Of a DNA stretch of 49,625 nt, positions 1-49,625 are shown in pieces. Both the position numbers and the translations under genes were made by a program. A model generated the notes under the pieces. That model did not search any database. It saw nothing but the letters and a program-made list of their open reading frames with translations, and was not told where the DNA came from. Source of the DNA: a virus. The stretch lies in IMG/VR virus record IMGVR_UViG_3300024289_000045, positions 1 through 49,625 of that record. One strand, given 5' to 3'. Numbering within the stretch: the first letter of the stretch is position 1; each line of letters opens with the position of its first letter.

Positions 1-93
1 CAAGTATACAACCCATTATCAGATGTTCTAATTCATATAGATGAAGATGATGACATTGAATATGTAAATAATAATTATTTTAAAATCTGTTAA
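1..93 (+). CDS. C-terminal end of an unidentified protein
   Basis: Frame 1 is open from the window edge to a TAA at 91-93 and gives 30 residues with an acidic stretch (DEDDD) and the end NNNYFKIC. The start lies outside the window. No family can be named from this tail. It is followed by a promoter-like element, so it probably ends the preceding transcription unit. Confidence 0.6.
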   Translation, partial: QVYNPLSDVLIHIDEDDDIEYVNNNYFKIC

Positions 94-110
94 TATTTTT
101 TAGTAAACTG

Positions 111-120
111 CGAATAAATA
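111..120 (+). promoter_or_regulatory. CGAATAAATA element, candidate late promoter
   Basis: The 10-mer CGAATAAATA lies 20 nt before the ATG at 141. The same core, CGAATAA, recurs in front of at least seven other genes here. It resembles the TATAAATA late promoters of T4-type phages. Promoter function is inferred from recurrence and spacing only. Confidence 0.45.
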
Positions 121-140
121 TATAGGAAAGGGGATTAGCA

Positions 141-344
141 ATGAATGAAAAGCTAGAAGATTTGAAATGGTTAGATGGACGAAAGGTTTTAAACTTTGTT
201 GGTATTTTACCAGACGATGAGCATCAAGAATGTATTGACTGCAAGTTCACAGGACAAGTTCATGCTGAGTTTGAAGTAGAAGGATTGGAAGAAGCTGAAG
301 TAGTTTGCCCAAAGTGTGCAAGCCTACATTACTACATTGTTTAG
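141..344 (+). CDS. Small zinc-ribbon protein
   Basis: This 67-residue protein has two Cys pairs, CIDC at about 30-33 and CPKC at about 56-59, spaced as in a zinc ribbon. No other domain is present, so it may bind nucleic acid or a protein partner. An AAAGGGG ribosome site precedes the ATG. It is the first gene after the promoter-like element at 111. Confidence 0.7.
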   Translation: MNEKLEDLKWLDGRKVLNFVGILPDDEHQECIDCKFTGQVHAEFEVEGLEEAEVVCPKCASLHYYIV

Positions 345-369
345 TACCTATACATGAAGGAAATCAATC

Positions 370-660
370 ATGAAAATCAAAGTATCGGACAGGGCGATAT
401 ATGGATATATACCAACAGAAAATCCAAATGTATTTAATAGAAAAAGCGTAGTATTTATAAAAGACCGAGGTTATTTATTCCAAGAAAATTCAGTAAAGAT
501 CATTAAACAAATATTGGATGGCATCGTATATGAAATAGAAGAATCAACACCATATGATGCTAAAACGATTATGTTGGAAAATCCAAGAAGGTATAGCAAG
601 AAAAGGTTGGGCGAACTTTTTGACATTCATGTAAAAGGAAATACCAATGAAGGAAATTAA
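370..660 (+). CDS. Hypothetical protein, 96 aa
   Basis: I do not recognise this soluble, basic protein. It has a strand-rich start and a C-terminal half with many Lys and Arg. A GAAGGAA ribosome site precedes the ATG. Its end overlaps the next start by 14 nt, suggesting coupled translation. Confidence 0.6.
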   Translation: MKIKVSDRAIYGYIPTENPNVFNRKSVVFIKDRGYLFQENSVKIIKQILDGIVYEIEESTPYDAKTIMLENPRRYSKKRLGELFDIHVKGNTNEGN

Positions 661-817
661 GTATATCTATGTAGATGTAACAGCTAGGGTTTGTATATCT
701 ACATACGAAGACGATAAAGAGAACTCCATCCGTGGACTTAAACCAGATTTTGTTTCTACAGTTGGTGATTATGTAGAGTGGGTAAAAGTTGAAAAAGTTA
801 ATGAATTGAAAGTTTAA
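647..817 (+). CDS. Hypothetical protein, 56 aa
   Basis: This small ORF starts at an ATG inside the end of the previous gene and ends just before the ribosome site of the next. It encodes MKEIKYIYVDVTARV followed by an acidic middle and a C-terminal strand. There is no recognisable domain. It fills the only gap between two well-spaced genes, which supports it being real. Confidence 0.55.
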   Translation: MKEIKYIYVDVTARVCISTYEDDKENSIRGLKPDFVSTVGDYVEWVKVEKVNELKV

Positions 818-826
818 GGAGCAAAC

Positions 827-1066
827 ATGGAAAGTAATTTGAATGAAATCGCCCAAGGTGCAATTCATGGTGATTTTTTGGCTGATGTAAGTAAAGTTGG
901 TGAAAACTTTGTTGTCAGCATTAAACACTATAAGCATGATGAAGACCATTGCCGTGGACAAAATCAAGTAGTTGGCGAACTACATAAGGCTATTGGGGCA
1001 TTAAACCTCAATAAGCTTGAGAACATCACGCATGGTGGCGGTTTTGCTTGTGTAAAATGTAAGTAA
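827..1066 (+). CDS. Hypothetical protein, 79 aa
   Basis: A strong AAGGAG site lies 5 nt before the ATG. The protein has several His residues (HYKHDEDHC) and ends in a CVKCK motif, so metal binding is possible. No family is recognised. Confidence 0.6.
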   Translation: MESNLNEIAQGAIHGDFLADVSKVGENFVVSIKHYKHDEDHCRGQNQVVGELHKAIGALNLNKLENITHGGGFACVKCK

Positions 1067-1089
1067 TAAAAGTTTAAAAGGATAGTATC

Positions 1090-1302
1090 ATGGCTAAAGT
1101 TTCTATCAATGCTGAAAACGCTTCTAACGCTTTTTTTAATGTGGCTGATGTAATTGAGTCATTAAAAAGGTTTGACAATGTTTTGGAATCCCCTATTTCA
1201 GATGACGATGATAATGGTTATTCCATCGGCGATTGTCTAGATGACATAAAAGCATTTCTTCAACAGCTAGATGAAGAATGTATATCATCTGACAAAAACT
1301 AA
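1090..1302 (+). CDS. Hypothetical acidic protein, 70 aa
   Basis: This small protein looks mostly helical and carries an acidic SDDDD patch in the middle and an acidic C-terminus. AAAAGGA precedes the start. It is the last gene before the split tRNA. No function can be assigned. Confidence 0.6.
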   Translation: MAKVSINAENASNAFFNVADVIESLKRFDNVLESPISDDDDNGYSIGDCLDDIKAFLQQLDEECISSDKN

Positions 1303-1376
1303 TAATAAAATTAGGGTCTGTAGCTCAATAGGTTAGAGCAAGCGACTCATCTGAGGTTGTCTTCTTGGTTCAAATG

Positions 1377-1401
1377 GTGTAATATAATTACAGTATTACA
1401 C
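1377..1401 (+). promoter_or_regulatory. Perfect hairpin before the intron endonuclease start
   Basis: GTGTAATA (1377-1384) and TATTACAC (1394-1401) form an 8-bp perfect stem with a 9-nt loop. It ends 3 nt before the AAGGAG ribosome site of the HNH gene at 1416. It could control translation of the endonuclease or be an intron peripheral helix. Confidence 0.5.
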
Positions 1402-1415
1402 TATAAGGAGACAAC

Positions 1416-2027
1416 ATGAAAAGCGATGTAAGAATCTTAAATGGTTATAGACTTATATTTTTGCCAGAACACTCAAGAGCTATGAAAAATAGCAATTGGG
1501 AAGGATATGTTTATGAACATATCGTAGTTGCTGAAGAATGTGTTGGTCGTAACTTAAAAGATGAAGAAGTTGTGCATCATTTAAATGGCAAAAGAGATGA
1601 TAATAGACATCAAAATCTATTAGTTCTCGAAAGAAGCCAACACGCTAAACTTCACGCTTGGATAGACTCAGGTGCTTCTGGTTTGGAAACTGCCAGAAAG
1701 AATCGGATGAATTCAATGAAAATGTCACATAATGAACCTAAATTTTGCAAAATTTGTTTTCGGACACTACAAGATAAACAATCAAAATTTTGTGGTATTG
1801 ATTGTCAATCTTTAGGAACTCGTATTGTTAATAGACCTGAAAAAAATCAATTAAAAGAAGATATTGAAAAAATGTCTTTTGTAAAAATTGGTAAAAAGTA
1901 TGGTGTTTCAGACAATACGATAAGAAAATGGGCTAAGCAATATGGAATTATGCCATCAACATTGAGCCAAGCCATTGGTACACCAATGGAAGGTGCAGAG
2001 ACTAGCGGAGAGGTAAAGCCCTCTTAA
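1416..2027 (+). CDS. HNH homing endonuclease inside the intron
   Basis: The 203-residue protein has an HNH nuclease domain at about 28-80 (VYEH, then VVHHLNGKRDDNRHQNL, then HAKLH). A zinc-binding segment (CKIC...CGIDC) and a C-terminal helix-turn-helix (VKIGKKYGVSDNTIRKWAKQYG) follow and would read the target site. It should cut intron-less tRNA alleles and so spread the intron. AAGGAG lies 6 nt before the ATG. Notably, the last 20 or so codons overlap the ribozyme core, including P4-P7 elements, so the same bases serve protein and RNA. Confidence 0.88.
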   Translation: MKSDVRILNGYRLIFLPEHSRAMKNSNWEGYVYEHIVVAEECVGRNLKDEEVVHHLNGKRDDNRHQNLLVLERSQHAKLHAWIDSGASGLETARKNRMNSMKMSHNEPKFCKICFRTLQDKQSKFCGIDCQSLGTRIVNRPEKNQLKEDIEKMSFVKIGKKYGVSDNTIRKWAKQYGIMPSTLSQAIGTPMEGAETSGEVKPS

Positions 2028-2175
2028 TAACCGCACTAGCGTCCGATATCCTTATGGGATAATGATATAGTCCATGGAGGGTAGAAATACCCACAAACAT
2101 GAATCGCTAGGTTTTCGGTTCAAATCCGAACAGACCCATTAAATAAACATTCTTTATCAACGGAGATAAATAATA

Positions 2176-2343
2176 ATGCCCAGAACATTCCAAGCTAAGA
2201 TTGTAATATTTGTCGAAGTTGATGTTCCTGACAATATGCCAGAATTAAATGTTGAAAGCTGGGTTAATTATGAGGCTAAACTTTTGGCAAATAAAATGTT
2301 GTGGGATGAAAAAACTAAATTTGAAATAGTTCATGTGGAATAA
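2176..2343 (+). CDS. Hypothetical protein, 55 aa
   Basis: This gene follows the tRNA by 37 nt with a CGGAGAT ribosome site. Its product begins with a beta strand (TFQAKIVIFVEVDVP) and is soluble. No family is recognised. Confidence 0.55.
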   Translation: MPRTFQAKIVIFVEVDVPDNMPELNVESWVNYEAKLLANKMLWDEKTKFEIVHVE

Positions 2344-2347
2344 AAAT

Positions 2348-2515
2348 ATGACAAGAAAAGATTTCTTAGAACTGGTAGATAGATCAAGGATGACAAACAG
2401 CGAAAGAATAAATGCTGGACTTCCTCTTGCAGAAGAAGATATTAGGCGAGTTCTAGATGAGTGTTATCCATATTTAAAGAAGTCAAAGGAATGGGAAAAT
2501 GATAGAGATGGGTAA
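2348..2515 (+). CDS. Hypothetical protein, 55 aa
   Basis: The frame is open from an ATG at 2333, but the ATG at 2348, just after the previous stop, is preferred because 2333 lies inside the previous gene. The product is charged and probably all-helical (MTRKDFLELVDRSRM...). It overlaps the next gene by about 17 nt. No family is recognised. Confidence 0.5.
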   Translation: MTRKDFLELVDRSRMTNSERINAGLPLAEEDIRRVLDECYPYLKKSKEWENDRDG

Positions 2516-2744
2516 TGGCTGGACTGTTAGCTTAAAAGACAATTCGTGTTTGAATAAACTATCATATCAAGAAAAGAAAAAATGGTGGAATGATATAAAA
2601 AAAGTAACACCAATTCAATTTTCAGTAAAGGAAAAGGCAGATACAGCGAAGATATTATTAGAGAGAAGAACGAAATTTGAGTGGATTGTTACTAACACTC
2701 TTTTTCTTGGTCACTATCACGAAAAGAGACAAAGGGGCGTGTAG
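2499..2744 (+). CDS. Hypothetical protein, 81 aa
   Basis: A soluble Lys- and Trp-containing protein (KKKWWNDIKKVTP). The start is either 2499 or the in-frame ATG at 2508. The stop codon runs 10 nt into the acceptor stem of the downstream tRNA, an unusually tight CDS-tRNA overlap. No family is recognised. Confidence 0.5.
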   Translation: MIEMGNGWTVSLKDNSCLNKLSYQEKKKWWNDIKKVTPIQFSVKEKADTAKILLERRTKFEWIVTNTLFLGHYHEKRQRGV

Positions 2745-2807
2745 ACCAATGGCAGAGTCAAAGGACTTAAAATCCTTCAAGTATGGGTTCGACTCCCATC
2801 ACGCCTA
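2735..2807 (+). tRNA. tRNA-Leu(UAA) with a short variable loop
   Basis: The 73-nt cloverleaf has acceptor GGGCGTG/CACGCCT (one G-U pair), a 3-bp D stem GAC/GTC, anticodon stem AAGGA/TCCTT with loop CTTAAAA (anticodon UAA, reading UUA), variable loop CAAGT, T stem ATGGG/CCCAT with loop TTCGACT, and discriminator A. UUA is the dominant Leu codon expected in such AT-rich DNA. Bacterial Leu tRNAs normally have a long variable arm, but this one has only five bases. No CCA is encoded. Confidence 0.82.
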
Positions 2808-2831
2808 TCCTATTAAATGAAAGGATTAATT

Positions 2832-3050
2832 ATGGATGATTTTGTTTATGTGGTTAGACTTTCAGATCGTTACTACTTTGTGGGTTGGTGCAAAGTTGAT
2901 GTTGTTAATTTCTGGAGAGAAATAAAGAGCATTGTAAATAAATTATATTTTGAAACCTATATAGAAGCAGAGGAAGTTGTAAAGCTTTTAAAAAGTAAAA
3001 CAACTTTAAGTTGGGAAGTTAAACAAGTTAATCTGGAGGTCAAGCTATGA
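2832..3050 (+). CDS. Hypothetical protein, 72 aa
   Basis: An ATG at 2817 is in frame, but the ATG at 2832 has AAAGGA 6 nt upstream and is preferred. The product has a beta-rich N-terminal half (DDFVYVVRLSDRYYFVGW) and a helical C-terminal half. It overlaps the next gene by 4 nt (ATGA). Function unknown. Confidence 0.6.
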   Translation: MDDFVYVVRLSDRYYFVGWCKVDVVNFWREIKSIVNKLYFETYIEAEEVVKLLKSKTTLSWEVKQVNLEVKL

Positions 3051-3295
3051 AAATTGATGACGCTATTAAGATGTTGCAGGAAGCAAAAGCGGAAGGGAAT
3101 AAAAATATTATTTTTGCATTCTGGACAGCAGATATATTTACAAAAGTAAACGACAAGGGAGTTACTAAGAGTTATAAAGAAGGAGAAGTTTGGAAAAACT
3201 TGGTTGAGTTTATTGATAAAAATATGGATTGGGGTTATACGCACGAAGCATTACAAGAGATTATTAATGCTGTAAGAGGTGCTAAAAATGCATAA
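3047..3295 (+). CDS. Hypothetical protein, 82 aa
   Basis: GGAGGT precedes the ATG, and the start overlaps the previous stop. The N-terminal helix (DDAIKMLQEAKAEGNKNIIFAFW) resembles small phage proteins of unknown function that begin with a similar helix and strand. It is soluble, and no catalytic motif is seen. Confidence 0.6.
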   Translation: MKIDDAIKMLQEAKAEGNKNIIFAFWTADIFTKVNDKGVTKSYKEGEVWKNLVEFIDKNMDWGYTHEALQEIINAVRGAKNA

Positions 3296-3605
3296 GAAAC
3301 AAATTTTAGAATTTCTTGATGCAGAGACAGAGATAGAAGCTAGATCAAATATGTTTAGATATACAGAGTGCGGGGCGTTCATTGAATTCAAGGATGATCG
3401 TATTATAATTGGCTCAATTGTTGAAGGATCGGAAAATGGAACTGAATATTTTGAATTTGAATATGGCAAATTTACTGCAAATGAATTCCTAGATGCAATA
3501 CAAGAAATTGAAAGACAGGCTAGTATAATCTGGGATTGGGCAAATAAAGAAGATGAGAATGGTCTTACAAATGCCGAGAAAGGATATGATTGGCCACTAC
3601 TATGA
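3288..3605 (+). CDS. Hypothetical protein, paralogue of the next gene
   Basis: The product is about 105 residues from the ATG at 3288, which has GAGGTG upstream. Its middle, ending EFEYGKFTANEFLDAIQEIE, is clearly related to the product of 3602-3817 (LEYGKFTKEQFDLLVDELE), so the two arose by tandem duplication. A C-terminal extension (WDWANKEDENG...) is absent from the partner. Function unknown. Confidence 0.6.
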   Translation: MHKKQILEFLDAETEIEARSNMFRYTECGAFIEFKDDRIIIGSIVEGSENGTEYFEFEYGKFTANEFLDAIQEIERQASIIWDWANKEDENGLTNAEKGYDWPLL

Positions 3606-3817
3606 TCAAAGAAGATTTTTTAAAATACCTGAATGCCAGTAATGAATACAGAGCTAGTGTTAATTTCAATTCTTATACAGAATATAAAGTATTCTTAAGA
3701 TTTGATAAAAACTCTATTTGTTTACATACAGCAGATAATAAAAAATCTCATGTATTAGAATATGGTAAATTTACTAAAGAACAATTTGATTTGCTCGTAG
3801 ATGAACTGGAGAAGTAA
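3602..3817 (+). CDS. Hypothetical protein, paralogue of the previous gene
   Basis: The product is 71 residues from the ATG at 3602. It shares length, predicted strand pattern and the LEYGKFT motif with the first part of the gene at 3288. It overlaps the next ATG by 1 nt (TAATG). Function unknown. Confidence 0.6.
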   Translation: MIKEDFLKYLNASNEYRASVNFNSYTEYKVFLRFDKNSICLHTADNKKSHVLEYGKFTKEQFDLLVDELEK

Positions 3818-4035
3818 TGCATACATATTATGCAATTAAACATTCAAATAAAAAACCATGCATTGTTGGTATGGTTCAAGCGTGGAGAAGGGATACAGCT
3901 AATAAAATAGCAGAGGTTTGTTTTGCAAAAAGAAACTCTGACAGAGTGTATTTATATGTACAACCAAAGGGTTTTGTAGATAAAAATACAAAAAAATATA
4001 TTTGGAGTAAATTTAAAAAGGTTGCTGACGAATAA
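3817..4035 (+). CDS. Hypothetical basic protein, 72 aa
   Basis: A small Lys- and Arg-rich protein with a strand-helix-strand look (YYAIKHSNKKPCIVGMVQAW). Its stop codon falls inside the promoter-like CGAATAAATA element at 4029. No family is recognised. Confidence 0.55.
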   Translation: MHTYYAIKHSNKKPCIVGMVQAWRRDTANKIAEVCFAKRNSDRVYLYVQPKGFVDKNTKKYIWSKFKKVADE

Positions 4036-4038
4036 ATA
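4029..4038 (+). promoter_or_regulatory. CGAATAAATA element, candidate late promoter
   Basis: A perfect copy of the recurrent 10-mer, overlapping the stop of the upstream gene and 24 nt before the ATG at 4063. Function is inferred from recurrence. Confidence 0.45.
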
Positions 4039-4062
4039 TATATAGCAAGAAAGGAGTTTGAT

Positions 4063-4323
4063 ATGACCAGCATGGAAAACAAGAAAGATTCAAAAAACAA
4101 GAAACCAAGATTATCCGATGAGGATATTCTTACTCAAGTTTTTATTCAATGTGGCCGTCCTAAAGACATAATCAAAACTGCTGTCGTTAATGTTTTTGAT
4201 AATAGATATAGAGTTAATGTATGGCAAAGCATTAACAATCCATTTCTGCCAAAAGCCGGAAAGATTGTAGCAAGTTTTTTTGTGGTTGTTACTGACGAAC
4301 TAGAGGTGAAAGTAATTAAATAA
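4063..4323 (+). CDS. Hypothetical protein, 86 aa
   Basis: AAAGGAG precedes the ATG. The N-terminus is charged and probably disordered. A strand-rich domain follows (AVVNVFDNRYRVNVWQ ... KIVASFFVVVTDELEVKVIK). Function unknown. Confidence 0.58.
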   Translation: MTSMENKKDSKNKKPRLSDEDILTQVFIQCGRPKDIIKTAVVNVFDNRYRVNVWQSINNPFLPKAGKIVASFFVVVTDELEVKVIK

Positions 4324-4333
4324 AGGAAATACA

Positions 4334-4594
4334 ATGATTGAATCGCATGGAATGCTTTTAAATTATTTTTGTGTTGACCCATCTAATTATAAAAACGAAG
4401 TTCAAATAAACAACGATCTGTTTCCAGATGGCTTAACCATTAAAAAGGTTGACAATCTAACTGTTTTGTTAAAAGCAAAACACGCAATGAAAATCTTGTT
4501 TTATCCAATTAAACTTAAAAAGTTAGAAACTGCTTGTAATAACTTAGCAAAAGAAATGAAGGAGGAATCCAATGAAATGGTTTCAAGATCATAG
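4334..4594 (+). CDS. Hypothetical protein, 86 aa
   Basis: AAAGGAA precedes the start. The protein is soluble with a C-terminal helix (LKKLETACNNLAKEMKEESNE). It overlaps the next gene by 23 nt. Function unknown. Confidence 0.55.
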   Translation: MIESHGMLLNYFCVDPSNYKNEVQINNDLFPDGLTIKKVDNLTVLLKAKHAMKILFYPIKLKKLETACNNLAKEMKEESNEMVSRS

Positions 4595-4778
4595 CAATGT
4601 TTGTGCATTAGCACGATGGCTGGCCGGACTTGGAGAGTGGGAAAATATTGGAGATATTGAACTTCCAAATGGACAAACTGTTGAGGACAATCCAGCCGAT
4701 AGGCTTATTTACTTCTTTGAAAAACCTTGGAAATGGGATTCTGAATGGGAAGAATTTAAGAAATCTGGGCATTCGTAA
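4572..4778 (+). CDS. Hypothetical Trp-rich protein, 68 aa
   Basis: AAGGAGG lies 6 nt before the ATG, a strong site within the previous gene. The product is acidic and rich in Trp (KWFQDHSNV, GEWENIGD, FFEKPWKWDSEWEEF). A CGAATAA element lies just after its stop. Function unknown. Confidence 0.58.
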   Translation: MKWFQDHSNVCALARWLAGLGEWENIGDIELPNGQTVEDNPADRLIYFFEKPWKWDSEWEEFKKSGHS

Positions 4779-4780
4779 GA

Positions 4781-4790
4781 CGAATAATAT
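4781..4790 (+). promoter_or_regulatory. CGAATAATAT element, candidate late promoter
   Basis: The core CGAATAA plus an AT-rich tail lies 22 nt before the ATG at 4813 and just after the previous stop. It matches the recurrent element except in its last positions. Confidence 0.4.
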
Positions 4791-4812
4791 AATATAGGAA
4801 GGAGGATATAAA

Positions 4813-4992
4813 ATGATTATACAAATTGATAACCAGTCTAGGCATATATTTGCTGTTGCTGCAAATTACCTTGTAGTAGACGAAGATAAGATCATTGGTG
4901 CTTTTATTACTAAGCGTGAAGCTATTGCACAAGAAAAGGTATATAAAAATGCTAAAGATGATTGCATTGATCTTGTGTCTTATGATGCTTAA
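4813..4992 (+). CDS. Hypothetical protein, 59 aa
   Basis: A strong GGAAGGAGGAT site precedes the ATG. The product has strands then a helix (MIIQIDNQSRHIFAVAANYLVV ... KREAIAQEKVYKNAKDD) and no membrane segment. Its last 44 nt overlap the start of a lipoprotein gene in another frame. Confidence 0.6.
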   Translation: MIIQIDNQSRHIFAVAANYLVVDEDKIIGAFITKREAIAQEKVYKNAKDDCIDLVSYDA

Positions 4993-5104
4993 TGGGTGTG
5001 GAACTGTTGAGCAATCTGTATCAACCAGCATATCTCCCTATGATTCTAGAGAGATAGAAAAAGTAAATGTGAGTTTTAGATATACTTATACTTTTCCAAA
5101 ATAA
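4949..5104 (+). CDS. Small lipoprotein overlapping the upstream gene
   Basis: Starting at the ATG at 4949, the 51-residue product has a hydrophobic leader (MIALILCLMMLNGC) with a lipobox LNGC, so it should be processed by signal peptidase II and lipid-anchored at about Cys17. The short mature part is polar. An AAAAGG sequence lies about 10 nt upstream, inside the previous gene. The nested arrangement recalls Rz1 spanin lipoproteins, but the upstream product has no membrane anchor, so a spanin is unlikely. Superinfection exclusion or envelope modification is possible. Confidence 0.65.
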   Translation: MLKMIALILCLMMLNGCGTVEQSVSTSISPYDSREIEKVNVSFRYTYTFPK

Positions 5105-5114
5105 GGAGAATAAA

Positions 5115-5327
5115 ATGAAAATGTATCTTATTAATGGTTATAAAGATAACCAAATTCGTGCCGGACTTCTTGAAAAAGAGTGGCAAAGTAAAAATGGCAC
5201 TCCTCTTGTAACATTAAAAATTATTGACCATTACAATGAACATAAGACTGTTTACAGGACTTATCATAAAAATAAATTGGCGGTAATGAAAGTTCTTGAA
5301 ATGGATGACAATCTTTTATCTAAATAA
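5115..5327 (+). CDS. Hypothetical protein, 70 aa
   Basis: AAGGAG precedes the start. The product is basic and strand-rich (KMYLINGYKDNQIRAGLLEKEWQ) and soluble. Function unknown. Confidence 0.58.
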   Translation: MKMYLINGYKDNQIRAGLLEKEWQSKNGTPLVTLKIIDHYNEHKTVYRTYHKNKLAVMKVLEMDDNLLSK

Positions 5328-5361
5328 CTGTACTACTCATACTAGAAGGGTTGAAAATTAA

Positions 5362-5625
5362 ATGGCTAACAAAGGACAAAGCTGGAAACAAAATCGCTCT
5401 ATTACTCCAGAAGAATTTGTAAAGGTATTTACCGAAAAGGATTCTTTTGAAGAAGTGGCAGAATATTTTGGCCTTAGTGTTTCTTCTGTAAAGAACAGGG
5501 CGTACTCCTTAAAAAGATCTGGCGTAAACCTAGTGACAAAAAAGAAAAATGCCAAACCATTTTTTGGAACTCAGGGATTTGATGTGGATTCGCTAAATAA
5601 AATCATTCAGAAGGCGAATAAATAA
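5362..5625 (+). CDS. Helix-turn-helix DNA-binding protein
   Basis: The 87-residue protein has a helix-turn-helix at about 14-50 (ITPEEFVKVFTEKDSFEEVAEYFGLSVSSVKNRAYSL), of the sigma-region-4 or transposase-like type. A Lys-rich tail follows. It may be a small phage transcription regulator. AGAAGGG precedes the ATG. A CGAATAAATA element overlaps its stop. Confidence 0.65.
   Translation: MANKGQSWKQNRSITPEEFVKVFTEKDSFEEVAEYFGLSVSSVKNRAYSLKRSGVNLVTKKKNAKPFFGTQGFDVDSLNKIIQKANK
5615..5624 (+). promoter_or_regulatory. CGAATAAATA element, candidate late promoter
   Basis: A perfect copy of the recurrent 10-mer, straddling the previous stop codon and 16 nt before the ATG at 5641. Confidence 0.42.
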
Positions 5626-5640
5626 ATAGAGGAGACTAAA

Positions 5641-5739
5641 ATGCCACTAAAGCCAACTGCCGGTGCTGACTATTTTTTAATCTTTGGTTGTATCTTAACT
5701 TTTGTTATAGGTCTTTTTAGGAGTAATAGATATGTATAG
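5641..5739 (+). CDS. Tiny membrane protein, 32 aa
   Basis: AGAGGAG precedes the ATG. Most of the product is one hydrophobic helix (YFLIFGCILTFVIGLF) followed by a basic end (RSNRYV), so it should sit in the inner membrane with a cytoplasmic C-terminus. It overlaps the next start by 8 nt. Function unknown. Confidence 0.55.
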   Translation: MPLKPTAGADYFLIFGCILTFVIGLFRSNRYV

Positions 5740-5968
5740 AAGGTTCTTTATTACAACTGTAGCGTCTGTTCTTACAGCTGGCTTTGCTCTTGCAAAAAAG
5801 AAGGTTAGGCAAACTGTTAGCGGTTTTGGAAAAAGCCTTTCTGAAGCTATGACTGATTGCTATAGAAATGCTAGACTTGTTTCTACTTCATATCAGACTA
5901 TTACTAGAAGTTCTTCTGGTAGCGGTTCTTCTTGGACTTACACTATGGTAATCGAATATGAAGACTAA
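5732..5968 (+). CDS. Small secreted protein
   Basis: The N-terminus looks like a Sec signal peptide (MYRRFFITTVASVLTAGFALA) with cleavage likely after ALA. The mature part is short, Ser-rich (SSSGSGSS) and polar. An AGGAG-like site lies in the overlap with the previous gene. Function unknown. Confidence 0.6.
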   Translation: MYRRFFITTVASVLTAGFALAKKKVRQTVSGFGKSLSEAMTDCYRNARLVSTSYQTITRSSSGSGSSWTYTMVIEYED

Positions 5969-6173
5969 TTTTGAAAAGTGGGTTTTACCTAGATCAAACT
6001 GGACAATGTATGTTATCCATGTTTGTTCTAGGAAAATGCCAGAACAAATCTGGATTGAAAGATGCGGAAAAGACAGGAAATTAATGTTTGCACAAGGTGG
6101 TGCAGGAAAAAGAGGTGACATATTAACGGAACAGAAATTGCGGAGTATGGGCTACACACTATTAAAAAAATAG
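5958..6173 (+). CDS. Hypothetical protein, zero-frame part of a possible -1 frameshift product
   Basis: The 71-residue product starts within the end of the previous gene and ends KK-TAG directly after a run of seven A. A second open frame, shifted by -1, runs on from that point (6170-6370). A normal product and a frameshifted product of about 137 residues may both be made. The family is not recognised; the segment QIWIERCGKDRKLMFAQGGAGK is strand-rich. Confidence 0.55.
   Translation: MKTNFEKWVLPRSNWTMYVIHVCSRKMPEQIWIERCGKDRKLMFAQGGAGKRGDILTEQKLRSMGYTLLKK
6164..6170 (+). promoter_or_regulatory. Slippery heptamer A_AAA_AAA before a TAG stop
   Basis: In the zero frame the bases read TTA AAA AAA TAG, a classical -1 slippery site immediately before a stop. 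Slippage by -1 yields ATA GCG GTT and a further 66 codons. A sequencing or real one-base deletion in the homopolymer would look the same. Confidence 0.5.
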
Positions 6174-6370
6174 CGGTTGTAGTAGTTAATGAACACGGAG
6201 AAGTTTTTTCAAAAAAAGATAATACTCAGTTTAGCATTGACAAAAACAAGGCATTCGTATTTCATTGTTTAAATGAGGTTCATGCCGATATTGTTGTAGA
6301 AAAAACAAAGGAGCATACAGGACTTCAAAATTTGCAATGGAGGGCATATGACGAGACAGGCGAAAGCTAA
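6170..6370 (+). CDS. -1 frame continuation ORF without its own usual start codon
   Basis: This frame is open for 66 codons (VVVVNEHGEVFSKKDNTQF ... AYDETGES) and is coding-like, yet has no ATG or GTG near its start and only a late TTG. The simplest reading is that it is translated by -1 frameshifting from the gene at 5958. Alternatives are a single indel that split one gene, or a rare ATT start. Its end overlaps the next gene by 23 nt, as is normal here. Confidence 0.5.
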   Translation: MAVVVVNEHGEVFSKKDNTQFSIDKNKAFVFHCLNEVHADIVVEKTKEHTGLQNLQWRAYDETGES

Positions 6371-6533
6371 AAAGACAGCAATAAAAATAGCTAAAGTTAT
6401 GGCTCGACAACTAGGAAGAAAGATAAAAAACATAAGTTTTGACGATGCTGACACTATTCGTGAAGATTATTTTTCTATTTTTGGAACAGATAGATTGACA
6501 CGAAGATATGATTTGGTAAGTATTGTAGCTTGA
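6348..6533 (+). CDS. Hypothetical basic protein, 61 aa
   Basis: GGAGGG precedes the ATG within the upstream frame. The N-terminal half is strongly basic (RQAKAKKTAIKIAKVMARQLGRKIK), suggesting nucleic acid binding; the rest is neutral. Function unknown. Confidence 0.58.
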   Translation: MTRQAKAKKTAIKIAKVMARQLGRKIKNISFDDADTIREDYFSIFGTDRLTRRYDLVSIVA

Positions 6534-6563
6534 ATTTTTAACACAAACCCAAAGGAGAGAATG

Positions 6564-6992
6564 ATGGAAAGTTTTAAGAAGATTATGCCAGTTAGCCTTT
6601 TGCTTTGTTCTTTTTACATTATGGGAAGCACATTTTATATTGTGTATCAAAATGCACGATATAACTTTATGGCAAGCATTTATAGTGCAGAATCTAGGAT
6701 TTTGCGTGACGAACTAAATGAAGTTAGATACAAGCCAGATTATGAAAGTGGTTATCGTGATGCAGTAATTAAAATGGGTACTCCAACAAGCCCAGGAGCC
6801 TATACCGATGGATTTACTGCTGCTGCAAAGATTTATCAAAACTCTAGTTATGCAGAAGGATATCACAACGCAATCAAGCAGTTTGGGTATAACGAAATTC
6901 CAAATGCTAATACTAAATTGCCACTAGATAATATAAAAACATCTTCTATTAAAACAGAGGATGTTCCTGTGAGGTTGGCTGAAGAAAAGTAA
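6564..6992 (+). CDS. Membrane-anchored protein, 142 aa
   Basis: Two ATGs are adjacent (6561, 6564); the second has better spacing to AGGAG. One N-terminal membrane helix (VSLLLCSFYIMGSTFYIVY) is followed by a periplasmic-type domain with two related segments, ESGYRDAVIKMGTP and AEGYHNAIKQFGYN. The gene is closed by a strong terminator at 7009. Function unknown. Confidence 0.62.
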   Translation: MESFKKIMPVSLLLCSFYIMGSTFYIVYQNARYNFMASIYSAESRILRDELNEVRYKPDYESGYRDAVIKMGTPTSPGAYTDGFTAAAKIYQNSSYAEGYHNAIKQFGYNEIPNANTKLPLDNIKTSSIKTEDVPVRLAEEK

Positions 6993-7008
6993 AATATAAA
7001 GTTAATTA

Positions 7009-7033
7009 ATGCCCCTTAATTGGGGCATTTTTT
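7009..7033 (+). terminator. Rho-independent terminator
   Basis: ATGCCCC (7009-7015) and GGGGCAT (7022-7028) form a 7-bp stem with loop TTAATT, followed by six T. It ends the 5641-6992 gene run and shields it from the minus-strand gene, whose stop overlaps the T run. Confidence 0.88.
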
Positions 7034-7655
7034 AATTATGGAACATCAATGGAAAATTAATAAAATGTATGTTAGTTTTATTTTCTTTTATAATTTTTGT
7101 TATGTATGAAAAGTCTGCTCCATATCCAAAAGATTTCCATTCAGTATTATTTACTAATTCCCTTTTTAAAAAATAACAACATAAATCAATAGTTCCATTT
7201 TTTGGAATTGGTTTTGTGGATTTTAATATTTTGTATAAATAAGGATCATTTTTTATTCTATGTATGCATTCAGATATAACTACATTGCACTCTTTTGTTA
7301 AAAATATATTATTCAATAAGTTTAATATTTTTGGATTATAGTAATTATCTTCATTTGTAAAACCAAGTATGTCACAATCTGTTTTAAGTGCATATTCTCT
7401 TCTATATTCATGGCCCCAATGATTTAATCTTTCATTAGACTCAAAACATTTTATTTTTTCCGATAAAAGTTCCAGTTCATAATATTTTTTTCTAATTTTT
7501 TCATCTGTTATTTTTCCATCATGAACTATATTTAATTTCCAATTTTCATAAGATTGAGATAAAAATGAATAAACTAAACAGTATAATTTATTGATTCTAT
7601 TTGGTTCATCGTTTAAATATGAAGCTACTGAAAAACCAAAACTTAAATTTGACAT
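7032..7655 (-). CDS. GT-A family glycosyltransferase
   Basis: The 207-residue protein matches family 2 glycosyltransferases: an N-terminal strand (LSFGFSVASYLNDEPNRINKLYCLVYSFLSQSYENWKLNIVHDG), then EYALKTDCDILGFTNEDNYYNPK with an acidic NED in place of DxD. It likely transfers a sugar from a nucleotide sugar. The ATG at 7655 has AAGGA at good spacing; an ATG two codons earlier overlaps it. It is divergent from the glycosyltransferase at 7682, only 26 nt away, and the pair is more AT-rich than its surroundings, suggesting an inserted cassette. Confidence 0.75.
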   Translation of the reverse strand: MSNLSFGFSVASYLNDEPNRINKLYCLVYSFLSQSYENWKLNIVHDGKITDEKIRKKYYELELLSEKIKCFESNERLNHWGHEYRREYALKTDCDILGFTNEDNYYNPKILNLLNNIFLTKECNVVISECIHRIKNDPYLYKILKSTKPIPKNGTIDLCCYFLKRELVNNTEWKSFGYGADFSYITKIIKENKTNIHFINFPLMFHN

Positions 7656-7681
7656 ATGCATCCTTGTTTTTTGGAATGTGA

Positions 7682-8341
7682 ATGATAAATCATTTTATCG
7701 AAACTAGATTTAATTTAAAGTATTCTTTTATAAAATATAAGAAGCATTTAAATGAAAATTGGTTAAATTATAGATTAGAATTATTTAATAAATTCTGCGC
7801 CCCATCAGTTTTAGGACAAAAAAACAAAAACTTTTTTTGGATGATTAAATGTGATTCAGAAACACCAAATGAAATCTTAAACAAAATAAAAATAGATGAT
7901 AGAATACATATTTATTTTAATAAAGATGAAAATTTAAATATAAGAAAAGAAATTTCTAATTTAAACCATCCATTTGTTTTCTCTAGATTTGACAGCGATG
8001 ATATTTATAGAAATGATTTTACAGAAGAAATAAAAAATAATTCTTCAGTATATGAAGACGAATATCTTATAGATATAAATTATTCATCTTTTGATTTATC
8101 AAAAAATTTATTTTGTCAAAAAAATATTTATCCTTCTCACTTTGTAAGTATAAAAACAAATAATATTGAAAAAGACATTTATGAAGATAAACATGTTAAT
8201 TATTCAAGTAAATATAAAATATTTAAAATAAAAGAAAATTTAGCACTAGAATTAATACATGGAAAAAATATATCTAATAAATTTAATGAAAATGCAAAAA
8301 AAATAGATATAAATTTATCTGATTATAATATACTGCTGTAA
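7682..8341 (+). CDS. Putative rhamnosyltransferase-like glycosyltransferase
   Basis: The start (FIETRFNLKYSF), the segment CAPSVLGQKNKNFFWMIKCDSETP and the acidic motif FSRFDSDDIYRNDF fit the putative rhamnosyltransferase family (PF11316) of GT-A enzymes; DSDD would bind the metal-nucleotide. It is 219 residues and soluble. It is paired head-to-head with the GT at 7032, and both may decorate the same glycan. Confidence 0.7.
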   Translation: MINHFIETRFNLKYSFIKYKKHLNENWLNYRLELFNKFCAPSVLGQKNKNFFWMIKCDSETPNEILNKIKIDDRIHIYFNKDENLNIRKEISNLNHPFVFSRFDSDDIYRNDFTEEIKNNSSVYEDEYLIDINYSSFDLSKNLFCQKNIYPSHFVSIKTNNIEKDIYEDKHVNYSSKYKIFKIKENLALELIHGKNISNKFNENAKKIDINLSDYNILL

Positions 8342-8359
8342 ATAATTACTGACAATTGG

Positions 8360-8369
8360 CGAATAAATA
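8360..8369 (+). promoter_or_regulatory. CGAATAAATA element, candidate late promoter
   Basis: A perfect copy of the recurrent 10-mer in the gap after the glycosyltransferase and 23 nt before the ATG at 8393. It is truly intergenic, which supports promoter function. Confidence 0.5.
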
Positions 8370-8392
8370 TTAAGCAACAAAAGGAGTTTATT

Positions 8393-8782
8393 ATGAAGAT
8401 AGAAATGGATGGCGAAAAGTATCTTCTTTTTGCAAGTGAAAATGTGAAGCGTGTTTTTTTAAGCAATAAGGTAGCCATATTTGATTTAGTAAAACTTTAT
8501 AAAAATAAACCTTTTACTAAAACTGGCACATGTACAATTGTTAATGTTGGGAATACAAATGTCAGTATTTTAAATATAAAAGCTTTAGATTTTGAAACTC
8601 AGGAAAACATTAATTGTTTTGTGTTACATTGCGTAGGAAATTATAAAGAATTAACGCCAGTAGCAGCTAATAAATGGTCAGTAACTCTTTATTGTGGACA
8701 TAAAGCGATTATTGATGAAACAGTTGATTCGATTGATAAAGATCATAAAGTTCATTGTTTTTTATGTGAGAAGAAAAATTAG
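8393..8782 (+). CDS. Zinc-finger protein with C-terminal CGH...CxxC
   Basis: AAGGAG precedes the start. The 129-residue protein ends in a probable zinc site (YCGHKAIID ... VHCFLC). The product at 16698 has the same C-terminal layout (ECGHTFLMD ... FCPTC), so the two form a small family with divergent N-terminal parts. Function unknown. Confidence 0.6.
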   Translation: MKIEMDGEKYLLFASENVKRVFLSNKVAIFDLVKLYKNKPFTKTGTCTIVNVGNTNVSILNIKALDFETQENINCFVLHCVGNYKELTPVAANKWSVTLYCGHKAIIDETVDSIDKDHKVHCFLCEKKN

Positions 8783-8791
8783 GAATGAGCT

Positions 8792-9004
8792 ATGTCAGAA
8801 CTAATTATTGAGGAATTAAAAAAAAGAATTCAAGAACTTGAAGAAAAGAATAAAAAGCTGCGTAAAGCATGTCAAAGAGCGTTTGACTTCGTTGATGACG
8901 AAGACAACAATAAAATAGTAGTTAAAATGCCTTTCTCATTTGGTCTGCATTGTGATTTAGCCGAAGCTTTAGATATTCGTGACCTAAAAAATTTGAAGGA
9001 TTAA
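8792..9004 (+). CDS. Small coiled-coil protein
   Basis: The N-terminal third is a clear heptad coiled coil (IIEELKKRIQELEEKNKKLR) and the rest is acidic. Such proteins often oligomerise or act as adaptors. It lies 9 nt after the previous stop, in one operon with 8393-11704. Function unknown. Confidence 0.6.
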   Translation: MSELIIEELKKRIQELEEKNKKLRKACQRAFDFVDDEDNNKIVVKMPFSFGLHCDLAEALDIRDLKNLKD

Positions 9005-9005
9005 T

Positions 9006-9167
9006 ATGGAAAAGGAAATGATAAATTTAATTTTTGCGATGTATCAGTTGTCTGGTGGGAATAATGGAGAATTGTTTGCGAAGCTAACAGTAGAAGAACA
9101 AACTGTTTTAAGGTCTATCGTTTTTTCAAAGTTATTTTTTAATACAGAGATAAAAAATGGCAATTAA
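9006..9167 (+). CDS. Hypothetical protein, 53 aa
   Basis: This small ORF starts 1 nt after the previous stop, with GAAGGA upstream, and overlaps the next gene by 11 nt. The product (MEKEMINLIFAMYQLSGG ...) looks helical and soluble. The fit between neighbours supports it. Confidence 0.55.
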   Translation: MEKEMINLIFAMYQLSGGNNGELFAKLTVEEQTVLRSIVFSKLFFNTEIKNGN

Positions 9168-9519
9168 AAGAAACTGCTTCTGCTGCAATAAAAAACTCAA
9201 AGGTTTATATACTAATATAGAAGATCCTCCGTATGACGCTGTATCTTTTTCATCAGATGGAAAATATGGAAGTTCTATATTTGATCCATATGAAGAAAAT
9301 GCACGAATAGAAATTTATATATGCGATGAATGTCTTAAAAAGAAAGCGAAGCTTTCTTATTATTATGAACTAGAACAAAAAATAGAGATTAAAAATATTC
9401 AGTCTTTTGACAAGAAACTAAAACAGGATGAAGCTATTATTAAAGAAAGAACTAAAAAGTTAATAGCTGCCGTAAAGAAATTTAAGAGGATGAAGAAAAA
9501 TGACAAGAGAAGAAGCTGA
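9157..9519 (+). CDS. Zinc-binding protein, 120 aa
   Basis: Two Cys pairs (CFCC at about 7-10, CDEC at about 58-61) are spaced as in a treble-clef or ribbon site. A long Lys-rich helix follows (KKLKQDEAIIKERTKKLIAAVKKFKRMKK), which could bind nucleic acid. It overlaps both neighbours. Function unknown. Confidence 0.6.
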   Translation: MAIKRNCFCCNKKLKGLYTNIEDPPYDAVSFSSDGKYGSSIFDPYEENARIEIYICDECLKKKAKLSYYYELEQKIEIKNIQSFDKKLKQDEAIIKERTKKLIAAVKKFKRMKKNDKRRS

Positions 9520-9766
9520 AATTTATTGCGAAGAAATTGGAGCAAACCCTTTGTATGCAAATGGTTATGACGATTGTATAATTGGAGTTGGAAGAATATT
9601 TCATGATTATAAAATAATCTATGACACTAATAAGATTTTACATAAAATGGTAGAAGAACAAGGCATGACAACTGAAGAAGCTATAGAGTTTTACGAATAT
9701 AATATGGTTGGTGCATACATGGGCGAAGGCACTCCTATATTTTTGGAAAATCATAATGAACAATGA
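9500..9766 (+). CDS. Hypothetical phage protein, 88 aa
   Basis: The pattern NPLYANGYDDCIIGVGRIFHD ... YDTNKILHKMVEEQGMTTEEAIEFYEYNMVGAYMGEGTPIF is a small acidic protein type I recall from many phages, without known function. AAGAGGATG lies upstream. Confidence 0.62.
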   Translation: MTREEAEIYCEEIGANPLYANGYDDCIIGVGRIFHDYKIIYDTNKILHKMVEEQGMTTEEAIEFYEYNMVGAYMGEGTPIFLENHNEQ

Positions 9767-9932
9767 GCAGTTAAACAAAATAAAAGAAACATGGAAACCA
9801 AAAGTAGATAAGCATTATGGAGAATGCTATTTGGCAAATGCAAGATGTGCAATACATTTTCTTTTACTAGAAATAGAAAGGCTAAAAAATGACATTGCCA
9901 CAAGAAAGAACAAGGAGTGTGATACAAACTAG
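9756..9932 (+). CDS. Hypothetical protein, 58 aa
   Basis: The frame opens earlier, at 9708, but the ATG at 9756 overlaps the previous stop by 11 nt, the usual spacing here, and is preferred. The product is helical (NEQLNKIKETWKPKVD ... CAIHFLLLEIERLKNDI). Function unknown. Confidence 0.5.
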   Translation: MNNEQLNKIKETWKPKVDKHYGECYLANARCAIHFLLLEIERLKNDIATRKNKECDTN

Positions 9933-10176
9933 AGATTTTTTAATAGATTTAATTAATCCCAAAAAAACGCCAAAAGTTCCAAAATACATAAGACTTTCAG
10001 CAAAAAGACTTTTAAGACATTTTCCTTGGGATTATCATTTAAAACAAATATCTAAAAAAAATCCTGATGTATTCGGTGACATAAATGACATATTTACTTT
10101 TTCTATTACTAATAATTTTAAGTTTTCTAACGATAAAAAGTATAAGAAAAAATCAAAAAATACTAAAAATCTTTGA
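9889..10176 (+). CDS. BPSL0761-like family protein
   Basis: The N-terminus MTLPQERTRSVIQTRDFLIDL, then PKKTPKVPKYIRLSAKRLLRHFPWDYHL, matches the small BPSL0761-type family found in bacteria and phages; its role is unknown. The C-terminal third is Lys-rich and not conserved as far as I can judge. It overlaps both neighbours by over 40 nt, an unusually long overlap with the following membrane protein. Confidence 0.6.
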   Translation: MTLPQERTRSVIQTRDFLIDLINPKKTPKVPKYIRLSAKRLLRHFPWDYHLKQISKKNPDVFGDINDIFTFSITNNFKFSNDKKYKKKSKNTKNL

Positions 10177-10270
10177 AGAAGAGGCGAATAAGATTATAGA
10201 TGAAAAGTGCGGTTTAGAAATATTAAAAGTTATTTGTTCAATAGAAAATAAAATACGGAAAATAAAATGA
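10085..10270 (+). CDS. Small membrane protein, 61 aa
   Basis: A single N-terminal membrane helix (YLLFLLLIILSFLTI) is followed by a basic, helical cytoplasmic-type tail. It overlaps the BPSL0761-like gene by 92 nt in another frame. The next gene starts in its stop (ATGA). The start may be later, but the helix looks real. Confidence 0.5.
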   Translation: MTYLLFLLLIILSFLTIKSIRKNQKILKIFEEEANKIIDEKCGLEILKVICSIENKIRKIK

Positions 10271-10464
10271 CAGATGAAGAAAAAATTAAATTAGTTATAG
10301 AAACAAGAGATGTTTTTGGAGATCCAAGAAGATTGTGTTTGCTTCTTGTTGATGAGATTAAAAATCTAAGATTAGAACTGGAAAAAGCAAAAGCATATGA
10401 CTACAGATCCTATGCACCGAATGTTTGGACGCAAGCAGGAGAAAAATATGTTTTCCTGCAATAA
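10267..10464 (+). CDS. Hypothetical protein, 65 aa
   Basis: ATGA overlap with the previous gene. The product has KLVIETRDVFGDPRRLCLLLVDEIKNLRLELEKAK, a helix pair that may dimerise. Function unknown. Confidence 0.55.
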   Translation: MTDEEKIKLVIETRDVFGDPRRLCLLLVDEIKNLRLELEKAKAYDYRSYAPNVWTQAGEKYVFLQ

Positions 10465-10726
10465 AAAAGATGGCAATGGATTTAAAATTGGTTTTAAGAA
10501 TGGATATACTTTGTCAGTAAGATTTGGAGTAAGAAACTACTGCGAAAATTTAGGCAAAGAAGATAAGAAATTTTTAAAATCAAGTGATGCAGAAATAGCC
10601 ATTATTGATCCAGCAGGAAAGCTAATGCAATTAAATGATCAAGATGCAATATTGGCAAATCAATCAGCAGAAGATTTAGTAGAAACGCTTTTTAAATATT
10701 TTATGATGAAAAATGAAACCTATTAA
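10448..10726 (+). CDS. Hypothetical protein, 92 aa
   Basis: The frame opens at 10397, but the ATG at 10448 has GGAG six bases upstream and a short overlap with the previous gene, so it is preferred. The product is beta-rich (FKIGFKNGYTLSVRFGVRNYCE) and resembles small phage proteins that begin with NGF.I.F.NG.T.SV.FG; their role is unknown. Confidence 0.6.
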   Translation: MFSCNKKDGNGFKIGFKNGYTLSVRFGVRNYCENLGKEDKKFLKSSDAEIAIIDPAGKLMQLNDQDAILANQSAEDLVETLFKYFMMKNETY

Positions 10727-10958
10727 TGTTTTTTTATTAGTGATTTTAGCATTGGTTGGAAGTTATTATAAACAATATATTTATCACAAGGAAATTGGTG
10801 AAAAATTAATGAATAACCTTTATGAGATGGAACAAAGAGTTATACCAGACGAATCTATTAATGATGTTCCTGCTTATTCAGAAAAACAAATGATAAAGAT
10901 AAAAGTAATTCATGAGTGCCAACAACTTATTTATGAGGAGTTTAAGTTATGGAAGTAA
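10713..10958 (+). CDS. Membrane-anchored protein, 81 aa
   Basis: An N-terminal signal-anchor (INVFLLVILALVGSYY) precedes a polar helical domain. It overlaps both neighbours by 10-14 nt. Function unknown. Confidence 0.58.
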   Translation: MKPINVFLLVILALVGSYYKQYIYHKEIGEKLMNNLYEMEQRVIPDESINDVPAYSEKQMIKIKVIHECQQLIYEEFKLWK

Positions 10959-11110
10959 CAGAAGAATTTATTCAAGAGATTGAAAAAGACATGCAATCCA
11001 ATAATGGAAATTGGGTTTCTAATGAAAATGTTACCAAGCTTATTGCAGAAATAAGAAGATTGAAAGGGCTTATTAAGCCATGTTGTCAGAAAAAGAATTG
11101 CGTGAAATAG
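10949..11110 (+). CDS. Hypothetical protein, 53 aa
   Basis: GAGGAG lies upstream, in the end of the previous gene. The product is acidic at the start (MEVTEEFIQEIEKDMQ) and ends in a basic Cys-containing tail (PCCQKKNC). It overlaps the next gene by 31 nt. Function unknown. Confidence 0.52.
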   Translation: MEVTEEFIQEIEKDMQSNNGNWVSNENVTKLIAEIRRLKGLIKPCCQKKNCVK

Positions 11111-11403
11111 AAAATAGATTATACAGAGCAACTCCTGGTCCTTGGGTTTCTTCGTATTCTGAAAATGGAAAAACAAGCATATATTCAGAAAGTAAGGAGC
11201 GAGCATATTTTTATCATGGAGAATGGATTGCAGATGTATCTACGGAAGAAGACTTAAAATTTTTAGTTAATTCTATAGAAGATATACAAAAGCTTTTGAA
11301 AGAAGTTTATAGGCTAAAGACTATTTTGGATAAAAACATGTATAAAGAAATTGTTGAAGCATTTTGTCATAAATTAAGTGGAAAAACAGATGACAAAAAG
11401 TGA
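11080..11403 (+). CDS. Ead/Ea22-like protein
   Basis: The motif LREIENRLYRATPGPWVSSY near the start and DLKFLVNSIEDIQKLLKEV later match the Ead/Ea22-like family of phage accessory proteins. The family's biochemical role is unknown; in lambdoid phages it sits in early, non-essential regions. The 107-residue length is typical. Confidence 0.68.
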   Translation: MLSEKELREIENRLYRATPGPWVSSYSENGKTSIYSESKERAYFYHGEWIADVSTEEDLKFLVNSIEDIQKLLKEVYRLKTILDKNMYKEIVEAFCHKLSGKTDDKK

Positions 11404-11704
11404 GTTATTCAAAAGATTAAATGACATTCACATATCAAAAGTATATGTAATGTTTTCTTATGAAAATAAAGAAATATCAATAATAAGTAATGTAATTATC
11501 ATGCAAGATCAAAGTTATGTTGTTGATTGGGGCGATGATGTTTATAGTGATAAATCATACATAGTAGAACCGATATATAAATATGATTTTCAAAATTATG
11601 ATAGTGTAGATGGATTATTAACATGGGATGTATTAAAGAATAAAGTTATTATAAGTGGTGAAAAAAAGATTGTTACTCTAGAAAAATTTTCTGAAGAAGT
11701 ATAG
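11390..11704 (+). CDS. Hypothetical protein, 104 aa
   Basis: Start chosen at the ATG at 11390, which overlaps the previous stop by 14 nt; an ATG at 11378 is in frame. The product is strand-rich with conserved-looking acidic and aromatic residues (VVDWGDDVYSDKSYIVEPIYKYDF). It is the last gene before the first structured leader. Function unknown. Confidence 0.55.
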   Translation: MTKSELFKRLNDIHISKVYVMFSYENKEISIISNVIIMQDQSYVVDWGDDVYSDKSYIVEPIYKYDFQNYDSVDGLLTWDVLKNKVIISGEKKIVTLEKFSEEV

Positions 11705-11713
11705 TAAATATAT

Positions 11714-11784
11714 GGGCGGTAGTAGTTGATTCACTAGGCAGGGAAACTTCTACTAATTAGCCTTGTTGGCTAAACCGCCCACCA
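11714..11784 (+). ncRNA. Structured leader RNA, copy 1 (before the cytosine methyltransferase)
   Basis: A 7-bp outer stem GGGCGGT (11714-11720) / ACCGCCC (11774-11780) encloses two hairpins: AGTAG/CTACT (11721-11725, 11750-11754), whose loop holds GGGA at 11741, and TTAGCC/GGCTAA (11757-11762, 11768-11773) with loop TTGTT. ACCA follows the outer stem, so the end looks like a tRNA acceptor. The same fold with covarying stems occurs at 13728-13790. It ends 13 nt before the methyltransferase ATG, whose ribosome site is AAGGA. It is either a cis-acting leader or a processed RNA. Confidence 0.75.
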
Positions 11785-11797
11785 AACAAGGATTATC

Positions 11798-12706
11798 ATG
11801 GAAGAAACTTTAAAAGTTTATGATATGTTTGCTGGTATTGGTGGTTTTTCTCTGGCTTTTCAACAAGCTGGTAATTACGAAATAACAGCCAACGCAGAAA
11901 TAGACAAATATCCTAGCGAAGTATTAAAAAAGAATTTTCCATCTATACCAAACTTTGGCGATGTTACAAAAATAACATATCAATCAAATCAGTTTGATGT
12001 GATCGTGGGCGGATTTCCTTGCACAGACATTTCTATAGCAAGTAAAACAAAGGACGGTATTTATGGAAAAAGATCTATTCTCTGGAAAGAATTCTTTAGA
12101 GCAGTCACAGAAGTCAGACCAAAATATTGTGTCATTGAAAATGTCTTTATGCTCCTTAGAAGAGGGCTTAACACAATTCTCTCAGACCTTGCCAAAATCG
12201 GGTACGATGCGACTTATACGACCATTGATGCACAATTCTGCGGAACACCACAAAGAAGACGCAGAGTTTACATTCTCGGAGTCCGTGATGGAATCTCCGC
12301 CAACGCCGATATCTTCCAACTTGGAGAGCGTAGTACAACAGAATGTGAACGAAAAGTACAGTCTGTCAAAAAAAGCTTTAAGTGGTATTTTGAGCAGAGC
12401 GAAAAAAGGGAACAAGCCTTTGCCTACTTTACTCGCCAAAGAAGTGATCAATTTGATGAATGCGGAGTATCCTCCACATTAACTAAAAGAGATTATAAAT
12501 CTTTTACAGATTTAGTAGTGTCTAAAGGAAATATACGAAGAGTAACGCCAACAGAAAGACTTAGACTGATGGGTTTTCCCGATGATTGGCATTTAACTAA
12601 TGCCTCAGATACAGATAAGTATAAATATTGTGGAATGCATGTTCCTTCAGTTAAATATATTGCGGAATGCTTAAATAAATATCATAAGGAAACTATTAAG
12701 GATTGA
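11798..12706 (+). CDS. dcm: DNA (cytosine-5) methyltransferase
   Basis: The 302-residue enzyme shows the C5-methyltransferase motifs in order: I DMFAGIGGFSLAF (9-21), IV GGFPC (71-75, catalytic Cys75), VI ENV (114-116), VIII QRRRR (152-156), IX and X near RRVTPTERLRLMGFPDDW and the C-terminus. It transfers a methyl group from S-adenosylmethionine to cytosine, probably to protect phage DNA from host restriction. No partner endonuclease lies next to it. Expression may be controlled by the structured leader directly upstream. The gene reaches TGA 3 nt before the next ATG. Confidence 0.92.
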   Translation: MEETLKVYDMFAGIGGFSLAFQQAGNYEITANAEIDKYPSEVLKKNFPSIPNFGDVTKITYQSNQFDVIVGGFPCTDISIASKTKDGIYGKRSILWKEFFRAVTEVRPKYCVIENVFMLLRRGLNTILSDLAKIGYDATYTTIDAQFCGTPQRRRRVYILGVRDGISANADIFQLGERSTTECERKVQSVKKSFKWYFEQSEKREQAFAYFTRQRSDQFDECGVSSTLTKRDYKSFTDLVVSKGNIRRVTPTERLRLMGFPDDWHLTNASDTDKYKYCGMHVPSVKYIAECLNKYHKETIKD

Positions 12707-12708
12707 TC

Positions 12709-13344
12709 ATGTTTGATTTTGCAAAAGCAGCGCCAACTTTTAATGAACACATTAAAGGTCAATTATTTTGGCATGAAGATTTTTTAAGACATTTCTTGCC
12801 AGAAATTGCATCTGTATATATGGAACCAGATAGTGTGGTATATGATTTTGGGGCAAGTACAGGCAATGTTGGATTAGCATTAAGAGATAAAATAAAAGAA
12901 AGAAATATTGAGTTTTATGCTATTGAAAAATGTCAAGAAATGGAACCGTACTATATTGGTGATTATCAAAGTCTAATAATAGGCGACATGCTAGATATAT
13001 GTATAAGAGAGTTTTCTTTCGCAACAAGTATTTTAGCATTGTGCTTTATTCATCCAAGTAAAAGAACTGACTTTATAGAAAAACTTAAACACAAATGTAA
13101 GAATGGTGGAGCATTTTTAATTTTAGAAAAAATGATGCCTCATGGTGGCTATCTTGGTACTGCCTTAAATCGTATTACTTGGAGAAATAAATTAGAAAAT
13201 GGCGAGTCTCTTGAACAAGTTGTATACAAAGAACTTTCTCTCAGCGGTGTACAATATCCATTGTGCGAAAAAGAACTAGAAGGATTTAAACTTATTTGGG
13301 CGTATGGTGATTTTCGTTCTTATATTTGGACTAATGGCTTTTAA
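12709..13344 (+). CDS. Class I SAM-dependent methyltransferase
   Basis: The ATG at 12709 has AAGGA six bases upstream; a TTG at 12703 is less likely. Motif I is VVYDFGASTGNVGLAL (about 47-62), followed by FYAIEKCQEM and ILALCFIHPSKRTDFIEKLKHKCKNGGAFLILEKM. The layout is like the CmoA branch, enzymes acting on tRNA wobble uridine, but substrate is not provable from sequence. It is translationally close to the cytosine methyltransferase and shares its leader. Confidence 0.75.
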   Translation: MFDFAKAAPTFNEHIKGQLFWHEDFLRHFLPEIASVYMEPDSVVYDFGASTGNVGLALRDKIKERNIEFYAIEKCQEMEPYYIGDYQSLIIGDMLDICIREFSFATSILALCFIHPSKRTDFIEKLKHKCKNGGAFLILEKMMPHGGYLGTALNRITWRNKLENGESLEQVVYKELSLSGVQYPLCEKELEGFKLIWAYGDFRSYIWTNGF

Positions 13345-13367
13345 TATATGGCGTATTTATATACGCT

Positions 13368-13460
13368 ATGGAATATAGACCTTATATAGAACTGTTGATT
13401 TGGTATATAATTTATTTTTTAATTATGTACTCTATGGAAGAAGTTCTAAATGAAAAGTAG
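13368..13460 (+). CDS. Possible tiny membrane peptide, 30 aa
   Basis: The ORF encodes a largely hydrophobic peptide (YIELLIWYIIYFLIMY). It is preceded by a hairpin GCGTAT-TTAT-ATACGC (13352-13367) rather than a clear ribosome site. It fills the gap before a promoter-like element. Weakly supported. Confidence 0.3.
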   Translation: MEYRPYIELLIWYIIYFLIMYSMEEVLNEK

Positions 13461-13467
13461 TTATTGT

Positions 13468-13477
13468 CGAATAAACT
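13468..13477 (+). promoter_or_regulatory. CGAATAAACT element, candidate late promoter
   Basis: The recurrent CGAATAAA core lies in intergenic DNA 27 nt before the ATG at 13505, which has a strong AAGGAGG site. Confidence 0.45.
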
Positions 13478-13504
13478 AATATAACCCTAACTCAAGGAGG
13501 ATTT

Positions 13505-13723
13505 ATGTTCAAGTTTCTTAAGAATATATTTGTAAAGTCTGAAGATCAAATCAATTTAGCTATATTAAAAACAAAGTTGCAAGATCTAGAAATAGATAAC
13601 AAGGATTTTGAAATAGTAAATAATAACTTAAAAGATGAAAATAAGGAACTTACTAATAGAATAAAAGAACTAAACATTAAGCTTGATTCAATTAAAATTA
13701 TATTGGATTCTATTAACAAATAA
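13505..13723 (+). CDS. Coiled-coil protein, 72 aa
   Basis: AAGGAGG precedes the ATG. After a short basic N-terminus, almost the whole protein is a coiled coil with Leu and Ile heptads (LKTKLQDLEIDNKDFEIVNN ... ELTNRIKELNIKLDSIKII). It is likely a homo- or hetero-oligomeric adaptor. It lies just upstream of the second structured leader and may be transcribed with it. Confidence 0.62.
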   Translation: MFKFLKNIFVKSEDQINLAILKTKLQDLEIDNKDFEIVNNNLKDENKELTNRIKELNIKLDSIKIILDSINK

Positions 13724-13727
13724 TTAT

Positions 13728-13790
13728 GGGCGGTAGCAATTTACCGTGGTGGGATAAGTTGCGTGATCTTGTTGATCAAACCGCCCACCA
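13728..13790 (+). ncRNA. Structured leader RNA, copy 2 (before the CsrA homologue)
   Basis: The outer stem GGGCGGT (13728-13734) / ACCGCCC (13780-13786) is identical to copy 1. Inside are GCAA/TTGC (13736-13739, 13759-13762), with GGGA at 13751, and TGATC/GATCA (13764-13768, 13774-13778) with the same TTGTT loop. The inner stems differ in sequence from copy 1 but keep pairing, which is covariation. ACCA again follows. It ends 14 nt before the csrA-like ATG; the ribosome site AGGAGA also holds a GGA. Confidence 0.75.
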
Positions 13791-13804
13791 AGATAGGAGA
13801 TAAA

Positions 13805-13999
13805 ATGGAAACAGGGAATTTAGTTTTTACAAGAAATTTTGGAGAGTCTTTTACTATTTTCACTCCATCTGGAAACATAGTAATAACACTTCTTGCAGAT
13901 AAGATAAGCATAAATAAAGCAAAAGTAAAAATAAATGCTCCAAAAGATTTTAAAATTATGAGAAATGAAATTATCAATACAACGAGGGATAAAAAATGA
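13805..13999 (+). CDS. csrA: CsrA/RsmA-family RNA-binding regulator
   Basis: The 64-residue product follows the CsrA pattern: LVFTRNFGESFTIF (compare bacterial LILTRRVGETLMI), a strand region, then VKINAPKDFKIMRNEI (compare VGVNAPKEVSVHREEI). The Arg residues that contact RNA in CsrA, near positions 10 and 53, are present. CsrA dimers bind GGA motifs in hairpin loops and ribosome sites and usually repress translation. The ORF can be extended upstream to 13763, but that lies in the leader RNA; 13805 has AGGAGA at good spacing. Its stop overlaps the DUF1501 start (ATGA), so the two are coupled. It may regulate itself, the DUF1501 gene, and host or phage mRNAs. Confidence 0.82.
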   Translation: METGNLVFTRNFGESFTIFTPSGNIVITLLADKISINKAKVKINAPKDFKIMRNEIINTTRDKK

Positions 14000-15276
14000 A
14001 CAGGCGACACTTTTTACAGCATACAACAGAATTTGCTTCTCTTGCATTAGTATCTAATCTATATGCACAGCAAGAAACCATAAAGAAAAAGGGAAAAAGA
14101 CTCATTGTGCTTTGGATGAGTGGTGGCCCAAGTCATATGGATTTATGGGATTTGAAGACAGGAGAATCAACTGGTGGAGACTTTAAACAGATCAAAACTT
14201 CTGCAAACGGAGTGCAGATTAGTGAGGTATTGCCAACAGTTGCTGAACAGTTCAAACACTTGGTGGCTATTAGATCTTTGGTTACTAATGAAGGCAGTCA
14301 TGAGCGTGGCACATTCTTAATGAATACGGCCAAGCAACCAAACCCAGTAGTGCAATATCCAGCTATGGGCGCAGTTGTATCTTCTATGATTGGCTCTAAA
14401 GAGTTGCCATTACCTAATTTTATTGGAATTGGTGGAACTGCACAACGCATTGGGCCAGGATTCCTTGGCGCAATGTACACTCCTTTTGTTGTGCAAAATC
14501 CTGGCGTTCCTCCAGAAAATATAAAGCCACCATCAGAAATTGGCAATGAAGAAGAGCGTCTTAGAAGAAGGCAGAGATTATTCTACGGAATAGAAGATGA
14601 GTTTGCTGCAAAGATAATGCCTCATGTAAAAGGTGCAAAAGACAGAGAAAGTTTAGGTAATGTCGCACAATCACATGCTTCTATATATGGTAAAGCATTT
14701 GATCTAACTATTTCGCCACTTAGAACTGTATTTGAAATAAAGAACGAAAGCCAAGCGACTATAGATGCTTATGGCGGTAGGATGAATCAGTTTGGCATGG
14801 GATGCCTTCTTGCAAGAAAATTAATTGAGAAGGGAGTTAGTTGTGTTCAAGTGGATCTCGGCGGATGGGATAATCATAATAATATCTTTTCTACTATTAG
14901 GAATGGTAATGGCCCTCGGCTTGATAAAGGTTTTGGAAACCTTGTAAAAGAACTAAACGATATTGGTCTTTGGAAAGATACTGTAGTTTTATGGATGGGC
15001 GAATTTGGTCGTACACCTAAGATTAATCAAAATGGTGGACGAGATCATTGGGCAAGATGTTGGTCTATAGTAGTAGGCGGAGGTTCCATTAAGGGTGGAC
15101 AAGCTTATGGTTCTACTAGCAAAGATGGTTTAGACATTAAGGATAAGCCATGCTCAATAGGCGATGTATATGCTACTGTTTATAAAGCTTTAGATATGGA
15201 TCTATCTGCTCAAATTAGAGACAACATTGGACGACCCATGGCTATTACAGAAGGAAAACCTCTAGATATCTTTTAA
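13996..15276 (+). CDS. DUF1501 family protein with a Tat signal
   Basis: The 426-residue protein starts MNRRHFLQHTTEFASLALVS, a twin-arginine export signal. It continues with LIVLWMSGGPSHMDLWDLK, GPGFLGAMYTPFVV and VVLWMGEFGRTPKIN.NGGRDHW, all hallmarks of DUF1501, an alkaline-phosphatase-fold family related to sulfatases and very expanded in Planctomycetes. It should be exported folded to the periplasm. The full family length is kept and the gene looks less AT-rich than its neighbours, so it is probably a recent host-derived acquisition. The substrate is unknown. It is translationally coupled to csrA. Confidence 0.88.
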   Translation: MNRRHFLQHTTEFASLALVSNLYAQQETIKKKGKRLIVLWMSGGPSHMDLWDLKTGESTGGDFKQIKTSANGVQISEVLPTVAEQFKHLVAIRSLVTNEGSHERGTFLMNTAKQPNPVVQYPAMGAVVSSMIGSKELPLPNFIGIGGTAQRIGPGFLGAMYTPFVVQNPGVPPENIKPPSEIGNEEERLRRRQRLFYGIEDEFAAKIMPHVKGAKDRESLGNVAQSHASIYGKAFDLTISPLRTVFEIKNESQATIDAYGGRMNQFGMGCLLARKLIEKGVSCVQVDLGGWDNHNNIFSTIRNGNGPRLDKGFGNLVKELNDIGLWKDTVVLWMGEFGRTPKINQNGGRDHWARCWSIVVGGGSIKGGQAYGSTSKDGLDIKDKPCSIGDVYATVYKALDMDLSAQIRDNIGRPMAITEGKPLDIF

Positions 15277-15286
15277 AGGAACAATC

Positions 15287-15451
15287 ATGCTTAAAAAAAA
15301 TGCAAGGATGACAAAGTGTTTAGGGTGGTGCGATAAAGAATTTTTATCACAAAATCCAATTTATTATAGAATTTGCCCTAAGTGTAAAGATAGGTATAAT
15401 AAAGCAGCAGAAATTAAATCAGTTGCTAAATATAAAAAAGAAAAAGATTAA
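15287..15451 (+). CDS. Small zinc-ribbon protein (CLGWC type)
   Basis: AAAGGA lies 5 nt before the ATG. The 54-residue product has CLGWCDKEF and ICPKCKDRY, a two-pair zinc site, and a Lys-rich tail. It is a paralogue of the gene at 24693 (CLGWCNKMF ... FCNKCKDKR). Function unknown. Confidence 0.65.
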   Translation: MLKKNARMTKCLGWCDKEFLSQNPIYYRICPKCKDRYNKAAEIKSVAKYKKEKD

Positions 15452-15553
15452 CTATCTTATCAAATGTTAAGATGTGTAATATTTTTATTTTTAAAATAGT
15501 CATAGCTGATATTGATAAAAAAAATAAATCTGTTAATTTTTTGTCTTGGTTGT

Positions 15554-15563
15554 CGAATAAAAG
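15554..15563 (+). promoter_or_regulatory. CGAATAAAAG element, candidate late promoter
   Basis: The recurrent CGAATAAA core is in a 165-nt gap (15452-15616) with no convincing gene, 53 nt before the ATG at 15617. The longer distance suggests a transcribed leader. Confidence 0.42.
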
Positions 15564-15616
15564 AGTAGATGGTTAGTGTGTTGCTAATCGTTGTTTTTTC
15601 TTTAGGAGGAAGTATC

Positions 15617-15844
15617 ATGTTGAGTTTTGTTATGGCTATTGCCATTGCTACGAGTTCTGAGACTTTGGATGGTATCAGGCTTCGTGGTGGTTCTTCTTGC
15701 TCTAATGGAAGTTGCGGTGTTGCTGCTACTCCAGTAGTAGAAAAGAAGGCTGAAACTTCAACAAAGCAGGAAGTAGTTCAGAACTCTTGTGGTTCTGGCG
15801 GATGCAGTTCAAGGCATCGTGCTTTTAAGCTTCGTTGTCGTTAA
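15617..15844 (+). CDS. Small secreted Cys-rich protein
   Basis: TAGGAGGA precedes the ATG at 15617; an upstream in-frame ATG at 15569 has no such site. The N-terminus is a short signal peptide (MLSFVMAIAIATSSE). The mature part has two matching motifs, SCSNGSCG and SCGSGGCSS, and a basic Arg-rich end (RHRAFKLRCR). Small secreted proteins with SC..GSCG repeats and basic tails are familiar from planctomycete genomes, so a host origin is plausible. It is followed by a strong terminator. Function unknown. Confidence 0.62.
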   Translation: MLSFVMAIAIATSSETLDGIRLRGGSSCSNGSCGVAATPVVEKKAETSTKQEVVQNSCGSGGCSSRHRAFKLRCR

Positions 15845-15855
15845 TAAATGCAAGA

Positions 15856-15883
15856 AGGGGGCGAAAGCCCCCTTTAAGCTTTT
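15856..15883 (+). terminator. Rho-independent terminator
   Basis: AGGGGGC (15856-15862), loop GAAA, and GCCCCCT (15867-15873) form a very stable stem followed by TTAAGCTTTT. It closes the 13505-15844 unit and insulates the next genes. Confidence 0.85.
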
Positions 15884-15894
15884 AAGGAGCTATA

Positions 15895-16149
15895 ATGAAC
15901 TGCAAAACATGCAATGAAGAAATTCCAGACTATATTTACTTAGAAGAAAGTACCATAGAATGGCAATGTTTTGATTGTTCTTTAAAAGAAAATATGAAAT
16001 GTGAAATATGCAATGAAATTTTAAATATAAATAAGATAGATAAGGCGAATAGTATATTAGGTGACAGTTGGATAGAAATGTGTGACAGTTGTGCGGAGGA
16101 ATTTAATGAAGGTAGGGAGACTTACAATATTAGAAGAAGTAGAATCTAA
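15895..16149 (+). CDS. Multi-Cys zinc-binding protein
   Basis: AAGGAG precedes the ATG. Four CxxC pairs (CKTC, CFDC, CEIC, CDSC) form two predicted zinc sites in 84 residues. No catalytic domain is present. It overlaps the next gene by 44 nt. Confidence 0.63.
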   Translation: MNCKTCNEEIPDYIYLEESTIEWQCFDCSLKENMKCEICNEILNINKIDKANSILGDSWIEMCDSCAEEFNEGRETYNIRRSRI

Positions 16150-16456
16150 AAAAATGCCATCTGGACAGATTTGCAAGATGGTTAAAGTTTTATGTGATTG
16201 TGGAAAAGAAAAAATTATTTATTTAAACAACATAATGAATGGAAGAACTGTAAGTTGTGGATGTTACAAAAAAGACTCTGTTATTAAACAAAACAAAGCT
16301 AATAAAGAAACTACAATATGGGTAGAATACAAAGACGAAATAATAACATTCGTTGAATTTTGTAAAAAAAATAATCTTGATTACTTCTTTGCTAAGAATA
16401 GATATATTATGGGGTGGGATTTGGAAAGCATCATACAAATACCAAAACTGAAATAG
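16106..16456 (+). CDS. DNA-binding-like protein with CDCG...SCGC zinc motif
   Basis: The ATG at 16106 has GGAGG upstream. Residues 1-60 (GRLTILEEV ... CDCGKEKIIYLNNIMNGRTVSCGC) match the zinc-bearing segment common in phage AP2/HNH and NUMOD-type DNA-binding proteins. The nuclease core itself is absent. The C-terminal part (FVEFCKKNNLDYFFAKNRYIMGWDLESII) looks like a helix-turn-helix. It may be a stranded DNA-binding domain of a homing enzyme or a regulator. Confidence 0.58.
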   Translation: MKVGRLTILEEVESKKMPSGQICKMVKVLCDCGKEKIIYLNNIMNGRTVSCGCYKKDSVIKQNKANKETTIWVEYKDEIITFVEFCKKNNLDYFFAKNRYIMGWDLESIIQIPKLK

Positions 16457-16458
16457 CC

Positions 16459-16698
16459 ATGTCATATTTTTTTAATGTTTGGATAGAATACATCGGTTGT
16501 GATAATGTAAAGAAAAGAAAGTTTTTAAAAAAAATTAATGATTATAATGATTGTTTACCATTATTATTAGAAAGCGAGTATATAAAAGAATACCTTTTTA
16601 TGCCAAAATGCATTGTTATATTAGAGGATACATTTGGAAATGACATGAGACTAAAACCATTGTTTGAAAATGATAAGTTTTTTCTTTTGTGTGAATAA
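16459..16698 (+). CDS. Hypothetical protein, 79 aa
   Basis: The start MSYFFNVWIEYIGCDNVKKR lies 2 nt after the previous stop. The product is basic at the start and strand-rich later (YLFMPKCIVILEDTFGNDM). It overlaps the next start by 1 nt. Function unknown. Confidence 0.52.
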   Translation: MSYFFNVWIEYIGCDNVKKRKFLKKINDYNDCLPLLLESEYIKEYLFMPKCIVILEDTFGNDMRLKPLFENDKFFLLCE

Positions 16699-17126
16699 TG
16701 AAAAATGTTTTTTTCAAATTAAATAACGAAAAGTTTTATGTTATAGCTGGAGATACAGCTAAACGAGAAAAAGAAAAATTAAAGTGTTCTTGGAAAACAT
16801 TGCTTAGTGTTTTATGTAAAGAAAATTTTCCAAATATAAAAAAGGTGACAGAAAAAACAGAAAATAATCATATTGTTACAATACCATTTTTTGAGGAGTT
16901 AATTTTTTTTGTAATGACAATTATGTATAAAGATAAAAAAATTTTTGTCGTAACAGCAAATGAAAAGGTTAAAAAGTTTAAATTAAAAAAATTTGGTAAG
17001 TGGATAGCGGAATTAGAATGTGGGCATACTTTTTTAATGGATAGCGGAGTAGATGATTACAGATTTATAAAAAGAATATTTTGTCCTACATGTATGGAGA
17101 ATACCGATGGTTCAGTTTTTAAATGA
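16698..17126 (+). CDS. Zinc-finger protein with C-terminal CGH...CxxC
   Basis: The 142-residue protein has a basic, strand-rich N-terminal region and a C-terminal zinc site (LECGHTFLMDSGVDDYRFIKRIFCPTC). The same arrangement is found at 8393-8782, so they are likely distant paralogues. Function unknown. Confidence 0.58.
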   Translation: MKNVFFKLNNEKFYVIAGDTAKREKEKLKCSWKTLLSVLCKENFPNIKKVTEKTENNHIVTIPFFEELIFFVMTIMYKDKKIFVVTANEKVKKFKLKKFGKWIAELECGHTFLMDSGVDDYRFIKRIFCPTCMENTDGSVFK

Positions 17127-17682
17127 ATTAAAAACATTTATAGAAAACAAAAGCGATGAATGCAAACTAAAACCAGAATTAAAAATTACTGAATCAAAAA
17201 TTTTGTTTATTACATCAAATAACTATTTAATATCAAAATATTTTTTAGATGTATGCGAAAAGTTTTTGAATAATAAGAATTTAATAATTACTGAAAATAA
17301 AAAAACTTGTTTGAATTTGGAAAAATCATTAGAAGATATTGTTTCTATTATAAAAGAATCGTGTCATTATGGATTTGATCATGCAATATTATTGAATAAT
17401 TATGATATTTTTTTTGATGATGAAACATGTATTAGTGTTGCAAAAGAATTAATTGATTATTCTAAAAATTCAAATGATAACTTAAAAATGATTATAATTT
17501 TGACAAACAGATCAAAAACTATAGAGCCGTTTTTAATGCACAGTCCAAATCATTTAAAAGTAAATCAAGCATGGTGTCTCGGTAAATATATTTGTAGGAA
17601 AATCGAAGAAAAGAGTATGGAGCAAATACTTTCTGAAACGATTAATGCAGTTAATGATACTCTTAATTGTAAATATTATTAA
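17107..17682 (+). CDS. Hypothetical protein, 191 aa
   Basis: The segment SKILFITSNNYLISKYFLDVCEKFL, then SIIKESCHYGFDHAILLNNYDIFFDD and LKMIIILTNRSKTIEPFLMH, has the alternating strand-helix look of a P-loop or AAA-type fold, but no Walker A motif is visible. It could be a degenerate ATPase. No confident family. Confidence 0.52.
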   Translation: MVQFLNELKTFIENKSDECKLKPELKITESKILFITSNNYLISKYFLDVCEKFLNNKNLIITENKKTCLNLEKSLEDIVSIIKESCHYGFDHAILLNNYDIFFDDETCISVAKELIDYSKNSNDNLKMIIILTNRSKTIEPFLMHSPNHLKVNQAWCLGKYICRKIEEKSMEQILSETINAVNDTLNCKYY

Positions 17683-17739
17683 AGGCATTTCTATTGGTGT
17701 GTTTATTTATTTTATGATTAAATTTTTAAGGAGAGGAAT

Positions 17740-18156
17740 ATGAAGTCTCTAAGATCTGATCTACACAGCGAAATTAGTACAACCAGCGGTTCTTTGGTTT
17801 TAATACCTCTAGAAAAATTTCAAGAACTAATAGGTTTTTCAGACGATGAAGATTTTGAAATTGTATCTGAAATAATTGATAACGGCGGAGATATTATAAA
17901 CATAAATCCATATGTAAATTTAGAGGTAAGAAAAAGATTTACTTTAAATGCAGACGGCACAAATGATACGGTTATTCAAATAGCACCAAAAAATGAATCT
18001 AAAGACTTTGTAAGACTTTTAAACAAGGATGAAGAGACATTAGAAGAATTTTCTTTGCGTAAGAAAAAAGAATTAAAAATGAATACCGAAGAAATGATTA
18101 AGTCATTTACAGATATTAGAAACGAATACTTAGAAAAGATGGATATAAATGATTAA
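17740..18156 (+). CDS. Hypothetical acidic protein, 138 aa
   Basis: AAGGAGAG precedes the start. The protein is acidic, with an N-terminal domain (LVLIPLEKFQELIGFSDDEDFEIVSEII) and a C-terminal helix rich in Lys and Glu. It overlaps the next gene by 8 nt, so they probably work together. Function unknown. Confidence 0.55.
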   Translation: MKSLRSDLHSEISTTSGSLVLIPLEKFQELIGFSDDEDFEIVSEIIDNGGDIININPYVNLEVRKRFTLNADGTNDTVIQIAPKNESKDFVRLLNKDEETLEEFSLRKKKELKMNTEEMIKSFTDIRNEYLEKMDIND

Positions 18157-18763
18157 CAAAGAAAAAATAATGCATAGAATAAAAAAAGGAAATGAATTAG
18201 CAGAATATGTAGCTAAGTATCTGAATCATAGATATGGATATAATTTTAAAAAAGTGGGATTACAAGAAGATAAAGAATCAATGATTGATTATAGGTGTGA
18301 TAAATATAATAAAACTGCTCAATTTAAATGTCGTGATAACCAATCTGACATAATTTATGAATGTTGGAAATTTATACCAAGAGAAAACAATCAATTTGAA
18401 AATGTTCCTGGTAGAGATGTAAGGACAAAAGCGGATTTTTATATTTGTTTAAATTCATCTAAGACAAAGATAATTGTTGCAGAAACGAGCAAGATTAAAG
18501 AAATAGCAAAAAATTCTATTAATGAAAAAACAATAGAAAGCGTTGCTAATATATACAAAGAGGCTAAATTAAAACCGACAAAAAGTAAATTTTTAAAATC
18601 AAATTCAAATTTGTCTGAGGTTTGTTTTAAGATAGATGAAGGAAAAGATACAAATGAATATGGAAAAATATTAATTTTTATACCATTTGATTCAATAAAA
18701 GAAGCAAAAGTAATCGACTTAAAACCAAAAGAAAACATATTAGATGAACGGAGTTGGAACTAA
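18149..18763 (+). CDS. Possible PD-(D/E)XK nuclease-like protein, 204 aa
   Basis: The N-terminal region GNELAEYVAKYLNHRYGYNF, then SMIDYRCDKYNKTAQFKCRDNQSDIIYECW, has the D...QxK spacing of restriction-endonuclease-fold proteins. RTKADFYICLNSSKTKIIVAE follows as a core strand. The C-terminal third is Lys-rich. It could act on host DNA or in recombination. The call rests on the motif pattern only. Confidence 0.42.
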   Translation: MINKEKIMHRIKKGNELAEYVAKYLNHRYGYNFKKVGLQEDKESMIDYRCDKYNKTAQFKCRDNQSDIIYECWKFIPRENNQFENVPGRDVRTKADFYICLNSSKTKIIVAETSKIKEIAKNSINEKTIESVANIYKEAKLKPTKSKFLKSNSNLSEVCFKIDEGKDTNEYGKILIFIPFDSIKEAKVIDLKPKENILDERSWN

Positions 18764-20004
18764 TGCCATACTTTTCAATAGTAACACCTACGAATAATGG
18801 ACAATATTTGCCAAGACTGTCTAGGTCTTTAGCAAATCAAGCTTTTAAAGATTTTGAATGGGTAGTTTTACCAAATGGCAATGCTACTATTGATTTGGAT
18901 TCTTTAAGTTTAAAACCAAGAATTATAAATTCATCCAAACCAGATTCAAAACTAATAGGTTTATTTAAAAAAGAAGCGTCAATGGCTGGGAAAGGTCATG
19001 TTATTGTCGAAGTTGATCACGATGATGAATTAACTCCAGATTGTTTAGAAGAGTTGCATAAGTGTTTTAATGAATCTGAATCTATAGATTTTGTTTACTC
19101 AAATTGTGCAGAGATAGACTTTAATGGAAAACCATTTGTTTATTCTGATGTATATGGATGGAGAAATAGACCATTTGAATATAATGGAAAAAAACTTTTA
19201 GAATTGATTTCTTTTGAACCTTCAGCAGCTTGCTTTTCAAAAATATGGTTTGCACCAAATCATGTTAGAGCTTGGAAGAAATCTTTTTATGAGAAAATCG
19301 GTGGACATAATGAAAAAATGGATGTCTTAGATGATCATGACATTCTTTGCAGAACATATATACATGGAAATGTAAAACACTTGGATAAATGTCTTTATAT
19401 ATATTATAGGCATAAAGGAAATACATGTTATGGAGAGAAAAACGCTTTTATTCAAGAGGAAACACTAAATATACACGATAGATATATATATCAATTAGCA
19501 GAAAAATGGTCAGACTTAAACGGTCTTTTAAAAATAGATCTATGTGGCGGTTTTAATAGTCCTGCTGGATATAAATCTGTTGATCTAGAAAACGGAAATA
19601 TCGTACACGATTTAAATAATCCTTGGCCTTTTGAAGACAATTCTGTTGGTGTTATAAGGGCGCACGATGCATTAGAGCATTTAAAAAACCCAATCCATGT
19701 TATGAAAGAAGCTTATCGTTGCTTATCTCCTTTGGGATGGTTTTTAACACAAACTCCATCAACTGACGGAAGAGGAGCTTTTCAAGATCCAACTCATATA
19801 AGTTTTTGGAATAGTAATAGTTTTTGGTATTATACTAAAGCAGAAACCGCAAAATATATTGGAACACCAGTAAGATTTCAATTAAATAGAATTAAAAATT
19901 TCTTCCCAACAGAATGGCATAAAACTCACAACATCTTATATGTTAAAGCGGACTTATTAAAAATATCAAACGATATAAGAATACCAGGAGAAATATCTAT
20001 TTAG
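18763..20004 (+). CDS. Fusion of GT2 glycosyltransferase and SAM methyltransferase
   Basis: The ATG at 18763 overlaps the previous stop (TAATG). Residues 1-245 form a GT-A glycosyltransferase (YFSIVTPTNNGQYLPRLSRSLANQAFKDFEWVV, then VIVEVDHDDELTPD with the metal-binding DHDDE). From about 250 a methyltransferase follows (LKIDLCGGFNSPAGYKSVDLE, PWPFEDNSVGVIRAHDALEHL). One chain could add a sugar and methylate it, as in O-methylated capping sugars. It ends tail-to-tail with the minus-strand island, overlapping by 8 nt. Confidence 0.8.
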   Translation: MPYFSIVTPTNNGQYLPRLSRSLANQAFKDFEWVVLPNGNATIDLDSLSLKPRIINSSKPDSKLIGLFKKEASMAGKGHVIVEVDHDDELTPDCLEELHKCFNESESIDFVYSNCAEIDFNGKPFVYSDVYGWRNRPFEYNGKKLLELISFEPSAACFSKIWFAPNHVRAWKKSFYEKIGGHNEKMDVLDDHDILCRTYIHGNVKHLDKCLYIYYRHKGNTCYGEKNAFIQEETLNIHDRYIYQLAEKWSDLNGLLKIDLCGGFNSPAGYKSVDLENGNIVHDLNNPWPFEDNSVGVIRAHDALEHLKNPIHVMKEAYRCLSPLGWFLTQTPSTDGRGAFQDPTHISFWNSNSFWYYTKAETAKYIGTPVRFQLNRIKNFFPTEWHKTHNILYVKADLLKISNDIRIPGEISI

Positions 20005-20440
20005 CAATTTTTAAAAATGCTTCTTGTTGTTCTTTCGGGCCAGCAAATTTAATTGAATTTGATCCATACTTCCTTATTAAAACAAGCATGTGTTTGGCTA
20101 TATAATTTATTACAGATTTTCCTAATTCTGAATCAGATGCATTTTCCCACACTTCTTGACCTAGCATGTGGGCAAAACCAAGATCATTTTGTTTTGGTGC
20201 TGGATAAAACATTAAACCAAGATTATTGGGTCTAATGGTTTCATCGCCTGGCAAAATACCTAAAACCCAAGAACAAGACCACTTTCTACATATTTCCGGT
20301 CTTGTATCATAAATCATACAGCCTTTGTTTTGGTGATGACAATTTGTATATTCTGGCTTGTTTAGTTCTTGAACAATTAAAATTGTGCAACAAACATCAC
20401 AATCACTACAATGTCTATCAGCCAATGGTAAATTGATCAT
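19997..20440 (-). CDS. YkgJ-like Cys-cluster protein
   Basis: The 147-residue protein has the Cys pattern CSDCDVCC ... CHHQNKGCMIYDTRPEICRKWSC of the YkgJ family (predicted zinc- or iron-chelating domain; some members are annotated as Fe-S oxidoreductases). It is downstream of pduO, 3 nt away, as the last gene of the minus-strand island. Its role here is unknown. Confidence 0.75.
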   Translation of the reverse strand: MINLPLADRHCSDCDVCCTILIVQELNKPEYTNCHHQNKGCMIYDTRPEICRKWSCSWVLGILPGDETIRPNNLGLMFYPAPKQNDLGFAHMLGQEVWENASDSELGKSVINYIAKHMLVLIRKYGSNSIKFAGPKEQQEAFLKIAK

Positions 20441-20443
20441 ATA

Positions 20444-20956
20444 TTATCCATGCCAAATTTTTTCTTCTGGACCCAAAAGTCTAGCCAAGGTAAACAAAAA
20501 ATCACTCAATCTATTTATATATACAACTATTTTCTTTAGGTTTTGATGAACTTCCATTAATTTGACTAAATCAATTTCAACCCTTCTACATACTGCTCTT
20601 GCTAGATGAATTTCACAATGATTAAAAGGTATTATAAAGTTTTTCAATGGCTTTAAAAGCTTAGTCATGTCGTCAATTTTGCCTTCTATTTCTTTAATAT
20701 GCTTGTCATCTATTCTTGCTTCGCCCGTAGCTATTTCAGCGCCTATATCAAATAAATGTTTTTGTATGTCTACAATAAAATCATAAGCGTTTTGAATTTT
20801 TAATTCTAAAACATATTTTTGATTTACTAAACCTATTGAAGCGTTAAGTTCATCAACACTTCCTAACAATTGAATGTGTGGGTCAGTTTTTGGAACACGC
20901 CCAACTTTAGGCAAAAAGGTTGTTCCATCATCTCCTGTTTTAGTATAAATTTTCAT
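20444..20956 (-). CDS. pduO: PduO-type ATP:cob(I)alamin adenosyltransferase
   Basis: The 170-residue protein has the family start (KIYTKTGDDGTTFLPKVGRVPKTDP, then GSVDELNASIGLV), the ATP-binding region, and the C-terminal helix motifs HLARAVCRRVEIDLV and INRLSDFLFTLARLL. It transfers the adenosyl group of ATP to cob(I)alamin, making adenosylcobalamin. The class II ribonucleotide reductase of this phage (35838) needs exactly that cofactor. It is a cytosolic trimer in known members. It overlaps the upstream gene by 17 nt. No cobalamin riboswitch is seen. Confidence 0.88.
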   Translation of the reverse strand: MKIYTKTGDDGTTFLPKVGRVPKTDPHIQLLGSVDELNASIGLVNQKYVLELKIQNAYDFIVDIQKHLFDIGAEIATGEARIDDKHIKEIEGKIDDMTKLLKPLKNFIIPFNHCEIHLARAVCRRVEIDLVKLMEVHQNLKKIVVYINRLSDFLFTLARLLGPEEKIWHG

Positions 20957-21596
20957 TCTTGCTCCATTCCATTATTTTTAATTTTGATTCCATACCTATT
21001 TTTGTAAATGGAAAACCATGAAAACCAAATGGTTTATCAAAAAACTCAGGTCTTTTATGTTCGATAGAAAATTTAAAAGCTGTTTTAATGTCTGGGAATT
21101 TAAAACCATTATCTACTAATTCATTATATGATTGATTGCATATTTCTAAATCTTCATTGAATATAATTTGTTTATCTTTATATTTATTAGATATAAACTC
21201 TAAAAGTTTTTTTGATCTTAAACTAAATCCGCCATTACCAACTTTATTTATGTATTCATCATTTTTCCAAGGTGCGCCTATATAATCATATTCTAAGAAT
21301 GAATCATCCCATGAGTTTGGATTTATTATAAATCCATCGTGTTGAATCACTAAAACATACTTAGTATTAATAAATTTATTCAAATCTACTAAAATAAATT
21401 TACTATATTCTTCTTTGCTTTTTATTTTATTGACTTGTATATGTTTTATTTTGTTTGTTTTTACTTTTTGTTCATCAGATATAAAAATAGATTCTTTAAA
21501 ATTAAAGAATTGCATACTATACAACATAGCTGCAATCGCTTTTTTATGATTAACGCAATCTACAGAACAAATAGTTATGTCTTCAAAAAAATTCAT
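20940..21596 (-). CDS. DUF5672 glycosyltransferase-like protein
   Basis: The pattern YVLVIQHDGFIINPNSWDDSFLEYDYIGAPW followed by VGNGGFSLRSKKLLEFI and IFNEDLEICN is that of DUF5672, a GT-A-like family in which QHDGF replaces the DxD metal motif. It probably adds a sugar to a phage or host glycan. It overlaps the methyltransferase gene by 14 nt. Confidence 0.75.
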   Translation of the reverse strand: MNFFEDITICSVDCVNHKKAIAAMLYSMQFFNFKESIFISDEQKVKTNKIKHIQVNKIKSKEEYSKFILVDLNKFINTKYVLVIQHDGFIINPNSWDDSFLEYDYIGAPWKNDEYINKVGNGGFSLRSKKLLEFISNKYKDKQIIFNEDLEICNQSYNELVDNGFKFPDIKTAFKFSIEHKRPEFFDKPFGFHGFPFTKIGMESKLKIMEWSKNENLY

Positions 21597-22083
21597 AAAG
21601 ACATATTAATCTTTTTCTATTAGAGTCAATAGATATTTTTTCAAAAGTTGGTTTTATTTCAAACCATTTCAATAATGTATTTTCATCTATATTATGATGA
21701 CAGTTATTTGGTTTATTCCACTTATATGGAACTGATATTATAGCTTTGTTAACTATTTTTTTTATTTGATTAAATACTTCTGTTTGTTTGTTTTTAAAAT
21801 GTTCAAAAGTTTGTAAACATATTAATAAATCAAATCTTTCTTTAAAATCCCAAGGGGTTTTTGTGCAATCAAAAACATGATTGATTTCACTATTATATTT
21901 TGAATCTATTCTTGTTGAATTTAAACATAGCGGAAAAGATGAGCAACCTAATTCAAGAACAGACTGAGGACTTAAACTCTTTGCTAGTTCTATAGCATCA
22001 TTATAATAATTCCATCTATTTATAAAATATTTATCTTCTAAACACTTTTTATTATAGTCTGCTTTTGTTATAAATTTAATCAT
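21583..22083 (-). CDS. SAM-dependent methyltransferase
   Basis: Motif I is SVLELGCSSFPLCL; the later motifs are FDLLICLQTFEHFKNK and KAIISVPYKWN. At 166 residues it is a short class I methyltransferase. Its position between a glycosyltransferase-like gene and a phosphatase suggests a small-molecule or sugar substrate. It overlaps both neighbours. Confidence 0.75.
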   Translation of the reverse strand: MIKFITKADYNKKCLEDKYFINRWNYYNDAIELAKSLSPQSVLELGCSSFPLCLNSTRIDSKYNSEINHVFDCTKTPWDFKERFDLLICLQTFEHFKNKQTEVFNQIKKIVNKAIISVPYKWNKPNNCHHNIDENTLLKWFEIKPTFEKISIDSNRKRLICLYEFF

Positions 22084-22472
22084 TTTTTAGGAGATTTAGT
22101 TTTAATGCCTAATTTTTTATATACATTTCTAGCTTTTGGATTATCATCTATAGCTAATATAATTTTATCTTTTATTGATTGTGCATGTTTTCTTTTAGAC
22201 TCTAGCTGATCTTTTGGACTTCCACCAATGTTATTCATCATTAAGCGATTGTATTTCAATCCTGCTTTTTTTAATGATTTAACAGTTTCTGATCTATTAG
22301 ATTCTGGTCTTCCAGTAATCATATATATTTTATGATCTTTTGACAATTCATTTATATAATCAACCATTTTTTTTATTGGATATATACCATTTCTTAAAAC
22401 GGTATTATCTATATCTACAATAACAACAGAAGATACAGAAAAAAACTGTTTAATTTGGTTTGCAATCGACAT
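22080..22472 (-). CDS. HAD-superfamily phosphatase
   Basis: The 130-residue protein has HAD motif I VDIDNTV (Asp20 and Asp22), motif II MITGRPES (TGR 53-55), a Lys in the helix that follows, and motif IV AIDDNPKA (109-111). It resembles polynucleotide kinase 3'-phosphatase and small phage HAD phosphatases. No kinase domain is fused. It may remove phosphate from nucleotides, RNA ends or sugars. Confidence 0.75.
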   Translation of the reverse strand: MSIANQIKQFFSVSSVVIVDIDNTVLRNGIYPIKKMVDYINELSKDHKIYMITGRPESNRSETVKSLKKAGLKYNRLMMNNIGGSPKDQLESKRKHAQSIKDKIILAIDDNPKARNVYKKLGIKTKSPKK

Positions 22473-22668
22473 TTGTTCTTCCCATAGTTATATTTTTTGT
22501 TGCAACAACATCCTTATTAGTAAATTCCCATATTAAGCCATTATTTAATATAACTGTAAATATTTTTTCTATCTCAGTACCATATTCAGTTACGAGCCAA
22601 ATTCTTCCTCTTCCTTTAGGTGTTTCAACTTCTAATTCTTGTCTTGGCTCATATATTACAATTGACAT
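22450..22668 (-). CDS. Hypothetical protein, 72 aa
   Basis: This strand-rich product (SIVIYEPRQELEVETPKGRGRIWLVTEYG) looks like a small beta barrel and overlaps both neighbours by about 20 nt. The PKGRGRIWLVTEYGTEIEKIFTVIL pattern recurs in small phage proteins of unknown role. Confidence 0.55.
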   Translation of the reverse strand: MSIVIYEPRQELEVETPKGRGRIWLVTEYGTEIEKIFTVILNNGLIWEFTNKDVVATKNITMGRTNVDCKPN

Positions 22669-23329
22669 TTTTTATCTCTATTAAAGAATCTCTCCTGCAT
22701 AAACTTTGATAAAGTTCTTTATCGCTTGACCATTCTTTACCTGTCCACCATTCAAAGCCATTAAACTGATTTTTATAAAGAGAACATTCTTCATAACCGC
22801 CCATCATATAATAATAAATACACCCAGATCTTTTTGCTAAAGTGCATTCTATTAGTGTACTTATACTTCCTAAAGATAAAGACGGTTTTTCATAATCCCA
22901 AGCAAACTGAACACCTATGAATGATTTTTTAAATAGTTTATAACAAACAAATCCTATTAGATTTGATTCATAAAAATATTGTATAGTATTTTCTAACATT
23001 AATTCATTGTCAAAAACATGTTCACTTATAAAACCTTTTTTAGATTGATATGAATTTGAAATTCTTAAAATATCTTCATTTGAAGGTTTTCCAATTTGAT
23101 ATTCTATTTTTTTTGCAAGTTTTTTTGTTTTTTTATGGAATTCGATTTTTGAAAGGTTGTATCTGACACTTCGAGATTGAAACCAATAATTATCCCAAGG
23201 CAACCATCCTTGCTCAAGCAAATCATCAAAGTTATCATTTATATCTGGGTAAGCAAAAATAGGTGTATAAATCAAATCTTGATTTGAAACTTTTCCAAAA
23301 CCATTTATATGATCAAATATAATTTTCAT
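22649..23329 (-). CDS. GNAT-fold protein resembling arginyl-tRNA-protein transferase
   Basis: The C-terminal half (VQFAWDYEKPSLSLGSISTLIECTLAKR, then CIYYYMMGGYEECSLYKNQFNGFEWW) follows the ATE/Bpt catalytic pattern: LSLG, a helix of the E-x-x-L type, then YYY.GY and a K.QF.G.EW stretch. Those enzymes add Arg or Leu from tRNA to protein N-termini and so mark them for degradation. The N-terminal Cys motif of classical ATE is absent, so it may be a divergent or re-tasked member. It opens the minus-strand island. Confidence 0.55.
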   Translation of the reverse strand: MKIIFDHINGFGKVSNQDLIYTPIFAYPDINDNFDDLLEQGWLPWDNYWFQSRSVRYNLSKIEFHKKTKKLAKKIEYQIGKPSNEDILRISNSYQSKKGFISEHVFDNELMLENTIQYFYESNLIGFVCYKLFKKSFIGVQFAWDYEKPSLSLGSISTLIECTLAKRSGCIYYYMMGGYEECSLYKNQFNGFEWWTGKEWSSDKELYQSLCRRDSLIEIKNVNCNI

Positions 23330-23352
23330 AATAAATACTACACCCTAATAAG

Positions 23353-23362
23353 CGAATAAAAT
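23353..23362 (+). promoter_or_regulatory. CGAATAAAAT element, candidate late promoter
   Basis: The recurrent core lies in the 49-nt gap between the divergent genes, 16 nt before the ATG at 23379, which has an AAAGGAG site. Confidence 0.45.
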
Positions 23363-23378
23363 GTTAAAGGAGTAAGTT

Positions 23379-23846
23379 ATGAACATATTTGTGTTAGACA
23401 AAAACCCAAGACAAGCTGCTGAATGGCATGTAAACAAACATGTTGTTAAAATGCCTTTAGAAACGGCTCAAATGCTTTGTACAGTTCTTAATCAAAATGG
23501 AGTTAAAACACCTTATAAATCAACTCATGTCAAACACCCATGCACTATTTGGGCAGGAGAAAGCATGGGTAATTTTGTTTGGTTATGTGAATTAGGTTTA
23601 GAACTTTGTAGAGAATATACTTATCGGTATGAAAAAGTACATAAATGCGAAGCAATAATTAAAGAATGTTTAACATATGCTTGTAAAGTTCAAAATACTG
23701 AAATGACAGAATTTGTTCAAGCTATGCCAAATGAATTAAAGCAAACAAACCCAATAGATGGATATAAGAACTATTATATAAAAGCAAAATCTCATATTGC
23801 TGAATGGAAAAATAGAAATCAACCAAATTGGTATTATTTTGCATAA
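23379..23846 (+). CDS. Phage protein related to pyrimidine-dimer glycosylase-type family
   Basis: The pattern MNIFVLDKNPRQAAEWHVNKHVVKMPLETAQML, then HPCTIWAGESMGNFVWL and FVQAMPNELKQTNPIDGYKNYYIKAKSHIAEW, is a widespread phage family, some members of which are annotated as pyrimidine dimer DNA glycosylase (Pyr_excise). The conserved KH and E residues could be catalytic. Similarity to T4 DenV itself is weak, so the repair role is uncertain. Confidence 0.55.
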   Translation: MNIFVLDKNPRQAAEWHVNKHVVKMPLETAQMLCTVLNQNGVKTPYKSTHVKHPCTIWAGESMGNFVWLCELGLELCREYTYRYEKVHKCEAIIKECLTYACKVQNTEMTEFVQAMPNELKQTNPIDGYKNYYIKAKSHIAEWKNRNQPNWYYFA

Positions 23847-23854
23847 AACCCCCA

Positions 23855-24108
23855 TTATCTCCTAGATATTCTAAGAGATTTAATTAAAACAGAGCCTTTT
23901 ACCATAAGCCTCTACAGGGTGAATAGTAAATAGATTTGTAAAATCATCTAGGTTTGAGCGGACAGGGGGTAAGTCCATTCTCAATTTTTGATTTACTATT
24001 ACTTCTCTGCTCCATGTTGGTTTGGCTACCAACCAGAACCCTTGGGGTATTTACCCTTCGGTGATAAGCTTATTCCGGTGTAGGAATGGTCGAAAGAACC
24101 GGACATTT
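23855..24108 (+). ncRNA. Structured non-coding RNA candidate
   Basis: The 347-nt gap 23847-24193 has no gene but many stems. TCTC.TAG/CTA.GAGA forms 23859-23879. AATAGTAAAT (23923-23932) pairs over ten bases with ATTTACTATT (23992-24001) and encloses TTGAG/CTCAA (23955-23959, 23981-23985) and GGAC/GTCC (23961-23964, 23974-23977). Then come GTTGGT/ACCAAC (24017-24034), GGGT/ACCC (24046-24057) and TCCGGT/ACCGGA (24075-24104). It is visibly richer in G and C than the coding DNA around it. It does not show RNase P, tmRNA, 6S or group I landmarks that I can recognise. Confidence 0.62.
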
Positions 24109-24138
24109 GAGTTTTTATTTAACGCCATTACCTTTTGC

Positions 24139-24166
24139 TTATCGTCTGATAAAAGTATGTTAGAAT
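24139..24166 (+). promoter_or_regulatory. Extended -10 sigma70-like promoter
   Basis: TGT-TAGAAT (24158-24166) is a good extended -10 element; TTATCG 16 nt upstream is a poor -35. The start would be near 24173, giving a 20-nt leader that contains ACGC/GCGT and leads to the ATG at 24194. It may be a host-polymerase promoter for the next operon. Confidence 0.42.
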
Positions 24167-24193
24167 GATACGCATTAAAAAGCGTGGTGCAAC

Positions 24194-24700
24194 ATGAAAA
24201 AAATAGCAGAAACAAAAATCGCCTTAAAAAGAAATATAGTTGATTTAGTCAGAATAGAAGAAGATTCAAATCTAATAGAAGATCCTGATTTTGGGGTTTT
24301 AAAAACAAATAACGGCTGGAAAGAACAAGAATTTATTGATTATGTTAGAAAAAAGAATACATCTATATATATTTGTCAAGTTAGCAATACTATAATTGGA
24401 TTTATTGCTTTTTCAAAAGAAGATGATTTTTTAATAATAAATAAATTAGTTATAGATCCAGTTTTAAGAAAAAACGGATTTGGTTCTACATTACTTAATT
24501 TTGTTGAAAATTTAAACTTTTCAAAAATAATTGCTTATGTTAAAGAAAATGATATGGAAAGTATAACTTTCTTTAAAAATAGAGGTTTTAAAGGAAAATT
24601 AAAGTTTGATTACTTTGGAAAAGATAAAGACGCAATAGTTTTTGAAAGAGAAACAAATGAAGAAAAAAAGTCAAAATCTGGCAAAAGGAAAAATGGTTAA
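24194..24700 (+). CDS. GNAT family N-acetyltransferase
   Basis: The 168-residue protein has the GNAT core: DDFLIINKLVIDPVLRKNGFGSTLLNFVENL with the acetyl-CoA loop (RKNGFGS), then IAYVKENDMESITFFKNRGFK. It acetylates an amine; the target is unknown. The Lys-rich C-terminal tail overlaps the next gene by 8 nt. Confidence 0.78.
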   Translation: MKKIAETKIALKRNIVDLVRIEEDSNLIEDPDFGVLKTNNGWKEQEFIDYVRKKNTSIYICQVSNTIIGFIAFSKEDDFLIINKLVIDPVLRKNGFGSTLLNFVENLNFSKIIAYVKENDMESITFFKNRGFKGKLKFDYFGKDKDAIVFERETNEEKKSKSGKRKNG

Positions 24701-24839
24701 TTGTCTTGGTTGGTGTAACAAAATGTTTTTTTCTATAGATCCAATAAACATAAGATTTTGCAATAAGTGTAAAGACAAAAGAAGAGATATGGTTTTATCA
24801 AAATTTGAAACAAAAGAATTAAAAATAAACAATGATTAA
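24693..24839 (+). CDS. Small zinc-ribbon protein (CLGWC type)
   Basis: The ATG at 24693 has AAAAGGA at good spacing; in-frame ATGs at 24642 and 24657 lie deeper in the GNAT gene. The product (MVNCLGWCNKMFF ... FCNKCKDKR) is a paralogue of the gene at 15287. It overlaps the next start by 8 nt. Confidence 0.6.
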   Translation: MVNCLGWCNKMFFSIDPINIRFCNKCKDKRRDMVLSKFETKELKINND

Positions 24840-25137
24840 TTTTTTAAAATCAATATTCTTTGGAACTCCAAGATCAGGAAAATGGTCATCGTTAAGAGAT
24901 AAACTTATAAAAGAAAGCGGTGAGTGCTTGTCGTGCGGAGTAAAAAAGGAACTTACTTGTCATCACATAATACCATTTAGCATAGATAAAACTTTAGAGC
25001 TTGAAGAATCTAATTTGGTAGTTTTATGCGAAACATGTCATTTTGTTTTTGGGCATTTGAAAAGCTGGAAATCATATAATAAAAATGTTATAAAAGACTG
25101 TAGAGATTATAGGTTAAAAGTGGAGTATCGACCATGA
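24832..25137 (+). CDS. HNH endonuclease
   Basis: The 101-residue protein has the HNH core CLSCGVKKELTCHHIIPFSIDKTLELEESNLVVLCETCHFVFGHL: HH as metal and general-base residues, the N of SNLVVLC, and the two CxxC pairs that hold zinc. It probably nicks or cuts DNA. It is not in an intron as far as I see, so it is a free-standing enzyme. It overlaps the next gene by 4 nt. Confidence 0.82.
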   Translation: MINFLKSIFFGTPRSGKWSSLRDKLIKESGECLSCGVKKELTCHHIIPFSIDKTLELEESNLVVLCETCHFVFGHLKSWKSYNKNVIKDCRDYRLKVEYRP

Positions 25138-25499
25138 GCGAACCAGTACCTGGTATATTTCAAAAAGCTGTTAATTTTACAAAAGCAGTTGTTAAACATG
25201 CAGCTACTGGATTTCAGCGTGTTCCATTAAATGTATTTCATGACAGAATGAATATATGTAACTCTTGCGAAAATAAAACTCCAGAAGGAACATGCAAGCT
25301 ATGTGGTTGTTTTTTAAATATCAAAAATACATGGGCTTCTGAAAAATGCCCTGCTGGAAAATGGGATATATTTAATGCTCCTATTCCACAAAATATAGCA
25401 GGACAGGTTAATCAAGTTAATCAAGCACAACCAAAACAAGGTGGTTGCGGATGCAATAAAAGCGCTGTTAATTTTAGTAACCCAATAGGTCCAACTTAA
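25134..25499 (+). CDS. Zinc-ribbon phage protein, 121 aa
   Basis: The middle holds RMNICNSCENKTPEGTCKLCGCFLNIKNTWASEKCPAGKW, a rubredoxin-like ribbon with a CP.GKW ending that occurs in many tailed-phage proteins. The C-terminus is Gln- and Asn-rich and ends with GGCGCNKS. Function unknown. It ends before the hairpin at 25513. Confidence 0.62.
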   Translation: MSEPVPGIFQKAVNFTKAVVKHAATGFQRVPLNVFHDRMNICNSCENKTPEGTCKLCGCFLNIKNTWASEKCPAGKWDIFNAPIPQNIAGQVNQVNQAQPKQGGCGCNKSAVNFSNPIGPT

Positions 25500-25512
25500 A
25501 CAAGCAAATAAT

Positions 25513-25542
25513 CCTCTAGTATAGTGTATTTAATACTAGGGG
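25513..25542 (+). promoter_or_regulatory. Ribosome-site-sequestering hairpin of the HNH gene
   Basis: CCTCTAGTAT (25513-25522) pairs with ATACTAGGGG (25533-25542) over ten bases, one G-U. The right arm contains the AGGGG ribosome site of the HNH gene at 25547, so the full-length transcript should be translated poorly. T4 homing endonucleases use such hairpins to delay expression; transcripts starting inside the hairpin would escape. The loop holds AGTGTATTTAATA, also found at 27386. Confidence 0.68.
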
Positions 25543-25546
25543 TATT

Positions 25547-25930
25547 ATGTCTAGAAAAGCATATAATAATTCAACAGTCGGAGAAATATCTGGTAAATAT
25601 TGGGCTTTAGCTAAAAAAAACGCAAAAAAAAGAAATATAGAATTTAATATAACTAAAGAAGAAGCTTGGGATATTTTCCTAAAACAAAATAGAAGATGTA
25701 TTTACACAGGAATAAAAATAACTCATTTAAAATATTTATGCAGAAAAAACGGTAAAGAAATTTATCATTTAGGAACTGCTTCTATGGATAGAATAGATAA
25801 TGATTTAGGATACACTAAGGAAAATATTCAATGGGTTCACAAGGATGTAAATGCGATGAAATCTAATTTTAAGGAAAAATATTTCTTAAAAATTTGTAAA
25901 CTTATAGTTAGGAGATTGTTATGCCATTAA
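25547..25930 (+). CDS. HNH endonuclease
   Basis: The 127-residue protein has the phage HNH pattern: FNITKEEAWDIFLKQNRRCIYTGIKI, then TASMDRIDNDLGYTKENIQWVHKDVNAMKSNF. The catalytic region is the DRID...GYT..N.QWVH stretch. It is probably a free-standing homing endonuclease. Its ribosome site is buried in a hairpin (25513-25542). It overlaps the next gene by 10 nt. Confidence 0.82.
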   Translation: MSRKAYNNSTVGEISGKYWALAKKNAKKRNIEFNITKEEAWDIFLKQNRRCIYTGIKITHLKYLCRKNGKEIYHLGTASMDRIDNDLGYTKENIQWVHKDVNAMKSNFKEKYFLKICKLIVRRLLCH

Positions 25931-26430
25931 AAAAATGCAGCGACAATGGTAAAAACGGTTGGAAATGGGGCGATCAAGGCAAATGCTATACTGGCAAAGA
26001 GGGAAAGAATCAAGCTATTAAACAAGGCGTGGCTATTGAAGGGCCAGAAAAGTTTGCAAAAATTATGCGTGAAAAAGCTGCTGAATGGGCTGGAAAAAGT
26101 CTTTACGATAGTTTAAGTGATGATGAAAAGGAATTAGCTAATGCATTGCTTTCTCTTGCTGAAAAAATTGGTCCTTTAGATAAAGGCGAAGGTATTTGGG
26201 TTGGTTATGAGGGCGCTTCTACTAACTCAACAAAAGATATTGGCGTAAAATGCGGTAATTGTGCGTTACATAAATCTGAAAATGCATGTGCTATTTTAGA
26301 TCAAGAAATAGAAATGGACGGAGCATGTAGATTTGCTGTAATACCACCAGGACTTGTTAAAACTAAACAGATAAATAAAGACATAGAGGAATATTTGAAT
26401 GAGGATTCTAACGGAAAATCCACTTCTTAA
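25921..26430 (+). CDS. Hypothetical phage protein with KKCSDNGK-type N-terminus
   Basis: The start MPLKKCSDNGKNGWKWGDQGKCYTG, then QAIKQGVAI, is a short motif common at the ends of phage capsid-maturation and related proteins. A C-terminal region (CGNCALHKSENACAILDQEIEMDGACRFAVIP) has four Cys and resembles a metal or Fe-S site. Overall function unknown, possibly virion-related. Confidence 0.58.
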   Translation: MPLKKCSDNGKNGWKWGDQGKCYTGKEGKNQAIKQGVAIEGPEKFAKIMREKAAEWAGKSLYDSLSDDEKELANALLSLAEKIGPLDKGEGIWVGYEGASTNSTKDIGVKCGNCALHKSENACAILDQEIEMDGACRFAVIPPGLVKTKQINKDIEEYLNEDSNGKSTS

Positions 26431-26890
26431 GACAAAATGCAATTTTATAAACATAAAAGAAGGTAGAAAAATAGCAAGAAGACTTGTTGTTTTTATACAA
26501 GATTTTAATAAAAAAAATAAGAATAAAGCAGCTGGAATAGCTGCTAATCAGCTTGGAATTAATGCTTCTGTAGTAGTTGTTTTAATAAAAAATAAACCGC
26601 TAATTTTGATAAATCCAGTAATTACAGATTTTTCAAAATCAAAGTTTGCTCATGAAGAAGAGTGTTTAAGTTTTCCAGATCAAAGACTCACCGTTTTTAG
26701 ACATGATTGGATAAAAGTAAAATCTGATTATTCAAAAGAAGAAATGTTTTTTGGTCAACTTGAAAACATGGATATAAACAAAACAAATCTTTTTGAATCG
26801 GCTTTAATACAACATGAAATAGCTCATCTTTTTGGTAAAACAATTCATGATTTTCAATGGGAAAATTCACCAAGTCCTAGAGAATGGTAA
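26399..26890 (+). CDS. def: Peptide deformylase
   Basis: The 163-residue enzyme has all three deformylase motifs: GIAANQLG (46-53), EECLSFP (87-93, metal ligand Cys89; bacterial form EGCLS) and QHEIAHLFG (138-146, His139, Glu140, His143). It removes the formyl group from nascent proteins at the ribosome. Phage copies are known from cyanophages and large phages. The Glu for Gly change in motif 2 and Ala for Asp in HEIAH are variations of known phage type. It overlaps the previous gene by 32 nt. Confidence 0.86.
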   Translation: MRILTENPLLKTKCNFINIKEGRKIARRLVVFIQDFNKKNKNKAAGIAANQLGINASVVVVLIKNKPLILINPVITDFSKSKFAHEEECLSFPDQRLTVFRHDWIKVKSDYSKEEMFFGQLENMDINKTNLFESALIQHEIAHLFGKTIHDFQWENSPSPREW

Positions 26891-27066
26891 TGTTTAATTT
26901 TAAAGTAAAAACAGCAGAAGAAAATAATGACATTACTTTGTTTATAAATAAACATTCTTATAAATTAAACATAAGTGATTTATATGAGTTTATAACAGAT
27001 TTAAACAAAGCAAAGTTTGATTTTTTAAGAAAAAAACAAAACACCGAAATAGACAAACCATCTTAA
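26890..27066 (+). CDS. Hypothetical protein, 58 aa
   Basis: The ATG at 26890 overlaps the previous stop by 1 nt. The product is a small strand-then-helix protein (MFNFKVKTAEENNDITLFIN ... LYEFITDLNKAKFDFL). A sigma70-like promoter overlaps its last codons. Function unknown. Confidence 0.52.
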   Translation: MFNFKVKTAEENNDITLFINKHSYKLNISDLYEFITDLNKAKFDFLRKKQNTEIDKPS

Positions 27067-27078
27067 AATTTCTATAAT
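27050..27078 (+). promoter_or_regulatory. Sigma70-type promoter TAGACA-17-TATAAT
   Basis: TAGACA (27050-27055) matches the -35 consensus in five of six bases, and TATAAT (27073-27078) is a perfect -10 with 17 nt spacing. It starts transcription of the gene at 27102 with the host polymerase, so it is probably an early or middle promoter. Confidence 0.65.
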
Positions 27079-27101
27079 GACTTCATAACGGAGGCAATGT
27101 T

Positions 27102-27380
27102 ATGAAGACACATTATGCAAAAAGAAATGGTAGAACTGGTCAAAAGTTTGATACATCAATCGAAAGCATTTTATATCAAATACTTCCAGACGATTGCCTA
27201 TTAACTAAAAATGAAATACAAGAAAAGTTAAATTTATACTTTAAGCAAAAACCATCTGAATCAATTGGTCGTTTTGGATCAAAAGAGTTAGACTCTTGTA
27301 TATTCAATTTGTGTCAAAAAGGTTATCTAAAAGAAATTTTTGGCATAAAGTTAGAGAAGTTCATTAAAACATTGTCATAA
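27102..27380 (+). CDS. Hypothetical protein, possibly winged-helix
   Basis: The 92-residue product has a helical pattern (SIESILYQILPDDCLLTKNEIQEKLNLYF, then LDSCIFNLCQKGYLKEIFG) that looks like a winged-helix DNA-binding domain. It follows directly the sigma70-type promoter, with ACGGAGG upstream. It may be an early regulator; family not identified. Confidence 0.55.
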   Translation: MKTHYAKRNGRTGQKFDTSIESILYQILPDDCLLTKNEIQEKLNLYFKQKPSESIGRFGSKELDSCIFNLCQKGYLKEIFGIKLEKFIKTLS

Positions 27381-27396
27381 AAAAAAGTGTATTTAA

Positions 27397-27423
27397 TAGC
27401 AGTCTCAATATAGGAGTCTGCTA
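27397..27423 (+). promoter_or_regulatory. Hairpin around a ribosome site
   Basis: TAGCAG (27397-27402) and CTGCTA (27418-27423) are perfect inverted repeats, extended inside by CTC/GAG; the enclosed AGGAG is the ribosome site of the gene at 27423. The start codon's A is in the stem, so translation should be hindered. The left arm follows AGTGTATTTAATA (27386-27398), the same 13-mer as at 25523. Confidence 0.55.
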
Positions 27424-27596
27424 TGTCCGTATACTATGAAATATGGGGCATTCTCCCAGACAAAAAGAAAAGGTCTTTAATAATGACCTATGAAGAAGAT
27501 AAATGGCAAAGAGCAGAAAAAAAAGCTGCTAGACTTATTGAAATGGAAATGTCTGGGGTTGTTTTGCTAGAAAAGAAGACGAATGAAAAAGATTAA
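27423..27596 (+). CDS. Hypothetical protein, 57 aa
   Basis: The product (MSVYYEIWGILPDKKKRSLIMTYEEDKWQRAEKKAARLIE) is a strand pair then a basic helix. Its start is in a hairpin. It overlaps the glycosyltransferase gene by 14 nt. Function unknown. Confidence 0.55.
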   Translation: MSVYYEIWGILPDKKKRSLIMTYEEDKWQRAEKKAARLIEMEMSGVVLLEKKTNEKD

Positions 27597-28635
27597 TATA
27601 GTATGTCCAGTTAACCAACTTGGATATGGAATAGTATCTACGAACATAGTTAAAGAAATTGCTAAAAAGCTCGATGTTTTTTTATGGCCAATAGGACAAA
27701 TAGACAAATCTATAAATGATTATCAATTTTTTGAAGATTTAAATAAAAAGTCTGATTTTTATGATAAAGATGCTTCAAGTTTAAAAATTTGGCATCAAAA
27801 TGATTTATCTATGCATCCATCTAAAGGAATTAGAACTGCATTACCAATATTTGAATTAGAGCCACTACAAAAACATGAAGTTCATCAAATGAATTGTATG
27901 GATATAATTTTTTTGCCAACTCAATGGGCTGTTGATATAGCTATAAACTCTGGTGTTAAAACAAAAATATTTAAAACTCCGTTTGGTGTTGATCATTCTA
28001 TTTTTGATAAACCAAAGCAAGCATTAAACAAAAACAAATTTACATTTTTAAATGTTGGTAAATGGGAAATAAGAAAAGGTCATGACATTTTAATAAAAGC
28101 TTTTCAAAAGGCATTCCCATCTGACAATGATGTTGAACTTATAATGCATTGTGACAATCCGTTTTTAAACGAAGAAGAAAGAAATAATTGGGAAAGCTAT
28201 TATTCTTCTGACAAAAGAATAAAGATTAGCCATAGATTTAAAACACAACAAGAATTATTTGAATTGATGTCATATGCAGATTGTGGTGTTTTTCCTGCTA
28301 GGGCTGAAGGATGGAATATGGAATTAGCAGAAATGCTTTCTATGGGAAAAAATTGTATAGCTACAAATGCTACTGCTCATAAAGAATTTATAAACAATGA
28401 AATATGTGAATTGGTAAATGTAGATAAATTAGTAAAAGCATATGATAATAAATGGTTTTTTGGTCAAGGATATTGGCCAAATCTTGATGACAATTTTATA
28501 AATCAATTTGCAAGTAAAATGATCAAGGTGAAAAACCTTAAAAATAATTTTAATAAAAAGGCATACGATGAAATGAAAAAATTAACATGGGAAAAAACAG
28601 CTTCGTTAATAACGGATTATATTTATGGAAATTAA
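27583..28635 (+). CDS. GT4-type glycosyltransferase (GT-B fold)
   Basis: The 350-residue protein has a Rossmann-like N-terminal half and a C-terminal donor domain (KFTFLNVGKWEIRKGHDILIKAFQKAF, then ELFELMSYADCGVFPARAEGWNMELAEMLSMGKNCIATNATAHKEFI). The E-x7-E motif of GT4 enzymes is visible in AEGWNMELAEML. It transfers a sugar from an activated donor. It overlaps a GNAT gene by 11 nt, suggesting a joint pathway for an N-acylated sugar. Confidence 0.82.
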   Translation: MKKINIVCPVNQLGYGIVSTNIVKEIAKKLDVFLWPIGQIDKSINDYQFFEDLNKKSDFYDKDASSLKIWHQNDLSMHPSKGIRTALPIFELEPLQKHEVHQMNCMDIIFLPTQWAVDIAINSGVKTKIFKTPFGVDHSIFDKPKQALNKNKFTFLNVGKWEIRKGHDILIKAFQKAFPSDNDVELIMHCDNPFLNEEERNNWESYYSSDKRIKISHRFKTQQELFELMSYADCGVFPARAEGWNMELAEMLSMGKNCIATNATAHKEFINNEICELVNVDKLVKAYDNKWFFGQGYWPNLDDNFINQFASKMIKVKNLKNNFNKKAYDEMKKLTWEKTASLITDYIYGN

Positions 28636-29041
28636 AGAATTGTCATTAAATGATATATACAATGGCTATTCTGATTGCCTTAAAGAAATAGGTGTATTTT
28701 TTATAGCTAAAATAGAACTAGAAAGATTTGTTCAATATTTGTTGAAAAAGAACAGCAAAATATTTTGTTTTTATATTAATAACATAGTAGCTGGAACTAT
28801 AACTATAGATTTATTTTCTAAAAAAAATAAAAATAGTTGCTATATTACAAATCTTTGTGTTCAAAAAAAATACAGAGGACAAAATATATCTTATGAACTA
28901 TTAGAACATTGTTATAATTTTGCAAAAGATAACATGTGCCATGAATTGTGTTTACATTGTGAATCAAATATGATTTCTTTTTATGAAAAGAACGGATTTT
29001 TTTGTGAAGGAAATTGTATGAGGAGAAAAATAAATGTCTGA
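28625..29041 (+). CDS. GNAT family N-acetyltransferase
   Basis: The 138-residue protein has the core SCYITNLCVQKKYRGQNISYELLEHCYNFAKDN with the acetyl-CoA loop (KKYRGQNIS), then MISFYEKNGFF. It is coupled to the glycosyltransferase upstream and may acetylate an amino sugar. It overlaps the next gene by 8 nt. Confidence 0.76.
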   Translation: MEIKELSLNDIYNGYSDCLKEIGVFFIAKIELERFVQYLLKKNSKIFCFYINNIVAGTITIDLFSKKNKNSCYITNLCVQKKYRGQNISYELLEHCYNFAKDNMCHELCLHCESNMISFYEKNGFFCEGNCMRRKINV

Positions 29042-29363
29042 TTTATCTTCTATAACTTTTTTCTTAGACAAAGAAGATGTTTACTGTAAAGTTAACCTAG
29101 AAACACTAGAAAATAATAAGGACGAGCTTGATTTAATAAAAAGAACTGGCGACTTTTTTGCTTTATTAAGTGTTGGGGCTTTAAAGCCAGTTATAGTTCA
29201 TGCTTTAGCAGAGTATGGAATATTAACAAACAATAAAAGAATGACAGAAAATATATTAATTTCCTTTGAACAATCTTTGAAAAGAATATCAAACCAAAAC
29301 GAAACAAGGGAAAGGCCAGTAGTATTACCAACTGAAGCTTTTTTAATAAAGGAAAAACAATGA
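29034..29363 (+). CDS. Hypothetical protein, 109 aa
   Basis: A mostly helical protein (LDLIKRTGDFFALLSVGALKPVIVHALAEYGIL). It overlaps thyX by 4 nt (ATGA). No family recognised. Confidence 0.55.
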   Translation: MSDLSSITFFLDKEDVYCKVNLETLENNKDELDLIKRTGDFFALLSVGALKPVIVHALAEYGILTNNKRMTENILISFEQSLKRISNQNETRERPVVLPTEAFLIKEKQ

Positions 29364-30175
29364 TTTCTGCTGAAATAGTAGCCGATTCAATAAGCCCGTC
29401 CAATCAAAGAATAACAAGTTTTGTTTGTATTTTTCCTAGATTTATATTGTCTGAATTTAATACGCACAGAATGTTATCTAGAAATGCTGCTAGTAGTCGT
29501 GCTATTCCAACAAAAAAGTTTTTAGAACAAATTATTAATGATCCTGTTTTTCCTGTTCATTGGGGAAAAAATCAATCTGGTATGCAAGCATTTTTAGAAT
29601 TGGATGAAGAAAAAAAAGAAAACGCTAAAAAAATATGGTTAGAAGCAAGAGATAAAATGATAGATAGTGTTTCAAAATTACAAGAACTTGGCTTACATAA
29701 ACAAATAACAAATAGATTATTAGAACCTTGGTTTAATGCTACTGTAATTGTTACTGCCACAGATTATGAAAACTTTTTTAAACTTAGAATAAATAAAAAT
29801 GCTCAACCAGAAATATTTGAATTAGCTACTTTAATGAAAAAAGAAATAGATAAATCAATACCAAAAAAAGTTGACATTGGATGTTGGCACATACCTTTTG
29901 CAGATAAACACATCAATAATGTTCCAGAGGAAAAAAATCTTTTAAAAATTGGCGTGGCAAGGTGCGCTAGAGTTAGTTATTTAAATTTTGAAGGCGTAAT
30001 AGATTATGAAAAAGATTATGCGTTACACGACCAATTAAAAAACGATGGTCATTGGAGTCCATTTGAACATTGTGCAACACCGTGTTCGGAATCAAATAGA
30101 TCATATGGAAATTTTTCTGGCTGGAAACAATATAGAAAGTTTTTTAAAGAAGAAAATGGAAAATGCGAAAAATAA
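29360..30175 (+). CDS. thyX: Flavin-dependent thymidylate synthase (ThyX), permuted motif order
   Basis: The 271-residue enzyme holds ThyX elements: FNTHRMLSRNAASSRAIP (33-50, the RHR..S motif region), NRLLEPW (118-124), FFKLR ... AQPEI (139-152), ARCARVSY (200-207) and HWSPFEH (231-237). In classical ThyX the RVSY and SPFEH parts come first, so the order here is circularly permuted. The same layout is known to me from other phage ThyX-like proteins. It makes dTMP from dUMP with FADH2 and methylene-tetrahydrofolate. It overlaps both neighbours. Confidence 0.82.
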   Translation: MISAEIVADSISPSNQRITSFVCIFPRFILSEFNTHRMLSRNAASSRAIPTKKFLEQIINDPVFPVHWGKNQSGMQAFLELDEEKKENAKKIWLEARDKMIDSVSKLQELGLHKQITNRLLEPWFNATVIVTATDYENFFKLRINKNAQPEIFELATLMKKEIDKSIPKKVDIGCWHIPFADKHINNVPEEKNLLKIGVARCARVSYLNFEGVIDYEKDYALHDQLKNDGHWSPFEHCATPCSESNRSYGNFSGWKQYRKFFKEENGKCEK

Positions 30176-30729
30176 AATGGTTAAAATGGGAAGACCCATT
30201 AACTCCTAAAACAAATAACGATATTAAAAATTTTGAAGAGCAAGAGCAAAAAGATAGTTTTGATCAAGAAAATGATTTTATTAAACATGTTAGAGTTATA
30301 TCGACTCCGCAAGGAGTAATACCTTTGGCAGAGCATGGTCTTTCCAGCAATCTTTATAAACTTTGGGTTGGCCATACAAATTTTGACATTACTGATAAAA
30401 TTGTATCTGCTATTGAAAAAATTAAAGGCGTTGAAATATTAAAAGTTTGGACTAGATATAGATTTTGGATTGGCATAGGAAATATGTTTGATGTCGAGAA
30501 AGTTCAAATAGAAATAGAAAATAAACTTTGTCATAAGTCTTTTCCTGCTAAAAACTTAGTTGTTAAATCATTATTAAAAGCCGTTAAGAACAAAGATGTT
30601 TCTTGGGCTATATGTTCAAATAACAAAGGTGTCTTAGAAACAATAACTGGAAAAAATGATTTAGATGTTAAAAAAGAAGTGTTGAAAAACAATTTATATG
30701 TTATAAAATGTAGTTGGCATTTTAACTAA
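30163..30729 (+). CDS. Hypothetical phage protein, 188 aa
   Basis: The middle segment (GLSSNLYKLWVGHTNFDITDKIVSAIEKIKGVEILKVWTRYRFWIGIGNMFD) is a strand-helix-strand pattern I recall from T4-like cyanophage proteins without a known role. It overlaps thyX by 13 nt. Confidence 0.58.
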   Translation: MRKIKWLKWEDPLTPKTNNDIKNFEEQEQKDSFDQENDFIKHVRVISTPQGVIPLAEHGLSSNLYKLWVGHTNFDITDKIVSAIEKIKGVEILKVWTRYRFWIGIGNMFDVEKVQIEIENKLCHKSFPAKNLVVKSLLKAVKNKDVSWAICSNNKGVLETITGKNDLDVKKEVLKNNLYVIKCSWHFN

Positions 30730-30740
30730 CAGGAGTAATC

Positions 30741-31001
30741 ATGTCTGATGTAAAAACTGCAATTAGTCCAGAACAAGTAGCTCGCTCTATTAGTCTTATT
30801 GTTTCCACTTTGAAGTGGATTACCACAATCATTCCTGGCGATAGCGATGACAAAATTGTTGCTGCTGTAGTCAAACTCACAGAAGAACCTTGGTTTATTT
30901 CTGCTCTAACTTTTCTTATTAATAAATTTGATGGCGATACAAATAAGATTACTGCCGATGACTTCATTCTTGCTGTAAAGAAGGCGCAAGGACAGAATTG
31001 A
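30741..31001 (+). CDS. Small protein with two hydrophobic helices, 86 aa
   Basis: GGAG lies upstream. The two hydrophobic helices (SISLIVSTLKWITTIIPG and PWFISALTFLINKF) are moderate, so it may be membrane-associated. It is followed directly by a TTG-start membrane protein and a secreted protein, which hints at an envelope cassette. A holin is only a possibility. Confidence 0.55.
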   Translation: MSDVKTAISPEQVARSISLIVSTLKWITTIIPGDSDDKIVAAVVKLTEEPWFISALTFLINKFDGDTNKITADDFILAVKKAQGQN

Positions 31002-31147
31002 TAAAAAAAATATTTTGGGAAGTAATTTTTGATATTGTAACTGTAGTTATATTTGGGGCAGCAATTACTGCCCTAATTTATATTTCTAAAAATTTTCAAC
31101 CACATAAACACACGGACAAATGTTTGATAGAGGAAAACAAAAAATGA
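30998..31147 (+). CDS. Small membrane protein, TTG start, 49 aa
   Basis: The only good start is a TTG overlapping the previous stop (TTGA). The product has one strong membrane helix (DIVTVVIFGAAITALIYIS) and a His-containing tail. Its stop overlaps the next start (ATGA). The perfect nesting between neighbours supports the gene. Confidence 0.5.
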   Translation: MIKKIFWEVIFDIVTVVIFGAAITALIYISKNFQPHKHTDKCLIEENKK

Positions 31148-31950
31148 AGATTATTTTGTCTTTTGCTTTAGCACTTGTTTTTTCCTTCAATGTTTTTGCA
31201 GAAAAATTTGTAATTCCAGATCAAAAAATTGTTGGTGCTGAAACACCAATTGCTCTTGGAGAACTTGTTGATTTATCTGTAAGCCCGATCAAAAGCCCTC
31301 CTCAATATTTAGTAGAAACTACTTATACTTGGAAAGTTCTTGATGGATATACCGAAAAAAGAGTTAGAGATTATAATGGCGGTGTTTTCTTTGGTGCTGG
31401 AATTCAGCCGAAAAGACTAAAAGCTCTTGTTGCCGTAACATATCTTTATGCAGTTAAAGAACAGGATAAAATTACCGAGACTGCTGCAAGAACAGCATTC
31501 TTATCTACCGATGTTCTTATCGGCGATGAAGCTCCTCCTGCACCAGAACCAAATCCAAACCCCAATCCTAATCCAGAACCAGAACCAAATTTTCCAGAGG
31601 GAAAGTATAATCTTTCTCCATTTATTTATAATTTGACTAAAACGAAAATCAATTTATCTAAATCTGATAAGGCTAAACAGGCTAATGCTTTAGCCAAATC
31701 ATTTGAAGGAATAGCTGCTGCTATTGCTGCTGGAACTATTGATGACCAAGAAGATATTTTGAAAAAGACAGCAGAAGCTAATCGCTCTTCAATTGCTGCT
31801 GTTGGTGGAGATAGGTCAAAATGGGAAATTGTTTTTAACGAAATCCAAGAAAAGCTTTATGGTCTTTACAAAGATAATAAGATGGTAACTAAACAAGATT
31901 TTGCTTCTGCATGGCGTGAAATTGCTGCTGGATTTAAAGCTTTTAAATAA
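31144..31950 (+). CDS. Secreted protein with a Pro-rich linker
   Basis: From the ATG at 31144 (ATGA overlap) the product starts with a Sec signal (MKIILSFALALVFSFNVFA). A beta-rich domain follows (about 25-130), then a PEPNPNPNPNPEPEP linker, then a helical domain (ANALAKSFEGIAAAIAAG ... QEKLYGLYKDNKMVTKQDFASAWREIAAGF). It is exported and looks like planctomycete cell-surface proteins, which is only an impression. It precedes a papain-like gene. Confidence 0.65.
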   Translation: MKIILSFALALVFSFNVFAEKFVIPDQKIVGAETPIALGELVDLSVSPIKSPPQYLVETTYTWKVLDGYTEKRVRDYNGGVFFGAGIQPKRLKALVAVTYLYAVKEQDKITETAARTAFLSTDVLIGDEAPPAPEPNPNPNPNPEPEPNFPEGKYNLSPFIYNLTKTKINLSKSDKAKQANALAKSFEGIAAAIAAGTIDDQEDILKKTAEANRSSIAAVGGDRSKWEIVFNEIQEKLYGLYKDNKMVTKQDFASAWREIAAGFKAFK

Positions 31951-31961
31951 GGTGAATTAAC

Positions 31962-32912
31962 ATGTCAGATATTTCAAAGTTATATACAGATGGAACAGTT
32001 AATGGTTGGGCAGGAAAAAATAATCCCGATCTTGTCAAATCAGAATTTGATCTACTAAAAGATGATGGCTCTTTTAAAGATCTAAAAATTTTTAGTGCCA
32101 GCAGAGATACTAAAGGTAAAAAGCTAATGCTTTATGATGTAGTTCGTAAAGTATTGGGCAAAGATACTGAAAATTATGGCCAAGAAATTGGTGATTGCGT
32201 TTCGTTTGGCGCTAAAAACGCAATTGAATACTTAATGGCTACAGAAAAACTAATGAAGGGCGATAGAGAAGAGTGGAATCCTATCTTTCCTCCATATTTA
32301 TATGGTACGGGGCGAGTATTTATTGGGCGTGGACAACTTGATGGCAGCGATGGTTCACTCGGTAGTTGGATGGCAGATGCTGTTATTAAGTTTGGAGTAT
32401 TACGATCTAACTTCACAAATGTTCCGAAATACTCAGGAAGAGTAGCCAGTAAGTGGGGCGATAAGCCAGGCCCACCTACTGAATTCGTTAATGAAGCAAA
32501 ACTCCATCCTGTAAAGTCTGCTGCTCTAATTAAGAGTTGGGATGATCTTCGTGACGCAATTGTAAATGGTTATCCATGCACTACAGCTAGCGACATTGGA
32601 TATAACATGGAACCATCTTCTGATGGCTTTCATCGTCAGACAGATAGTTGGGGTCATCAAATGTGTGTCATAGGAATTGATGATGGGTATAAAAATGGTT
32701 CAGATCCTTACGCTATTATTCTTAATAGCTGGGGAGATTGTCACGGCAATCTTAAAGATTTTGATACTGGTGATAGCTTGCCAGCTGGTGTTCTTCGTGT
32801 TCGCAGGAAAGATATGGAAAAACATATTCGACAGGAAGAAACATTTGCCTACTCGAACTTTGATGGATTCCCAGAACAATTAATTGACAAAAAACTATTT
32901 ATGTTAATTTAA
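31962..32912 (+). CDS. Papain-like (C1-fold) cysteine peptidase
   Basis: The 316-residue protein has the papain layout: Gln74 and Cys79 in QEIGDCVSFGAKNAIEYL, His232 in WGHQMCVIGIDDGY and Asn255 in ILNSWGDC. Oxyanion-hole Gln, catalytic Cys, His and Asn are thus all present, so activity is likely. No signal peptide is seen. It could process virion or host proteins, or enter the cell with the phage. It follows small membrane and secreted genes. Confidence 0.78.
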   Translation: MSDISKLYTDGTVNGWAGKNNPDLVKSEFDLLKDDGSFKDLKIFSASRDTKGKKLMLYDVVRKVLGKDTENYGQEIGDCVSFGAKNAIEYLMATEKLMKGDREEWNPIFPPYLYGTGRVFIGRGQLDGSDGSLGSWMADAVIKFGVLRSNFTNVPKYSGRVASKWGDKPGPPTEFVNEAKLHPVKSAALIKSWDDLRDAIVNGYPCTTASDIGYNMEPSSDGFHRQTDSWGHQMCVIGIDDGYKNGSDPYAIILNSWGDCHGNLKDFDTGDSLPAGVLRVRRKDMEKHIRQEETFAYSNFDGFPEQLIDKKLFMLI

Positions 32913-32913
32913 A

Positions 32914-33477
32914 ATGATAGAACAAATATATAAAAATCATTGTAACTCTGCTAGCGATATAAATGAACATCTCCCAATACTTAAAAAGTATGGAGAAAAA
33001 TGCTCGCATATAACAGAAATGGGAGTTAGGGGTATAGTATCTACATGGGCATTTGTTGTTGCAAAACCAAAAAAGTTAACATGCATAGATATAAAACATC
33101 CGAGTTCTTTTGGAGCAGAAGAAAAATTTAATAATTTAATCAATGAATGCAATTTAAATAATATAGATTTTAAATTTATACAAGGAAATACATTAGATAT
33201 AAACATTGAAAACACAGATCTTCTTTTTATAGACACTCTTCATAATTACGAACAAATAAAAACAGAATTATCAAAACATAATATAAATGTTAATAAGTTT
33301 ATGATTTTTCATGATACAGTAAGTTTTGGAAAAAGAAATGAAACTGGACATGGAAAAGGTATATTGGTAGCAATTAATGAATTTTTAGATGAAAATAAAA
33401 ACTGGAAAGTTGTTGAAGATTTAAAAAACAATAATGGACTAATGGTACTAGAAAAAATTGGAGATAATAATGTTTGA
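32914..33477 (+). CDS. SAM-dependent methyltransferase
   Basis: Motif I is ITEMGVRGIVSTWAF, followed by KLTCIDIKHPSSFGAEEKF, FKFIQGNTLDI, DLLFIDTLHNYEQIKTEL and FMIFHDTVSFGKRNETGHGKGI. This is the Methyltransf_24/CmcI-like type, often acting on sugars or secondary metabolites. The start is 2 nt after the papain-like stop. Confidence 0.72.
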   Translation: MIEQIYKNHCNSASDINEHLPILKKYGEKCSHITEMGVRGIVSTWAFVVAKPKKLTCIDIKHPSSFGAEEKFNNLINECNLNNIDFKFIQGNTLDINIENTDLLFIDTLHNYEQIKTELSKHNINVNKFMIFHDTVSFGKRNETGHGKGILVAINEFLDENKNWKVVEDLKNNNGLMVLEKIGDNNV

Positions 33478-34369
33478 TCATACAGAAGGTTTGCAGTATG
33501 GCCGTCCAGATAAAAACGATCCAAGAAAAAAACCTGCAAAACCAGAAGAAAGAAAAAGGGGTTCTAAAAAGAACCCAAAAGATTCAGCCAGTAAACCAAA
33601 TAAGAATATAGAAGTTTCTAAAGAAACTGAAGATAAAATTAGAAAATTAATGCAAGAACACAACGCAAAAAATCCAAAGTTTAAAGCTAATATGGCTCAG
33701 TTAAAAGCTGTATTTAGGCGTGGTGCTGGTGCATATTCCACAAGTCATGCCCCAGGAATGGATAGAACTAGATGGGGTCTAAATAGAATTAAAGCATTTC
33801 TTTATCTATTAAGAAACAATCGTCCATCAAACCCAAACTATAAACAGGACAATGATCTTTTGCCTAATGGTCATCCACGAAGTTCAAAAAAGTCAAAGTC
33901 GGGGTATTTATGGGAAGAGGTTGAACTTTCAGATGTTTTAGCAATTGTAAAAAAACAAGTTGAGGAACATTATATGTCTGAAGATAAAAAGTCAAAAGCC
34001 AAAAATGATATTGAAAATTATTTTTCTGAAGCTGCCGAAGGATATGATGCTCCTCAATCAGCAAGAAACAATGCTAAAAAAGTCTTAGAATGGAAGCGTA
34101 AGTACGGAAAGGAATGCAAAGGCATGACTCCTGTTGGCTGGGCTAGAGCTAGAGATTTGGCTGGTAATGCCAAGCTTTCTGCCGATACAGTAAAAAGAAT
34201 GGCCCAGTTCAATCGTCATCGTGGTAATTACGAAAAAGCAAAATCTAAACCAGAATATAAAACCAAGCCTTGGACTATCCCTGCTGTAGTTGCTTGGTTG
34301 GGTTGGGGCGGAACAAGCGGAGTTGAATGGGCTATTAGAGTAAGTAATTCATTAAGCAAAAAAAAGTAA
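33470..34369 (+). CDS. DUF5824-like protein with a second C-terminal phage domain
   Basis: The ATG at 33470 (MFDHTEGLQYG) overlaps the previous gene by 8 nt. Residues about 75-140 (LKAVFRRGAGAYSTSHAPGMDRTRWGLNRIKAFLYLLRNNRPSNPNY ... DNDLLPNGHP) match DUF5824. The C-terminal part (GMTPVGWARARDLAGNAKLSADTVKRM, then WTIPAVVAWLGWGGTSGVEWA) is a domain often attached to phage prohead or portal-associated proteins. The basic, linker-like N-terminus is probably disordered. A virion role is plausible. Confidence 0.72.
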   Translation: MFDHTEGLQYGRPDKNDPRKKPAKPEERKRGSKKNPKDSASKPNKNIEVSKETEDKIRKLMQEHNAKNPKFKANMAQLKAVFRRGAGAYSTSHAPGMDRTRWGLNRIKAFLYLLRNNRPSNPNYKQDNDLLPNGHPRSSKKSKSGYLWEEVELSDVLAIVKKQVEEHYMSEDKKSKAKNDIENYFSEAAEGYDAPQSARNNAKKVLEWKRKYGKECKGMTPVGWARARDLAGNAKLSADTVKRMAQFNRHRGNYEKAKSKPEYKTKPWTIPAVVAWLGWGGTSGVEWAIRVSNSLSKKK

Positions 34370-35032
34370 ATGCATATTTATTATAGGATAAGCGATAATA
34401 GTTATAAAAAGCCAAAAATGTGTGGCAAAGATAAATGCTTGTCTAATTTTCTTTCTAAATTTAATGATTGTTCTAAAACTTTTTTAGCTGATAATGTTTC
34501 GTCAGAAGATACTTTATCTTTAATAAAAAATATACCACATCAAAAAACATCTTTGGGCAATGCCGGTTCTTTTATGGCTTGTTTAGAGGATGCTATTAAT
34601 AGATTTGATGATGACAAAGTAATATACTTTTTAGAAGACGATTACTTACACAATGGAAATGTAATAGATGCTTTAAACGAAGGATTGCTTTTTGGAGATT
34701 ATGTAACTTTATATGATCATCCAGATAAATATTCTAAATTGTATAATTTTGGAGAGGTTACTAAAGTTTTAAGAAAGAACTTTCATTGGAAATATACTAT
34801 ATCAACAACAATGACTTTTGCAACAAAAGTGGCTACTTTAAAGGATGACTATTCATGTTTTTTTAAGTGGACTAGAAACTTTCATCCAGAAGATCATCAA
34901 ATATTTTTAGATATAAATAAAAAAGCTAAAAAATTAGTAAGTTGTATACCAGGAATGTCAATTCATACAGACTTAACCGTGTATAATAATATAGATAAGT
35001 CTTACATTGACAACTGGGTGCAACATGTATGA
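34370..35032 (+). CDS. GT-A-like glycosyltransferase family protein
   Basis: The 220-residue protein has ACLEDAINRFDDDKVIYFLEDDYLHNGNVIDAL with an EDDY metal-site-like motif, and later TNRFHPEDHQ-type residues (WTRNFHPEDHQIFLDI). These fit GT-A glycosyltransferases. It starts right after the previous stop. Another sugar enzyme supports a phage glycan module. Confidence 0.6.
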   Translation: MHIYYRISDNSYKKPKMCGKDKCLSNFLSKFNDCSKTFLADNVSSEDTLSLIKNIPHQKTSLGNAGSFMACLEDAINRFDDDKVIYFLEDDYLHNGNVIDALNEGLLFGDYVTLYDHPDKYSKLYNFGEVTKVLRKNFHWKYTISTTMTFATKVATLKDDYSCFFKWTRNFHPEDHQIFLDINKKAKKLVSCIPGMSIHTDLTVYNNIDKSYIDNWVQHV

Positions 35033-35198
35033 GTTAATATTATTTCTTGTTGTCGGTATAAATAAAGAGTGTTTCAACTTAATAGAAGATAAAAAAGTTT
35101 TTATTAAAAAAGAACAGCCGATAATTCAAAATAAAGAATGGATTTACGATAGAAATAAAAATCAATGGAAAATTTTCAGAGATAGATGTTTTACATGA
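35025..35198 (+). CDS. Small protein with a hydrophobic N-terminus, 57 aa
   Basis: The start MYELILFLVVGINKECFNLIEDKK suggests a short signal or anchor. The rest is basic. It overlaps the previous gene by 8 nt. An upstream in-frame ATG at 35007 is less likely. Function unknown. Confidence 0.45.
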   Translation: MYELILFLVVGINKECFNLIEDKKVFIKKEQPIIQNKEWIYDRNKNQWKIFRDRCFT

Positions 35199-35211
35199 AG
35201 GTAAAAAAATC

Positions 35212-35574
35212 ATGCAGTTGCATGAAAAATTAGAAAACGAATTTAAAAAATCAGAAGTATTCAAAAAATACGAAGCGGTTGGAATTATAACTATACTAAC
35301 TATAGTTAGCTTGGTTATAAACGCTATAAGGCTTTTAAAAGCTTGCCAATCACCAAAAGGAGTAGCTTTAATTATAAAAGCTGGCGGACCTTTAGTTAAA
35401 TTGTATGTTAGAAGAAATATTTATAAAAAAATGTTATCAATAAATATCCCAGAAGAAGATGCAAAAATATTGTCACATAATATAATTGATTTAATTCAAT
35501 CAATGCCATTAGAAGATTTAGAAAATTTAATAGAAACAGTTTTTAATCAAAGTTCTGGTGAAGAAGATGAGTGA
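35212..35574 (+). CDS. Membrane-associated protein, 120 aa
   Basis: After a charged start, one hydrophobic segment (VGIITILTIVSLVINAIRLL) and a second weaker one (GVALIIKAGGPLVKLYV) are seen; the C-terminal half is acidic and helical (PLEDLENLIETVFNQSSGEEDE). It overlaps the next gene by 8 nt. It resembles small phage proteins of unknown role. Confidence 0.58.
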   Translation: MQLHEKLENEFKKSEVFKKYEAVGIITILTIVSLVINAIRLLKACQSPKGVALIIKAGGPLVKLYVRRNIYKKMLSINIPEEDAKILSHNIIDLIQSMPLEDLENLIETVFNQSSGEEDE

Positions 35575-35734
35575 TTACTATATTTTTAATCGTTATGCGC
35601 CAATTAATAATGCAAGTGTTAAGTGTTCAAAATGTAAATTATCTTTTTTTATTTTAAAAGAAATTTTTGAAAAAAAAGAAGATGTTAGCTGTCCTCATTG
35701 TAAATCAAATTTAATTAACACATCTAAAAAATAA
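35567..35734 (+). CDS. Small zinc-ribbon protein, 55 aa
   Basis: The product has two Cys pairs (CSKC and CPHC) around a basic, aromatic stretch, typical of a zinc ribbon. It ends the small-gene run before nrdJ. The 103-nt gap after it (35735-35837) holds a CCATC/GATGG hairpin and no clear promoter. Confidence 0.6.
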   Translation: MSDYYIFNRYAPINNASVKCSKCKLSFFILKEIFEKKEDVSCPHCKSNLINTSKK

Positions 35735-35837
35735 TCTTTGAAAAATTCATATTTCTTGATTGCCATCATTCAAAAGATGGTGTAAAAATTCCAGTCCAAA
35801 CATAAGATCATAAAAAATTAAAAGGAAAAAAACTGCC

Positions 35838-38120
35838 ATGTCTATTACAGAGTTGCAGAAATATACAGCCATTTCTAAATATGCAAGATGGATCGAAAAT
35901 GAAAAAAGAAGAGAAACTTGGGAAGAAAGCGTAGATCGTGTTAAAAACATGATGATAGAAGTATATCCAAGTCTTTCTGAAGACATTGAAAAGTATTATG
36001 GAATGATTAAAGATCAAAAAATACTTGGATCTCAAAGAGCATTACAGTTTGGTGGCAAGCCAATACTTAAACATAATGCAAGAATATACAATTGTTCAGC
36101 TAGCTATTGTGATCGACTTAGGTTTTTTCAAGAATGTTTTTATTTGCTTTTATGCGGTTCAGGAACTGGTTTTAGCGTACAAAAACACCATGTCGAACTT
36201 TTGCCCAGTTTTTCTGAAAACAGGCTTAAAAATCAAATTATAAGCCACAAAATACATGTTATAGATGACTCTATTGAAGGTTGGGCTGATGCTCTTGGAA
36301 TACTGCTTTCTTCATATTTTGATAAACCGGTAAAAGAGTTTAAAGAATTTAAAGATTGTAATATTCATTTTGATTATTCTTCAATTAGAAAGAAGGGCGA
36401 ACCTTTAGGTTTTGGCATTGGAACAGCCCCAGGTCATGAACCTCTTGAAAAAGCTTTAAAGAATATTAAAGCATTGCTTGATAAATGCGTTTCTGAAGGA
36501 TTATCTAAACTTCGTACTATTGATGCTTTTGATATAGTCATGCATTCTGCCGATGCCGTTATTAGTGGCGGTGTTCGTAGATCGGCTACTATAGCTTTAT
36601 TCTCTGCTGATGATGAATTAATGATTAATGCAAAAACAGGCGATTGGTATTTTACTAATCCACAAAGAGGCAGAGCTAATATATCTGCTCTTTTGCACAG
36701 AAAAGATTCTTCTAAAGAAGTATTTGAGAATTTATTTAAAGCTACTAAACAATTTGGTGAGCCAGGTTTTTTCTGGGCTGATCTTTATGATGCATTGTGC
36801 AATCCATGCTGCGAAATATCATGGGTAACAAGAGCTTATTATAAAAAAGATAGCGATGAATTAAAGCTTGCTTTGTTAAATTATGATGGTCCAATTACTA
36901 CAAAGGAAAACTGTAAAGACGATATGCCAGAAGATGAAGTTGGTCTTTCTGGTTGGGGATTTTGTAACCTTTCTACAATTAATGGAAAAACGGTCACATG
37001 CCCAGAAGATTTTTATGAAAGGTGTGAAGCTGCTGCATTTATTGGAACGCTTCAAGCTTCATTTACTAATTTTTCTTATCTTGGAAAGATTACTGAACAG
37101 ATAGTTAGAAAAGAAGCTTTGTTAGGTGTTTCGATCAATGGTATGCAGCATCATCCAGAAATACTTTTAAATCCAAAAATTCAACAGCATGGAGCTAAAA
37201 TAGTAAGACAAACAAATGAAAAATATGCAAAAGCATTGAAAATAAATCCAGCTGCCAGAACAACATGTATTAAACCAGAAGGAAATTCTGCTTGTTTATT
37301 AGGTTCAACATCTGGAATTCACCCAGACCATAGCCAAAAATATTTTCGTATAGTCCAAGCAAATACTAATGAAGCTCCGTATAAGTTTTTTAAATCTAAA
37401 AATCCACAAGCATGTGAAGAATCTGTTTGGTCAATAAACAAAACAGATGATTGCATTAGATTTTGTGTAGAAAGTCAAGAAGGCACAAGACTAAAAGAGT
37501 CTTTAAGCGCCACAGAACTATTAGATAATGTTGTGTCAACTTATAATAATTGGGTAATACCAGGAAAAAATGAACAATTATGTGTTTGCAAAGAAATCAA
37601 TCACAATGTTTCTAATACAATACATGTGAATGAAAATGAATGGTCTATTGTGTGCGATTACATCTATAATAATAGATATTATTTGGCTGGAATATCTTTA
37701 ATTGCTTCTAGTGGCGACAAAGATTATGAACAAGCACCTTTTACCGCTGTTTATACAATTGAACAGCAAGAAGAAATTTATGGAAAAGAATCTTTAGTTA
37801 TAGCAAAAGAACTTTTTGATAAATATAAATCATACGAATTTAGTTCTTTGTGGAGTGCCTGTTCTTGTGCTTTAGGTTATTTTGAACCTAATAGTGATAT
37901 GCAAAAAATTTATAAAAATCATATTATTAACTTTTCCAAAATGTTTAATAATGACATTAAAAAAGCTACATATGCTTTAAAAGATATGTACAATATTGAA
38001 TTATGGAATAAGTTGAAAGAAAGTTATATTAACATAGATTATAAAGATATGATCGAAGAAAGTTCTACTATTGATGTGCAAAACGAACTGGCTTGCGCTG
38101 GAGGTTCTTGCATTATCTAG
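35838..38120 (+). CDS. nrdJ: Adenosylcobalamin-dependent (class II) ribonucleotide reductase
   Basis: The 760-residue enzyme matches monomeric class II reductases of the Lactobacillus leichmannii type: RALQFGGKPILKHNARIYNCS with redox Cys86, FYLLLCGSGTGFSVQKHH, NPCCEI (Asn322, radical Cys324, Glu326), FCNLS with partner Cys376, and the C-terminal shuttle pair CAGGSC (Cys753, Cys758). It reduces ribonucleotides to deoxyribonucleotides using a radical made from adenosylcobalamin, so it works with or without oxygen and needs no small subunit. The phage also encodes PduO (20444). AAAAGGA precedes the ATG. Confidence 0.92.
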   Translation: MSITELQKYTAISKYARWIENEKRRETWEESVDRVKNMMIEVYPSLSEDIEKYYGMIKDQKILGSQRALQFGGKPILKHNARIYNCSASYCDRLRFFQECFYLLLCGSGTGFSVQKHHVELLPSFSENRLKNQIISHKIHVIDDSIEGWADALGILLSSYFDKPVKEFKEFKDCNIHFDYSSIRKKGEPLGFGIGTAPGHEPLEKALKNIKALLDKCVSEGLSKLRTIDAFDIVMHSADAVISGGVRRSATIALFSADDELMINAKTGDWYFTNPQRGRANISALLHRKDSSKEVFENLFKATKQFGEPGFFWADLYDALCNPCCEISWVTRAYYKKDSDELKLALLNYDGPITTKENCKDDMPEDEVGLSGWGFCNLSTINGKTVTCPEDFYERCEAAAFIGTLQASFTNFSYLGKITEQIVRKEALLGVSINGMQHHPEILLNPKIQQHGAKIVRQTNEKYAKALKINPAARTTCIKPEGNSACLLGSTSGIHPDHSQKYFRIVQANTNEAPYKFFKSKNPQACEESVWSINKTDDCIRFCVESQEGTRLKESLSATELLDNVVSTYNNWVIPGKNEQLCVCKEINHNVSNTIHVNENEWSIVCDYIYNNRYYLAGISLIASSGDKDYEQAPFTAVYTIEQQEEIYGKESLVIAKELFDKYKSYEFSSLWSACSCALGYFEPNSDMQKIYKNHIINFSKMFNNDIKKATYALKDMYNIELWNKLKESYINIDYKDMIEESSTIDVQNELACAGGSCII

Positions 38121-38132
38121 AAAGATGTATTT

Positions 38133-39155
38133 ATGGAAATCAAAGAATTAATTAATAACAATTTAAAAAAATGGAAAATAGAACAAGCTCAAATAGATCC
38201 ATTTGGTTATTGCAACGCTAAGTGTTGGTTTTGTCCTGTTAGATATTCTCCAAATCCATCTGAAGGCAAAGTTCAGATGCCCATAGAATTATTTGAGAAG
38301 ATAATAAACAATATTTTAGAAGAAAGATCAAAAGAAGATGGCATAGTTTCAAAAAAGTTTAATGGTTTATATACAGCCCATTATAATGAAGTTTTATTGT
38401 ATAAACACTTTGAGCAAATGTTGGAAATATTAAATAAAAATAACCTTTATACAATGATATTATCTAATGGAATAAATTTAACTCCAGACAAAACAGATAT
38501 AATAAAAAAACACCAAAGAATAATAAGCGGAATATGTTTAAATATACCAGCTTTTGAAGCTGAGTTATGGGAAAAAAGATCTGGAATTAAAAAAGAGAAA
38601 TTTGGACAACTTATAAGCAATATAAATTACGCAAGAATGACATTAAGAGATATGGTATCAAACAAGGCTTTTTCTATACAAATAAACGGCATAGATGAAA
38701 CAAGCAAATATCAAAACAATGGCTGGTTAGAGCTTGGTTTTGAAGCTCCTGATTTTTCCCCAAATGAAAACGAAAGACAGCTTCAGTTAGCGAAGTCTAT
38801 TTTTCCAGAAGTTAATTGTTTTAAAGTTCCACACCTTATTGATAGGGCTGGTAAATTACACGAATTAGGTATTATATCAAATAAAAAAGCAATTAATAAA
38901 CATTTAAAAAAGAAAAGTGTAGTCGGTTGTTCTCATGGCAAAGAAATAGGCGGAAGACCATTTGGTTATTTGCATGTAAATGCAGCTGGCAAATTATTTT
39001 TGTGTTGTCATGACTATGATTTTGATACAATATTTGGTGATATTAATGAATCTTCTTTGCGAGATATATGGTTTTCAGAAAACCATGTAAATGTTATAGA
39101 AAATTCATTTAATAAATTCTGTACAAATTGTGCTTCGTCAGAATGGTCGGAGTAA
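38133..39155 (+). CDS. Radical SAM protein with SPASM-like C-terminus
   Basis: CNAKCWFC (Cys27, 31, 34) is the radical SAM iron-sulphur motif CxxxCxxC. The C-terminal part (VVGCSHGKEIGGRPFGYLHVNAAGKLFLCCHDYDFDTIFGDINESSLRDIWFSE ... FCTNC) is a SPASM-type region that would hold an extra cluster. SPASM enzymes often modify peptides or aminoglycoside-type sugars. It follows nrdJ by 12 nt. A class II reductase needs no activase, so this is not an NrdG. Its target is unknown. Confidence 0.78.
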   Translation: MEIKELINNNLKKWKIEQAQIDPFGYCNAKCWFCPVRYSPNPSEGKVQMPIELFEKIINNILEERSKEDGIVSKKFNGLYTAHYNEVLLYKHFEQMLEILNKNNLYTMILSNGINLTPDKTDIIKKHQRIISGICLNIPAFEAELWEKRSGIKKEKFGQLISNINYARMTLRDMVSNKAFSIQINGIDETSKYQNNGWLELGFEAPDFSPNENERQLQLAKSIFPEVNCFKVPHLIDRAGKLHELGIISNKKAINKHLKKKSVVGCSHGKEIGGRPFGYLHVNAAGKLFLCCHDYDFDTIFGDINESSLRDIWFSENHVNVIENSFNKFCTNCASSEWSE

Positions 39156-39157
39156 AC

Positions 39158-39394
39158 ATGGAAAAATCATTTTCTAGTGGAGACATTGTTGTTTTAAAAT
39201 CTGGCGGTCTTCCAATGACGGTATTAAAAATAAATCAGAATTCAGAAGATCCAGAAGTTTTAGTAGCCTATTTTGATTTGGATGGAAATGTTATTAGGGA
39301 TGGTTTTCCGCCAGAATCTTTAGAGCTTAGTGAAACTAGATGGGATATAAGTTTTTGCGTTGATATTGATGAAGATAAAAACGAATGGGAATAA
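39158..39394 (+). CDS. YodC-like DUF2158 family protein
   Basis: From the ATG at 39158 the product (FSSGDIVVLKSGGLPMTVLKI ... VLVAYFDLDGNVIRDGFPPESLEL) has the DUF2158 pattern GD.V.LKSGG..MTV. These are small beta proteins of unknown role in bacteria and phages. An in-frame ATG at 39128 overlaps the previous gene more. Confidence 0.72.
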   Translation: MEKSFSSGDIVVLKSGGLPMTVLKINQNSEDPEVLVAYFDLDGNVIRDGFPPESLELSETRWDISFCVDIDEDKNEWE

Positions 39395-39395
39395 T

Positions 39396-39770
39396 ATGCC
39401 TACATTTGAATATAAGTGTGATTCTTGTGAGTATTCTTTTGAAATAGAAAAAAGTATTCATAAAAACCACCCTAAAAAATGCCCAAAATGCAAACAAAAT
39501 AAACTTTATCAAATCTTTGGAAGTCCTTTTGTATTTTGTAATAATGTAACTACAATAGGACAATGGGCAGAAAAAAACGCAAAAACAAAAGGCAAAGGAA
39601 AAGACCAAAAATCTATGCGAGAAAAAATCGCAGACGCAGGAATTTCAAAAAAAGAAAGTAATACTCCTTGGTGGAGATCTGGCGAAGTAAAAGATTTGCC
39701 AAAAATGGACAAGCCTTTAAATTTAAATAAAATAAAAAATGTTAAGAAATATGTGGAGGAAGGAAAATGA
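39396..39770 (+). CDS. FmdB-type zinc-ribbon protein
   Basis: The start MPTFEYKCDSCEYSFEIEKS, then KCPKCKQNKLYQIFGSP, is the FmdB/putative regulatory ribbon with two Cys pairs. A long Lys-rich region follows (KNAKTKGKGKDQKSMREKIADAG), and the end is conserved-looking. In phages such proteins often accompany transcription or replication genes. It overlaps the next start (ATGA). Confidence 0.68.
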   Translation: MPTFEYKCDSCEYSFEIEKSIHKNHPKKCPKCKQNKLYQIFGSPFVFCNNVTTIGQWAEKNAKTKGKGKDQKSMREKIADAGISKKESNTPWWRSGEVKDLPKMDKPLNLNKIKNVKKYVEEGK

Positions 39771-40006
39771 ATGAAAATTTTTTTAAATCAGCAAAGCAAA
39801 ACGATCCTACAAAACCACACAAAGCTATGATTGTTGTTTACTATTCATTGCATGAAAAAGATAATCAAAATAGAGCTAATGGAAATCCGATTGAGTATGA
39901 ACATAAAGAGTTTTATATTGACGGTGATGATAAATCAATATGCGAAAGAAAAGTTTTTGAACTATTAGAAATGGTAGGTAGTATATGCTCGAAAGAAAAA
40001 CAGTAA
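39767..40006 (+). CDS. Hypothetical protein, 79 aa
   Basis: AAGGAAAATGA overlap with the previous gene. The product has a strand region (HKAMIVVYYSLHEKD) and an acidic helix end (ICERKVFELLEMVGSI). Function unknown. Confidence 0.55.
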   Translation: MNENFFKSAKQNDPTKPHKAMIVVYYSLHEKDNQNRANGNPIEYEHKEFYIDGDDKSICERKVFELLEMVGSICSKEKQ

Positions 40007-40320
40007 ATATAAGCAAAGACCCTATTTTAACAGATAATGGTCATATATATCTTTCTTGTTCTTCTTGCAACAAAAAACTCGTTGATTTATTTATCGTAAA
40101 AAAAGATGAAAGTCTTAAATGGAAAGTGATGGCAAAATGTTGTTATTGTAACGATAAGTCTTTTATAACTGAAGTAAGCGGAATGTTTAGACCTTGTGGT
40201 ATTATGAAAATATCAGAGACAGATCCAGATGATTCTAAACTTATCACTCAGTTAGCAAATATTAAAAATGAAAATGATACAATAGTATTTTATACTAAAA
40301 AAGGAGATTGTAATGAATGA
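39985..40320 (+). CDS. Zinc-binding protein, 111 aa
   Basis: Two Cys pairs (CSSCNKKL, then KCCYCNDKSF) form a zinc ribbon between strands. The pattern LSCSSCNKKLVDLFIVKKDESLKWKVMAKCCYC is found in phage proteins near replication genes. The C-terminal half is acidic. It overlaps the neighbours. Confidence 0.62.
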   Translation: MLERKTVNISKDPILTDNGHIYLSCSSCNKKLVDLFIVKKDESLKWKVMAKCCYCNDKSFITEVSGMFRPCGIMKISETDPDDSKLITQLANIKNENDTIVFYTKKGDCNE

Positions 40321-40663
40321 TGAATACATAGATCATAAAACCACAGTAAAAGGTCTTGATTTTAATAACAAAGAAATCAGTCCACAAGATTGGTCTTGCA
40401 TAGCAAAAACATCTATTACTGAGCCAAGTAATTTACAAAGATATTTTGTTCGTGTTTGCACAGATGGTCCTGACAATGGACTTTTCTATAATCCTATGGT
40501 TCATCAACCATCAGACCTTAAGAGATTTGATGCTTTTAAAGGAAGAAAAAGGTTTGATTTTAAGTCGGTGAATAAGGAATGCTATGATTTGTACCTTCAA
40601 TTTATAGAAACAAAAAATCCAAGTTTGTTAAAAAACGCAGAAAGGATAAGCATAAATGTCTAA
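40313..40663 (+). CDS. Hypothetical phage protein, 116 aa
   Basis: The segment FVRVCTDGPDNGLFYNPMVHQPSDLKRFDAFKGRKRFDFKSVNKECYDLYLQFIETKN is a phage pattern without a known role. AAGGAG precedes the ATG. It overlaps the next gene by 8 nt. Confidence 0.58.
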   Translation: MNDEYIDHKTTVKGLDFNNKEISPQDWSCIAKTSITEPSNLQRYFVRVCTDGPDNGLFYNPMVHQPSDLKRFDAFKGRKRFDFKSVNKECYDLYLQFIETKNPSLLKNAERISINV

Positions 40664-40943
40664 GAAAAAATTGGTTTTAACAGATGAACATAAAATAATT
40701 ATAGATAAATGCTGTCAATTATTAAGCATTGATCAATTATGTAAAGCTTTAAATCTTTCAAAAGATTTGATAAATAATTATTACGAAATGGCGAATAAAA
40801 AAGCAGGATTAAAATTTGATCAAAGACCCGGATCTGTATCTATGACACAAGCCCAGTCTATGATAGATGACACTATAAAATATGAACAAAAAAATATTTA
40901 TGATTCTCCAAAATATAAAGATTGCATACATAGGACAGAATAA
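40656..40943 (+). CDS. Helix-turn-helix-like protein, 95 aa
   Basis: An N-terminal segment (TDEHKIIIDKCCQLLSIDQLCKALNLSKDLINNYYEMA) looks like a helix-turn-helix. The C-terminal half is Gln-, Lys- and Tyr-rich. It may bind DNA near the replication genes. It overlaps the next start by 1 nt. Confidence 0.52.
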   Translation: MSKKKLVLTDEHKIIIDKCCQLLSIDQLCKALNLSKDLINNYYEMANKKAGLKFDQRPGSVSMTQAQSMIDDTIKYEQKNIYDSPKYKDCIHRTE

Positions 40944-41374
40944 TGATAACGCTTATAGAAGATGATTATATACAACACCAAAATGTATTTTCTGCTCAAT
41001 GGATAGCAGAATTAAACGATGGAACTACTGCTTATCAAGATGATGGTCATCCAGAAAGAGATAATATCCCTTCTTGGCTTAGATTAAAGTTATATCTATT
41101 ACAAAATAGATTGAACATTGTATCATTAAAAATTAGATATAGATCTAATATTGCAGATACTTTGCCAAAAAATGCAGAGGGGTATTTTTTTTCCAATCTG
41201 GCATTTTCCATTTTTGGTTCTCATAGCGGAAGTTGTTATGTAATAGGATATAAAGATGGAGACATAATAAAAACTGAAGAATGGCTAGTTCCAAATTTAA
41301 CTCTTCTCAAGCAAGATGAAAGGCCAGTCATTATTAATGACTTTTTAATATTAAATCATGGAAGACAAATATAG
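40943..41374 (+). CDS. Hypothetical phage protein, 143 aa
   Basis: The pattern AQWIAELNDGTTAYQDDGHPERDNIPSWLRLKLYL is a phage motif with no known role. The rest is strand-rich (GEYFFSNLAFSIFG-type). It overlaps the next gene by 17 nt. Confidence 0.58.
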   Translation: MITLIEDDYIQHQNVFSAQWIAELNDGTTAYQDDGHPERDNIPSWLRLKLYLLQNRLNIVSLKIRYRSNIADTLPKNAEGYFFSNLAFSIFGSHSGSCYVIGYKDGDIIKTEEWLVPNLTLLKQDERPVIINDFLILNHGRQI

Positions 41375-41798
41375 CAAAAAATCTGAAACGAGAACATTTG
41401 AGTCAAGATTTGGTGGTGGTTGGATTTCTGCTGCTCAATATTTAGCAGAAACAATGTGTGCTAGAAATGCTAAGTTTAATAAAACAGAACTTCCTCCGAA
41501 GTTTTGGAATCACAAGCCTTGGAAAGATTATTATCTTTATCAAATAAAGCTTGCAAATAGTTTGCTTAAAAAGTATTCTCAGTCCATAATTTTTCAATCT
41601 TTGAGAACTCCAAATGGAGTTAAAGTTATTTCTTTGAAATCTCCATTTCTTCAAAAAGAAATAGCTATCATAGAAAAGAAAAGCGCTCAACAGGAAATAA
41701 AAACCACACAAGTAGAAAACTTGGATCAAAGACCTAATTTTGTGCAGAACAAAAGTTTAAAAAGAAAGCTAGAGGAATTAGATGGCCAAGAAATCTGA
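41358..41798 (+). CDS. Hypothetical phage protein, 146 aa
   Basis: The segment RFGGGWISAAQYLAETMCARNAKFNKTELPPKFW is recognisable as a phage family of unknown function; in other phages it lies near the recombinase gene. The C-terminus is Lys- and Gln-rich. It overlaps the recA-like gene by 17 nt. Confidence 0.58.
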   Translation: MEDKYSKKSETRTFESRFGGGWISAAQYLAETMCARNAKFNKTELPPKFWNHKPWKDYYLYQIKLANSLLKKYSQSIIFQSLRTPNGVKVISLKSPFLQKEIAIIEKKSAQQEIKTTQVENLDQRPNFVQNKSLKRKLEELDGQEI

Positions 41799-42834
41799 CA
41801 AGTCAGAATCTAAAAGTAGTGACTATTTAGAAAGAGTTATGTCTGAAGTTAATAAGCAATATGCAGAAGGAGTTGCTATTACGGCAGACAATTTATTAGA
41901 TAATCCACCAGAAATTATACCTATTAGCCCTGCTTTAGATTTAGGTTTACATGGAGGGATACCAGAAGGTTCTTGGGTAACATGTAGTGGTCATCCCAAA
42001 ACAGGAAAAACATTAACATCTTTATCATTTGCTGCTGAGTGTCAAAAACAAGGCCGTCATGTTTATTACTTAAATATTGAAGGTCGTTTAAAGTCCATGA
42101 ATATTCATGGTATAGAAGGTTTAGATCCTAAAAAACTAACAATTTATAGATCTGTTCCAGAAAAAATATTAACTGCTAAAGATTATTTAAATTTAGCAAT
42201 GAAAGCTATTCAGACGCATCCAAGGTCTTTAATCATTATTGATTCGGTAAGCTCTCTTTGTGATGAAAGAGAAATGGATGAAGGTATAGGTTATGAAAAT
42301 CGTGGTTCTGGCAACAAGATGTTTGCTGGTTTTTGTAGGCAAGCGTCCAATCTAGTTCCCATTCAAAAAGTTATAGTTTGGTCTATTATGCACTTGGCTC
42401 AAAACCAAGGCATGTATGGTGGCTTTATTGAAAAGGGATCAAGGGCTTTACAATATCAGGCCGATGTTCAACTAAGAGTGAAATATGATAAAGCATGGAC
42501 TGCTAATCAAGATGGAAAAGAAGTTCAAGTCGGTCAACAAGTTCATTGGCTTATAGAATCTTGCGCTCTTGGATCTCCAGGCATGGAAGTTGATAGTTAT
42601 ATTAGGTACGGTGTCGGCATTGATAAAACATTTGAAATCATAAACCTAGGCATGGAGTTAGGTTTAATTATAAAATCTGGTGCTTGGATGAATCTTGACT
42701 ATTTAAAACGGCACATAGAAGAATCAGAAATACCAAAAGTGCAAGGTTCTGAAAAGCTTTATAAACTATTAAAAGAAAAGCCAGAATGGATAGCTCTTTT
42801 GCAAAAAGAAATAGATGATATACTAAGACCATGA
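41782..42834 (+). CDS. RecA/UvsX-like recombinase
   Basis: The 350-residue protein has Walker A GHPKTGKT (70-77), Walker B SLIIIDSVSS (149-158), and the RecA-like loop region (MDEGIGYENRGSGNKMFAGFCRQASNL, then SRALQYQADVQLRV). It binds single-strand DNA and drives strand exchange and replication-linked recombination. It begins the replication operon and overlaps the endonuclease gene by 4 nt. Confidence 0.85.
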   Translation: MAKKSDKSESKSSDYLERVMSEVNKQYAEGVAITADNLLDNPPEIIPISPALDLGLHGGIPEGSWVTCSGHPKTGKTLTSLSFAAECQKQGRHVYYLNIEGRLKSMNIHGIEGLDPKKLTIYRSVPEKILTAKDYLNLAMKAIQTHPRSLIIIDSVSSLCDEREMDEGIGYENRGSGNKMFAGFCRQASNLVPIQKVIVWSIMHLAQNQGMYGGFIEKGSRALQYQADVQLRVKYDKAWTANQDGKEVQVGQQVHWLIESCALGSPGMEVDSYIRYGVGIDKTFEIINLGMELGLIIKSGAWMNLDYLKRHIEESEIPKVQGSEKLYKLLKEKPEWIALLQKEIDDILRP

Positions 42835-43232
42835 AAGTAACAGGATTAGACAACAAAGAATATTCTTGGTCTATTTGGGGAAAATCCTCAGATTCGGAAC
42901 AAAAATCTTCTTATCATTTAAAAGCTAGGGCATTGTTAAAAAAGTTATTTCCAATAGATAGAATTTTGGAAGAAGTTTATTTGCCGGGTTGTGATAGTTT
43001 ATATGCTGACTTTTTCTTGCCTTTGAGGAAAATAATTGTTGAGGTTCATGGAGAACAGCATTATAAATACATACCGTTTTTTCATGGCAATAAATTAAAT
43101 TTTGCTAAAGCGCAAGCTAGAGATAGAAACAAAAGGCTTTTTTGTGAAAAAAATGGAATATTATATATAGATTTACCATGTAGTGAGAGTGAAGATGAGT
43201 GGAGAAACAGAATTTTGGAATGTAAATTGTAA
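42831..43232 (+). CDS. PD-(D/E)XK endonuclease-like protein
   Basis: The 133-residue protein has VYLPGCDSLYADFFLPLRKIIVEVHGEQHY: an Asp followed by EVHGEQ, like the D...ExK/Q centre of short restriction-endonuclease-fold nucleases (DUF559, VSR-like). The ARDRNKRLFCEKNGILYIDLP part is also typical. It may be a Holliday-junction or repair nuclease, since it lies between the recA-like and helicase genes. Confidence 0.68.
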   Translation: MKVTGLDNKEYSWSIWGKSSDSEQKSSYHLKARALLKKLFPIDRILEEVYLPGCDSLYADFFLPLRKIIVEVHGEQHYKYIPFFHGNKLNFAKAQARDRNKRLFCEKNGILYIDLPCSESEDEWRNRILECKL

Positions 43233-43704
43233 TAAAGATTTTTTTGAGTCTTTGCATAGCCCATTTGAAAATAATCTAGGCTTAACTTTTACTCCAGAAA
43301 ATCCAAATGAATGTATGCGATTATTAAATTTATCGCATGATCAATTAAAAGTAATGACTTCTGACCAATGTGGCGAAGCAGCATTGTTGCTTCATAATTT
43401 TTCATTTAGACTGACTAAAGAAATAAGTTCTAAAAAAGCATTACTTAATTATTATAGAGAATGTTTTTATAAAACTATTAGCAAATATGTATCAGACATA
43501 AAATATCTTTCGGCAGAAGAAAGAATTGCTATAGCTGCTGAACAAGATGATTATGCTAAAAAGTTAAAATTTAGCATTGTTAAACTTCAATATATTATTG
43601 ATCGTGTTGAGTATTTGCCCATGAAAGTAGATAAAGTAGCAGATATGTTTAACAGTTTACAAATAGCTAGGAGAGTTAGAAATGACAATAGTAGAATTGC
43701 TTAA
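43195..43704 (+). CDS. Replication-region helical protein, 169 aa
   Basis: The ATG at 43195 overlaps the previous gene by 38 nt; one at 43183 is also in frame. The product is all-helical (ECMRLLNLSHDQLKVMTSDQCGEAALLLHNFSFRLTKEISSKKALLNYYRECFYKTISKY). It may be a helicase loader or accessory replication protein by position, but no family is recognised. Confidence 0.58.
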   Translation: MSGETEFWNVNCNKDFFESLHSPFENNLGLTFTPENPNECMRLLNLSHDQLKVMTSDQCGEAALLLHNFSFRLTKEISSKKALLNYYRECFYKTISKYVSDIKYLSAEERIAIAAEQDDYAKKLKFSIVKLQYIIDRVEYLPMKVDKVADMFNSLQIARRVRNDNSRIA

Positions 43705-44086
43705 CAAGGCTTTAGAAGAACAAAGTTTTTCTTATGTAGAAGAAGCTTTATTTAATTTAACTGGTATTAAACCAGAATCTAAAAAATCGACTAAAAAAAG
43801 AGTAAATAAAAAGAAAGAACTGGCGAATAAAACTATAGACTCTGATTTTGTAAATAATTTTGTTGATGATTTATCAATACATCCAGAGCTTGTTGAAAAA
43901 AATATAAAAAAGGTTAAAAAAAATTACAGACCAGAATATACCGAATCCTTAATTGATGTTAGTTGTTCAAAGTGCGGTTCTAAAGAAAGGGTTGAAAAAG
44001 AAGAGTTTTATTCATTGGCTAGGTTATCAGAAGGATCTTATCTATATACTTGCCCAAAATGTATTAAAAGGAATTTATCAAGATGA
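43682..44086 (+). CDS. Replication-region zinc-ribbon protein
   Basis: The C-terminus has a zinc ribbon (VSCSKCGSKERVEKEEFYSL ... YTCPKCIKR). The N-terminal helix (MTIVELLNKALEEQSFSYVEEALFNLTG) and the Lys-rich middle precede it. It overlaps both neighbours and may load or recruit the helicase or primase. Function is inferred from position only. Confidence 0.62.
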   Translation: MTIVELLNKALEEQSFSYVEEALFNLTGIKPESKKSTKKRVNKKKELANKTIDSDFVNNFVDDLSIHPELVEKNIKKVKKNYRPEYTESLIDVSCSKCGSKERVEKEEFYSLARLSEGSYLYTCPKCIKRNLSR

Positions 44087-45567
44087 TGCATGACCCAGCA
44101 GCTGAAAGAGCAGTTTTATCTTCTTACTTTCAACATGGTAAAGATGCATACATTGAATCTTCAGATATTTTAAATGAAGATTGTTTTTTTATAGACTCAA
44201 ATAAAATAGTTTACAAATGTTTAAGACATTATTATCAAGATGAAAATGAAAAAATAGATATTCCAACATTTTTATCCATAGCAAACTCGCTTGGTTATAA
44301 AGAATTTTTTGAATCTAAAGATGAAAAAAAATATCTTAATAGCTTAACCATTCTCCCTGTTGAGTTAAAAAATACACGAAAGCTTTCTGCAAAACTTGTA
44401 AAATTAAAGATTGCAAATTCATTAAAAAAAGAAATAGATCTAGCAAGCGGTGAATTAAACTCAGTTACTGGAGATGAAACGCTATCAAATATACTTGGGA
44501 TAGCAGAACAACGAATATTTGATTTTACACTTAATTTATCAAATAGTGAAGATTCTGCTCCAAAATTCATTGGCGATGGCATAGATGAATATATACAACA
44601 CTTGGAAAATAATCCTATTACTCAGATAGGTATTCCGAGTGGTTTTCCTATTTATGATCAATGTATTGGCGGTGGTTTTAGACCTGGCACAGTAAACATC
44701 ATTGGCGCAAGAATGAAAACCGGAAAGTCATTCTTTGGAGATGCCGTAGCACTAAACATTTCTGAAAAACTAAACATACCAGTTTTAGTATTAGATACTG
44801 AAATGTCTAACAAAGATCATTGGCATAGAATGTTAGCGTCAATATCTGGAGTTAAAATTAACGACATAGAAACTGGTAAATATATATCATTGCCAGATGG
44901 TAAAAATAAAATAAACAACGCTAAAGAAAAGCTTAAATCAATACCTTATTATTATAAATCAATAGCCGGACAACCTTTTGAAGAAACATCAGGCATTATG
45001 CGAAGATGGATAATGCAAAAAGTAGGTCTTAATGAAAGCGGTCAAGCCAATCCATGTTTAATAGTATTTGATTACATTAAGCTAATGAGTGATGATTCTA
45101 TAAGTAAAAACATGGCTGAATATCAAGCATTAGGCTTTCTGATGACTTCTTTGCATAATTTTTGTGTAAAATACGGAGTGCCATGTCTTGCATTCACTCA
45201 ATTAAATCGTGATGGTATAAATCGTGAAGATACAGATGTAGCGTCTGGTTCTGATAGAATTCTTTGGTTATGCAGTAATTTTTCTATATATAAAAGAAAA
45301 TCAGAGGAGGAATTAGCAGAAGAAGTTCCAGCAGCTAATGGCAAAAGATATAATTTAAAGTTAATACCAATTATTAGTAGGCATGGAAATGGCTTATCAC
45401 AAGGTGATTATATCAACATTTGTGGCGAATATGAGATAGGTAGGATTTCTGAAGGGCCTACAAGAAATAATTTTCACTCACTAAGAAATACTAATAGCGG
45501 TTTTACTATTTCAGAAGAGGTGTCAAGAAATGAGCCAATTGACTTCTTTGGATCAGACGAAGATTAG
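44083..45567 (+). CDS. dnaB: DnaB-like replicative helicase
   Basis: The 494-residue protein has the DnaB N-terminal start (DPAAERAVLSSYF) and the RecA-like core: Walker A GARMKTGKS (208-216), Walker B LIVFDYIKL (about 326-334), and VPCLAFTQLNR with the sensor residues. It unwinds DNA as a hexamer at the phage fork. It has ATGA overlap with the previous gene, and the primase gene starts inside its end. Confidence 0.88.
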   Translation: MMHDPAAERAVLSSYFQHGKDAYIESSDILNEDCFFIDSNKIVYKCLRHYYQDENEKIDIPTFLSIANSLGYKEFFESKDEKKYLNSLTILPVELKNTRKLSAKLVKLKIANSLKKEIDLASGELNSVTGDETLSNILGIAEQRIFDFTLNLSNSEDSAPKFIGDGIDEYIQHLENNPITQIGIPSGFPIYDQCIGGGFRPGTVNIIGARMKTGKSFFGDAVALNISEKLNIPVLVLDTEMSNKDHWHRMLASISGVKINDIETGKYISLPDGKNKINNAKEKLKSIPYYYKSIAGQPFEETSGIMRRWIMQKVGLNESGQANPCLIVFDYIKLMSDDSISKNMAEYQALGFLMTSLHNFCVKYGVPCLAFTQLNRDGINREDTDVASGSDRILWLCSNFSIYKRKSEEELAEEVPAANGKRYNLKLIPIISRHGNGLSQGDYINICGEYEIGRISEGPTRNNFHSLRNTNSGFTISEEVSRNEPIDFFGSDED

Positions 45568-46642
45568 TTTTATGTCTGAAAAAATATTTGAGAATATTCA
45601 AATATTCTTAGATATGTTTGACATTAAATATAAAAATGTACAGAATTATATTTCTGCTCCATGTCCAATACATGGTGGAGATAATCCTACTGCTTTTTGT
45701 ATGTATCTAGATGGGAATACTTTAAAAGGTAACTGGTGTTGTTATACACATCATTGTGAAGAAATATTTAGGCCAACACCATTTGGTTTTATTAGAGGTG
45801 TTCTTTCTAACAAATACAATAATTGGACAGGGCAACTTAAAGATATAAAATACGGTTTTTTAAAAACATATGACTTTTGTCAATCAATACTGAAAATTGA
45901 TGAATCTAATATTCCAGAGTTAAATAATATAGAAAAAAGAAAGTTTTGTAATGATATTAAAATATTTACAAAAACTAAAAAATTCTTTAAAGGTTGGAAT
46001 TTACATAATGTTATTTCAAGTATGGATATACCATCACAATATTTTTTAAATAGAGGTTATAAAAGAGAAACCTTGGAACATTTTTGTGTTGGCACTTCAA
46101 AGAAAAATGACGGCATTTTTAGAGATAGGTCTATAGTTCCAGTCATAGCACAAGACGGAATTCATGTTGTCGGTTTTACTGGAAGATCAAATTATGAAAA
46201 ATGTTTAAAGTGCAATCAATATCACGAAGGATCATGTGAATCTAAAAACAAAAATTATATATATTCAAAATGGGTAAATAACAAAGGTTTTGCAAAAGAA
46301 AGATACTTATATAACTTACACAATGCTATAGAAGCTGCTAAATACAGTAAAAAAATAATTTTATGTGAAGGTCCAGCTGATGTTTGGTCTTTATATGAAA
46401 AAGGTATTGAAAATGCCGTTGCTATATTTGGAACATCTTTAACTGATTCTCAACAAATTATATTAGAGACTTGCGATATACATAAGATAATCTTATTATT
46501 AGACAATGATGAAGCTGGCATTGAAGCAAGAGAAAAAATCAAGTCATCTTTATGTAGGTTTTTTAACATAGCAGTACCAAAATATGAAGGTAAAGATCCT
46601 GGATCATCCAATTCAAATTTGAAGGACATATGCAATGTGTAA
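45530..46642 (+). CDS. dnaG: DnaG-like DNA primase
   Basis: GAGGTG precedes the ATG at 45530; an in-frame ATG at 45572 just after the helicase stop is an alternative. The protein has an N-terminal zinc finger (CPIHGG ... CCYTHHC, residues 45-76) and a TOPRIM domain (ILCEGPADVWSLYEKG, then KIILLLDNDEAGIEA). It makes RNA primers at the fork. At 370 residues it is shorter than bacterial DnaG because the C-terminal helicase-binding domain is missing. Confidence 0.85.
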   Translation: MSQLTSLDQTKISFMSEKIFENIQIFLDMFDIKYKNVQNYISAPCPIHGGDNPTAFCMYLDGNTLKGNWCCYTHHCEEIFRPTPFGFIRGVLSNKYNNWTGQLKDIKYGFLKTYDFCQSILKIDESNIPELNNIEKRKFCNDIKIFTKTKKFFKGWNLHNVISSMDIPSQYFLNRGYKRETLEHFCVGTSKKNDGIFRDRSIVPVIAQDGIHVVGFTGRSNYEKCLKCNQYHEGSCESKNKNYIYSKWVNNKGFAKERYLYNLHNAIEAAKYSKKIILCEGPADVWSLYEKGIENAVAIFGTSLTDSQQIILETCDIHKIILLLDNDEAGIEAREKIKSSLCRFFNIAVPKYEGKDPGSSNSNLKDICNV

Positions 46643-47297
46643 AATATTAGGAATAAGTGGTAAAAAAAGTGCTGGAAAAGACACGCTAGCTAATGCATTT
46701 TTTAATCATTGTAGATTTTTTTTAAATAAAAAAGTAGAAATTATACCTTTTGCACTAGCTTTAAAAGATACATGTCAAAATTTATTCAGTATAAAAAAGA
46801 AATCTATTTATGGAACCGAAGAACAAAAAAATGAATTAACTTATTATAAATGGTCTGATATGCCTAATTTTGTATCTGAAAGTATTTATGAAAAAATAAA
46901 ATCTTCTGGCATTGATCCAAAAGATATAGGTTTGTTTACAAAAAATGATTCATATATGACTGGTAGAGAATTTTTACAATTTTTTGGAACTGAAATTTGT
47001 AGAAAAATAAGCGATAACATACATATACAAGCAACATTTACAAAAATTAATTCTTTAAAAAGAGATTTTTTTATTATTCCAGATGTAAGATTTGTAAACG
47101 AAGTTAAATCAATTCAAGAAAACGGTGGATATGTAGTAAGATTAAACAGGGGTATTTCAAGTGATACACACTCTTCAGAAAAAGAATTGGACGATTTTAA
47201 AAACTTTGATTTAATAATAGACAATTCAAAATTATCTGTAGATAAAGAATTATCTTTGTTAAATAAATTTTTAACCAAAAAAGGTTGGTTTAAATGA
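46635..47297 (+). CDS. Deoxynucleoside monophosphate kinase
   Basis: The 220-residue protein has Walker A GKKSAGKDT (9-17) and an adenylate-kinase-like layout with MTGREFLQFFGTEICRKISDNIHI and IIPDVRFVNEVKSIQENGGYVVRLNR. This is the T4 gp1-type dNMP kinase family. It phosphorylates dNMPs to dNDPs, linking ThyX and NrdJ to dNTP supply. It overlaps both neighbours. Confidence 0.82.
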   Translation: MCKILGISGKKSAGKDTLANAFFNHCRFFLNKKVEIIPFALALKDTCQNLFSIKKKSIYGTEEQKNELTYYKWSDMPNFVSESIYEKIKSSGIDPKDIGLFTKNDSYMTGREFLQFFGTEICRKISDNIHIQATFTKINSLKRDFFIIPDVRFVNEVKSIQENGGYVVRLNRGISSDTHSSEKELDDFKNFDLIIDNSKLSVDKELSLLNKFLTKKGWFK

Positions 47298-48313
47298 TAA
47301 TAACCTATTTAAGGTCTTCTTCAGCTGGCTCGTTTGAATGGTGTCAGCATAAATATTTTTTAACATATTGTTTAGGTTTTAAAGATGATTCTAATAAAAA
47401 AGCTGTAAAAGGAAATATAGTTCATAAAGCACTAGAGTTACTAGCTAATAAACAGCTTTGTTTGCAAACAAAGACCAAAAATTTTCGTGATGATGAATTG
47501 GATAAAGAGTTTGATACCTTGCTTATTTGTCCAGAGCAAGCTATTAAGTCGGCTTTTGAATTTTATAGCAAAAAAGAAAATACTTTTGAATGGACAGATA
47601 AAGATTTTGAGGAATGCGACAAATGGTTATGGGATACTTTATTATTTAAAGACGGAATGTTTTCTCCGTTGAATAGAGTAATAGTTGAACCAGAAAAATA
47701 TTTTGATATAGAGCTAGATAAACCTTGGGCTAAATACGACTTTAGACTTATGAACGGAGAAACCGTTTCTGGTAATTTAAGATTAAAAGGAACTATGGAT
47801 CTTATAACCAGAATAGATTCAAAAACAATTGAATACATAGATTGGAAAACAGGAGAAAGAAAAAATTGGTCTACTGGAAAAGAAAAGGGTTATGACGATC
47901 TATTTGATGATTTTCAACTTAGACTTTATCATTATGCTTTAAGCAAAGTCTATCCAAATGAAGAAAATATAATAGTTACAATATTTTTTGTTAAAGCTGG
48001 CGGACCATTTTCTATATGTTTTCACAAGGAAGATCTTATAGAAACAGAAGAAATGATAAGAAAGAAGTTTGAATCAATAAAAAAATGCAAAACTCCAATG
48101 AGAATTATGGATTTAGGTAGAGATAAATGGAAATGCAGTAAATTATGCAAGTTTTATAAAGACGATTTTCAAGATGGAGTATCAACTTGTAGAAAAATTC
48201 ATGAGGAAATAGTTGAGTTGGGATTAGAAAAAGTTTATACTAAATATGCTGACTTCACAGCGGTTAAACAGTATGGTAGTGGTGGCGGTAAAACTAACAG
48301 GGAATCAACATGA
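47294..48313 (+). CDS. PD-(D/E)XK nuclease with Cas4/AddB-type iron-sulphur Cys
   Basis: The 339-residue protein has Cys17 near the start, GNIVHKALE (40-48, His44), GTMDLI (166-171, Asp169), EYIDWKTG (180-187, Asp183, Lys185) and DFQLRLYHYAL. Three more Cys near the end (KCSKLCKF ... STC) complete a Cas4/AddB-like 4Fe-4S set. It is probably a 5'-3' exonuclease in replication or recombination. No CRISPR array is in the window. Confidence 0.82.
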   Translation: MIITYLRSSSAGSFEWCQHKYFLTYCLGFKDDSNKKAVKGNIVHKALELLANKQLCLQTKTKNFRDDELDKEFDTLLICPEQAIKSAFEFYSKKENTFEWTDKDFEECDKWLWDTLLFKDGMFSPLNRVIVEPEKYFDIELDKPWAKYDFRLMNGETVSGNLRLKGTMDLITRIDSKTIEYIDWKTGERKNWSTGKEKGYDDLFDDFQLRLYHYALSKVYPNEENIIVTIFFVKAGGPFSICFHKEDLIETEEMIRKKFESIKKCKTPMRIMDLGRDKWKCSKLCKFYKDDFQDGVSTCRKIHEEIVELGLEKVYTKYADFTAVKQYGSGGGKTNREST

Positions 48314-49017
48314 GCGAAGAAAAAATTAGCAGCTTAAACGAACTTTTAAACTTATTTTCTTTTAAAGAAAAATCAGATATTCCAGAACAAAAAGAAGAAA
48401 ATTCAAAAAATATTTTGGTTTTTAAAACATCTCTGCTTGATTCTTTGGGTAAATTTCAAGGAATTTTAACAGGTGAAGATTGTCAACTTTATTTACAAGA
48501 AATACTTATTCCAGAAAATTTATTATGGATTCCGAGAAATATTGCTGAAAAAAGTCCTGAGTACAAACAAGTAATTCCTTACTGCGTTATTACATCTGCA
48601 AATAAAACATTTTCTTATCGAAGAAATAAAAAGGGCAATGAATCTAGATTACATAACATGAAGTCTATAGGCATTGGCGGTCATATTGAGCAATCAGATT
48701 TAGACAATGTTGATGACTTGTATAATAGTGCTATGTGGAGAGAGATAGACGAAGAAATTGCCCTAAATAAAGGTTTGGTAAAATCGAATAAAATTATAGG
48801 CATCATTAATGATGATAGTGATGATGTTGGAAAAGTTCATTTTGGAATTGTTCATAACCTTAAGATGAAGACGACTGATTGTATGGGTCTGTTAGAAAAT
48901 AAACTATCTGATGGTGGTTGGGAATTTACTGGATATTTGAAAAATGATATTGATCAATGGGAAAATTGGTCAGTATTTGTAATCAATGAATTAATGAGCG
49001 AATTAAAGTCTAAGTAA
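48310..49017 (+). CDS. Nudix-like hydrolase
   Basis: The central part (SIGIGGHIEQSDLDNVDDLYNSAMWREIDEEIALN) is a Nudix box with its GG...E and REIDEE halves, but with a longer spacer than the usual 23-residue box. VKSNKIIGIINDDSDDVGKVHFGIVHNL follows. Such enzymes hydrolyse nucleoside diphosphate derivatives. The N-terminal 65 residues are acidic and not conserved. It overlaps the nuclease gene by 4 nt. Confidence 0.72.
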   Translation: MSEEKISSLNELLNLFSFKEKSDIPEQKEENSKNILVFKTSLLDSLGKFQGILTGEDCQLYLQEILIPENLLWIPRNIAEKSPEYKQVIPYCVITSANKTFSYRRNKKGNESRLHNMKSIGIGGHIEQSDLDNVDDLYNSAMWREIDEEIALNKGLVKSNKIIGIINDDSDDVGKVHFGIVHNLKMKTTDCMGLLENKLSDGGWEFTGYLKNDIDQWENWSVFVINELMSELKSK

Positions 49018-49052
49018 TTTTTATTTATGGAAGTTTTTTTAGAAAGAATTAA

Positions 49053-49625
49053 ATGTCAAATTGGATTCCGTTGCATGTTCACTCGCAATATTCATTGCTT
49101 GATGGACTTCCTTCTGCTGAAAGAATAGCAGATAGGATATCAGAACTTGGATTAAAAGGTTGTGCATTAACAGATCATGGATCTTTATCTGGTTCTATTT
49201 CATTTTATAAAAAGTTAAAATCCAAATCTATTGATCCAATACTTGGTTGTGAATTTTATATATGTGAAAATGAACCTACAATAAAGAATGAAGATAATAA
49301 AAAACTAAGTCATTTATGTGTTCTTGCAAAACAAGATATTGGATGGAAGAACTTAGTAAAAGCTAGTTCTATTTCTAGTTCTCCAGAAAACTTTTATAGA
49401 AAACCAAGACTTGACCTTAAAACTCTTGCGTCTATTTCAAATGGTTCCTTTATTGTTTTTTCTGGTCACCCAGGTTCTGACTTGGGAAATTGTTTATTTA
49501 CAAACTTAACAGAAGCATATAGAGCAGAAACATTTGAACACGCCAAGTCATTAATTGATCCTAATTGGGAAAAGAAAGCTACTGATCTAGCATATAAATA
49601 CGCAGACTTATTTGGAAAAGAAAAC
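49053..49625 (+). CDS. dnaE: DNA polymerase III alpha subunit (partial, N-terminal PHP domain)
   Basis: The frame runs off the window edge. The 191 residues are the start of a C-family polymerase: PLHVHSQYSLLDG, then GCALTDHGSLSGS and PILGCEFYIC, the PHP domain with its His, Asp and Glu metal residues. Phages with a C-family replicative polymerase are a minority, and many use A- or B-family enzymes. It follows the Nudix gene after 35 nt with a weak AGAAAGA site. Confidence 0.9.
   Translation, partial: MSNWIPLHVHSQYSLLDGLPSAERIADRISELGLKGCALTDHGSLSGSISFYKKLKSKSIDPILGCEFYICENEPTIKNEDNKKLSHLCVLAKQDIGWKNLVKASSISSSPENFYRKPRLDLKTLASISNGSFIVFSGHPGSDLGNCLFTNLTEAYRAETFEHAKSLIDPNWEKKATDLAYKYADLFGKEN

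Follow-up and report, generated by a model that had tools for sequence, protein, structure and literature searches.

We found that two intergenic elements of the virus DNA analysed here (the window, 49,625 nucleotides) belong to a well-supported, csrA-linked RNA family of one phage group. These two members, E1 and E2, precede a C5-cytosine DNA methyltransferase gene and a csrA gene, respectively, and the CsrA identity of the gene after E2, which the original prediction did not mention, is the key to the family. The family is apparently small and unnamed. Its element is a three-way junction of 58-69 nt, ending 17-27 nt upstream of the start codon, with a 7-bp helix P1, an arm P2 with GGUGGG(A) in the loop region and an arm P3 with a UGUU-type pentaloop. 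The features of the window are the following.

11714..11780, + strand: E1, three-way-junction leader preceding the DNA methyltransferase gene
11714-11720 with 11774-11780: P1 of E1
11721-11725 with 11750-11754: P2 of E1
11757-11762 with 11768-11773: P3 of E1
11737..11744, + strand: arm-2 motif GGCAGGGA of E1 (alignments, predicted fold)
11763..11767, + strand: arm-3 pentaloop UUGUU of E1 (fold, alignment)
11781..11784, + strand: ACCA after P1 of E1, common to E2 only and outside the family
11788..11792, + strand: AAGGA, Shine-Dalgarno-like, after E1
11798..12706, + strand: C5-cytosine DNA methyltransferase gene, downstream of E1 (PF00145, E 2.3e-56; phrog_116)
13505..13723, + strand: small gene before E2, with a weak likeness to a coiled-coil family, DUF7491
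13728..13786, + strand: E2, three-way-junction leader of csrA
13728-13734 with 13780-13786: P1 of E2
13736-13739 with 13759-13762: P2 of E2
13764-13768 with 13774-13778: P3 of E2
13748..13754, + strand: arm-2 motif GGUGGGA of E2 (alignments, predicted fold)
13769..13773, + strand: arm-3 pentaloop UUGUU of E2 (fold, alignment)
13795..13799, + strand: AGGAG, Shine-Dalgarno-like, upstream of csrA (read off the sequence)
13805..13999, + strand: csrA, 64-aa CsrA homolog (PF02599, 37.3 bits, cut-off 27; phrog_9500, CsrA-like)
13996..15276, + strand: DUF1501 gene after csrA (PF07394, E 2.2e-92 for the window copy)

The shared 5' side, the TTGTT loop and the shared 3' side that had been described for the two elements were present letter for letter, with GGGCGGTAG beginning both, at 11714 (E1) and 13728 (E2), the loop occurring in both, and ACCGCCCACCA found at 11774-11784 and 13780-13790. 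The shared segments, ACCA included, stop 13 and 14 nt upstream of the ATGs at 11798 and 13805, in agreement with the distances originally given. Each element folded alone was more stable than most or all of its shuffles (E1, z -3.53, 1/200 as good; E2, z -4.80, 0/200 as good), and the E1-E2 alignment scored above shuffles (0/200 as good), whereas the 200-nt flanks of the elements are not alike (136 and 134 of 200 shuffles as good).

The inner stems had been said to differ in sequence while keeping their pairing, which was borne out on a larger set. A third element, E3, lies before a second, paralogous csrA gene in two sister records of this phage (206 and 221 kb). Among E1, E2 and E3, both sides were changed in 5 of 17 pairs, a count that 4 of 500 shuffles reached; among eight distinct elements, this was the case for 10/19 pairs distributed over all three helices (2/500 shuffles), and the covariation score was attained by 0/500 shuffles. 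In the eight elements, 98.6% of the alignment cells were paired, compared to 30-44% in slid controls. E1's arm P2 lies two columns out of register in this alignment, so that its P2 counts in the eight-element test are unreliable. The outer helix P1 was itself rewritten, from GGGCGGU/ACCGCCC to GGUGUCU/AGACACC. Compensatory changes beyond the shuffled and slid controls were observed in every helix. The view of the elements as paralogous structured leaders, with selection acting on the RNA structure, is thus upheld by these tests. A further alignment (A8) used for compensatory changes includes one chance-level match (L297, 12.6 bits) and weak P2-less matches.

The spread of the family was followed with two models. 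Model R2, built from E1-E3 only, gave on 24 loci a single match outside the window (L232, E=0.006 over 197,502 bases), located in a related phage directly upstream of csrA. On ten csrA loci of relatives, it matched 5 of the 8 full junctions (E 4.7e-5 to 0.0016) and nowhere else; it missed E5, both P2-less leaders, and L297 and L298, whose elements are identical to that of L292 yet were unreported. On 13 whole records, R2 found the three known places and three weak matches (13.8, 13.8 and 11.7 bits), none of which is a leader, and missed the csrA leader in 7/7 csrA-bearing relatives, which its quick first-pass step may have dropped. Model R3, over 26 records, exhibited a match in all 20 group records known to carry csrA (17 full-length, 3 partial) and in 0/5 group records where csrA was not found, E1 being the sole copy not associated with csrA. 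The full elements scored 52-80 bits under R3, several of them having been among its building sequences; this applies to E1 (54.2 bits, E 3.1e-13) and E2 (60.4 bits, E 4.9e-15). In a background of 61 genomes from the phylum of a Clostridium record (G028), two genomes gave matches with E<=0.1 (22.6 and 21.6 bits). The P2-less variants, at 21.0 and 12.0 bits, are indistinguishable from background by score, and their assignment rests on their place before csrA. The whole junction was present in 24 of the 27 csrA loci of the phage group; arm P2 was wholly lost in the other three (L300, L301 and L304, two leader types), which keep the P3 hairpin with a P1 that is reworked, shorter or A/U-rich. The original prediction had looked to further copies with compensating changes, and such copies are found before csrA in relatives.

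The gene order around the leader is conserved. An ORF of 72-106 codons is located upstream of the leader, and an ORF with the start MNRR(H/N)F downstream of csrA, in 27/27 csrA loci compared; the product of 13505..13723 in the window scored 20.1 bits against DUF7491, under the cut-off of 30. A search for CsrA among genome contigs gave three distant loci, whose genomes showed no R3 match, and the collection of named phages contained no relative of the phage CsrA at E<=1e-3. The alignment to PDB CsrA/RsmE chains showed that the window CsrA keeps the arginine corresponding to R44 of E. coli CsrA, which is invariant in the five phage CsrAs aligned. In one study, R44 of E. coli CsrA is described as essential for GGA recognition, and GGA within apical loops as the preferred CsrA site (PMC7366521).

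In arm 2, GG..GGG is conserved, and GGA is present in 7 of the 8 distinct full elements: the motif is GGCAGGGA in E1 and GGUGGG-A/C in the others, with E5 (L296) carrying GGUGGGC, in which GGUGGG is kept and GGA is gone. The predicted minimum-energy folds have the arm-2 motif partly paired in both E1 and E2. A GGA was also present at the Shine-Dalgarno sequence in 12/12 distinct csrA leader stretches and in E1, which is weak evidence since such sites usually contain GGA.

We favour, with moderate confidence, the reading that the leader is a translational operator used by the phage CsrA to control how much of itself and of the C5 DNA methyltransferase is made. A CsrA dimer would bind two sites, GGUGGGA in P2 and the Shine-Dalgarno with its GGA directly after P1, which the junction would keep in register, and the csrA mRNA would thereby cease to be translated. 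In the phage of the window, the leader would have been copied to the front of the methyltransferase gene, which would come under the same CsrA control. The RNA structure is shown by covariation, and the csrA linkage and the copy before the methyltransferase gene are observed; that the leader is transcribed, that CsrA binds it, that the effect is to repress and not to activate, and that both genes are controlled together is inferred. The operator reading is favoured because the downstream gene is a CsrA with the key arginine and E3 precedes the second csrA, because R3 over the 26 records matched csrA leaders only, E1 excepted, and the one outside match of R2 in the 24 loci lies just before a csrA, and because covariation in all helices accompanies the conserved GG..GGG of arm 2. 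It is weakened by E5 without GGA and the three loci without P2, by the partial pairing of GGGA in E1 and E2 and the alternative folds of E4a, E4b and E4d, by an arm-3 loop that is kept in every variant and is not known to be a CsrA motif, by the leaders missed by R2 in the relatives' whole records, and by the methyltransferase gene of relatives, which has a different hairpin leader in 15 of the 20 loci looked at. More tentatively, a phage-specific CsrA branch might have co-evolved with a private, portable junction operator, whose code would not be the classical ANGGA hairpin and whose copying from csrA to the methyltransferase might have built a small regulon. With such a private operator, the GGUGGG loop and the UGUU pentaloop would be the constants and the outer helix would be free to vary.

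A rather unlikely alternative is that the ligand is not CsrA but another phage or host protein, which would recognise the UGUU pentaloop that arm 3 presents on the stacked P1 and P3, with csrA and the methyltransferase as targets. The arm-3 loop (U/G)(U/C)GUU is present in every variant, and each of the 12 distinct 130-nt leader stretches, P2-less ones included, has a P3 with a UGUU-type loop; we know of no CsrA motif that matches it, and the GGA of P2 is lost in one variant. However, this alternative has no candidate protein, and R3 placed every copy in the 26 records before csrA, except for the one preceding the methyltransferase gene of this phage.

It is improbable that the leader is a structural 5' end or processing element (an mRNA stabiliser, or a tRNA-like hairpin subject to RNase P-type cleavage) having no dedicated regulator. 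Such a role would fit the stable 7-bp P1 followed by RCCA near the Shine-Dalgarno sequence in E1 and E2, and the elements had originally been described as having tRNA-like ACCA ends. This part of the description did not hold: the 3' end of E3 is CCGCCC-CTCT, the full elements of relatives end in AGACACC-TTGT/TTAT or AGATACC-TTAT, and RCCA follows in 2 of 8 distinct full elements, E1 and E2 only. ARAGORN reported one tRNA-Leu in the window, at 2735, and none at the leaders; Rfam (release 15) gave tRNA only in the window at gathering score, and no tRNA match in E1, E2 and E3 up to E=1. The tRNA-like reading was rejected because these searches matched no tRNA model to the leaders and because ACCA is not conserved beyond E1 and E2. 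In addition, a plain stabiliser would need neither the conserved loops nor the csrA linkage.

Less probable still is a small-molecule riboswitch, in which the junction and conserved loops would form an aptamer controlling translation of csrA and the methyltransferase. The three-way junction, the conserved loop nucleotides, the covarying stems and the 5' leader position agree with this, as do near-equal alternative inner folds in some members: in E4a, E4b and E4d, the consensus junction was 0.4-1.4 kcal/mol less stable than a fold with alternative inner pairs, and all of these minimum-energy folds keep P1 (E3 was left out of this energy comparison). These three may form a two-state switch, which is not shared across the family. 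Against a riboswitch, the linkage is to a regulator gene and not to metabolism or transport, P2 is dispensed with in 3/27 loci, and pairing to the Shine-Dalgarno is not common to the family. In E1, AACAAGG (11785-11791) is complementary to CCUUGUU of arm 3 (7 bp, 1% of shuffles); in E2, arm 3 pairs beside the Shine-Dalgarno (6 bp, 9.6% of shuffles); the six other full leaders, P2-less ones being left out, reach at most 4 bp. A loop-Shine-Dalgarno pseudoknot, striking only in E1 and weaker in E2, was rejected as a family feature, and so was a switch in which the P2 motif GGUGGG would pair with CCCACC in place of P1, since by eye only E2 allows this pairing without a mismatch. The scan of 11500-14050 gave 9 promoter-like sites against 12.0 expected and 0 terminators, which leaves an attenuator unsupported. 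With Rfam at E<=1, E1-E3 showed nothing near gathering score, just PK-PYVV (E 0.1, 19.7 bits compared to 65 needed) and Transposase-1 (E 0.74, a cut match lying just outside E3). The original statement that the elements fall in no known riboswitch or tRNA class agrees with these searches.

Chance inverted repeats, or a DNA-level repeat having no RNA function, are hardly credible. Taken by itself, the half-pattern GGGCGGT/ACCGCCC turns up often by chance, but compensatory changes affect three helices, the element stays in place although P1 changes its sequence, the likeness between E1 and E2 does not extend into their flanks, and the eight-element covariation test already contradicts this explanation. 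Matches to the bare pattern GGGCGGTA..AACCGCCC often arise by chance, and viral contigs contain at least 120 such stretches; among the matches listed (L030-L148), the element was recognised only in L056 and L091. Nearly all matches to the loose stem patterns in viral contigs have the look of chance, and a number of those to the bare pattern resemble reversed tRNA genes. By a rough estimate, a few strict-pattern matches are expected by chance in a collection of this size, and one in another contig (L001), unreported by R2, was taken as chance. A second loose stem pattern, sorted by arm-3 pairing, led to recognition of E1, E2 and E3 only. The inner-motif pattern gave 13 stretches, 11 of them from the same phage; the two outside it (L224 and L225) were not matched by R2 and were set aside.

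In the literature searched, mainly at abstract level and with few subscription journals and preprints, neither a leader RNA nor a control element was found to be described for phage csrA; csrA genes occur in a small share of phage genomes (30/2,517, PMC7366521). For one phage group, the present results provide a defined RNA with CsrA as its probable protein partner. The leader, apparently duplicated onto a second gene, offers a directly testable example of how a phage could assemble a post-transcriptional regulon of its own. Nature supplies test cases in the variants that have lost GGA or P2 or have a rewritten P1.

Compared with known systems, E1 and E2 resemble tRNA-like structures in their 7-bp acceptor-like stem and ACCA, but no canonical D-, anticodon- or T-arm was seen in the leaders. 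They share a structured leader and covarying helices with Rfam cis-regulatory families, none of which reaches gathering score at E1, E2 or E3. As for T4 gp32, gp43 and RegA, the gene of a phage RNA-binding protein has a control element near its start codon; the T4 proteins are not CsrA homologs, and their operator RNAs are pseudoknot, hairpin or largely unstructured sites. Parallels are also drawn with bacterial CsrA/RsmA operators and CsrA autoregulation, in that a csrA leader has the purine-rich sequence GGGA within the loop region of one hairpin arm and a second GGA in the Shine-Dalgarno, and the encoded phage CsrA keeps the key arginine. Bacterial csrA leaders carry separate GGA sites, and ANGGA is the classical CsrA consensus. 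In contrast, the loop core of the phage leader is GGUGGG and not ANGGA, some relatives lack the GGA or even the entire arm, and a dedicated three-way junction that covaries also has another conserved arm, with the UGUU loop.

Both leaders of the original prediction, which had described a pair of paralogous, covarying RNAs with tRNA-like ACCA ends, were confirmed in the window sequence, a virus record of 49,625 bases:

E1, from 11714: leader before the C5 DNA methyltransferase gene; starts with GGGCGGTAG, has a TTGTT loop and ends with ACCGCCCACCA, 13 nt before the ATG at 11798.
E2, from 13728: leader before csrA; starts with GGGCGGTAG, has a TTGTT loop and ends with ACCGCCCACCA, 14 nt before the ATG at 13805.

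The gene 3' of E2 codes for a CsrA homolog: it scores 37.3 bits with PF02599 (cut-off 27) and also matches phrog_9500, and a profile of five phage CsrAs matched CsrA/RsmE chains of the PDB with a best E of 6.1e-6. Judging from the neighbourhood, this gene is the key to the leaders. The window CsrA had no match in the named phage collection, where the relatives of the window DnaB were all below 60% identity. The gene between the methyltransferase and csrA (12709-13344) matched phrog_4752, annotated as a tRNA methyltransferase, with an E of 2.2e-29, and no Pfam family.

The three-way junction, formed by an outer helix (P1) and two inner arms (P2 in arm 2, P3 in arm 3), folded better than dinucleotide shuffles, with z values of -3.53 for E1 and -4.80 for E2. 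The E1-E2 alignment was matched by none of 200 shuffles, and the 200-nt flanks were not alike, 136 and 134 of 200 shuffles being as good. In window 11763-11791, arm 3 of E1 (CCUUGUU) is fully complementary to the AACAAGG leading into the methyltransferase Shine-Dalgarno, a possible pseudoknot specific to E1.

E1 and E2 were also present, with identical flanks, in longer sister records of 206 and 221 kb, together with a second csrA 76% identical to the first. Upstream of it lies a third copy, E3, composed of GGGCGGTA, GGUGGGA in arm 2, UUGUU in arm 3 and ACCGCCC, whose own fold contains all three helices. The first RNA model, R1, matched exactly three places on each long record, namely E1, E2 and E3. 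The triplet of small gene, csrA and DUF1501-type gene (window 13505-15276; L283-L288) is found twice in this phage, each copy with its own leader. The DUF1501 gene of the window had no PHROG match; such genes are, to our knowledge, unusual in phages and may point to a planctomycete host. The tRNA-like ends did not hold up, as P1 of E3 is followed by CTCT, not ACCA, and neither ARAGORN nor Rfam detected a tRNA in the leaders, both reporting for the window the tRNA-Leu at 2735 alone. With E1-E3, Rfam gave no relevant match up to E=1, in line with the original prediction, which recognised no known riboswitch or tRNA class.

The methyltransferase search returned 24 loci, 20 in related phages (76-78% identical) and four of the window's phage. 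In the related phages the methyltransferase leader differs from E1 (15 of the 20 loci, those with upstream inspected). In these 15 loci (within L230-L249, e.g. L230 about 2460-2500) a conserved A/U-rich hairpin of 9-10 bp, UUGUAAGAAA / UUUCUUACAA, with slight loop variation, continues directly into the GGAGG Shine-Dalgarno; UUACAAGGAGGU in this leader is close to the CsrA SELEX consensus. R2, the model built from E1-E3 only, searched over the window and the 24 loci (197,502 bases), gave a single match outside the window (L232 428-485, E=0.006), just upstream of a csrA. On 13 whole records R2 found the known copies alone and missed the csrA leader in all seven csrA-bearing relatives; on ten csrA loci of relatives it found five of eight full junctions, in the correct place and nowhere else. 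Further copies with compensating changes, one of the checks set by the original prediction, were found.

The usual csrA leader of the relatives reads GGUGUCU / GACC-loop-GGUC / CUAGUU-GUGUU-GACUAG / AGACACC, with GGUAUCU/AGAUACC as P1 in L296 (element E5). GGUGGG is kept in arm 2 (GGCAGGG in E1), and GGA is present there in seven of eight distinct full elements, E5 having GGGC. The arm 3 pentaloop is UUGUU, GUGUU or GCGUU, with C-G, U-G or U-A as its closing pair, and P1 lies 17-27 nt from the ATG in the eight full elements. Immediately 5' of P1, the full leaders of relatives (L289-L303) carry ATTATAA or ATTATAG, perhaps serving as a promoter or a spacer.

Among E1-E3, five of 17 pairs changed on both sides and P1 was identical. 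The alignment of the eight distinct elements, A6, extends the predicted covariation: pairing is kept in 98.6% of 141 cells (30-44% in slid versions), and both sides changed in 10/19 pairs (P1 4/7, P2 2/6, P3 4/6). Its covariation score was reached by 0/500 shuffles, and its count of further pair types was unexceptional (143/500), figures that are not probabilities because the sequences are related. That P1 is rewritten and still pairs is strong evidence for this helix. In A8 (16 matches, 11 distinct), which was fitted to the model and is biased towards it, 11/17 pairs changed on both sides. The energy-based folds give a less clear picture than the covariation does. P1 was kept in the minimum-energy fold of all seven elements checked, and E1, E2, E4c and E5 contained the consensus helices, whereas other inner pairs were better by 0.4, 1.4 and 0.7 kcal/mol in E4a, E4b and E4d. 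In these three relatives (L292, L293, L302) an alternative pairing of the arm 2 motif GGUGGGA with UCUUACU, located at the P2/P3 junction, is slightly more favourable than the consensus junction, and a two-state fold is possible.

PF02599 was present in 17 of 22 records searched. R3, built from the eight elements, matched 20 of 26 records at E<=1, 17 at full length (52-80 bits) and three partially (G018 and G019, 21.0 bits; G020, 12.0 bits). Matches on its own building sequences arise by construction, but the absence of other places is new information: each csrA had a single match, full or partial, and E1 was the only one besides these. All 20 matched records carry a csrA of the phage group, and no match was obtained in five group records where csrA was not found, nor in G026, whose csrA is distant. 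The 27 csrA loci represent 12 distinct leader stretches of 130 nt. The junction is complete in 24 loci, and L300, L301 and L304 have lost P2 and kept the P3 hairpin. In all 27, the leader comes directly after an ORF of 72-106 codons, and csrA is followed by an ORF that begins with MNRR(H/N)F, like the DUF1501 gene. An RNA family linked to csrA in one phage group is, in our judgement, very probable.

E1 looks like a duplication of the csrA leader, as its P1 and ACCA tail are the same as those of E2, and such a duplication is most easily understood if a trans-acting factor recognises the leader. The phage CsrA would be the ligand of the leader before its own gene, leading to autoregulation; we give this ligand an even chance. 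Several observations count against it: E5 has GGGC, other variants have lost P2, GGGA is partly paired in predicted folds, and arm 3 is conserved for no apparent reason. CsrA autoregulation is still the simplest account, because the phage CsrA retains the essential arginine, and a protein of this kind, an RNA-binding dimer preferring GGA in apical loops (PMC7366521), is encoded directly after a dedicated RNA that carries GGGA in the loop region of one arm, with another GGA in the Shine-Dalgarno.
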